In this document: in pieces, positions 1 through 64,000 of the stretch | Layout of the letters: every line of letters begins with the position of its first letter | Position numbering within the stretch: position 1 is the stretch's first letter | DNA from: Branchiostoma floridae | Lineage: Eukaryota; Chordata; Leptocardii; Amphioxiformes; Branchiostomatidae | Assembly (NCBI RefSeq): GCF_000003815.2 | Contig: NC_049983.1 | Coordinates: forward strand, 8,318,157-8,382,156 | Reading direction: 5' to 3' | DNA: 64,000 nucleotides | Notes under the pieces: generated by a model | Told to the model about the DNA's origin: nothing | Seen by the model: only the letters and a program-made list of their open reading frames with translations | Databases searched by the model: none | Translations under genes and position numbers: made by a program

Positions 1-651
1 ATCGATCTAGATCTAGTCTAGCATAGAAGTTCTGCTTCTTCCCGCTTCTAGGTTAGGTCACAGGATGGTAAGGTCACGAATGACATCCGCGGGCTCATTA
101 ATTTTTGCCTGATTTCAGAAAAAAATTTTTTTTTCTTCTTTGGAGATGTTTATCATGACGAAAAATTACCAAAATGAGCAAATATGTTGTGTTGTAGCCT
201 GTGATTGTAGAAGTGACACTAGCGAGGTCGTCAGGGCTGTAGTTGTAGAAGGGAAACTAGTTAGATAGTTGTAAAAGTGGCACCAATATGGAAGCCATGA
301 GTGTAGTTACCAGCTTTGTTAGTAATACCAGTCTACCTCACAAGCGTTACTTTCCCTACACCAGTACATGTCTTCAATACAGGAATGAATGCTTTGTTGG
401 CTGTGATACCATGTTTTTTCCCTTCAAATGTTGTTACAACATTTATGGTGTCTGTTTTGGAAATGTAGCAATGTTGTTTTTTGTAACCGTTTTTCCGCCC
501 CATTTCCTCAACCTGAAAAGGATGTCATCCACAGAATTTGCTGTGGCCTTATGGCGAAAATGTAGGATTGTATTGGTTTAGCATTAGTCGCTTTGTCAAA
601 TAACTTTTTGTGGTGTAAAATCTTTGTTGACACATATGAGTCTTGACCCAG
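1..651. other. Intron or upstream DNA of the GH31 gene
   Basis: No conserved exon was recognised here. The segment ends in the acceptor before the first visible GH31 exon, so at least part of it should be intron. A short piece around 515-560 resembles the interspersed repeat that also occurs near 4765, 5575 and 24090 (a GGATGTCATCC-like core). Confidence 0.5.
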
Positions 652-14771
<14,120 letters not shown>

Positions 14772-14887
14772 TGATACTTCATCGTCATAGTCATAGAGTC
14801 ACCAAAGCATAGACATAGTGTTAAAATGTCATATAATGACCGATGTGGTTTACATGGTCATCCAAATGATGATTAGAGTCTTCCTTT

Positions 14888-14893
14888 AATAAA
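14888..14893 (+). terminator. Candidate polyadenylation signal of the GH31 gene
   Basis: AATAAA lies 117 bases after the GH31 stop codon, the usual distance for a short 3' UTR. The opposite-strand receptor gene ends at 15576, and a reverse-strand AATAAA (TTTATT on this strand) lies at 14949-14954, so the two transcription units converge with little space between them. Confidence 0.6.
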
Positions 14894-15575
14894 TCTGTGT
14901 GCGAAGTCTTTGCACAAAAGAAGTACAATGTCGTTCGTCGTCAGATAGTTTATTTGCATAGAAAACTAGACTCCTAAAAACATCGGAATTCGCTTCCAGC
15001 TTAAAAACATCGGAGACACAGAAAAATACAAGCAAAGGTATGATGTTTGTGGATGCGAGAAAAACATAAAACATCAAAGCATAGACATGCCGCTGAATTT
15101 AAGACAGTTTATAACAAACATATACAGTGCAAGCAGAGAAACGCGAAAGCAAGTTTTAAAGACACTTTGATATAATTTATATCCATACAATCCATGATAG
15201 AAATAATGCTAGCAGTTTCGTAAAATAAAACCCACATTGAACTGCAAAACAATTAGCTAGTAAAACGTATCAGTAGCCATACCTACCCCTACAGCTAGTC
15301 ATTGGCATATTGCACCTAGGATACTTACAAATCCACACGTTTTTCTCCTTTACGAAATAAGTCATAGAAATACATGCCTCCGCTGCTAAGGCGTAGCCAA
15401 AAATCAAGGGACGTCATTTGGTCATTTCTGTTTTCCTTACACTTTTTAGTAAAAAAACACAATTCTATGGACTGAAATAAAATTCCAAACTTATATACAA
15501 TTAAAACGGATAAAAGATATGTTAAGAAGCTCTAGAATCAAAGTACAGCTGGATAATCTTCACTGCATCGTGTCG

Positions 15576-18500
15576 TCATAGCCACACTGTCCAATCATGT
15601 GGATAAACTGCAAATGCAATTACAAGGGGAAAGTCAAACAATGGAAGTGAATAATTTTGGAAAATCACAAAATAAAGAATCTGTGTGCAAGCTATGAAAA
15701 GGATGAAACAGGAAGAGTAAAATATTAAAAATAAATCAAAAGTAAATGAAAATAGAAACATTGTAAGCACGCTATGAATACAAAGGCCAAAGAAGGAAGA
15801 GTGAAAAAAGTAAAAAAAGGAAATATTCAAACACATCCTCAAAATAAAGATAATGTAAGTATGGTAGAAAGGCTGAATTAGGAAGAAACGAAAAATTCAC
15901 ACACATCTTTACAAAATACAAACACAGTAAGTAAGGCCGCAGCAGGAAGAGCAAAAACATCTGCAGCAACTTACGTTCGAAGAAATTGGATGTGTTGTCC
16001 TCCAGTTTTTGTACGAACTCGTTGTTCTGGTCATACTCCATCAGTTCCTTTAGATATTCCCCAGCCTCAGCTTCCTGCCCCATCTCTTTGTATATTCGTA
16101 CAAGGAAGTAGAGAGCTGGAAATGGTATGGGTTGGTCATTCAGAAATCTTGCCAAATGAAGCTGTTTTCTAGCAAGTGCTATTGTTGAACAAGCAAATAA
16201 GCAAAGCTCGCGGTCAAACAACTCATGACATAAAATGTTCAAATTGACTGAAGGCAGGGGTATGTTATTTGTACTGTGTATTTCTCATGCTAAAGCGCCA
16301 GACTTGACGAGGAAGTCTGCAATGACCATACCAGTGAAAGAAAACTATTCAAGTCCTATAAAACACACTTAGGCTCCAAGCAGATGATGGGATAGAAAAT
16401 CGTCATGCTATCTGCCTGCCCCGTTTTTCTGACAGGTAACTAATTGAAACACCGGGCTAGAAAATGTAAGGTATATTAGAATCGACCTAAAATGGAAGCT
16501 AGCCTTTTAAGCATTAGTATGTTCTCTTGGTCACTTTCCTTGCTATCTGGGCACCAGAGAGAGCAAACTAAAGCTAACAAGGCTAGAACTTACCTAGTTG
16601 GCACGCTCTGTGCCTCTGTGGGAGCACCTTCTTCTTCAGCTCCAGAGACAGTTTGGTCAGACGGGCGGCTTCCGTCAAGTTGCGATTGTCGCCGAGCAGG
16701 TAGTTTCTCGCCAGCTTGTTCAATACTGTTGTTCAAAATAATGCTAACATTAGAAATGGAATCCAGGGCAATCTCTGTAGCAACAATTGTACGATAGATC
16801 AACGACAGAGAATTGAGGACAGTTTTGTGACAGTCATAAGTTGTAGTACAAAATTTATCTGTTTGTGATGCGATAGGTTGTCGCGGACTTGCGTGGATCC
16901 TTGTCGATGGTCGGTCCTTAATAAAACCGCACAGCACAAAAATTGTACAATATACGTGACTACGCCTCTAGTACATGTAGGAAATAAGACCGATTAATGA
17001 GGGAATGTACTTTTTAAAAATAAATAAAAACGATATTTGTATCATTAACATACATACATAGCACTCGTATACAATCTTCGACGAAATTCACTTCATCCTC
17101 TAATGTGTTGGAGGTACAATATTGGCAGATTCTTTGTTCTAGAGGAGTGAGGTTATTATGCCTTCTTGATTCAATTCAAAGTTTGTCGCAACCGATTCTT
17201 AGTTAAGCGATGAATAAATAGTGCGCTCACCAATAGCCACGCTGATATGCTCCTCACCAAACACTGCCCGCTTCATCTTCAGACTGGCTTTGATGAGTAT
17301 TTCTGACTCTTCCAGACGGCCGAGCTCCTGATAGAGCGCCCCAAGGTTATTGTAAGCTGGAAAATATGCCAAATTATTTTACAATATACAAATGTATGAA
17401 TTCATTCTATATTTTTGCTTTGGTTTCAGGATTAGTATATTGCTGATTTGAAGTGACAAAAGTACCTTCATATCAGGATTTTTTAGTCAATACAATTTTT
17501 AAGACATAAAAGGCGATTCTATGATCATTGACAAAACTTTATATAGTTACTTTTTGTTGAGTATTAACATAACAAGAACCAGAGCAAAGTGGCGTTGCAC
17601 TTACATATTTTTTCAGCGCAACTTAAAATTAAACATTTATCATAACTTTGTCATCAAAAGAAGAGAATGCTAACGACATCAAGAGTAGACTACAAAAAGG
17701 TACGATATAGTAGCACAAATAAGAATAAAGGGTCGGTGTACATATTGGTATATAGATGTTTTTAACACAAACGAATAAACTTTTGACAAACGTAAACTCA
17801 CCCACGGCGATCATGTAGTGGTTGGAGATATTTCGTTTCTCGTGGAAGGTTTTCTTTAGCCTGAGGGCTGTCTGCAGCATCCTCTCTGTCTCTTTGACGT
17901 AATCTTCGCCCATCTCCGTTAAATTCCGGCGCTGCCGAGCACGCGCCACGGCCTGGATACCTGAAATTATAAAAATCGATGAAAACGTACACAACACCAT
18001 GTTCTTCAAATACAATTCAATCACTACAACTGGATAAAAAAACGGATATTTACTTCCGGACGTTTCGAGAGACATCCATCTCTCTTCTTCAGCGTCACTA
18101 GACTGAACTAGCAGAACAATTCAAACCAAGTACAGTTACATAAGCAATGAAAGAGAAATGTGGAGCACATGATTGTAAACATTAACAACTGCAAGATAGT
18201 AAAGTACTAATGCTGTGTAAAGATATTCTCATACCCACTGAGCGATCAAAGATATTCGACAGATCGCGCTTTCATGGTGTGTTCTGTCATCTTTTAAATC
18301 ATATTTTTACATCTTGCCTCATACTAGTATTCAAATCATTAAATTACGGGTCACGCAAATCCAATTTTGGTTTCTCAGCGACCGTCCTCTAGTGGACTAG
18401 GGGTCTTACCACAGGCGACTTCAATATGGTCCTGTGGATACAGCTGTCTGATCAGTCTCAGGGACTCTTCAAACTCCCGCTCGGACTTGTCCAGCTCCAG

Positions 18501-21500
18501 CAGTTCAAAGTAGGCCTTTCCAAGGTACCGTTTTGCTGAAGTAAAAGTGAAATAAAAAAAAAAAGACATTTCGTTTGCTGTATCTTTTTAGCTGGAGGCT
18601 AGCTATAGTATGGCCCAATGGTACTGATATTCATAAGGATAGCATATATTATGTCCATCCCATGAATTGGAAAAGCGATTAGTGGATACGATTCTTGATA
18701 TGTTGTATTTGAGATATGACTAACGTCTGCAAATTGCAGAATACACGTCTTCATCAGATTTCTAGATCATTATGAGGATGTGGCGCGTTGTTTACACCAA
18801 GTGACATTTATCTAGTGCAAAGCCACATACCTATTGCCAGTTGATATTTGTCTTCTCTGTTCAGAGCCTCGGTAGCGCGCACTGCCAGTTGGAAGATCTC
18901 CAATGCCTGCTCCGACTGCCCGTCCCTTCTAAGGTACATCCCGACAGCGTTGAACAGAGGAGTTGGGTCTTCGATTTGTTGTAAGCATTCCTCCTTCCTC
19001 GAGCACGTCTCGACGTCGGCTGTGCTCGTTTTCTTCCTCGGGAATTTCCGGACGACCTCGGAGACGGTCTGCCCGACGATGAGTGTGTTGGTGACGATGG
19101 AGTTGTACTTGATGTGTTTGTCGCGATCGTTGAAGGACACGAACATTCCAAGAGACACGGACGTGGCGTTGGGGAATATCGCCTTCAAGATTCTGATGCC
19201 GTTACTCAGAGCTAAGGTCATCTTCTGCGGCTTTTCCTTCAGGTCAGACCGAACAACCGTCTGTAAGAGCCTTGGTATAGTGAAGTACATCTTCTCCCTT
19301 TGGACGTCATCATTTTCTTCGGTTGGCATCTCGCCTGTTTCTTCCCCTTGGTGTCTTTTGATGAGAGAGTACCTCTCTAATCTCATTAGGATCGTGTTCA
19401 GGTTGTCCGAAATCTCGATTTCCGATACAGAGGAGCTGTTCTCTCCTCCTAGTAGCTCGTCTCTGAGTCTTGAGTCGGTCAGATTCACGGCTGCACGCAC
19501 GAAAATCCACTCCGGAATGGCCAAGTCAAGAAGGGAGCAGATCTCCAACAACTGGATTGCTGCAGGATGGTCCTTTTGCAGCTTCTCGGCACTGAGCAGC
19601 ATGCTGCTTTTCACGTTGATCGGCAGATCGCCGTGTTCCTCGCCAAGAAGGCCCGTGGTTTTCCGCCGGTACAGCTCTAGATATCGCGCGAAGGAGTACT
19701 TGTTGTACCTCATGTAGGCACCGGCTTTTTCTAACGCTAGAGGCAGTCCGTCGAATCCGTTTTTTCCTACAAGAGTCTGTAACGCTTTGTATTCGTCGGA
19801 TTTGGACTCTTTCAGTTCTGTGCGTTTAGATACGGCCTCTTGTAGAGTGAGGTCCCAACGGCGTCGGATCAGGAACAGTTCTGCTTCTGACTGGTTCAAA
19901 CCGGTGACATCGTATACCGCGGTGACTGTGCCGTCCCATACGCGCTTCCAGTCGGTGTAGTCAGAAGCGATGATGATGTGTCCGCCCTTCGGTAGGGAGG
20001 GGAAGTACTCCCGCACCAGGTCGGGACTGCGCACCCCGTTCAGGACCAGCATCCAGTTGTGGTTGGTCAACAGCCATTTCGTCACGACCCGCAGGATATT
20101 CTCGTGGGTGTAGTCTTTTAGTTCCAGAGACAGGCCGATATTGGCCATCTGGTGTGACGGACAAAAACAAACGTACAAAAATAATGAATATGGATCGGTT
20201 TAGTAAAAATGATACCAAAGTCTTCTGCAAGTTAAAATGGAGATGCCGTAAATCTATTGATTTGTATATCGTTTTATCCAGTGATATTTATCTTCAAGCT
20301 TGACTGTAACATTGAAGAGAGTTAGATATCTAGGTGAAAAGATATTCAAGCTAACACATACCCAAGCAACTGGACAGATTTATAAGCAGTTAGACGTTTC
20401 AGGTTGAATCCAATACCATCAGTGACAGAGAAAGCTTGAATGTGTTCGGCTATTACTATTCCGAACACCGCTACATGAAAATGACAGTTAAGAGGTGATC
20501 GGATTGTATGTAAGATTATCAAAGGACCGTACCATTTTCTCCAGCCCAACGTTGAGCCGTTGTCTGGAGGAGCAGGTGAGCCAGAAGATGCCTCCCCGAA
20601 ACCTGCCCTGGTGGTAGGATCTCAGCGCGTACTGGATCGCGATTTCCGTCTTACCGTACCCGGGCAGACCCGTTAGTACCTGCGGGAGACACATACATGG
20701 TGTTACATCATGAACCTGCCCTGGTGGTAGGATCTTAGCGCGTACTGGATCGCGATTTCCGTCTTACAGTACCCGGGCAGACCCGTCAGTACCTGCGGGA
20801 GACACAGAACATGGTAAACATTACATCATGAACCTGCTCTGGTGGTAGGATCTCAGCGCGTACTGGATCGCGATTTCCGTCTTACAGTACCCGGGCAGAC
20901 CCGTCAGTACCTGCGGGAGACACAGAACATGGTGTTACATCATGAACCTGCTCTGGTGGTAGGATCGCAGCGCATACTGGATCGCGATCTCCGTCTTACC
21001 GTACCCGGGTAGACCTGTTAGTACCTACGGAGACACAGAACATGGTGTTACATCATGAACCTGCCCTGGTGGTAGGTTCGCAGCGCGTACTGGATCGCGA
21101 TTTCCGTCTTGCCGTACCCGGGCAGACCCGTTAGTACCTACGGAGACACATACATTGTGTTACATCATGAACCTGCCCTGGTGGTAGGTTCGCAGCGCAT
21201 TCTGGATCGCGATTTCCGTCTTACCGTACCCGGGCAGACCCGTTAGTACCTACGGAGACACATACATTGTGTTACATCATGAACCTGCTCTGGTGGTAGG
21301 ATCGCAGCGCGTACTGGATCGCGATCTCCGTCTTACCATACCCCGGCAGACCCGTCAACACATGCGGGAGACACAACATGGTGTTACACCCAAAGAAGAA
21401 TAGTAATTACAAAATATATTTGTTTTTTTTTAATCAATTTTGGCTCTATGGCTCACAATGAGTAAAAATTAAATCTTCACCTTAACATTGTGCATTCAGG

Positions 21501-24500
21501 CCGTTTTGTTCCATACACATAAAGCAGTTACGAATGTAAATGTTTATCTTTCCATCAACTTTGTCTTTCCTTGTCATCTCTCGATATTTTTATTTTCAAA
21601 TCTCTGTAATACTTTTTATTTCATTTTACAGGGTATCAATTATTATCTCGGTATTTTGACTAACTTCTGCTTCTGTGCAGCGGTATAATTTTGCTTCTGT
21701 GTTGCAAATACTATATTTCAATGATGACTCAATACAACTAAAGACTTACCTGAACCAAAGTGTGACTTTTCATCTGCCCGTACCACATGGAGAAAAACCT
21801 GTCGTGCTCCGACTGCAACTTGCTGAGGTAATCCTCGTGGCCGGTGAAATAGGGCGTGGGGTAGGGCACTTCACTGAAGGGAATCCCAATACCTGGAAAG
21901 GTATAAAGTACGAGAGTGATTTATCAAAAATACCAAGATCGGTGTAGAAAAATATGCTCCAAGAACTTATATTTAGTAGTCTGGGAGGAAAAAACTTACA
22001 AAATTCCTAGCATACGTAGTCTCGTAGCATATCCTGTACATAATATACTAGTAGCCCAATATAAAAGAATGATAGCTTGAAGTCTCCTAATCATTTTGAT
22101 TAAGATATGTTGTTCTATAATTTTGTGAAGAACTTTCGATTTGTATAAAGAGACAAAGGAGGAATTTAGCTGACTAGTTCAGGAACGAATATCCTACCTT
22201 TAGGAACCCCCAAGACACTTCTCAAGCGCTCCTCCTCGGGAATGAAGCGTCCTATGAGGAAGACGGAGCACACAAACACAAGAGCAGCAAGAAAGGACAA
22301 GAGGACCACCCTCAGAACAGTGGGCGCGCTGGGAACAGGTAGTGGGTCCTCTGGTACCGGGGCGACAGGGACTGCAGGGGCGGGAGGGAGATCGTCTACA
22401 ACCGGTAGTGGTCGATCTCCCTCGTCGTACCGTGGTAACTCCGGCTCGGCGTCCGTGGTGAGATCTGCTGCGTCCGTCGCTACAATCAGATCCCACTCGC
22501 GCTCGTATCTCTTCAACGTCCACAACGGCACTCTCAGAGACAAGTCTCTACACGTGGTTTTCAACTCGCAGACGTTGTCCTCGGATATGACGCCCTTTTT
22601 GTCCAGCACCGTGAACAGTTCCCTGCCGTTGGTTACGCGTTCGAACTCGCCGACATGCAGGTGTGCTTTACACACGAACTTGAGTCTCTGGAAGTCTTCA
22701 CTGGTCAGGTTCTTACTGATGTAGTCCAGACAGAGCCTGTAGGAGACTGGTCGCGATCTTGAAGGAGAGTGTTGAGGATGTCCTATGCCAAGGTGACCTG
22801 GGAAACGGACAAAAGCTCATGTAACGCTAGCTCACCTTTTTCCGCGGGTAACCTATGTCCGTTGTTTCTGCAAACAGGGTGTGTAGGGGTACCAAATCAA
22901 CGAACGATGGTTTCAATTTAGAATACTTTCAAAATATCACAGTTTAAAAGCACCGTCCCTAGAGTTGATATCCCCAAATACCCTGTTTTAAAAAACAACG
23001 GACATAGGTTAGCCCGTGGATAAAGGGGAACAAGCGTTAACCTCTATGTCGGTTATCTTATAGATGCAAGTGCATCAGTATTACGTATTCAGGATTAGTA
23101 ACATTTGCCATCTTGATTATAGAGTATTTGATAAGTAATAAACTCTTGTCGTTCTTTTGGTACATTTACAATCAAGAGTTTGCGTATACCAGAACAAAAC
23201 TAAAAGAACCATTGCTGAATGTTGAACGTTAACTTACACAGAGCTAAGCTTATGCATCACAGATTGTAGAAATGAGTCCGAACTAATACATAAGATTAAG
23301 TTCTGCCAATGTATGAAGACGGTGTTGTACATAATTTAGTTATAAAAGTCGTTGGAACCTGTCTTTGTATTACCACTGTGCATGGTTGAATTCTGAAAAC
23401 AAGGAGCTAATAAAGTTGAGATGATTGGTGGAAAAGAAATGTACAGTAGCAAGAAAACAGCTGAAATGTTGGACAGCAAACGACCGTTTCTGATTTCGGA
23501 CAGTTACCGTTGCTGAGCGTTCTGAATGCCTCCTCCTCGGAATAAACATTCTCCCCTGTGTCCCCTTCCCGTCTGCGTGCAGCACGTACTCTGTACGTGA
23601 CGTCAGGTTCCAGGTTCTGTAGTCGGACGTTTTGTGATCCTGCGTGCATAGATACAAACATGTAATGTATCCGTAACGTAAAACCACAATCATGGTGCAG
23701 TTTGACAAATGGCAAATATCACCGTCCAAGATAAAACACATATCCAAGCGCTTATTTGTTTTGGCAATATTTGTCTGAATCATGATCAGTTCAGGTGTCA
23801 TACTTGGTGTCAGCCTTCTTATGGAGTTCCTACAGCATTATATCTGAAAGCATATACGTACGTGCAACCAAGACACTTGCTGGACTGACTGATGATGTGT
23901 CGCCTTCTCCAAGCAGATGCGGGGATAGAAATGCGTTTCTGACTGACTCGGCTTCTGACAGTCACTACCCTCCCGGTTTGTCTTGGGGTAAATAAGGATT
24001 GCCACAAAGCCCGGCCGATTAGAAACGTTCCACCATCTACCCAAAGATCTGCGTGTACATTAGGCCACCCTTATTCAATTTTATGGATGACATCCATGCG
24101 CGCATTGATTTTCGTCTGTGGCCACATGTGACCCAATAGCATACCCGGCCAATCAGATTTTTTTATGCTTGCCAGAAGATCTGCTCCCCATTATATTAAG
24201 GGGCACATGGTCATGGCATGGGGCCACCGTGCCCTTGTTCCCCTCTTAAAGAAGTATGGCAATAAAACACTATTGAAATGGCGACGATTGTCTAGTAGTA
24301 GTACAGCATTACTATAGATGATATAAACCAAGCCTGGAAAAGAATGGACTGGATGTGTAGTCCCGTGGTTTAACAACATTTTTTTGCCGGATTTTTCTTT
24401 TTTTTCGCCCACACGCATTAGCTTTGGGGTCTCCAGAGGATGTCATCCATAAAATGAAGTCAGTGTGGCCTTCGCTGCAAGTGTCGTACATACCTGCGTG

Positions 24501-25205
24501 TTGTACCTCTAACCATTCCGCAGTACCACTTTTCCGGTACTGTAGAATGAAATCGTCGGCCCCAATCACAGTCAGGGTGACGGAGGAGTACGTCAGTCGG
24601 GAAAACGTGATCTCCAGGGTGGTCTGCGCGATTATCGTTGTTCTCACTGCTCTCTGAAACTTAAAAAAAAAAACATACAGTATTTTTTAAGCATACAGTA
24701 TGTCAAAAAGAAGTTTAGTCAGTAGAAACTTGTAAGTATGTGTATAGTTGCTCTGAGGCCCTTCGGGTGGACTTTTGTTGGATATATCTCTTTGGATAAA
24801 TCTACAAACAGTAGCTTTTATACCCAAGACCCTTGGGAAGACCTCCCAACTGTTCCAAAGACTAAACAGTAAATGATATTGGATTAAGTCAAAATAGGCA
24901 GCTGAAGCTAGGGCACGGGACCGTGAAATATGGGGAGACCTCACAGCACTTAGACAGGTACATGTAGGAATATGTCGACTACTAATCTATTCAAATTGGG
25001 CCAGATCTATGAATCCAATAGTTATGAATAACGTTATCAAAAACAATACTTTACGTTGATAATACTTTATTAGTGATTTGAATAAAATTCTTAGGCCATA
25101 CGTAAATCATTGGACTTGACAAGTATATGGGTGTCTTTTGTACCTGAGTTTTCTTCTCCTGCCTCCTCTTGCCCCTCATGAACAGCTGTCTCGTAGGAAG
25201 GCGTT
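15576..25205 (-). CDS. FN3 - DED - hydrophobic segment - NB-ARC - TPR protein, NLR-like (5' end unresolved)
   Basis: A candidate innate immune or death-signalling switch. Thirteen exons keep frame in transcript order: 25144-25205, 24494-24653, 23508-23639, 22198-22797, 21750-21892, 20533-20679, 18831-20148, 18410-18535, 17802-17960, 17231-17356, 16594-16725, 15975-16115, 15576-15607 (about 1090 residues). An FN3 domain (exons 24494-24653 and 23508-23639, YSSVTLTVIGADDFILQYR) precedes a death-effector domain (about 22500-22745, YRLCLDYISKNLTSEDFQRL). A hydrophobic stretch follows at 22250-22318. NB-ARC begins with the P-loop GLPGYGKTE; the kinase-2 segment reads WMLVLNGV, lacking the usual acidic pair; GLPLALEKAGAYM is the GxPLAL motif. 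Five or more 42-residue-type TPRs end the protein (AYNNLGALYQELGRLEESE). The last short exon and the true start are weak points. DED-NB-ARC and NB-ARC-TPR genes are known from amphioxus; the full order seen here is unusual. Confidence 0.85.
20600..21385 (-). repeat. Tandem array of the P-loop exon's first part (7 copies, about 113 bp)
   Basis: Units start at 20600 (inside the real exon), 20715, 20833, 20947, 21060, 21172 and 21284, with spacing of 112-118 bases. Each carries the 3' splice site region and the coding start of exon 20533-20679 (VLTGLPGYGKTEIAIQYAL), then in copies 1-5 the frame meets TAA within about three codons after the duplicated part. Copies 1 and 2 change the P-loop Gly to Cys. 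Copies 3-5 have TAG instead of CAG at the acceptor, still an AG. Copy 6 has lost the AG. Only the lowest-coordinate copy continues into the full exon. Confidence 0.9.
22823..23038. mobile_element. Foldback MITE with AACCTATGTCCGTTGTT arms
   Basis: AACGCT then CCGCGGGTAACCTATGTCCG at the left faces the inverted form (AACAACGGACATAGGTTAGC and AGCGTT) at the right; arms are about 50 bases. It lies in the intron between the FN3 and DED exons of the NLR-like gene, starting 26 bases from the DED exon. Confidence 0.8.
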
Positions 25206-25599
25206 CTAAAAGAACGTAGCTAGAATAACAATTAGAGCTATCAAGTCACTGAATGTATGGAGAAAAATACTTCTGATTAATGTTGCTATTCTACATTTCC
25301 AAACTGGGGTGCGACCGGGTAGTTTTCGGGAAAGAAAAGTATGACACAAAAGACACCAAAAGAGAACGTTAACAGTCGTTGGTATTATTTGAGTAAATTT
25401 TTACGTATACATTTCTATTTTTTGTTTCCACAAACAGCTCGGCCGGGCCCTGGTTTGGAAATGCGGCATTACACTTGCCACTTCAATCTTGGAGGCATGC
25501 CTGGTCCCTGTCAACCAAGATGTCGATCATTTGTTATCTTAACGTCTATTTGTATGAGACATTTGCGATACCCAGGCAACTCGATACCTTGTTAACGTT

Positions 25600-26110
25600 G
25601 AGCTGACCCATTGCCAATCGGGACAAACTGGGTACCGTGACTAGGAATGTTTCAAGACTATGAGTATTGACCCTAGTCCCAAGACTACTACTTAATCCTC
25701 AACCCTAATCCTATTTCTAACCCTAGCCATAGACCTAAATGAAGTCGTCCTTGGCATATGCGTGTGTGAGTTGTCCTGACTGACTACTGGCTGAGTTGTC
25801 CTGATCAGACATAGTGGAATAAAAGCTCTTACAATTGTCCATAATCCCAAAACGTAAGTCCATAATTCATTATTCATAATTCATTCATACCAGTCCACAT
25901 ACCCTAATTAAGATCCACCGTCTATCTAGTACTGTCAGGACATATCGGCCCATACTCAGTCGGGACAAATCGACAACATGCCCTAAGTAGGACGGTTTCA
26001 CTCTGACCCAAATCCCAATCCCAGCCCTTAACCCTAACTAGAGTCGTCCTGGGCATGGTCGCCAGTTGTCCTGATTGACTAGGGACTGAGTTGTCCTGAT
26101 CCGATTTCTA
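25600..26110. repeat. Two direct copies of a ~75-bp motif, about 300 bp apart
   Basis: The blocks TAACCCTA, GTCGTCC, GAGTTGTCCTGA and CTGAGTTGTCCTGATC occur in the same order near 25715-25810 and 26025-26105. CGGGACAAA-containing segments precede each. This indicates a local duplication of about 300 bp, with no coding content seen. Confidence 0.5.
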
Positions 26111-26126
26111 TATTGAAAGCTCTTAC

Positions 26127-26260
26127 TCGTGGTCTCCTTTCGTCAGTGGCAGTCTCACCATTATTGCCATCATCAGTGACAGTGTCGTCGTCGTGTGTTT
26201 GGTGCAAAAACAGACCGTCCTCGTCCCCAGCCTGTTCTCCCTCCATGCTTGATAGTCCAC
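26127..26260 (-). CDS. Candidate upstream acidic exon of the NLR-like gene
   Basis: Bounded by a good acceptor (polypyrimidine then CAG, reverse strand) and a donor GTAAGA. It encodes an acidic, Asp-rich stretch containing QTHDDDTVTDDGNNGET and an internal ATG in good context that could be the start (MEGEQAGDED). Its end phase (0) does not match the start phase of exon 25144-25205, so either another exon lies between or one of the two boundaries is misread. Not recognised as a domain. Confidence 0.35.
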
Positions 26261-26299
26261 CTGAGGGAGGAAACAGAAAGATATGTTTCACTTTTCATT

Positions 26300-29060
26300 A
26301 GACTATCGGATCAATAATACTCAGAAAGATTACCTGTGCGTATTTCCGGTTCCCTCCCACTTTTATGTGACCTTCTATGCAAAAACAGACCTTAGAGGCC
26401 GATTTTTGCATCCTTGTTCCTCATTCGTCAGAGCTGCACCCTTGTATAATTTTCCTATCATCAAATAGTTCATGGGGAGTTTGGGCTATACGATTCAAAT
26501 GTCATAGCACTGTACGTGCACGCACATCGTGGACTGTGTCCTAAGAAAGAATACATCCTGAAGTGACGCAACCTGGAACACACACCTTGTGGTATACTGG
26601 ACAGGTAAGAAAAAAATCGTTACCTGTCGTGTTCAACGAAACTAGCTAGACTTTTACAACCTTGCCCGGACACACAAACGTATAACACACGATTGTACAC
26701 GATATGCAGCCTTAGTACTGTACCTGTTGTATGAGGACATGGACCCAAACGTGGCTATTTGGGTCCTATTTGGCTTGGTACATCGCTGAACCCGGAAGAG
26801 ACGCTCGGCAACTTGAAATAGCTTAACCTTTGACCTCACAAGTGCCCTTACCTGTTACCCGTCGTGCGTAGCGCTGAAGAAAAGCGACTTGTTTGTTTTT
26901 TCTCCAAGTTCGGATCCTGTGGTAGCATGAGATAAATTGTTTTTTCGCCAAGAAGATCCTACGGTAGCATAAGATAATATCAAAAGCTGCCATAGGAGTG
27001 AAGCTGGCCTAGGAATGTGATTGGCTACATGGCAAATGGACACCTCTTGGCTGACTACACTCCTTGGCCAATTTAGTACTATCTGTTATCTTACGCCATG
27101 GTAGGATCTGCTTGGAGATTAATTCCAGTTGGCGTTGTAAAGAAAATATAACCAGTTGGAACGTGCCACATTTAATGGACACAACATGTCTTTAGAATAT
27201 ATCAATATTACCTGGAGCAAAGTTTTATTGTCTCAGTAGAGCACTTTCATATAAATGCTTTTACAATGTTAATATTTAATATCAATCAATATAATTTTCA
27301 TTACATCCCTTTCCTAATCATCTTAAAACTTCAACATTAGTACTCATATGATATTAATGTGGCATTTCTCTGTGCGTGTGTATACCTTTATTTGCGATCT
27401 CGCAAGAATGCCAATGTAGAAACTCATCACGATTGAGAAGCATGCCTAAGCCGCCCTCTAGCGGTCCTACCAAACACTGCATGTACTTGGCCACCTGCAA
27501 CTTGCTATATTGGAAGTTGATATATATATGTGTTTTGCTAACCTATGTCAATTGTAACCAATACATTGTTTCTTTCGGCTACGTATCTCTCTTGAATGTT
27601 TAGCCTTTCGAACCTATGTCAATTGTAACAAAGAAATGGTTTCTTTTGGCTACGCAATCCCTCTTGAATGTTTTAACTTTTAGCCTTTCGAAAATGAATT
27701 ATCATAAGCACGTATACACCACAGTATGAATACAGTTACTGACTTTTATTGGAACAACATGGAGTGAAAGGAATGAAGTTTAAAACATGCATCACTACAA
27801 CTTGTTTACATGTATGTACATTCTGGTATGTATACGTTACATCATGGTACAATTTGAAACTGAGAGAAAATTGTTACCGACCTGAATTCATAGACATGTG
27901 TTGTTATGAGACGAACTTTATACCATCATTATTGTACCATCTAAGTAAACTTTACAGGTATTTTCATAAGCAATAGCTATGCGAACGAAAAGACTGTTCC
28001 ATACACTCCAACTAACAGCAAAAGTCATGACAAAAAGCTGACCTAATGACAATGTAATCATATCAATGGAGACCTAGAATATCATAAATGTAACATGTCA
28101 ACACCACATGTTTCCAATACCATATCCAGTTGCTGGAGTAACTACTTTTTGGCGAACACGTCTACACATTTTGTACTGAGAGCATGGACAAGATCTGTGG
28201 ATATATTTACTCAGAGTTGACAACGTCGAATGAAACCAAATAGGAATCTTATGATACTTACAATAATCTATATCGAACTTTCAACACTGTATTGTAATTT
28301 TCTACATAAACTCGAGCTCGTAACATACCAGAACACTTCTGTCTTCTATAATCTGTACCCTGTTATTAAAATTCTCAATTGTACACTGAATAATTCGTAA
28401 CTGATTATCCTAATCTACACTACAAAAAAGTAACTACTGCCAGTTATCTACAAATCTACAAGAGATAAATTGTCTTATAGGTCTGCTGATACATCCAAGG
28501 AGGTTAACCTCCTTGATACAACGAACATATATGGTATCACCAAAGATCTTGTAGCTGAAAACTTAAAAATTTTTTTTAGTTTAAGGTATGACAGCATTCC
28601 TCGCACCAGGCAGTTGCAGATGAAACTAAAATGGCATTACGAAATATGTTTGGTCCGAGACAGTCGGTGACCCTTGACATATATAGCTGTATCTTTTCTT
28701 GTAACTCTTTTCTTGATATATATAGTCAAACTGTTCTCCCTCGTCCCACCAGACGTTTGTGAAGATGAAACTAAAATCAGTAAAAGTTCTGACCGGATTA
28801 TCTTCATAATTGGTATGTGGGTAAGTCTTGATGAGACCACAAAATTTTTAAATTTTGAGGCACCTAGCGGCTTGTTATGGTACTGAAGCGGATTTCCGTA
28901 TTTGTTATCTCGTGTTCCGCGGAAGCTATGATCACGACTTTTGGTTGGTAGATAGCTCTTTGATATCTTAAGGTACAGTTTGAGCCCTCTGGTCTTGTGT
29001 AATGATATCTTATTGCCTAGATGCCTAATCTACATTGAAGTAAGACCCCTAAATGTTTTT
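26300..29060. other. Intergenic stretch without recognised genes
   Basis: Only short, AT-rich open frames without family similarity. A local two-copy tandem duplication of about 70-80 bases (block CCTATGTCAATTGTAAC ... TAGCCTTTCGA) lies at 27541-27690. This region should include the promoter and possible 5' exons of the NLR-like gene on the reverse strand. Confidence 0.5.
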
Positions 29061-29065
29061 GTTTA

Positions 29066-29306
29066 AAGGTGGACTCTCTCTGCACTTGGGACACCGGTGC
29101 GGCACTGCGGGGTTGATGACTCAACGAATTTCAGAGATAAAAACGATTTTTTTCCGTTTTGTGTATTTTGTTGTCTTCTTAGTCATCCTTTTACGTATTA
29201 CGCAATATCTAAATCATTACAGATCGCGAAAATAACACAACAGTGCCGCAGTGAACGAACCCCGCAGTGCCGCACCGGTGCCCCAAGTGCAGTGAGTGTC
29301 CACCTT
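29066..29306. mobile_element. MITE with ~47-bp terminal inverted repeats
   Basis: AAGGTGGACTCTCTCTGCAC at the left is matched by the inverted GTGCAGTGAGTGTCCACCTT at the right, and the similarity continues inward through CACCGGTGCGGCACTGCGGG. It ends 22 bases short of the stop codon of the SAM gene, so it probably forms part of that gene's 3' UTR. Confidence 0.85.
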
Positions 29307-29327
29307 AACTCTTAACCATGACATTTC

Positions 29328-32300
29328 TCAGTTGTACTTCCAGTAGTCTTCCTTCTCGTGCCAGGCGTTCCAGCAGTTGCGCTTGGAGGTGACGCACAGG
29401 TGCACGTTACAGGTGCCGCACTTCAGACAGCTGCGCGGGATGTGGGGCATGCGCGGACGCTGCTCCTGGAGTAGGTGGCCGTACTGCTTGAAGTAGTCAG
29501 TGCGCACGCGCCGATTACATACCTGATGTAGAGAAGATATGACAATACGAAATGTTAGCAAGCAATGAATAAAATTGACGCGCCCGCAAAAGCATATCGT
29601 ATAGTCAGATTTATTCATTTTAACAGCTTTTCATTACTACATAAGGAGCGTTGGTGTACATTTGTATAATTCATACATTTATAACTTTGCAAAACCTGGT
29701 GCTATTTGTAAGAGTTTAAGTGTATAAAGCATTCAATACCTATACTCTTCCAAAACCATTTGAGACGAAAAATCAAACACATGATTGACTGATGTAGTAG
29801 AACTTTTCAGTCATAATATAAATCTCTTTTCATAACGTAGTTGTAAATGTGATACTGTATGTATGAAAACCAAATGTCATACTCTGGAACACTTTTGGTT
29901 TTTTGCGTTGGCAAGGATAAGTGCTAAAGGCTCTGTATATCTTCAACACCTTGCTCCAGAAACATCAGGGGTAAGTTTCTGCCGCAGTACATTGTCACGT
30001 TTTACCACTTACACGAACTTGGGTGAACCAAACAACAACAACAACACGAGCAAATATCCAATAGGATGTCCTTACTTTGCATTCCTTGTTCCTATCGAAG
30101 ACGGGTTTGTGGCCGCCCAGGTTGCCCATCCTACCCGGGTCTCCCGTACTCCTGGTGCCGACTGACGAGAAACTGTCCGCCGTCCTAACTCGGGAGCCCG
30201 TAGAACCTGGACGAGATTGTTGACAATACAGTTCATACGCGAATGCGATATCAAAATAAGAAACCTTATACTTGCTACGCTGTTCTATCGTCTGTCTCAG
30301 TACATTCACCACACACAGTTATTCTTTTACAATTTATCATCTATGGGCTTCACTTGCAAATAGTCACATGTACGTACGTACACGTGCATGAATTTGCAGT
30401 GTTTAGTAAGATAACTTGTCATAGGCCTGATTGACTCTATACCACAGCAAATAGACAGCAAAGCGGTTTTTTGACATCTGTTTTAGGCTAACTCGCAAGA
30501 ATACCCGCTCACTAGTTTTTGTGTTCAAAAATTCGAATGTTCAATTCTCGGAGTAGCAATGCCGAAAAGGTTTGCACATTTAGTTCTTGATTTCAACGTA
30601 AGTAGTCTCTGTTAGCAATTGATACCACAAAACATTGCCTATGCTTAAATAGAGACATACATTACCCTACCTGCTTCTGATGGCGGTTTGACGCCGATCT
30701 TGGGTAGCTGCCCGATACTGCTGGGCCTGCTGTACAGGCTCCCCACACTGCCCACCCTCCGGAGGGGGGCCGGGGTGGGGAGACCGTTAGCAATGGTACG
30801 TGGTCTCATGTGCAGCTCACCTGGAAAACATAAACGGTTACATAATTTAATTCATTTGTATAAGAAATGGTTGATTGATCCAAGCCCCGGTATTGCAAGG
30901 AATGGTAGCAATACGAATACGTTCGATGTCAAAGAATATTTCTCCTTGACAAATGCCTGGATCACCTTTTTCTTACAAAATACATCTTTGATGCGATATC
31001 ACTACAGCCATAGACAACAGCCTAACCAACATCAAAACATAGGGCATGGATTTCTGGGATGAAAACTCACTTGTTTTGTACTCGCGGACAGCTTTCAGAA
31101 TCGTGGTGATGGGTCCCAGCTTCAGTTTAAAGTCGTCTCTCAGTGTCTCCTTGTCGTACGCCAGGAGCGCCGCCCCGTTTACACTTTCTCTGTACAATCT
31201 TCACGGAAAATGTTGAAATGGACAAACGGACAGGGGACATTTGATTCGTGCCCTTGAATGTTTGATATTTTAAAAAATCATCAGAATTCTATAATACAAC
31301 AAAGCCGCTAATAAATTAACACAAGCTTTATTGGCACGACAAAAAGTACAGTCACTTCTGTATGGCAAACTATAAACTATAACAAAAAAGAGAAAGAATA
31401 CAGAATATATCTTACAATTCTACTAGTTAAACCGTATAATATGATTCTACTAATTAGACAATAACGTACGTGATGAGCAAAGCATTATTGAAGATTCATA
31501 ACTAGGCAATGTTCTTTTGATTACACATTGTACAATTTTCAGTTTGGTCGGGAAACTTTTATTTTTGGAAACGGACGAAAACTCATCCATGTCATCCAAT
31601 GTCCTAATGATATAACATGCATGGACATGGCCAGTAGTAGCCGAAAACTAAAACAAAGATAACTCAGTGATTATGTGAATAACAAGACTTGTATATCGTC
31701 TATGTAAACTTTTGTGTTTTCCTTACATTGCCAAATATTTGTTTAGTCACTAACATTTATTGCTTGGGATATTGGAATAGAATGTAATTCTGGAGACGAG
31801 AAGCATGCTTTTAGCTAATATCGTCCTATCAATTTCATAAAATATACGATGATAAGAATGTTCAATCTTTATGAAAACCATGGTTACGTACCTGTTGACG
31901 TCAGCCACACCGACGCCTATCTCCTGCATGTTCGCGGTGAGCCAGGTTCTGACGTCATTAGCGGACCAGTCCTCTACTTTAGAGGGGAGAGTCGCCGCCT
32001 CACCCTTAGCAACGTCCGTCCCTGGAGAAAGTACATTTAAAATAGAATATGTTCAGTGCTAGAATCTTCTATATTTCTATATAACTACAAGCATGATGTA
32101 CATATGACCTTAAGCTTGCTTTGTAACAGACTTGAGTCAGCTTTAAACTTCAGAGGTTACATATGCACCAAAGACTATCCTTATCGAATAGGACTAGTAC
32201 TCTTTAGTCATAGCCGATACTATAGGAATTGTGTTAATTAGGATTTTACCATGGCAAATATTGACAGACGGAGACCATCTATAAGATCTACACAATAACC

Positions 32301-34093
32301 TACGTGACACCATGTACGAGTACAGATTAACACTCTGTATGCATGCGATATTCGGCGAACAGAAAGTTTACGACACGAGTTGCCGCTTCACCCATAGCAA
32401 CGACAGCCGCTCAATGAATTGTACTTAGAGTATGTTGATCCTGTTGGTTTAGTTTCTCAATGTAATCGCTGGAAGTTACAGCGTTTTGAGCATCGTTTTG
32501 AGCATGGTCCATAAAAGTGTGCACAAATAAATACGTTGGTATATCGATGGAATGTGATATACGCGGCTATGGCATATATTTTACGACGCTCTAGCAAGAA
32601 TGCATACAATTAAGATACCGGACTGTCTCGTAGAATAGTTGTAGCAATTACTGTATGAAACAAGAGATGTAGACATAAATAGCAACAGATAGATTTGGAG
32701 ACAGTTTACGTAACTGGTACGTGCATGCGCGACACTTTTGACACCTGTTTTTCCCCAAGCAATGACAAGAGCCTGAACAGGTGGTTTTTATATGATCGAT
32801 GTCACATTGTTTTTCTTGTGTAAGGTCCAAAATAGAGTTTATAACTCATGAAAAGGTAATTGTTTATCGAAGCATAAGGTTTTGACGATGTTATTTCGTA
32901 AGAATGAAATTACTACGGGAGATTTCCCTGGTACGTGTAGCCTTGTTAAGGTGTTGTACCATCAAAAAACCTTTGTTGTAAAAACTTGCTACTCGCAAAT
33001 ATGGGGCGGAGCGTGATGTGATAATATCTGGGCCCGCCTTCAACGTAGGCGATCGTAATTGTGTCTGGAGAATGCTGAACAATGGGCGACCCAGGGGTTT
33101 GTAAAGAGCAGCGGGTTCTAATTTCTAGTATATACAGAACGTACAGGGATTGTAAACAACACGCGCATGGTTCCCTGGCGTACCCTTACAGCCTTCGTCC
33201 TGGTAACGCATTACGCACTGAGAAAAACACGCTGGTCAATGGTCTCTTTAAGAAAACAAACTCACATCTAAGCAGCTTTCCCGCGTGCATGAGCTGTTTT
33301 CTCTCGTACTTAGTCACCATTTCTGGTAGCTTGATGGATACGGACGATCCTCGTGAGACGGAGCGGTCTCCAAGTCGCCCGCTGACGTGACCGTTTGGTA
33401 CGGCGTTCGGTAGACCTAAACTCTTCTTGGAAGCATGACTTCCCCGGTTGTCCGAAGGCACCATAGATTCCCTTAAACTGGTGATGGGCTCTCGTGGCTT
33501 CCCATTTGTCGCCACGCTGTTTATAAAAAGAAAAGATGGCAAAAAATTATCATCATCCTCGATTGTTTACGTTCATGTAGTTTTGTTTAGGTGTAAACAA
33601 GGCGATAAACGCAACATCAAAATAAAAGGGCCGCTGCTCGAGGTCGAATTTCGTGACCCTTTTTTCCAGCTGTACACGTCGACCAAGAAATGGTCTGTTT
33701 GCTAAACACGGAATTTGAAGGAACTCTTACTTCTCGCTCCCTCGAGTATGCAAAACAAAATAGCAACGTCGGTTAAGTTACTTTTACAACAGACACGCTT
33801 ACAACGTGTTTACATTGTCCCCGCAAAGATTGGGAAAATGTTACAAAGTCAACACTTGCAAACTCTAGCCAAGTGCACTGGCAAAAATTAACCAAGTTCA
33901 ATGCTTTAATCGTTTACCGTGATCATATTCAATATCATCGCTACACTTAAACACAACCAAGCAGATTAGGGTTGAAAGAAGAAAGGAAAATGATATAAAG
34001 AAAATTTGTGAACACTCACCTGTAAGTACCGGGAGTTTTAGTGTTCGCATGGTGGTAGAAGGTACCGATTGTGGTAGGCACAAGTTTGACCAT
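29328..34093 (-). CDS. SAM-domain protein with C-terminal piggyBac-like zinc ribbon
   Basis: Seven exons keep phase: 34020-34093, 33266-33516, 31892-32021, 31071-31198, 30671-30820, 30076-30206, 29328-29522, giving 352 residues from ATG (34093) to TGA. Residues about 1-108 are polar and Ser-rich. A SAM domain follows across two exons (VEDWSANDVRTWL ... ETLRDDFKLKLGPITTILKAV). A basic, Ser/Pro-rich linker comes next. The tail carries CKVC, then about 25 residues on CLKCGTCNVHLC, ending NCWNAWHEK; this Cys/His spacing resembles the cross-brace zinc ribbon at the C terminus of piggyBac transposases. The intron 29523-30075 falls between the Lys and Val of CKVC. SAM domains mediate protein-protein or RNA contacts. 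I do not recognise a named orthologue. The start is supported by an in-phase donor after MVKLVPTTIGTFYHH. Confidence 0.85.
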
Positions 34094-36832
34094 CTTCCAC
34101 TACCACATCACAGGACCTAACAGTTCACAAAAGGCAGACAGTTGCGATGCACAACGATTCTCTTGACCAAGGTACGCTGCGACTTTCGCGTGCGGTCATC
34201 GGTTGGTGTATCTGGCTATGGATGAAGCGATGGAACCGATCGCTGGGCTACTAACACATCAAGCCTTTACAACTGAAGCGACTGTAACGGGGATGTAATT
34301 GCAGAGGGTGTTTGGTTACGGGTGAGTCGCCGTCAGAGGGGGGCCTTTCAACCTCTCTCTAAACTCTCCTTTGATTGGTTGACTCGGAGGGCAGCGGGGA
34401 TGGTATAAGCTTTAACATTGGCCGTGTTTTGATAGTGTGACTTTTCAGCAAATGATATTTTCTTTGGTTAGCAAAGTTGCAACAATGTTTTTCAGGGTCT
34501 AAGGGTAAATTTTGCCTTTAGGTGCAGTTTTTGCCTATGAATGGAATTAAACACACTTATAAGCTCTTAGGAAAGGGGTATAAACTATTTAGAATTCTGT
34601 ATCGGCAGACAGAATTTAACAATTATGATTGAATAATTGATTAAAGAAATCTTACGATTGTAATTAAGGGCTGTTCTTTGTAGACCAAATGTAATACAAA
34701 TATCATACCCAAGCGTAATAAAAGTCGTACTAAGAATTCGGAGGCGTGCGATGTCTTCATGCCTTGGCTAAAACACAATGTCACTGTTTGCGCGCCTCGG
34801 TAAGTTTTAAAACGTCCCACATCTGATACGTCTTTTTGTTGACCCTGGCCACTCCGTTGTCAATGGCGACGCTTACAGGTGCAGTCGCCCAGAACATATA
34901 TACAACTCAGGCCGGAATGGACGGGGCAAAACACTGCAAACACCATAGAATGTTGTAAGGATAGGTACATTGTATCTAGAATCAAAACATGTGCTACGCG
35001 AGTGTAATATAATACAGAAATGTTTAAAGGTTGACAGAGTGTAACTAGTTGATAGGTTGGTGTCCATTGTGACGCGATTATGTATGTTTTGAACGTAACT
35101 CTTTTTGAGATAAAATCTTTAAGAAGAACGTGTCTTATTTACTAATTGTGCCTTTACATGTTAAGGGTTTCTCACTGAAGTTGAGGTACGTTGGCGTCGT
35201 CGTTGTGTTCTAAATCAAATTTGTGTTATTCTTGAATCTATGATGGAAATATCTTGCAAAGCGTTCAAGTATGGTTTGAAAGACAGCAAAACACACAGAA
35301 CCTAAAAAGATTAAAATAATAATTTTTTTTTTATCAATGAAGTTCTTAAGACGGGGAACAACGGACGCTGAACCGTTTTATAATGAGTGTGTATGTGAAG
35401 TTAGAAGCCGCCAATTTACCCAATTGATTTAACGTTCAGGCACCAAATGCGACCGGTATGCTACCGTTGTGATTTGGTGATTTATTTATATTCATCTAGT
35501 ACGTACAACAGATGAAAAAAATCATCATACAGAAGAAGAAAGTATACAGGAGGAGGGCAGAAGCCTTATTATCTTCTTACATATTAGTTTCATGTGATTA
35601 GGTACATCATTAGTTTTCTAGTATCTGGATATGTCTACACTCAATAGCTTTTATTTGTTCTAAACGTACTTTGTATAGGAGTAAATTTGTATAGGAGTAA
35701 ATTTATTTCCGATTTGTATTGTATTTACATAGGGGTGACTAAAACTCTTTTTTTTTCTCGCTTTAAGCTTTTATTCAACATTATTATATAACACGCGCGC
35801 ACGGAACACCCGCCGCCTAACACCCGCCGGCCCACGAACCAGCTGGCCCCAACTATCACTTGCCTCTTTCGGATAGTTGGGGACCGGCGTATAAAGTGGG
35901 GCCAGCTGGTAGTGGGGCGGGTGCATAGAGGCGGGAGGGCGCGCGTTAGGCAGGGGATGGGTAACTCTTATTTGCGAAGCTTCTCGATCTGGTTTCCCAG
36001 GGTAAAGAAGTACATACATTTCAACTCCGAGTTCTCACTTATTTGCTTAATGGGCGCATACTGTCATTGATGAAGATAACCAGTCACACACAGACATACA
36101 CGTCCTTGGTGCTGAACACGATCTGCACATAGACAAACACACCCGTCTCTGGTGGTAATGACCACCATCTACATACAAGTAGATCGACCTATTAGCCCGA
36201 GTCAGGGCTGTAGAACTTCAGTTATCAATGTCAATTTTGGGGACACTTTCTACGTAATAAGATGAAGCAACTCTATTCCATTCCATACCAACATTCAAAG
36301 AGCAAATAATCGATGCTTCAGTGGCACGAAGACGTCGTGAAGTCTAAATCATGTGGGTTACAATATTTAGGGATTCCTAGCGCAGCTTGTTTCTGCACCG
36401 TTTTAACCAATCAGTATGAAGTATGAAATAATGATACATATGAAATAATTCATACAGATTGCCTCATCCATAATATTTCCTTTTAACGCTCTTAACGTTA
36501 TATTGCTTAGGTTGCCTTAAGTTTATTATTGCACCTTATTTCCACCACACCGCTGGCCAAATCCTGCTGACGGGGCAAAACTGTTTGTGTTTACTGACCC
36601 TGAAACGAGCCAAGTAGCTTGGCCTAGGTTTTCTGTAAACCCACTGACCTTTTACCTTTCAATGATTACCCATCATCCATATTGAGTTGCGTGCCAGCGT
36701 TTCGAGCTGGGTGTGTCTGACATAATTGTCTGAGACATAACAAACGAACGACGCATCAGCCAGTGTTCCAGGTGACACAAAATATTGGGGAAACATTGGA
36801 AGAAGAACAGAGGAACCCGCTATACTGCCATA
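34094..36832. other. Intergenic region between the SAM gene and RIC3
   Basis: Holds the SAM gene promoter on its left side and the RIC3 upstream region on its right. No convincing exon. Contains a GC-rich repeat at 35785-36002 and a dispersed TCCTTGGTGCTGAA motif near 36100 that is also seen near 1545 and 10433. Confidence 0.5.
35785..36002. mobile_element. GC-rich MITE, relative of the copy at 61704-61920
   Basis: Shares ACACGCGCGC, CCAGCTGGCC, CGATAGTTGGGGAC-like and TGGTTTCCCAGGGTAA blocks in the same order with 61704-61920. The interior has facing CCAGCTGGCCCC / GGGGCCAGCTGG arms. The left end could not be fixed. Confidence 0.6.
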
Positions 36833-38008
36833 ATGAAGGGATTGGACAACAGAGCCAGGAACAAGTACGCCTACGCACCCGAACATGTGCAGAGTATGCC
36901 ACCATTCAGCGTTTTGCTTGTTGGGGCTCTTCTTGTTATTCTCATAGCCGTTGGACTCCCATGGCTGTATTCCTCTCGATATCCTGATTCGTTGAAGAGC
37001 AAAGCAGCCGACAACATCAGGGCAAGAAATGCTCGCAACGAGCCGTCAGTCCACACGCATGTGGTGAGAGATGGTCGGCCGGGGCCGTTCCCCGGGGCGG
37101 CAGCACAGAGGGTGACCCGGCAACCCGCTCCCAAAGGCGCCCGGAGCATCATGGCGACCGTGCTACCGATCTACGGCATCGGCATTGGCGCGTATGTGCT
37201 GTTCACCATGTACAAGGTGTTCGGTGGGAAAGCTCAAGAAAATGACCCTTCTAGCAGCACGAAGAATTACAACAGCGTCAATGAGAGAGTGCGACGAAGA
37301 CAAGATAACAGTTGCAACAAAAGAGGCTTCTCCTTGTTTGGACAGAGGAAGAGGAAACAGAAGGGACGATTCAACCAAGAAGATCTAATGAAACTGAAAG
37401 AGAAGATAGCCGAGACAGAACAGCTGATGCAGAAGGCTCTAGCTGACATGGCCGCGACGGTGGAAAACGTAGCTGCAGAGGAGTTGAAGGGACAGTTTGA
37501 CAGTACACAAGGGGGTGGGGAAGGTGCTACACAAGGGGGTGGGGAAGGTGCTACACAGGGGGGTGGGGAAGGTGCAGATACAAAATCATCCTCTGAACAG
37601 GTGCAAAACAAAACAGCAGATACTAGTAGCCAGAGCCCTTCCAGAGCTGGGCGTGAGAGAAGGGATGAGATGGGATCAGATAATAGCTTATCATCTGCCA
37701 GAGATGTCAGTCAGATAAAGGGGGAGTTGGAAGAAGATAGCCCAGAGTTCGACCCTGCTACAGGTGAAACCCTTGCTACCAATAAATGTGATGAGGAAGT
37801 CAAGTCAGGTGTGTCAGATGATCATGACATGGAAGCATCTAGTGATGCAGCTGATAACAGCACAGATAAACCTGACATTGCATGTTTGGATGGTAAAGAA
37901 ATTATTGACGTGGAAGATTTAGGTTCAGACTCAGAGGGTGATGCTGTTTTAAGACATCGGAATGTAGATAAGTCAGAGTTGGACAAGTCCACTAGCCAGG
38001 GCAAGTAA
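36833..38008 (+). CDS. RIC3: RIC3 homologue, nicotinic receptor chaperone, single exon
   Basis: RIC3 is an ER membrane protein that promotes folding, assembly and surface delivery of nicotinic acetylcholine receptors. The 391-residue frame shows the family layout: a first membrane segment (residues about 24-46, VLLVGALLVILIAVGLPW), a Pro/Arg-rich spacer, the conserved second segment MATVLPIYGIGIGAYVLF, a basic stretch (RRRQD, RKRKQKGRF) and the coiled coil LMKLKEKIAETEQLMQKAL. The tail is long and acidic with three TQGGGEGA repeats. The first ATG at 36833 is used; a later Met at 36896 just before the membrane segment is an alternative. No intron is visible, although vertebrate RIC3 is multi-exon. 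The last dozen codons and the stop lie in a MITE copy (37974 onward). Confidence 0.85.
   Translation: MKGLDNRARNKYAYAPEHVQSMPPFSVLLVGALLVILIAVGLPWLYSSRYPDSLKSKAADNIRARNARNEPSVHTHVVRDGRPGPFPGAAAQRVTRQPAPKGARSIMATVLPIYGIGIGAYVLFTMYKVFGGKAQENDPSSSTKNYNSVNERVRRRQDNSCNKRGFSLFGQRKRKQKGRFNQEDLMKLKEKIAETEQLMQKALADMAATVENVAAEELKGQFDSTQGGGEGATQGGGEGATQGGGEGADTKSSSEQVQNKTADTSSQSPSRAGRERRDEMGSDNSLSSARDVSQIKGELEEDSPEFDPATGETLATNKCDEEVKSGVSDDHDMEASSDAADNSTDKPDIACLDGKEIIDVEDLGSDSEGDAVLRHRNVDKSELDKSTSQGK
37504..37575 (+). repeat. Three 24-bp coding repeats in RIC3
   Basis: Three head-to-tail units of 24 bases encode TQGGGEGA three times in the acidic tail. Units one and two are identical; the third differs at two bases. 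Multiples of three keep the frame. Confidence 0.95.
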
Positions 38009-38205
38009 AAGTGCTAACCAGGCAAGTGCAGGTCCTAGCCCACTTGCTCGATCGGGCAAGTAAGAGTTTTCCATAGAGTGAGATTTTGATATACTTCAAT
38101 ATTACTTGTTACTTTTTACAGTCATGACATCAAGCAATGGTCAGCATAGAAATACAGAAGCAAATAACAACTCCATTGCTGGAAGTGAAAATTTAAGTGA
38201 CATCC
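37974..38205. mobile_element. Degraded MITE copy forming the RIC3 C terminus and 3' UTR
   Basis: Starting at CAGAGTTGGACAAGTCC this segment aligns, block by block, with the reverse complement of the intact element 59718-60015: GGACAAGT.CACTAG, GGGCAAGTAAGA, GAGTGAGATTTTGAT, ATCAAGC..TGGTCA.CATAGAAA and CCATTGCTG.AAGTGAAAAT. The RIC3 frame runs into it and stops at TAA 38006-38008. The far terminus was not found. Confidence 0.75.
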
Positions 38206-38736
38206 ACACTGATGAGATGGGTCCCCATATCCTTTGTGTAAACAAAGGAGCAAAGTGGAATCAAATCAGCCCAAAAGATAGTGCTGTGAGGCCTAAGTTG
38301 CTTTGTTTAGTGATACAGATAACATGCATACAGCTTCTTCTCAGTCTATATTCAAAACAAACGTCTGGATCTTACTTGGGGACCTGTAGTCTCTGTAAAA
38401 AACTACTAGAGGCAGTACTAGTGCTTAAGATGCCACTAAATGTTTTGCCCAACAGTCAATATCATAATGTATTAAAAAGCCTTGTATTATACTTCATGTA
38501 AATATTATGTATCATTGTACTTGACTATATATTTTCCTAGGCCAGCCCTTTGTAATAGCTTTGGCTGGGTGACCTGGTACTGGTAGCCTGTATTGTCATT
38601 GTTATTTATTATAGATAAATGACACAGATGAACAGAAGCATTATTCTCATATTTTTGTTCCAGCACAGGGAAATGTAAATTTAAGCATAGGTGTTGCTAC
38701 TTTTGAATGCAGTTCCAACCGTAAAGTGTTTACATA

Positions 38737-39285
38737 CGAGGGGCGTTCAATAAGTAATGCCCCTGACCCACTTCCAGTTATCTGATCTAAATGAAATTTT
38801 GCATGTGTACTGATTCATATCTCTATGGGTTATGTTGCAAAAAATAGCTCTGAACTAATTGTGGTTTCTGATTTACTGGTGTTTGAACTGAGTCAGGTGT
38901 GAAATGGACCAGGTGTGAAATGGAGCCAGGTGAGTGTCGCGCAGTGATGCGGTTTTTGTATTTGAAAGGACGCACACCAAAGGAGACTTTTGATGAAATG
39001 AAAGAAACTTATGGTGATGATGCCCCATCATATGACCTTGTAAAACGCTGGCATCTTGAATTCAAACATGGCCGGAAGTCTATGGAAACAGCTCCCAGAC
39101 CTGGTCGTCCCTCTTCTGCCATTGATGAGGCTATAAAAATGGTGTCCAGAGCTGCATCAAACAATGGGAGAAATGCAAAACTCTGGGTGGTTCCTATGAA
39201 GAGAAAGACTAATAACTGTGCCAAGTTTCATTAATCTCCTGCTATGGGAAATGGGTCAGGAACATTACTTATTGATTGCCCCTCG
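38737..39285 (+). mobile_element. Internally deleted Tc1/mariner element
   Basis: CGAGGGGCGTTCAATAAGTA at the left and its near-perfect inverse at the right (about 30 of 34 bases match) are flanked by TA on both sides (38735-38736, 39286-39287), the mariner target signature. Inside, 38899-39234 encodes the N-terminal helix-turn-helix part of a mariner transposase (RAVMRFLYLKGRTPKETFDE, then VKRWHLEFKHGRKS and PRPGRPSSA). The DDE catalytic domain is missing, so the element is non-autonomous. Confidence 0.9.
38899..39234 (+). pseudogene. Mariner transposase fragment, HTH part only
   Basis: About 111 codons with the paired HTH of mariner-type transposases, ending just before the inner edge of the right terminal repeat. 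The last 25 residues have no family similarity, which suggests the internal deletion joins unrelated sequence. No D,D(34)D residues are present, so it cannot catalyse transposition. Confidence 0.85.
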
Positions 39286-39289
39286 TAAC

Positions 39290-42010
39290 ATGGATTGCTA
39301 TTGCGGTGTTTACAGTGCAAACATAACAGAGTGTGTTATGAACAAAGTATGTTTCCATGTGATAACATTTTGTTGCTGCAACTTCATTGATTATTCATGA
39401 CCATAGGAGACATCTACTAGACCTTAAATAAAAGAATAACAACGCAATGTGACGTCATGATCAAGTGGTATATTGTACAAATAGTTTTACCCTCGCTTGA
39501 AGGGTGTACAGCGTTCAGCCAGGCAGTATATCCTATGGCACAACATATGGCATGATACACACTGGGCATATCTTCACAAGTTGAATGGTTCTATTGCACA
39601 CAGCTATCAATCAAATCAAGTGGAAGCAAATCAAAGAGACATACAATTTGTATAACATAATTTGTCAGAAATAGATACCTTATACTGGTACTATATGGCC
39701 TGATTGAGTAAATAAACATTATTGTAACTCCATGAATACTTATGAGTTGCAGCATATGAAATACAACAAAAATATTGTTACTTTAAGAATTTTTTACAAT
39801 CGCCAGAAAGCAACAGAATGTTATAATCATAATAACTGGAAACAGTTACAGAAAATAAAATAAAAACAACTTTGCTGGCATTTTGTGGCACATGAAAATT
39901 TAATACCTCACCAAAAAACTCTAGCAATATTCATTTGCAAAGGTAGGTTTTTGGACAGTATGAAAAATAACTACATGTACTGTATTTGATATTCAGAGTT
40001 TTTAATGATTGTATAGCCAGGTTTTCTCTTTCTTTGGCACAAAGTGTCATGCATAAACAGTCATGGTAACATGCCGAACATTTTCTTACTACCTCTACTT
40101 CACTTTTGCATGTACATTTTCTGCTTCACTTGGGGCATTATGGAAAATTGAGATGAGAAAGATAATGCCATAGAGGGTCAAATAAATAAATGTTGGTACA
40201 TTCTCAAGCGCACACAAAGTACAATACACATACATGGCCAACATACAATGTAAGCAAAACTGTCTGCTACAAAAATGTCTACTTTTGCATCAAAGCATGT
40301 ACCATAACTCTGAAGGCTGTAGAATTGAACAGTGTAGGACATCTAAGAGAAAACATATTACAGTATTCGCTTCTTAGGCCTCAATGTAAACTTATCTATT
40401 TCTGATCAGGAAAAGGAAAGGCACTTTTCAATTATTTTTTGGTGACTTTATAGAAAAGGTACAATTCCTTATGGAAAGTACTGATCCAATCCATTTCTAG
40501 AATATTCTAGAGAACAGTTAACATGCATTGGCATAATACCGGTCATAAGCCTTATACCGGTCGATTAAAAATAGTGGAACTTAAAGAGATCTACACATGC
40601 AACAATAGTTATTTCTGAGGTATGCACACTTCAGACATCTAGGTGTCCAATACATAATTTACAAAGCATCGATAACAATGCATTCGAAGACAACAAGGCC
40701 AAAAGTTTTCAGGTCATTTTCGGGGCAGGCGAGCTCGTCGTGGGACAAACACACTGTCACGTTCATCGCCAGATTTGTAGATAATAATCACATGTGCTCA
40801 CGGCACAAGACGAGCATGATTCAACAGCAATCTTGAATTTCTTTTGGTGACCTACAACTCGTGTAAAAGTGTGAGGAACCGTTGCATTATCGCCCGGATC
40901 TACGGCTGAATGGGTCAAATTGAACGTACGCCGCCATTTTCCCGCCATTTTTAATGCTACGGCCAGCAGTAAAGTTTTACGTCATAGCGGTTGTGACGGA
41001 TCAAAATTAAATGAAAATTCTTGTCAGTATACGCCCATTTTCTCATGACTTTTTGTATGCTCATGCAGATTTTTGTTTTGTGCAACTACTAACAGGAAAG
41101 AAAGGAACAACAGAGGATGTATAAAGGTACATAGCGGCAGTTAATTGTGCCGTGTTTCGTTCGACTGGTATAGTGCACCCCCTTCCAACCACGCGCCTGT
41201 TCTCCGTGCAATTCCGCGGTGTGTTCCAATTGCGATATTATGTTTTTAGCAGGACTAGAGTAACTGGTAACATGTAACTGGAGAAAATGACGCGTTGATC
41301 ATTTGCCAAATTAGCATTGCTTGAGAAATTGCAGTAAACCGACCGGTATTATGCCAATGGATGTTACACCATACACTGTGTAAAGTTAGAGTAAAGCCTT
41401 CACCAACGTATATACACTCCTAAATGAATGAAGAACAAAATTTAATTTACTTTCCCTATTTCCACACAAAGGAAATGTGAAACAATAACACACATCACAG
41501 TATTCAAGAGGTATATGCATACATATGTCAACAACACAAACTTTCTGTCCTTTTCTTCATGCTGTACATACAGCCTTGTTTGAATATAAATATCTAGATC
41601 TGTATGTTCTGAAACAGCTCAATCGTTTGTCCATATATCTAATGCCTTTGAATTAATCCTCAAATAAACTTTTAAATTAGTGATGTAATGAAATCTGTAG
41701 ATTCACATCAAAACACATCAACATGTTTCAAAGTGGTTTGCCTTGAAGGTAGCAAAAACACACAATGTGTTACACATAGAGTCATGATCAATGCAAACAT
41801 AGGCAAACTTTTACAGGTTTAGACCTCATGATTATCATTTCCATACAGACTTCTGGTTTGCCTTTGTGTACAAGTGGAACTCAAATTGAATGGCTGACTA
41901 TCTCGTCTGGAAAATTATTTGGCAAATCCTCTGGTAGTTATTTCAACAACCCAAGGAGTTTTGTAGAGACTTAAGACAATGACACATATCAATCAATCAT
42001 TTTGTTATCA
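39290..42010. other. Intergenic region; possible CpG-rich promoter near 40700-41250
   Basis: No family match. Around 40920-40960 two AAAATGGCGG-type motifs (reverse strand) resemble YY1-like start-site elements, and a 61-codon reverse-strand frame (40763-40948, starting MAGKWRRTFNL) begins there. It could be a first exon or a small gene, but nothing further supports it. The rest is AT-rich. Confidence 0.35.
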
Positions 42011-45000
42011 TCAATAGAACTCCTCCTCTGATGACCCACTGTCCTCCGGCCTTGTGCCTGTTACGGAGTAGTACACTTCCGTCATCAGCCTCTCGAAGGC
42101 ATCGTCCACATTCTTAACATCTGCTGCCGAGGTCTCAAAGAAGTGCAGGGAGCTCTGTTTGGCGAAGTCCCTGGCTTCTCTGATGGGCACTGTTCTGATG
42201 TGGGACAGGTCACACTTGTTCCCAACTGGGATGAAGGAAAAGATACAATATAGATAAATCTTCACCACTTATTCCAGCTCCTATGACCACCACATCTGTA
42301 TCTACCACTTCCTTCTTCCCTCCAGTTTCAAAACTACCATTGATTGTTCATTCTTTATTTAAGGCGCCAATTGCCCCATAGTAAAACAAAAACATACATA
42401 ACTGTTACAGCAATGTGAATATATAAATATGTACAACATTTAAGAAAACAGAGAAACATCTATCTATATATTCCATCTTTGAAAATGTCTATGAAAATGT
42501 CTTTGAAAACATCCATGAAAAATCTTTGGAATAGAACATTTAAAATCAGTGGTGTTGTTAAAGTTTTAATCTGCTGACACAATGTCACAACAGTTTCTAC
42601 TGACAAACTAACATAGGATAACACAGTATATAAATGACGTAACTAGGTTTTTGAAAATATCCGTGAAAAAAAATGGAGTTCTAAAGAATTGTTAAAAAAT
42701 CTATTTCATTATATTCAGTTTTACCTGACTGACAGCTATCGCTATGTCTGGTGAGGCCAGAGGTTTAGTAGAAGAGTAGAGTAATTTTGCTATAAAAATT
42801 ATGTATCATCCATACATCATCTGTACATTTACATAAGGTCAGCTATCAAGACTGGCTGAAGACTGCCAGAGGACCTATGGGACTGGTGATGATAATATGA
42901 TATAAACTAATTTACAACAGAAAGCGTATACGTCAAGTCATTACCTAACATGACCACAATGCCCTGATCATCAGCATCTTCCTGTAGCTCCTTGAGTCTG
43001 TTCTGAGCATGCTCAAACGTTCCATGTCTGGTGATGTCATACACCAGGAAGGCCCCCACCGCTCCTCTACAGCAGGCACTGATGATGGGCCTACAGGACA
43101 CAACAGTACAGGTTAGGCTACAAGATGTCATACACCAGGAAGGCCCCCACCGCTCCCCTACAGCAGGCACTGATGATGGGCCTACAGGACACAACAGTAC
43201 AGGTTAGGCTACAAGATGTCATACACCAGGAAGGCCCCCACCGCTCCCCTACAGCAGGCACTGATGATGGGCCTACAGGACACAACAGTACAGGTTAGGC
43301 TACAAGATGTCATACACCAGGAAGGCCCCCACCGCTCCCCTACAGCAGGCACTGATGATGGGCCTACAGGACACAACAGTACAGGTTAGGCTACAAGATG
43401 TCATACACCAGGAAGGCCCCCACAGCTCCTCTACAACAGGCACTGATGATGGGCCTACAGGAGAGGGGAGATAACTACTGATTAATAACCTTTGACAAAG
43501 GACGTCCCTGTAGCTCAATTGGTAGCAGCCTCACAGTTATTGAGTGAAGCTCCTAGTTACATTTACTCTGCAACTGCTTCAATCCTGGGTTGGGCATCTC
43601 GGTTGGGGCTGCACCTGTCTTTTGGAGGGGATGTAAAATGTGCTCCCGTGTTCCAGGAAGTGTCTCAAGCATGTTAAGGGGAAAGTGCTAGCTACCCCTC
43701 CATGTGAAAGCATGCTCTGCTATTGAAACAGTAAGGAAACTTGCTTCCCTACATGTACACGTATTGGCCACCAGGGCTAGGCACTACAAAGGCTTGAAGA
43801 AACGAACAAATATTTAATAGGTTTCCAAGGATTGGTAGAAGAAAGCCATTCGGAGTTCCAGTGCATTCTTCATTCTGTGACTTAGACTATTTGCAACTGA
43901 AAACCAAACAAAATCAGATTGTTCATGGTCAAATTCCTCTCACATGGCAGAAATCACTGCACCACAGAAATACAAACTGTACGTGAACATAAAAAAATAA
44001 AACTGCACACGAAACAAAACAGCCAATCTTAATGTCAGGAGTTACAGGTATAATGAAAAAGATAATTGTAGACAGAGGTTTATGATTTTGATCAAGTTAT
44101 TGATTCCTACACAATTGAGAGTACATGTCCAGTAACAGCTGTGTAACTAACCTGTATCTGTCATCCCCTGCAGTGTCCCAGATCTGAGCCTTGATGGTTT
44201 TCCCTTCTATCTTCATGGTCTTAGTGGCAAACTCTATCCCAATGGTGGGCTTACTACCTGAGTCATACCTGCTAAATGCAAACCTGGGTGGGAAGAACAA
44301 CTGCATCATTTAAGATATAACAATATAACATACACATGTATGTGCAAAGGTATGCACACATAAAGGAGACATTACAAAAACTACATACATGCATGCTAAC
44401 ATAATGTATCTCTACTATTTCTTGTTTACAAGTAAAGCTCATTTGATGCAAAATTGGCTTTCACTGTTAGTATGAGATTCATAGAATTCCAACTACAACA
44501 ATATTTTAAACTAATGTACATTCATTCACATTGCGCATGATGTCACATTACGTATGGATCTTTGGGGTAAACCCTTTAGTTTATTGAGAAACTGATTTTC
44601 AAGTGAACTAGGGCTGGGAACCGGTACAGAAAATTCAGGTCCAGGTCCAGTTCAGGTCCATAGGATCAGGTCCAGGTCCGGACCTGAACCTGGACCTGAT
44701 TCAGTATGACTCATACCAATGGCCCATTTCACTACAAAGAAATCTGTTGGGTGGAGTATTAGACTTACACTGGCATTTTAAAATCCTACAACGCTATTTG
44801 CAACTGTGGAATTGGCTGTAAAATTTAGTAGAAGTTATTATAAACTCTACTCTACTTCACTCTTGTTATTTTCTTCCACCTACAAGTGAATGCCTGATAA
44901 AATAATCTGTTAATTTTCTAATCGGTCCAATATCCGGTCCACCTAATTTTTTCAGGTCCGGTTTTTCTGGACCGGTTCAATAAGAAAAAAACGGTTTTGT

Positions 45001-48000
45001 ACCGGTTCGTTGTACCGATACCCAGCCCTAAAGTGAACTCTACACAAACTCATATAGGGTTATGTAGATACAGGTTTTAGAATCTAAGAACAGACATAGA
45101 AAGCTTTCTACAAATTTGGCTAAAAAAAGATTTAGTTACCTTGAGAGAAGATTACTCTTGCCAACCCCAGAGTCTCCCACTATGACTATCTTGAAGGTGT
45201 GATCAGGCTCTGGGGGTGCTGGGCTCTCATAGTCAGCTGTCTCCGATTCTGTTCATAGAAAATATAACATTACCAATTGCCATATAATGTAAATTTTGTA
45301 CATGTACCATGAATTTATTATACAAGCAGTTTCTATGCGTAGAAGTCCACTAGACACAAGTTCAGGATCATCAGAATCTTGTTCTTCACATTCTATCAAT
45401 GTACATGTACTATCATTTACACCTAGAGCAGTACATGTATATCCAGAATATCACATTGGTACAAGTCACCTGCAGGTTGCTCCGGACTCTCTACAGCTGA
45501 GTTGTCCCACTCAAGTCCTACTGCCTCATCCTCGGGCATTTCTCCTGGAAAAATGATTATCATTTACATAGGATACAGATTATAATCAGGAAGAGAAGCG
45601 ATCCCTCGTCTACAGAAACTCTAATCAGGATAATGGTAGAGTGATTCTGACAGCTTACAATCTCTATCGTGACATATGGATATGAAATTTCAATGTGTAA
45701 CAGTTACAGATTAAAACACAGAAGTCCCCATCCATACCTTCCATGAAGTCCAGCGAGTCCAACACCTCCCTGACCTCCCCCAGGTCCACATTGACAGGGC
45801 GGAAGTGTTCAGTGATTCCAGCGTGCAGGGGGTCTGGGGAGGCCACGTCAAGGATCCTGGCAAGTGGTAATATAGGAACATATTATAACTGTGACTACTT
45901 ACATGTAAGTAACATACTTCCCAATTAAGATGTAAATGACAGCTACCAGCAAAATGTGAATTAGATGAGGCTAAAAAATCATCCCCACACTACACATGGT
46001 GGTGTTGATGGCAGCGCCTATCTCTGATTGGAAGCCCTTGGGCCACACAGCTTTATGCAATGACTACAACAGGGGGTTACTCCACTGGTAGTGGTGTGTG
46101 TTTGACTACCATACTCTTTCCCAAATGCCGAGCGCTAAGCAGAGAAAGCAGAATGTACTAAACTACATAATATAGCAAAATCTTAGGCAGTCTTTGGACG
46201 GGAGACCTGGCACATCCCCGTCTTGTAATTAGCCAGCGAAAGGGCGGTATAACCCCGTCGTGTGTAAACATGTGCGAACATGTGTGATCACGTCGACCGA
46301 TGATGATGATGATGAGTCTTTGGTATGACTTGGCCGGGAATCAAACAATTACCTTCCATTGACAGCTGCTGCTGTCTGTAAGAAGCAGGCGGGGTCCTTC
46401 TCCTTCAGAACCATGCCTCCCAGCGCCACCACACCTATCCCATGGTCCATCTTCTCCTGGTAACGCTCGATGTGCGACTTCAGCACTGACAGCTTCTCGT
46501 TACGCTCGTGGTCGATCGTGTCCCCAAGGACCTGCAACACGGAAAAACTTAAGAACTGAGAAACCAAAGACAAATAGCCTGAAGAAATCCTTCACATATA
46601 CAGTGTGCAAAATACCCACTTGCACACTTACACATTGCAACCACTTTTTGCTTGGTGCAACTTACTTCTAAACTCAGGTTGCACAGGGTGCAACTTAGAT
46701 TTTGAGCCTCAGACCTCGATTTTGTTGTCAATTTACTAATAGAAGGAATCAACCGGACCGAGGCAGCTCTGTTTCATATCAGCCAAACATGTCAGTAATT
46801 GCAGATTTCTTGGCAGATGGACATTTTTAATAGTGAATTGTATGTGGTGCAACTTGAAATTCAGTTGTGCAACCTAGTTTTTGCCCCAGGTTGCACACTG
46901 TGCAACCCGGATCAGAAAAGTATTTTGTACTCAGCATATAAAGCAACATCCGAACTAGCACATGTGTTACAAACTGTGAGTACATCCAAGATGTTTAGAC
47001 AACAGCTAGTGAAACACATGCAAAACCCAGCTAGTGGCACATGAGGGACTTGATAACTTTGATAAGGCACATGCGTTTTTTTTAATGATTTTTGAATGAC
47101 ATGTTATATGCTGTGTATGTCGTGTGTCCAAGTGTTATGTGGAATTATTACTCCTGGAGGAGTAGATGTTGCGGTGGTAAGCTGTCAACAACTAAAGGAG
47201 TAAATAAACAATAAACAATAAACCTGCTTCTTCTTCTGTAGTGTAGAGATGAGCGAGTCGAGTTCCACGAACAGGGACGACTTGTGACGGGAGGCGTTCT
47301 CCTGTAAATCAATGGAAAACGGATCAATTAGCTTCTAAATGAGGATATAATGCAATTATGTTATCATTAGCTGAAATAATGACATCTGATGGTTGTAATA
47401 CAGTGTTCTACAGTCTTGTTGTTCTGCCATTAATTCTTTTATCGAAAAATAAAACGTATCTGCATTATTACCTTCGACAGTAAGTTGTGGCTGTGTATGG
47501 ATTGTTCTTTGTAGAAAAAAAAAGCAGTTTAACTTGAAGGCCTGACACGTGATATTCTATCATGGGCCATCTGTCCTTTTTTTCTTAATTATTTACAGTT
47601 ATGTTACTTAAGATATGTTGCTTCATTTGGGACTTACTTCAATGCCAATGATATGTTTTTAACACAATTACATAGTATATACCATGCTTATGTGCAACAT
47701 CCCTACATAACATAGTCAATGTATCTGGCTCTTGACTGGTGGCAAGTTTATTGCATTTAAAGAAACTGATGAAGGTTTGAATATTCACAGGTTAGTGATT
47801 GCATAGCTTAGCCAAGGAGATACGTAATCCTGACTGCCTATCACAATTATCAATTTAGGCAATAAGAGGATGGCAATTAGTGGTTTGACCAATGAGAAAG
47901 TGGCTGCATGTCCATGAAATATTTTCATTGCTATTTTGTTGCTCTTCATTATGACAAAGGTGGGATAGGCTATATGACTACAGTATTGCCAATACCTACA

Positions 48001-49279
48001 CAGACAAGCTGGTACATGGCCTGTAGCAGTTGTATTCCCTTCTCATAATCTGTGATCCTCCAGGCCAGGTTCTCTACACTGGTCCTCAGGATATCCTGTT
48101 GGGCAGGGAACAATGTTTCCTAATGATAGTGCAGCAGCAAATCAAAGTAACAAGATTCTACAACAGTTTTGGCACATAAAAATACATCTATCATTACAAG
48201 CTTGTCAATACGAGCAAATACTGTGTTGATTACCCTAGTATAAATAGACATGATTAGATACACTAGATTGGCTATTTGGCACACCAAGTTTAAACTTTAA
48301 TTTAGGACGCATATATGATGACGAGAAACAAAAACTACAGTCCTTTTACCTAATCATATACTTACTGGTGCACAAGCAGTGCCTTGGGACCTCCAAACAC
48401 CAATTGACAAAAGAAGGAATGTATTGCCAAAGGGTAGTCATACCGGTTTAGAGACTGATAGTGATAACGTTAGAGATAAACTTTCCTAACGACCATATTA
48501 CTTTTCAAAGTGTTCTGAATCTTTTAATGTCACGTGAAATTAGTATTGGCAAATTCATCAATGGATACCTCTTGCAATTAATACAACATAGAATAATAAA
48601 TGAAAATTTTAATATTTTTAGAGTTTGTACATTAAAAATACCATGTTACCTTCATTTCCTGGTACATCTCGGGCAGTTCTACCACAGGGTGGGCGGAGTG
48701 CCTGCCGTCCGACTCCGTACACCGCGGACAGATGATGGTCTCATCCGACACGCAGTACAGACTCAGCTTCTCCTCGCCGTGGTCCTGACACTTCGGCGTC
48801 TTCGGTACCGTCACTGTCAGCGGGTCTACAAGACGGTGCTTCACGAAGGCTTTTCTCGAGTGCACCGCCGTGAGACATTTGTCACAGAAGGAGAGCTCGC
48901 ATGTGACGCAAGTTTTCACCGCGTCTGCTGCCGGGCTTTTCTCGCAGACTTCGCAGGCAAGGTTGCCGTCAGAAGAGCGAGCTGTAGCGGCTTCGGTACC
49001 TTTAACTCTTTCGATGATATTTTGGAGGGTAAGGTTTGGGCACAAGCAACGCAAACCCCTGTCGTCTAAAAACACGGCGTTTTTACACTCGGGGCAACTG
49101 AAACATCGGTCGGTTTCTTCGGATGATTCGGGGTTAGCAGGGGTTTTGGATGTACCGGAGGAAGCTAGGAGGTTGTAGGCACACTTGCAGCATACGCTGT
49201 GTCCACAGGGAAGGAGAAGCGGCGAGGAAAACAGATTGTTGCAGTACGGACAGGAAAGCTCCCGCTCAAGCGCCTCCAT
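42011..49279 (-). CDS. TRIM-Rab fusion: RING, two B-boxes, coiled coil, COS-like box, Rab11-like GTPase
   Basis: Ten exons keep one frame: 48650-49279, 48000-48095, 47224-47301, 46353-46531, 45738-45856, 45470-45544, 45140-45248, 44152-44283, 42945-43090, 42011-42225 (592 residues). Residues 10-95 are a RING (CPYC ... CGHSVCCKC ... CPEC), about 108-205 two B-boxes, then a coiled coil and a COS-like box ([12 protein letters not shown], then [17 protein letters not shown]) as in class C-I TRIMs such as TRIM9 or MID. Where these carry FN3-SPRY, this protein has an acidic linker and a Rab domain (from about residue 412): G1 [10 protein letters not shown]3 WDTAG, G4 NKCDL, G5 ETSA. Two oddities: switch II reads AGDDRYR where Rab11 has AGQERYR, so the catalytic Gln is Asp, and the C terminus EEEFY lacks prenylation cysteines. 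Expected role: E3 ligase with a nucleotide-binding module, by analogy with TRIM23. A donor at 47223 (GTTTAT) is weak. Confidence 0.85.
43033..43458 (-). repeat. Tandem array of the acceptor-proximal part of the Rab exon (5 copies, 91 bp)
   Basis: Units start at 43033 (inside the real exon 42945-43090), 43124, 43215, 43306 and 43397, a constant 91-base period. Each holds the CCTGTAG acceptor and the coding start [19 protein letters not shown]. In intronic copies 1-3 the frame ends right after that part with TTG TAG. Copies 1-3 are nearly identical to the exon; the last copy has diverged at a few positions. Confidence 0.95.
43504..43795 (+). mobile_element. tRNA-derived SINE
   Basis: TAGCTCAATTGGTAGCAG fits a tRNA A box and TTCAATCCTGGGTTGG a decayed B box about 60 bases on. 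A non-tRNA body follows. The acceptor stem is not paired, so this is a SINE and not a functional tRNA gene. It lies in a TRIM-Rab intron next to the 91-bp array. Confidence 0.65.
44609..45030. mobile_element. hAT-like MITE with perfect 8-bp target duplication
   Basis: Begins TAGGGCTGGGAACCGGTAC and ends GTACCGATACCCAGCCCTA, flanked by AAGTGAAC at 44601-44608 and 45031-45038. It is in the opposite orientation to the copy at 7810-8242. It lies in the intron separating the G1 and switch exons of TRIM-Rab. Confidence 0.9.
45990..46310. mobile_element. Possible SINE with a 5S rRNA-like segment
   Basis: GCCGAGCGCTAAGCAGAGAA and TTTGGACGGGAGACCTGGCA resemble the internal promoter part of 5S rRNA, spaced about 40 bases more than in the gene, with unrelated sequence on both sides and a (GATGAT)n tail. 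Best read as an old SINE in a TRIM-Rab intron; the family is not certain. Confidence 0.4.
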
Positions 49280-49539
49280 TTTGGAAGTTGATGTGTCAGC
49301 TGTCGGGTCAAAAGTTGCTCGTAAGTCAAAACGGCGAGGGGGTGTATAATAAAAATAGTGATAGAGAAAAATTCATTTTATCGTAAATATGGAACATAAA
49401 CTTCCAAATTTATTGAAAAGATGGTCTGAGATGTACGTTTACTTATTATACGTAAAGTGGAATGAATGATTATATATACTGTTTGATATAAAAACTGTTT
49501 CACCCATTGTCCCCGAATGGTACCGTCCACTGTAGCAAC
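49280..49539. promoter_or_regulatory. Divergent promoter of TRIM-Rab and the QORL2-like gene
   Basis: The two start codons (49279 on the reverse strand, 49540 on the forward strand) lie 260 bases apart, so both promoters must overlap here unless an untranslated upstream exon exists. No TATA box is obvious. Confidence 0.6.
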
Positions 49540-52500
49540 ATGGCCGCCTTGCAAAGAAGTTTTTCGGCAGCACGGTCACAAGTTTGTGTTCTGAGGTTTG
49601 TGCACGATTACTCGTTTGTGTTTTTCTTTGGAAAATAGTGGAAACGTTTGTATCCATAGATTGTATAGGTTTTATCGGCCACTTGTACCTTAAAAAAAGT
49701 GTCAACTTGTTCTAGCATGTGTGGCACCACGCCCCCCTCCCACATGAACTTGCCTTTTTTTTGCCAAAATAACAAATCGCTGTAACGTTATACTTTCGTG
49801 CAACTGTTTGCAAATCAGCAGCACGCAGGCTCGATTAACATAAACACAGAATTGGCTGCTTACCCTACTACATGCATGTAGATGCCGGTGTGGTGAATTC
49901 CTTTGAAACCAAATTATGGTCATCCTATGGTTCCTTTTCTTTTTCCTATCGATCCAGGTCCTGGCAAAGTTGCAAGCAGTACAGAGGCCAAAGATGGGTT
50001 AAACCACTCAACCTACAGCAGAGGGGGTACAGGGCAGCAGTCTGCCACAAGATCAAGGCTCCAATGGAAGTGGGGGATCTTCCGTCGGTAGAGAAAATTC
50101 CCAAAGGCATGGTAGGTCTTCCCGCCTCTACTAGCCTGGAGTCCAGCCTTGTTCACTTTTATTTAATAGTCCATGGGCCATGGCCAGAGGGGTTTTTGGT
50201 ACCACCAAGAGGGACAAGTGCTACCATTGATTTGTTTAATTAGCAGGAACCAAAGTTTATTTTAACTAATTTAAGCTATGATAACCAGCTGTCATGCCCA
50301 GCTTTCGTACTGTAATCACGTGACCAAGTGACGTCATCAAAATTGGCCTGGCCGTTTGGTCCTTTATTGAAAAGGATGGGATGAATATATAAAATATCAA
50401 TAATTTCCAGTAAAAATTGGTTTACAGGTGAAACATACTACAGGAATTACAAAGTATCAATTTTTTTGTGGGTTTTTACATCTTTAGGAAGTTATGAGTC
50501 TTTAAAGGGGCATTCCACTCCACACGGGAGTGTTATTTTCTGATGGATACTAATTTTAGGAAGAAATAAATGCATACTACTTCACATTATACGATAAAGT
50601 ACCCAGTTGATTCACGTGCCCCAAAAGTATTCAGTCTTCTACTAAACTCCCCAAGTACCCTCTAATTCAATTAATCCTATGGCTGAATACAATGCAAAAC
50701 TTTTAGGTAAGGTTGCAAGACTAATGTCAGGTTCGCTAAGAAATCTCGTCTTGTTATTGTATTCTTTGCTATCTTATGAGTAATTTGCCTTCTTGGTGTG
50801 CTTAGCGAACCTCGTTTATTCCGAAAATATGCACGATAAACAAAGTGTCTATGCATATTGAGAATGCATGGGTAGGGTCTGTATGGGTTTAGTGAGTGTC
50901 CTATTGTTTTACAAAACACACATCGCGCAATTAATCCCAAGGTGAATTCCACAAAATTTGGCTGATTATGTATTCATTGACACATTATCTGTTGGAAAAC
51001 ACCACCCCTTCTGGAGTGGAATGCCCCTTTAAAGGCTGATTTTTACTTTAGTCTGCTCCCGAAGGTTGGCGGGTAGCGACCTTTGGGAGCAGACTAAAGC
51101 GAACAAGGCTGGACTCTAAGCTAGCCTCTACTGTTTTGGCGTTATAATATTTAATATATTCCATAATTCAACAGTTTGTTTTTAGAAGCACCTGTATTTA
51201 TACAATGAGGAAAGTCTGATAAGGAACTCTGTATCTCTACTGAAGGTGTCAACATGCTGCTGTTTAAACCCACCAATGTGATCCTCTGGGGATTCAAATG
51301 ATATAGATATAGTAGTAGTCGGAAAAATTAATCGGGCGCTGTTCTTACGACTACTACTACATTTTTTTGTATATCTGCGCGACTCGACCTCTGCTTGGAG
51401 AGTAACTATGATGTCATCTATTGTGATGTTACAGGTGAAAGTTGCAGTCCACAGTACTGGTATCAACTTTGCAGACATCCTAATGGTGGCAGGTGCATAT
51501 CAGGAGAGACCTGAACTGCCATTTGTACCAGGTAAATCATTGCAATACAAGAATCCTCTTATTACACATCCTTGACAAGTTGTCTTCAAAAGGCATACTC
51601 AATCCTTTTCTCTCCGGATACTTGATACATTTTACTTTTCTTTTTTTTTACACATGTGAACAGTTAATGGTAATATACTATGTGGAATTTTGACAGCAGT
51701 CAAGACAGTCTAGATATTAAACCTTCAACGACAGTCAACACATTTACTTGATTGTCGTTTTTATCATGCCATTAGTCAAATATGTTCTTTGCTTGCAGGG
51801 TTTGAAATGGCTGGAGAAGTCATGGCAGTTGGAGAGGGTGTGACAGCTTTTAAGGAGGTGTGAGCAAGTCTGTGATTGATCCCATATCATATATATATAT
51901 ATATGTGTATATATAATATATATATACATATAAACACACATAGTGCTAGCTAGTAGAAACTACAAAACACTTCTTATTAAGGATGTGTTAATCTATGGTA
52001 GACAGGACAATGAAACTCCCAGTATTAGGTTCTTTACAGTGCTCAGAAATACTCAGTAGTGCTGATGTCTCTCTACGTTAACGTATTATTATTATTATTA
52101 TTTATTGTTTTCCACATGTTTTCAGGGACACCGAGTGGTGGGACTCCTCCAGCCACCTGGCAGCTATGCTGAAGAATGCCTGGCTAATGAAAAGGTATGA
52201 AACATTCGTCGTACTCACGTATAACTTCATGTGCCATGTCATATTGTATGTCAACAAACATTAAGTTTGCAAAGTGATATGGAGAGAGACACTGTGATCC
52301 ACGTATGATCAATCTTAAAATCAGTCTTCACAAACATGCAAATGTGCCTTATTCTGAGGTAATACTGTATCTACTTTTTCAGCTCTCTTTGATACTGGTT
52401 TGTCTTTGGGTAATACAAAGAATGCAATGCTGCTGATGTTTGAATATATACATGCACACTAGTCTCTAGCACCAGACTCCAAGTTAGGAATAAAAGCCTA

Positions 52501-55500
52501 GTAAGAGTTGATTGGCCTAGGAGAGAACTGGCCGGCCGCAAATAAAAGACTGACTGAGATCCCACTGCAACTTATTTGTCCCTATTGGCCAAATTCTTCT
52601 CTTTTGTCATCCAGCTGACACGTCTGCTTGGAGACTACATGTACACATGCTTCAAAACATTTGACACAATGTACAGCATCCTAACTATTTTGTATCATGT
52701 TTATCATCTCTGTACCTTGTATCATGTTTATCATCTCTGTACCCTGTATCGTGTTTATCATCTCTGTACCCTGTATCGTGTTTATCATCTCTGTACCTTG
52801 TATCATGTTTATCATCTCTGTACCTTGTATCATGTTTATCATCTCTGTACCTTGTATCATGTTTATCATCTGTGTACCTTGTATCATGTTTATCATCTCT
52901 GTACCTTGTATCATGTTTATCATCTCTGTACCTTGTATCATGTTTATCATCTCTGTACCTTGTATCATGTTTATCATCTCTGTACCATGTAGATGCTGTT
53001 CCACCTGCCTGACTCAGTGACGTACACAACAGCAGCTGCGNNNNNNNNNNNNNNNNNNNNNNNNNNNNNNNNNNNNNNNNNNNNNNNNNNNNNNNNNNNN
53101 NNNNNNNNNNNNNNNNNNNNNNNNNNNNNNNNNNNNNNNNNNNNNNNNNNNNNNNNNNNNNNNNNNNNNNNNNNNNNNNNNNNNNNNNNNNNNNNNNNNN
53201 NNNNNNNNNNNNNNNNNNNNNNNNNNNNNNNNNNNNNNNNNNNNNNNNNNNNNNNNNNNNNNNNNNNNNNNNNNNNNNNNNNNNNNNNNNNNNNNNNNNN
53301 NNNNNNNNNNNNNNNNNNNNNNNNNNNNNNNNNNNNNNNNNNNNNNNNNNNNNNNNNNNNNNNNNNNNNNNNNNNNNNNNNNNNNNNNNNNNNNNNNNNN
53401 NNNNNNNNNNNNNNNNNNNNNNNNNNNNNNNNNNNNNNNNNNNNNNNNNNNNNNNCTATGGGGCCCTGCTATCTCATGCCCTATCAGTGGTTATTATGAT
53501 TGTCGCCACAAGCCAGCTGTCAACCAATCAGAGAATAGGCTTTTCTTGGACTTTTTGTTGTCGCAAGCTGTCTCGCAAAGGCCGCTGGGAAGCTATCAGC
53601 CAATCATGTTACGTATTACATGGCTCCATCCTCCTATACGCCCGATCCCTAATGGCTGACTGCCCATATAAGGGTAAGCTCATTAATATTTATAAGTAGG
53701 ACGGTCCCTAACTGGTCTGAGTGCACAGGATAGCAGAGGTAAACACAGGGAGTTTTGACACGACTGTGGTCCCTCTGCGTAGGAGAATGCCAAGGCCTGC
53801 GTTCGATTCCTGGTGTGGGAACCTCTGAAACACAAGGGTGAGTAGAAACAGTCTCCTGGCTCCTGGGATTCAAACCCGTGTCAAATCCGGGCCACCAGCT
53901 CACAAACCCAGTGCCGCTAACCACTATGCCAAAACGTCGGACCCGTTGGCATCAGAGTAAACAGTGTGAAATGAAATGAATTTCATATACAGTCAAACCT
54001 GCCCAAGCGACCACCTCTTCTCAGCAACCACCTGGCCATTTCGACCGCTTTTTCTCGGTCCCGATTTTTTTGTCCTATTGACATAAGCATTAAGCGACCT
54101 TTTCTCAACAACCACCTGCCTAACGCGACCGCGACCGGCCCAAATTGGGACCCATAACGACCACATACTTTTCAAAATTGAGGTTTTCATCGATTTTTGA
54201 TGATAACTAGGGCGATTTGCTTGGGGTTAAATTTACAATTTACAGTGTTTGTGTTGTATTTAACATTAAAGACCTTGCTTCTTTGCGTGCATGCAGTGTG
54301 CTTGCTATTTGCCATTAAACACAACAGAAACCATTTATACCTTGCATCGGGCATGTTTTGAGTCGATACTCTTCTCAGCGACCACCTGTCCAAATCGACC
54401 GCTTTTTTCCGGTCCCCCATGTGGTCGTCTTGGGCAGGTTTGACTGTATATAGGTCTTTATAGGATGGTATAGTTGTAAATGTTTTAGCAAAGTAATCAG
54501 TGTTCTTACATTGTAAGAGTACACATAACAAAGTTGTGGAATGAAGTTACTGAGGAGCACAACTTGTAGTGACAATGCACAAGTAAAATTAATAAATGTT
54601 TATTGTTTTTACCAGAGAGACTGTGTTAGTGACAGCTGCTGCAGGTGCTCTGGGTACAGCTGTAGTGGACCTGGCAGCACATGCACTAGGTGCTGCTGTA
54701 AGTCTGCAATTTTTCTGTAACAACTCTGCTTAAAGATTCATCTGTGTTGTGAAACAACCAGAGGGGCGAGTAGAACAGAAAGAAACAACATCCCGACTCC
54801 CGGGATTCGAACCCGTGCCGAACCGGGGCAGCCGGATCACAAATCACGACTGCTATCGCTGTCGCCACAAAAACACTAGTGCCCTTGGGCAAGGACGATA
54901 GGCAGTACTTGAACACCACTGTTACAGTTGTTAAAAATCATTCTGAAACAAAGTTGAATGGCTACAGTAATGTACAACACAAAAATTGGACAAGAGACTG
55001 TCCGACTCCAGTCTTAGTCATTGCTCTGTGACATCATGTTATGCAGAGTCACAGAGTCACGTGTTCTATCCGTATATAGCATGACGTCACACAAGCATTG
55101 AATTGCTCATTCCTTGACAGAGACTGAAGTTGAACAATACGATTTTGAGTTGAAAAGTATGGCTCAAGAAAATAAATTCAAAAGCCTTTCGGGAAGACGT
55201 CTGAGAAGATATCCTCAAGATACCACATTTTTTATCAAAATATAATAATGTGACATCTTCTGGAAGGGTGTTAGGTAAACTGATAGAAGAAGAAGAAGAA
55301 GAAGAGTGAACAAGCAAGTGTAAACATGACATGAATTTTCCTTCCCCTATATGGTCAATTAGGAAATGTTTGTTAGTTTGAATGTAAATGACAATCTAGT
55401 ATTTTGCTGAATATCTATTTCTTTTTATAATAATGAAAAACCATAACTGTACATTCATGCCTCTAGGTACAGGTCATGAATTTTCTAACTTAACAAACAT

Positions 55501-57919
55501 ACGATAATGTTTACCGAAAAGTTTACACAACAATGCATGAGTTTAACATACATTTTATACCAAAGTGTTATGCTAAGGTAACCAAGTGGAGTCAGCTTTT
55601 TCAAAACATTAAGTGTAACCCTCCATGTAATTCATTACCCAGGTGATAGGGGGAGCAGGTAGCCAGGAGAAGTGTGAGTTTGTGAGCAGCAGAGGTGCAC
55701 AGCACACCATCGACTATAGTCAGGACAGCATCAAGGACAGGGTGAAGGTCATCACCCAGGGGAGGGGGTGTGACGTCGCCTTTGATGGAGTCGGGGGAAA
55801 AGTGTTCGAAGACTGTCTGAAGTGGTATGCATCTTAAACCATATACTTGTACCTTTTTGTTATGATCAGCCTGTTTTTGGATCAATTGAATGAATTACTT
55901 GTTCATATCAGATCGTGGTTAGTAAATATTGTCATGACAGATTTAAGAAGTGCATGTATGATTGTATGTATGATAGCCTTATAACATCAAGGATACATGT
56001 ATTTGCCTTGATTACTTGACACAAGGACGAACTGAACTGCACTGAACTGAACTTGACACCCTCTTTCCACTGAAGGCTGTAACCACTGCTGTCAGTGATT
56101 AAGATTTGATGGATCACTCGGTGACTTTCATAGATAAAGAACTTTTTTTCTTTATGTTTTGTATGTTTTCTTGTCTTTTCAATCATACTTTTATTACATC
56201 TTGCATCATATTCCAATTACTTTTTGTATGAAATCACAAGGATCTCACAAGTCCAATTTTGGTTGCTCTATGGTTGCTTTTCAATTAGTAGTAGGCCGCG
56301 TAGCACGGTGGTAGTGTATTCGGCCCGTGACCGAGAGGTCGCCGGTTCGAATCCGCCTGCCGTGTTGCCGGTCTTGTGCCCTTGGGAAAGGCACTTTACA
56401 CGACTTTCCTCACTTTACTCAAGTGAAAATGAGTCGTCCCTCGGATAGGACGTTAAATGGAGGTCCCGTGTTTGGGGAGAGCCACACCCCGGGCACGTAA
56501 AAGAACCCGCCACATGTGCGATGTGGCGGATCAAACCATTCCGGCCAAAATGGGGTAGGTAATTTCCCAAGCAGCCTCGTAACCCCTGCTTCGCCTATTG
56601 AGTCAGTGAAGTCAAGCTTGCCTAAGCTTGATGTTTCTGACTTAGGGAGAAGAGATGCTGCTACAGTTATCGCTTTGGGCCGCTCTTCATCACCATGATG
56701 GTAACATCAGGCCCTACGAATATGATTCAGAAAAAAAAAAAAAAAAAAAAAGTAAAAATTAGGTAGAATGCTTTAGAACACCCTGCTGAGTTTGATAACT
56801 ATGTATTTCTTGCAGCCTTGCCTGGGAGGGTCGTATGTTGGTGGCAGGGTTCGCTGGAGGAGACATTCCCAAAATCCCAGCCAACCTTCTTCTGGTGAAG
56901 AACATAAGTGCAGCCGGACTGTACTGGGGAAAATATGCCATGTGAGTTTAACTTTAAGTCAGTAAAGGTGGTATTAGAACTAAGATCCTATGCAAATATC
57001 TTTACTTTGTATACGTTTTAGAAAGAGAGCACACTTTGAGCCTTTTCATAAAAAACATAAGGGGATTTTTTTTTTTCAAAAGCAAGGAGGAATAACATGT
57101 ATCAATATTATCCAAAAATCTTCTTAAGTTTGGGATATCAAGACTGTTACATTACGTCAAGCATTGGAAAAAGGCTTCAATAGCTTTTGAATAACACAGC
57201 ATTTCCTATATAGGTCTGACCAATTTGATAAATGCAGTTGTGTTTTGACACTGCAAAGTTCTTATAATGTTCCACGTTTGATACACACAGGCAGAATATT
57301 GGAGTGTTACGACAGACGGTAAAAGATACCTTGACACTGATGGAAGAAGGGAAAATAAAGGGACCACCACAACCTACAACATTCAAGCTGGAACAGGTGA
57401 AACCTTCAATTTTTTTCCAAGTCTAATCTGTTTACATCTTTTTCTACTTCAGTTGAATTCGAATCAAGAGTATCTGTCATGCGATATCAGTAGCTCAGTT
57501 AGTACAATGCAGCTTCACAATGGCTTGTATATGTAGCGAAGTCAGATTTCCCCTACTTTTGATGAGTGTGTTGGGTTTTTGTATGTGCAGATGCTTAATT
57601 CTTGATGTCTAATACTCCCTCATTCACAGGACCTACAATATAATATTGCAGTCAGAAATTCCTTTAGATATCTAAATTATTTGATTTCAAGAGTTAATTG
57701 TTGCAGTATGTTGCACTTTGAAACTACATGTGCCTATGTAACCTTTTCCTGATGACTTATGCAACCAGTAGATATGGTACATGATCAAACCCACAACATG
57801 GAGGGTAAGTTAGATTCCTGATGGGATTCTGTACTTGTTTTTATCTGCAGGTTAACGAGGCCTTCAAGTTCATCATGGACAGAAAATCAATCGGCAAAGT
57901 TGTGTTGGAGATAAGATAG
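49540..57919 (+). CDS. Quinone oxidoreductase-like protein 2 (zinc-less MDR family), interrupted by a gap
   Basis: NADPH-dependent medium-chain reductase family, probably mitochondrial. Exons: 49540 to 49581 or 49595, 50019-50111 (or from 50022), 51435-51531, 51799-51857, 52126-52194, 52993 into the gap, 54616-54697, 55643-55824, 56816-56941, 57291-57396, 57851-57919 (TAG). The N terminus [14 protein letters not shown] is Arg/Ser-rich like an import signal. [34 protein letters not shown] and [14 protein letters not shown] form the catalytic half. [18 protein letters not shown] is the Rossmann glycine motif, and [19 protein letters not shown] is diagnostic of the QORL2 subfamily. The first exon's donor is uncertain: phase 0 with exon 2 needs the weaker site after 49581. 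The end of exon 6 is lost in the Ns. No Zn-binding cysteine cluster, as expected. Confidence 0.9.
50124..51132. mobile_element. Transposon remnant with ~32-bp inverted ends around a nested element
   Basis: AGTCCAGCCTTGTTCACT near 50140-50158 faces AGCGAACAAGGCTGGACT near 51098-51115, and similarity extends outward through CTCTACTAGCC / GCTAGCCTCTACTG. Inside its right arm, 51051-51099 forms a short hairpin (TAGTCTGCTCCC and its inverse). The piggyBac-like element 50506-51028 is nested within it. All lie in the intron after exon 2 of the QORL2-like gene. Confidence 0.55.
50506..51028. mobile_element. piggyBac-like MITE with TTAA target sites
   Basis: Ends AGGGGCATTCCACTCCA and TGGAGTGGAATGCCCCT are perfect inverted copies, and TTAA flanks both sides (50502-50505 and 51029-51032), the piggyBac superfamily target. 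The 523-base element contains no transposase frame. Confidence 0.8.
51880..51935. repeat. (AT)n-rich microsatellite
   Basis: A run of ATATAT / TATGTATA dinucleotides lies just after exon 51799-51857 in the next intron. Confidence 0.85.
52690..52988 (+). repeat. 27-bp minisatellite (about 11 units) abutting a 3' splice site
   Basis: About eleven head-to-tail copies of TATCATGTTTATCATCTCTG plus TACCTTG run to the acceptor of exon 52993. The last unit, with TACCATGTAG in place of TACCTTGTAT, supplies the AG itself. Because 27 is a multiple of three, several frames stay open through the array; these are not genes. Confidence 0.95.
53041..53455. other. Assembly gap (415 N)
   Basis: All bases are N. 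By comparison with the family it should contain the rest of exon 6 of the QORL2-like gene, right after the 27-bp minisatellite, and possibly one more exon. Confidence 1.
53505..53720. repeat. Interspersed repeat, second copy of 2346-2470
   Basis: CAGCTGTCAACCAATCAGAG and later TATAAGGGTAAGCTCATTAA match the first copy in order, with additional sequence between the blocks here. It follows shortly after the gap. Confidence 0.6.
53745..53950. mobile_element. tRNA-like SINE fragments
   Basis: GCGTTCGATTCCTGG (forward) and GGATTCAAACCCGTG (reverse strand) are B-box-like. The second is followed by CCGCTAACCACTATGCC, an A-box-like complement. No complete cloverleaf, so decayed SINE heads. Confidence 0.45.
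53988..54448. mobile_element. DNA transposon / MITE with TACAGTCAAACCTGCCCAAG ends
   Basis: TACAGTCAAACCTGCCCAAG at the left is mirrored by CTTGGGCAGGTTTGACTGTA at the right (one mismatch allowed), with TA-rich duplicated flanks. Inner subterminal repeats CGACCACCT / CTCAGC.ACCACCTG occur several times. No transposase frame. Confidence 0.8.
54765..54905 (-). mobile_element. tRNA-derived SINE head
   Basis: On the reverse strand GGTTCGAATCCCGGGAG is a good B box and the upstream sequence has a weak A box. The predicted arms do not pair, so a SINE is more likely than a tRNA gene. It lies in the intron after exon 54616-54697. Confidence 0.5.
56291..56750 (+). mobile_element. Full-length tRNA-derived SINE with poly(A) tail
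   Basis: Begins with an A-box-like TAGCACGGTGGTAGTG and the perfect B box GGTTCGAATCC (56344-56354). A conserved body follows (GGATAGGACGTTAAATGG, GGGCACGTAAAAGAACCCG). It ends in a run of about 21 A. This looks like the youngest retroelement in the window. It lies in the intron 55825-56815 of the QORL2-like gene, sense orientation. Confidence 0.85.
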
Positions 57920-58313
57920 AAGTCAGAGAGATGATGCCACATTTGTGACGTGTCAATTTAAAGTGTACCATCCAGCTGGCTACTCTCCAAGCAGAGGTTA
58001 GGCTGCTTTTATCGGGCTTTCCATTTTGTATAGTTTTCTACTGTTTTCTTGATGTCTGGTGGCCTAACATCAAGAACACAGTACATAATATAGAAAGCCC
58101 AATGAAAATGACTAAACAAAAAACAGCCGGAGCCTAACCTCTGCTTGGAGAGTGCCAGTTGGCTACAACCAGCAGTGATAGTTCAAAACATTTATTTTAT
58201 ATATTTTATTGTGCACTTGAATCTGGACAGGAATTGGACTTATTTTCCTTGAGTACCTTTAAAACCAGTCTGGCTTCACTAAAGGAATTACCCAGTTGTA
58301 TCCAAAATCAAGA

Positions 58314-58319
58314 AATAAA
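58314..58319 (+). terminator. Candidate polyadenylation signal, QORL2-like gene
   Basis: AATAAA about 395 bases after the stop codon at 57917-57919. It is the first AATAAA seen downstream, so a plausible but untested end. Confidence 0.4.
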
Positions 58320-58859
58320 TACTGTAAATGCATTGTGTTGCAGTGTGAGCTACAAAACTTTATTGTACCTTTTTGTTTGGACTTAAGTCAGATCTGACAA
58401 TACATAATTATACATGTTCATGACTAGAATACAATGTAATTTTGTACACTTCTTTTAATATTTTCAGAATTGGTCAATTACACTTAAGTATTCAGTGTCA
58501 TATTTTAGCATAACCTTGTGAGCTACCTAAACAAGTGTTGTCCTTTTTAGGTTTAAGTTCCAGATTCTTTGTACAAAATACTACACATAATCTCATAGCA
58601 ATTATACCTTTTTGTACAGTTGCTACACGCATTCAAGTGAGGAAAAAAGAAAGTATTAACTTTAATACAGGTGCTCTATTTCTTCTGTGTGAGAATACAG
58701 CTTGAAAATAAAAAATAGAAGAAATCCTATACTATAGCAGTCTCTATAATAGCATTGTTCACCAAAGCTGGTAAGGTACCAAGGAATGGGGAGAGTGCTC
58801 CAGTTAACTTTCACATGAAAATGCACAAAGGTACAAGTGACCACAGAGGTAATTCTTCT

Positions 58860-59345
58860 AACTTCTGATACAGAAAACAGCTCAAAAAAAAGTTCCCTGA
58901 ATGTGGACATGTTCATTCAGAATTTGCTGAATCTGACATTTTTACATTAAAGATACTGAACTGTCCCAGTGGTGAGTTCAAGTGACCACATGTTTATCCC
59001 AACCTCTAATACACAGAACAGCTCAAAAGCTGCACGCCTTCATCTCGAACAAATTTTCTTGGAACGTCGACACGTTCTTCCAGCATTTGTTGAATGTGAC
59101 ATCCATACACAAACAGAACCCCAAAATCTTCCACACAAAACAGGTCAAAAGTTTAACAAATTTTCCTGAACGTCGAGACGTTCTTTCAGCATTTGTTGAA
59201 TCATACAGAAACCTCCAGAACTGTCCCAGTGGCGAGTTGGGGTGACCACAGTGTCCCTTTTCATAAAAAGCTTCATGTCTTCTCTAACAAATTTTCCTGA
59301 ACGTAGACACGTTCTTTCAGTAAATGTAACGTCTATACACAAAGG
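58860..59345. repeat. Four diverged repeats in the TIMM17 3' UTR region
   Basis: The block TTTTCCTGAACGTCGACACG followed by TTCTTTCAGCATTTGTTGAA recurs near 58890, 59047, 59160 and 59290, with CTGTCCCAGTGG and AACAGCTCAAAA between copies. GAACGTCGACACGTTC is itself a near palindrome. The block ends about 55 bases before the TIMM17 stop codon, so in its transcript it would be a 3' UTR repeat. Confidence 0.65.
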
Positions 59346-59398
59346 TCTTCCCTCATACCAATACTTAAAAGTTAAAACCCTAAGTAACAGTTCAGTGA

Positions 59399-62300
59399 TC
59401 ATTGGTACGCCGGCTGTCCCCCGAAGGGCGGGGCCTGTTTGGGCGGGAGCTGGGTGGGGTCCTCCATCTCGGTGGGACTGATGGGTTTGAACTGTTCCGC
59501 TGACATCCTGGTGATGAGGATCCCCACGCCTTCTATCAACGCCAGCAGCACTCCACCAATCACAGCAGACCCTGCCATGGCTGCCCAACCACCTGGGGTC
59601 AAGACAATATCATCATGTTAGATGTGTAGAAACATTTACGATGATGATAATAGCAATAGTCTTTATTGCACATATGATCACATGATTTAGTGCCTGGATG
59701 TAAGATACTAGTACTAGCAGGGTTGGACAAGTTTGATCAAATTCACTTGTACCGACTTTTCTCTTGCCCGAAATTTAAATAACATTGTTCTATGTATTTT
59801 CACTTTCAGCAATGGAATCATTTTTATATTGGCTCTAGTTTTCTATGGTGACCAAAGCTTGATGCCATGGTTGTGAAAACTAGCAAGTTTATCAAAATCT
59901 CACTCATGGAAAAATCTTACTTGCCCAATTGGGCAAGTGGTGTAGGACATGCGCTTGCCCAATCAGCACTCACACTTGCCCGGGACAATCGGACTAGTGA
60001 ACTTGTCCAACCCTGACTAGTAGAAAGTATGGAACACTATGCATAAAAACACTACACTATTGGTAACCTATATACCTAACAGTTTCTTTTCTCTTATTGA
60101 AACACATGGAAATATAACTACATGCTGTAAATGTTTCCCTCGTTCAACCTAAAGATGGTAAAGGATTGTTGCTGATTGGTTTTAAAACCAAAACACACAA
60201 CCATCTACCATGTTACCAAATGGTGCATCATTAGGTTGCTACGGTTTGCTAATTCACCTAAATCAATCATATGCCATGTCCAACTGCAGGCCTTGGCTGT
60301 GACCTCTAAATTTTGGGCATTTATTGACAAGAAATATCAATACTACTGATGACAAAATTTCTGTAGGTTTGTGCATTTAACGAAAGGGATAGATGGTGCA
60401 TAGTACAACAGTGCATGACAATGACATACCCTGTGTGTGTGAGCAGTTGTGCTACCATTCAGCCCATGTTAACATAGTCAATAGGAAGTTTCCACACAAT
60501 TTGATAACATTAACAACAAAGTACAACTCACTTCTTGCTGCCAAAACTCCCCCTGTGACTGCACCACTAGCTATAGAGTTCCACGGGTCCTCCTTTTTTC
60601 TTAGATACACCATGCCGCAATCAAACGTTGAGAACAAGCCTCCCCAGATGGCAAAATTTCCTGGAAAAAGAAAACACAAAATGTGATAGACATCTCAATT
60701 GTTACTGTCAATCCAACTACTAACTACATGTATGTCCAACAGTAGTATATGGAACAACATTATAAAAGTAATATGTTGTCACATGATGAAAAGCCACCAT
60801 TCAGGATTAAATGAAAGCACAACAACATAGACCCTTTTTCTGTGCAAAAAACTTCACAAACCCATAGGAACTGCAGTTCTTGTTAGCTACTTGACAATAC
60901 CTTGAAATACAGGTTAGTTGTTGCTCAAGTTTCCCTTTGAATTTGCAGGTCATCGCATCACGATCAGGCGTTAGTTACTCACCCCCTGTAATTGGTGCCC
61001 TCATCTTCACAGCTGTCAGACTCCCCAGTGCTCTGTGCCTCCAGCCCTGTGAACCAAACAAGTCAAGTGAATATCATAAACACAGCATAGAGAATTCAAA
61101 ATGGTAGAAGAAGAACACTCCCATGGCAGTTTACATTATCCTCATGGACTCTTACACTTACAGTGCTTACACTTACAAAGTTACAGTGTAAGAAAAGCAT
61201 GTTGTAATCTACTGAAGAGGTTTCTGTAAATTTTGAGGATCTACTATTAAAGTATTTATGCTTTTATGGTTTAGGCTTGTCAATTACCAGACCATTGCCT
61301 TTCCTGGTAATACCACATGTGTCAGGCAAATTTGCATTGGATTTGGATACTAGTGCCAGATCATGCACAATGACCATCTGTGATCGGATATGCCTTCTTA
61401 CAGATCCAAGCCCCTGACATGTTAACATTTCTTGTCTCCACCATGCTAATTTATGTGTCAGGGGCCTCAGTTGGATCATTCAAAGGGCTTTTGCCCAACA
61501 CTATGACATGAAGGATGGTTCGATCAAGCGTCTACAAAGTACTCACTGCTGGAGCGTTTCTGAAGCCCTTGATACTCTGGAACACCCCTCCCCCGATGGC
61601 ACCCATAGTGAAGGCACCACCACAGTCATCTACGATTCTGTACGGGCTGAAGCAAAGATGATAATGTAAATGTTGGAACGATCAAAACAAATTTATACAT
61701 GTAGTTACCCTGGGAAAACCAAACTCATATTTCTAAGAAGCAATACGTGCCACACGCGCGCCCGCAACTATACACCAGCCCCATTATCCAGCTGGCCTCT
61801 CACGATAGTTGGGGACAGCTGGATCGTCTGGCGGGTGTTAATTGCGGGGGCACGTGTGGCGGGGATCGGTAGCGAACCCTTTCCGCACAGGCTCAAATCA
61901 GTCTGGTTTCCCAGGGTAACATCAACTGGATTACATGATTTGGCAGATTTTGAAAGATTTACAAAGCTATTCTGTTGCTTGAGTAACTGTTATCTCAATG
62001 AGGTTAGTTACCTTGTGTACCTTACAATCTATCTGTAACTTACAGTGTAAGCCTATTTTGAACCATCTTCGTTTATACTTATAGTCTCCATATAACGTTA
62101 TGACTGTTTTGAGACACCAGATATACAAATATGGGGACAGTTGCCAGACACCATAAAATGACATGAAAGATATAGAGTATGACTTTACAATAGAAAATGT
62201 GCTGTATACAATTATACCGGCATAAGGTTATACCGTATATCATTGATTTCACATGTTGCAATCGAAAAATTTATGAGTACCGACCCTGACGTCATGTACA

Positions 62301-62511
62301 TGCACTCCGGTGAGGTCACCAAACATCACGACTTTCAAACCGGTCTTACTCAAAATACATAACATCTGACGTCCTAAAATTCCTCCCATTCAATCCCTGT
62401 TACCTTCGGTACTATTCCGTATCATTTTATTTCTGAAACACCGTTTCTAACGGTAGAAATCGTGGAAAATGTAACCCGAACTCACCATGGCTCACGTGCG
62501 TACTCCTCCAT
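59399..62511 (-). CDS. TIMM17: TIMM17, Tim17 subunit of the mitochondrial TIM23 translocase
   Basis: Tim17 is a core inner-membrane subunit of TIM23, which imports presequence proteins into the matrix. Five exons keep phase: 62486-62511, 61547-61646, 60983-61046, 60532-60660, 59399-59592, giving 170 residues. The start [20 protein letters not shown] is nearly identical to animal TIMM17; the Cys at residue 9 is assembled across the first intron. Glycine-rich membrane segments follow: [55 protein letters not shown] and [20 protein letters not shown]. The tail is polar and ends GGQPAYQ. The length agrees with the family (about 170). The gene is complete with no defects seen. Confidence 0.97.
59718..60015. 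mobile_element. hAT-like MITE, 298 bp, CAGGGTTGGACAAGTT ends
   Basis: CAGGGTTGGACAAGTTT at the left faces AACTTGTCCAACCCTG at the right. ACTAG directly flanks both ends (59713-59717, 60016-60020). Subterminal ACTTGCCC / GGGCAAGT motifs repeat. It lies in the TIMM17 intron 59593-60531 and is the reference copy for the remnant at 37974. Confidence 0.85.
61704..61920. mobile_element. MITE with TTACCCTGGGAAAACCA ends
   Basis: TTACCCTGGGAAAACCA near 61707 is mirrored by TGGTTTCCCAGGGTAA near 61904-61919. The interior shares ACACGCGCGC and CCAGCTGG blocks with 35785-36002. It lies in the first intron of TIMM17. Confidence 0.75.
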
Positions 62512-62691
62512 CTTGGTGACCTTACGCAATTCCCTGCATTCATTGCGAGTCTCGTCTTGATCAAAATCTCGCGAGATGTCGAAACGAGAGTTCACGAATT
62601 TGAGCTGAGATTTCGCGCCAAATTTTGCATTGGCTGATCAGGGAGTCTGGTTAGGTAATCTTGTAAGGTTTGAGTGTATTTACACCTCATC
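62512..62691. promoter_or_regulatory. Bidirectional TIMM17 / RAD18 promoter with a TCTCGCGAGA element
   Basis: Only 180 bases separate the start codons of TIMM17 (reverse) and RAD18 (forward). The palindrome TCTCGCGAGA sits at 62567-62576; this CGCG element is known from TATA-less, often bidirectional, housekeeping promoters of animals. No TATA box is visible. Confidence 0.8.
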
Positions 62692-63907
62692 ATGTCATCG
62701 TTTGCCAGTTCTGGAGACTGGCCTGAGAACTTCAAGCAGTTGAAGGTTTGTCTTCGACTTTTTGTAATGAGTTTGATGTGAAACTTTGATATCGGGGGAC
62801 AAGCCAAGACAGACCGGCTAGCAGAAAGGGGGAGGGGGGGCCGTACCCATTCATCATCCTATGATGATGTTACGAGACCTTACGAAAGTCATGATTTGTG
62901 AGGAAAATGGGTGAGGATGATATATAAGTTTGAACTTAAGTTCTATCTTGTCTTACATAACATATTTGCTGTCAAACATCATTTTAGCTTGGGGATCACA
63001 GAATCACTATGTTATGAAGATGATGATAACGTTAAAATTTATACATCTATAATTATGAAGGAATAAGATGTTGATCATGTAACTTGTTACAGATTTAGTT
63101 GAAGATACACTATGACATAGTAGCATGTTGACCAGTTAATCATTTACTTTACATCGCAATTCTGATGTTATAAGAATGTAACGTTAACAGTTAAAGAAAT
63201 AGATATAGAATACATCACAGTGTGATCATGTGAATAGGATCATCCGAATGCCGTCTATCAATGCAAAATGTGCCAAAAGTTGAAAGAATTTGCTATCTTC
63301 AAGGATATAACGTCCTTGGTATTTTGAAGCAAAGTACCAATCATTGTCAAAATCTCATATTTGAATTTTCAACATTAGTGCATAACTGTGTTGTAACCCA
63401 AAACATCACCCTGTCTGCATCATTACATTATCAAATGGCCCAGGTATGACATGATTTATGTTACATATCATTATGTCATCTGTGCTGTTGACTTATCACT
63501 GGTAATGTTGTTATAGACCATAGACGACCTGCTGCGCTGCCCGATCTGTTACGAGTACTTTGACATCACCATGATCATTCCTCAGTGTTCACACAACTGT
63601 AAGTACACAATCAAACATTTCAAGATTGAACATAATATTGTCCTTTTTGAAGACTGTGTGACTTTTATAAGGTTTCCATCTCCAGCTTTTGCCCTCATCA
63701 TCATATCTTGCCTCTGGCTCCAACCGTTCCAGTGATGGGAAGTGATATTGGACTTGCAGCATAGATTTTGCGCTGGCTTGGATGTGCTGCCTCTTTTTAT
63801 GTATCCAAGTAATTTTGTTGTTGTCTCTTTTCTTTTTACATATAGACTGTTCCCTGTGTATCAGAAGATATTTAAATTACAAGACCCAGTGTCCAACCTG
63901 TGGAGTG
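62692..63907 (+). CDS. RAD18: RAD18 E3 ubiquitin ligase, first three exons (3' partial)
   Basis: RAD18 with RAD6 monoubiquitinates PCNA at stalled forks and starts translesion synthesis. Exons 62692-62745, 63517-63598 and 63846-63907 join in frame to about 66 residues, and the gene runs off the window. After MSSFASSGDWPENFKQLK comes the RING: DDLLRCPICYEYFDITMIIP, then QCSHNYCSLCIRRYLNYKTQ, then CPTCGV. The zinc ligands C3HC4 (CPIC, CSH, CSLC, CPTC) are all present, and the order and spacing match RAD18 almost residue for residue. Zinc finger UBZ, SAP and RAD6-binding parts must lie to the right. Confidence 0.95.
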
Positions 63908-64000
63908 GTGAGTAGAACTTGGTTCATGATTGCCTAACCATGTTTTTTTGTGAACAGTATACAATGTAAGACACAGTTCAGGGTTCTCACGAGGACTTTT
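63908..64000 (+). other. RAD18 intron 3, start
   Basis: Begins with the donor GTGAGT after exon 3 of RAD18. Nothing else is recognised before the right edge. Confidence 0.8.

Follow-up and report, generated by a model that had tools for sequence, protein, structure and literature searches.

In the available part of PMC8358228, TRIM23 (ARD1, class IX) is described as a RING, two B-boxes and a coiled coil followed by a small GTPase, which is of the ARF type and has an exon-intron structure virtually identical to that of Arf1. In the accessible text of PMC11359179 it stands alone in TRIM class IX. We analysed a window of 64,000 nucleotides (the whole stretch of DNA presented here) from Branchiostoma floridae, in which a gene with the same order of parts, TRIM-Rab, carries a GTPase of the Rab11 type. 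Also unlike TRIM23, its TRIM half matches MID1 best. Judged from its exons, TRIM-Rab is a TRIM-GTPase joining different from that of TRIM23 (TRIM plus ARF), the known analogue.

We take the TRIM half to be kin of class C-I (MID1, TRIM9 and TRIM67), with a likeness to TRIM9/67. As in the C-I TRIMs, a RING with a long insert is followed by two B-boxes, a putative coiled coil and a possible COS box, but neither FN3 nor SPRY was found in the whole window protein at E ≤ 0.001 (Pfam). The Rab half resembles Rab11 and Rab25 in its G motifs and is 57-61% identical to Rab11; it differs from both in lacking the prenylation Cys, in an altered switch II and in its C-terminal fusion to a TRIM ligase. Rab25, like the window copy of TRIM-Rab, is without the catalytic Gln.

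In the large Rabs Rab44, Rab45/RASEF and Rab46/CRACR2A, the Rab domain is also C-terminal and follows a coiled coil (putative in TRIM-Rab), but these proteins have EF-hands, and RING or B-box domains are not mentioned for them in the available text of PMC8303950. According to the same text, the long form of Rab46 has an isoprenylation site, which TRIM-Rab lacks. The Branchiostoma TRIM-MATH proteins resemble TRIM-Rab in having a Branchiostoma-specific new TRIM C terminus, although the added domain is MATH and not a GTPase (PMC3503706, in part). The first-pass annotation knew of no described TRIM-Rab protein, and our literature search (titles and the starts of abstracts, with few subscription papers and with sequence-database predictions outside its scope) had the same outcome. 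Such a protein is unmentioned in the available parts of Marin 2012 (PMC3503706), Kloepper 2012, eLife 2021 (PMC8195603) and the large-Rab review (PMC8303950), and TRIM-Rab terms do not occur in the accessible text of Diekmann 2011.

Gene model and domain layout

The TRIM-Rab gene extends from 49279 to 42011 on the minus strand and comprises ten exons, with GT-AG at nine of nine introns and a single frame of 1779 nt encoding 592 amino acids and a stop. From its N terminus, the protein consists of a RING, a pair of B-boxes, a weakly matching coiled coil, a possible COS box (also a weak match), an acidic linker and the Rab domain. The exons, and a tandem array at exon 9, are as follows.

48650..49279 (-): exon 1, residues 1-210, with the RING, B-box 1 (109-149) and B-box 2 (160-202)
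48000..48095 (-): exon 2, 32 codons of coiled coil; exon 2 of the sister gene is likewise 96 nt
47224..47301 (-): exon 3, coiled coil
46353..46531 (-): exon 4, last of the coiled coil and beginning of the COS-like region
45738..45856 (-): exon 5, COS-like region; its phase 1 end is the fusion junction, and the intron is common to the sister (within one column)
45470..45544 (-): exon 6, linker, phase 1-1, with in-frame Met 370
45140..45248 (-): exon 7, end of the acidic linker and G1 of the Rab domain (GDSGVGKS, 417-424)
44152..44283 (-): exon 8, G2 (T442) and G3 (DTAGD, 465-469; Asp in place of Gln)
42945..43090 (-): exon 9, central Rab domain, preceded by five near-identical acceptors of which the last is its own
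42011..42225 (-): exon 10, G4 (GNKCD from 523), G5 (TSA from 553) and an acidic tail ending EEEFY, without a C-terminal Cys
43033..43462 (-): tandem array with a 91-bp unit and 4.7 copies (TRF), covering the exon 9 acceptor and the beginning of exon 9 ("mirage")

The proposal that ten exons in continuous phase join a TRIM part to a Rab part was borne out by the 592-residue frame, by GT-AG borders throughout and by a second gene in which this layout recurs. The codon scores of the linker exons 6 and 7 lie above chance (matched by 2/1000 and 3/1000 stop-free intron windows, respectively), and those of exons 2 and 8 are weak (43/1000 and 99/1000). An alternative exon 2 end at 47996 breaks the frame, which is preserved by the donor GTAGGT after 48000.

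All eight RING zinc ligands (C10, C13, C25, H27, C30, C33, C62 and C65) are present and invariant with respect to the sister. When residues 1-105 were scanned alone, zf-RING_UBOX matched residues 10-63 with 29.2 bits (Pfam cut-off 25.2); the full-length scan of the window protein gave 21.9 bits, below this cut-off, and that of the sister exceeded it. Two B-boxes scored above their Pfam cut-offs (an ANCHR-like B-box at 109-149 and a B-box at 160-202), and the best match of the TRIM half among solved chains was to the B-boxes of MID1 (E = 3.6e-24). The coiled coil is a weak match in both proteins, with TRIM_CC scores of 19.6 bits (E = 0.00085) in the window protein and 22.7 bits in the sister against a Pfam cut-off of 30. 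For the COS-like part, the sole solved chain at E ≤ 1 was MID1 5im8 (E = 0.68, weak), with the match ending where exon 5 ends and lying where a COS box would be expected. Of the N terminus that had been read as RING, B-box, coiled coil and COS-like, the RING and the B-boxes hold, and the other two are weak matches.

The Rab half contains a Ras domain (412-572) with 176.6 bits, above the cut-off, against only 51.5 bits for Arf (Pfam). Rab11B and Rab11A are its best solved chains, led by Rab11B (214 bits, versus 141 for Rab2A), and 100 of 176 positions are identical to the Rab11B chain 4ojk; the assignment to Rab11 rather than ARF is therefore upheld. The earlier reading of a complete set of Rab G motifs stands for the nucleotide motifs G1 to G5, but not for the catalytic Gln of G3, which is replaced by Asp (DTAGD; DTAGQ in Rab11). 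The last Cys of the window protein is residue 526 of 592, so that the Rab half is without the customary prenylation site. In switch II, A75P, T77I and Y81C occur in both genes, and Y80 has given way to Cys in the window protein and to Phe in its sister (presumably Rab11A numbering; 70, 72, 76 and 75 in the chain). Switch II is part of the FIP-binding face, and because it is changed in both genes, binding to Rab11 partners is not assured. No EF-hand was detected in the window protein or the sister at E ≤ 0.001 (Pfam).

The array at exon 9 offers candidate exon starts at 43454, 43363, 43272, 43181 and 43090. Splicing to one of the four that lie upstream would end the protein after 493 residues. 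Such acceptor-containing tandem arrays ("mirage") have been published as a lancelet feature (PMC3087553; also PMC3902484).

The sister gene and relatives in the genome

A second TRIM-Rab gene lies on the same contig, 3.2 Mb away (C5:5189187-5179969, minus strand), with 11 exons and again 592 amino acids. The two proteins are 45% identical and share the same layout domain by domain. The zinc ligands of the RING and B-box 1, seven ligands of B-box 2 and the G motifs (apart from the Gln) are invariant between them, and the phase-1 intron closing the COS-like region is common to both genes within one column. The sister has DTSGQ at G3 and thus keeps the catalytic Gln; its last Cys is residue 576 and its C terminus, DVDSMFD, is without a prenylation motif. 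The sister gene, the Gln-to-Asp change and the missing prenylation site go beyond what the first-pass annotation had reported.

The TRIM halves of the two genes are reciprocal best non-self matches (166 bits each way), and at 19 of the 47 positions where both TRIM-Rabs depart from two Rab11 sequences they have the same new residue. With synonymous sites near saturation, comparison of the two genes gave pN 0.375 and pS 0.742 over 581 codons, a sign of constraint, and pN 0.269 and pS 0.759 in the Rab part. In phylogenetic trees of each half, as the earlier annotation had advised, the Rab halves formed one clade adjoining Rab11 (SH-aLRT 92.3, UFBoot 93), and the TRIM halves grouped moderately (80.3/80 on residues 1-367; 75.9/64 on residues 1-210). 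The Rab tree included 14 further loci, a hand-picked subset of Ras-family genes (C5_8.77 and C10_4.47 were dropped for coverage below 100 positions), and the TRIM tree 11 (of these, C17_5.17 was excluded at a coverage below 90); alignment rows were anchored to one reference, and insertions were lost. The common layout, the shared intron at the COS end and the single clade of Rab halves make one fusion, later duplicated and with both copies still open, the most likely history.

Among the TRIM-half matches scored, a Ras-family match within 30 kb was found only at the two TRIM-Rab loci. A same-strand SPRY match 0.8-12.7 kb downstream was present at 5 of 11 related TRIM loci, two of them sharing one match (examples within 13 kb are C10:16242442 and C9:7325738); one further locus has SPRY at 37 kb, and none was found near the remaining five. 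No same-strand SPRY match was found on the contig downstream of either TRIM-Rab locus. The suggestion that a Rab11-type domain has replaced FN3-SPRY thus stands as to the Rab11 identity, and the replacement itself is plausible and partly supported by the five relatives. Among viral contigs scanned for relatives, six stretches fitted a pattern and none of the six encodes one.

Only one of the three internal Rab-half introns is common to both TRIM-Rab genes. Unlike the close agreement of TRIM23 with Arf1, the four introns that were placed by eye in the C3 Rab11 gene do not coincide with any intron inside the Rab half. One of them has the same phase and lies about five codons from the common intron, making intron sliding possible. 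These data would fit either an intronless capture of Rab11 (retroposition) with later intron gain, or intron turnover.

Proposed mechanism and alternative readings

We consider it probable that TRIM-Rab is a TRIM E3 ligase with a Rab11-type domain where several relatives have SPRY, one of two genes produced by duplication after one fusion, and that this domain acts as a GTP-dependent targeting arm. For the mechanism, we infer that the coiled coil would form a dimer presenting two RINGs and two Rab domains, and that the Rab domain in its GTP state would bind Rab11 partners on recycling membranes and bring the ligase to substrates there. Since there is no lipid anchor, GDI cycling is not expected, and membranes would be reached only by way of partners, or along microtubules with the help of the COS-like region; TRIM23 is not known to have a lipid anchor either. 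The exchange of the catalytic Gln for Asp in the window copy is predicted to slow hydrolysis and lengthen the bound state. As the sister keeps this Gln, the pair may be one device in two versions, long-acting in the window copy and timed in the sister.

The splicing model might instead have merged two adjacent genes, of which one (TRIM) would stop after exon 5 and the other (Rab) would start from exon 6, with the sister as a duplicated pair. Met 370 in exon 6, an in-frame Met at the exon 7/8 junction of the sister, the short tail that read-through of the exon 5 donor adds before a stop (open frame to 45667) and an AATAAA at 45319 in intron 6 would suit such an arrangement. We regard it as very improbable, because the sister has the same order of parts and agrees in the phase-1 intron that closes the COS-like region, the junction introns flanking exon 6 (193 and 221 nt; 183 and 148 nt in the sister) are so short that a gene end and a promoter would hardly fit, and a C-terminal prenylation motif is absent from both Rab parts; in addition, the two junction introns are in phase 1 in both genes. 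An assembly error fusing two loci, to which the tandem array within the gene and the 415 N elsewhere in the window might point, is next to inconceivable given a diverged second gene of the same layout 3.2 Mb away, the absence of any N in 42011-49279 and a linker query whose two matches were both the window gene itself. The sequence itself shows the intact frame, the zinc ligands, the G motifs, the missing prenylation site, the sister gene and the kinship with Rab11, and TRIM-Rab is best read as a real, single gene.

The GTPase domain could also regulate rather than target, as a switch of the ligase itself with the RBCC acting back on the GTPase (in ARD1, the GTPase-activating part). This reading draws on the order of parts, RBCC and then a small GTPase, as given for TRIM23 in the available text of PMC8358228 and PMC11359179, and on work cited in the latter, where ARD1 is an ARF domain with a GTPase-activating domain. 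It appears unlikely, as the GTPase family differs from that of TRIM23, the TRIM half matches MID1, and the catalytic Gln, which a GAP normally positions, is gone from the window copy. There is a similarly small chance that in the window copy the Rab domain works as a frozen scaffold, binding nucleotide permanently or never and serving solely as a protein-binding surface, for which the Gln-to-Asp change, the missing prenylation site and the four truncating acceptors of the exon 9 array speak. However, G1, G2, G4 and G5 are intact, the sister keeps its Gln, and the pN and pS values of the Rab part indicate amino acid constraint.

The fuller form of the targeting model is more tentative. It holds that lancelets possess a pair of E3 ligases addressed to Rab11 membranes by a built-in Rab11 domain, one GTP-locked by Gln to Asp and one timed, with ubiquitination tied to recycling-endosome traffic, and that the pair is a second, independent kind of TRIM-GTPase; this is possible but would be somewhat less likely than its opposite. 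If true, the combination of a TRIM with a membrane-traffic GTPase arose more than once, with another GTPase family, and was worth keeping in two diverged copies. As a natural pair that differs in the catalytic Gln, the two genes would also offer a handle on the role of the GTPase part, as address or as switch of the ligase.

Structure and coding support of the predicted TRIM-Rab gene

The predicted TRIM-Rab gene lies at window 49279-42011 on the minus strand, and its ten exons join in continuous phase, as the first-pass annotation had proposed. The introns have GT-AG borders in 9/9 cases, and the frame has 592 codons plus stop. A whole-protein scan placed B-box 1 (residues 109-149), B-box 2 (160-202) and a Ras domain (412-572, 176.6 bits) above the Pfam cut-offs. 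The RING of the proposed N terminus has eight zinc ligands (C10, C13, C25, H27, C30, C33, C62, C65); it exceeded the cut-off with residues 1-105 alone and fell below it in the full-length scan. The best solved-structure match of the TRIM half (exons 1-5) was to the MID1 B-boxes (E=3.6e-24), and the region that closes with exon 5 had a sole, weak solved-chain match (E=0.68), the MID1 COS-box chain 5im8. The assignment of the Rab half to the Rab11 type held, with 214 bits against Rab11B (100/176 identical residues), 176 against Rab25 and 141 against Rab2A. The claim of complete Rab G motifs held for nucleotide binding, but G3 reads DTAGD where Rab11 has DTAGQ. Rab GTPases use this Gln in catalysis; Rab25 is a natural exception without it.

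To evaluate coding signal, each exon received a codon score from training on the remaining exons, and 1000 intron windows of equal length and free of stops served as control. No control window equalled exons 3, 4, 5, 9 or 10 (0/1000), and only 2/1000 and 3/1000 reached exons 6 and 7, so that these acidic linker exons look coding. Exons 2 and 8, reached by 43/1000 and 99/1000, rest on homology and splice sites; for exon 1, 200,000 tries yielded no stop-free intron window of its length.

The acceptor and start of exon 9 lie within a tandem array at 43033-43462 (91-bp units, 4.7 copies). It offers five exon starts, the first at 43454 and the last at 43090. Full exon 9 is reached from the last acceptor only; any of the four upstream starts would yield a protein that stops after 493 residues, ahead of G4 and G5. 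Lancelet genes with such duplicated intron-exon borders have been described as 'mirages', with regular splicing undisturbed in the cases tested there (PMC3087553; PMC3902484). A second array of this kind is among the other features of the window:

20600-21388 (-): mirage-like array in a different gene; each of its seven 113-bp units carries a splice acceptor and the beginning of a P-loop exon (GLPGYGKTEIAIQYALRSYHQ)
22169-22816 (-): DED (death effector domain, 53.6 bits) in an open frame near the P-loop array; both may belong to a single gene for apoptosis or immunity
36776-38005 (+): RIC3 domain (54.8 bits) in an open frame
38887-39231 (+): probable relic of a mariner element, with the HTH_48 of a Mos1-type transposase (38.5 bits)
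63517-63732 (+) and 59402-59617 (-): short frames presumably resembling RAD18 (RING) and TIM17, without a Pfam match at E<=0.001

A sister gene on the same contig

In a search of the 513-Mb genome, where the window is C5:8318157-8382156, the TRIM half found a 43% match at C5:5188549-5189187, and Ras matches follow on its strand 6-7 kb further downstream. The resulting sister gene (C5:5189187-5179969, minus strand, 3.2 Mb away) was modelled with 11 GT-AG exons (1779 nt) encoding 592 residues, as many as the window protein, in the same Pfam domain order. Its least certain part is a 23-nt micro-exon (C5:5184275-5184253), located by a search for the needed phase; the window gene has no intron where it begins. 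The two proteins share 89/209 residues in the RING and B-boxes, 70/157 across the coiled coil and COS-like region, 6/31 along the linker and 93/166 within the Rab part. Among solved chains, the sister Rab half again matched Rab11B best (188.6 bits), and it retains the Gln of G3 (DTSGQ). Among the matches listed, the two TRIM halves are reciprocal best non-self matches (166 bits both ways).

Five of the nine window introns, including that closing the COS-like region, are shared with equal phase and position within one column; the second junction intron is of phase 1 in both genes and sits in the unalignable linker. The two Rab domains form a clade beside two Rab11 sequences (SH-aLRT 92.3, UFBoot 93), and these four are set off by 98.7/99 from 12 other loci of our choice. 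At 19 of the 47 positions where both depart from the two Rab11 sequences, they carry the same new residue. Support for a grouping of the TRIM halves is moderate (80.3/80). Across 581 aligned codons the two genes differ with pN 0.375 and pS 0.742, synonymous sites being close to saturated. Thus, on these comparisons, the fusion most likely came first and an old duplication of the TRIM-Rab gene followed, and both copies have been retained under constraint.

TRIM-Rab pairing and SPRY neighbours

The TRIM half gave at least 113 matches (111/434 candidates scored) and the Ras family at least 150 (150/376 scored). One TRIM cluster matched by the window TRIM half, at C9:13643940-13658214, is followed by SPRY matches at 13662917 and 13673392. 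At least 13 TRIM-Ras pairs lie on one contig within 100 kb; ten of the 13 listed belong to the window and sister loci. In the other three the members are separated by 54.5 to 78.9 kb, and two of these pairs lie on opposite strands.

None of 30 genome SPRY matches lies downstream on the same strand of either TRIM-Rab locus. Related TRIM loci, named by contig and position in Mb, were the 11 of the TRIM-half tree; SPRY was searched exon by exon, which may miss some:

C10_16.24, C9_7.32, C9_13.653, C9_13.657, C1_9.29: same-strand SPRY 0.8-12.7 kb downstream (5/11), one match being common to C9_13.653 and C9_13.657
C1_9.27: SPRY at 37 kb
C3_11.64, C9_11.2, C5_19.84, C5_19.850, C17_5.17: no SPRY match nearby (5/11)

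The neighbour pattern agrees with the proposal that Rab replaced a SPRY part but is no proof of it.

TRIM-Rab among TRIM-GTPase proteins

In the Rab11 gene of the same genome, whose exons lie within C3:12149218-12150602, the introns sit, as far as they could be placed by eye, at other positions than in the Rab half, so the source copy is not readable from shared introns. TRIM23 differs in this: it joins an ARF domain to an RBCC part, and the GTPase exon-intron structure is described as virtually that of Arf1 (PMC8358228).

Could the two halves be separate genes? That is unlikely, as both Rab parts lack a prenylation motif (the last Cys is residue 526 in the window protein and 576 of 592 in the sister, which ends in DVDSMFD) and the junction introns of both genes span just 148-221 nt. 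For a single fused protein, self-control of the ligase by its GTPase part, as described for TRIM23, appears improbable, and we consider a window-copy Rab domain serving as a frozen scaffold just as doubtful.

One classification calls TRIM23 the sole member of TRIM class IX (PMC11359179). Large Rabs combine EF-hand, coiled coil and Rab (PMC8303950), and Branchiostoma TRIM-MATH proteins have another new TRIM C terminus (PMC3503706). The fused gene is a TRIM-GTPase architecture built of different parts than TRIM23, with a Rab11-type domain in place of ARF. Such a ligase would be dimeric, and its GTP-bound Rab11-type arm would bring it to recycling membranes; the window copy may be long-acting and the sister copy timed.
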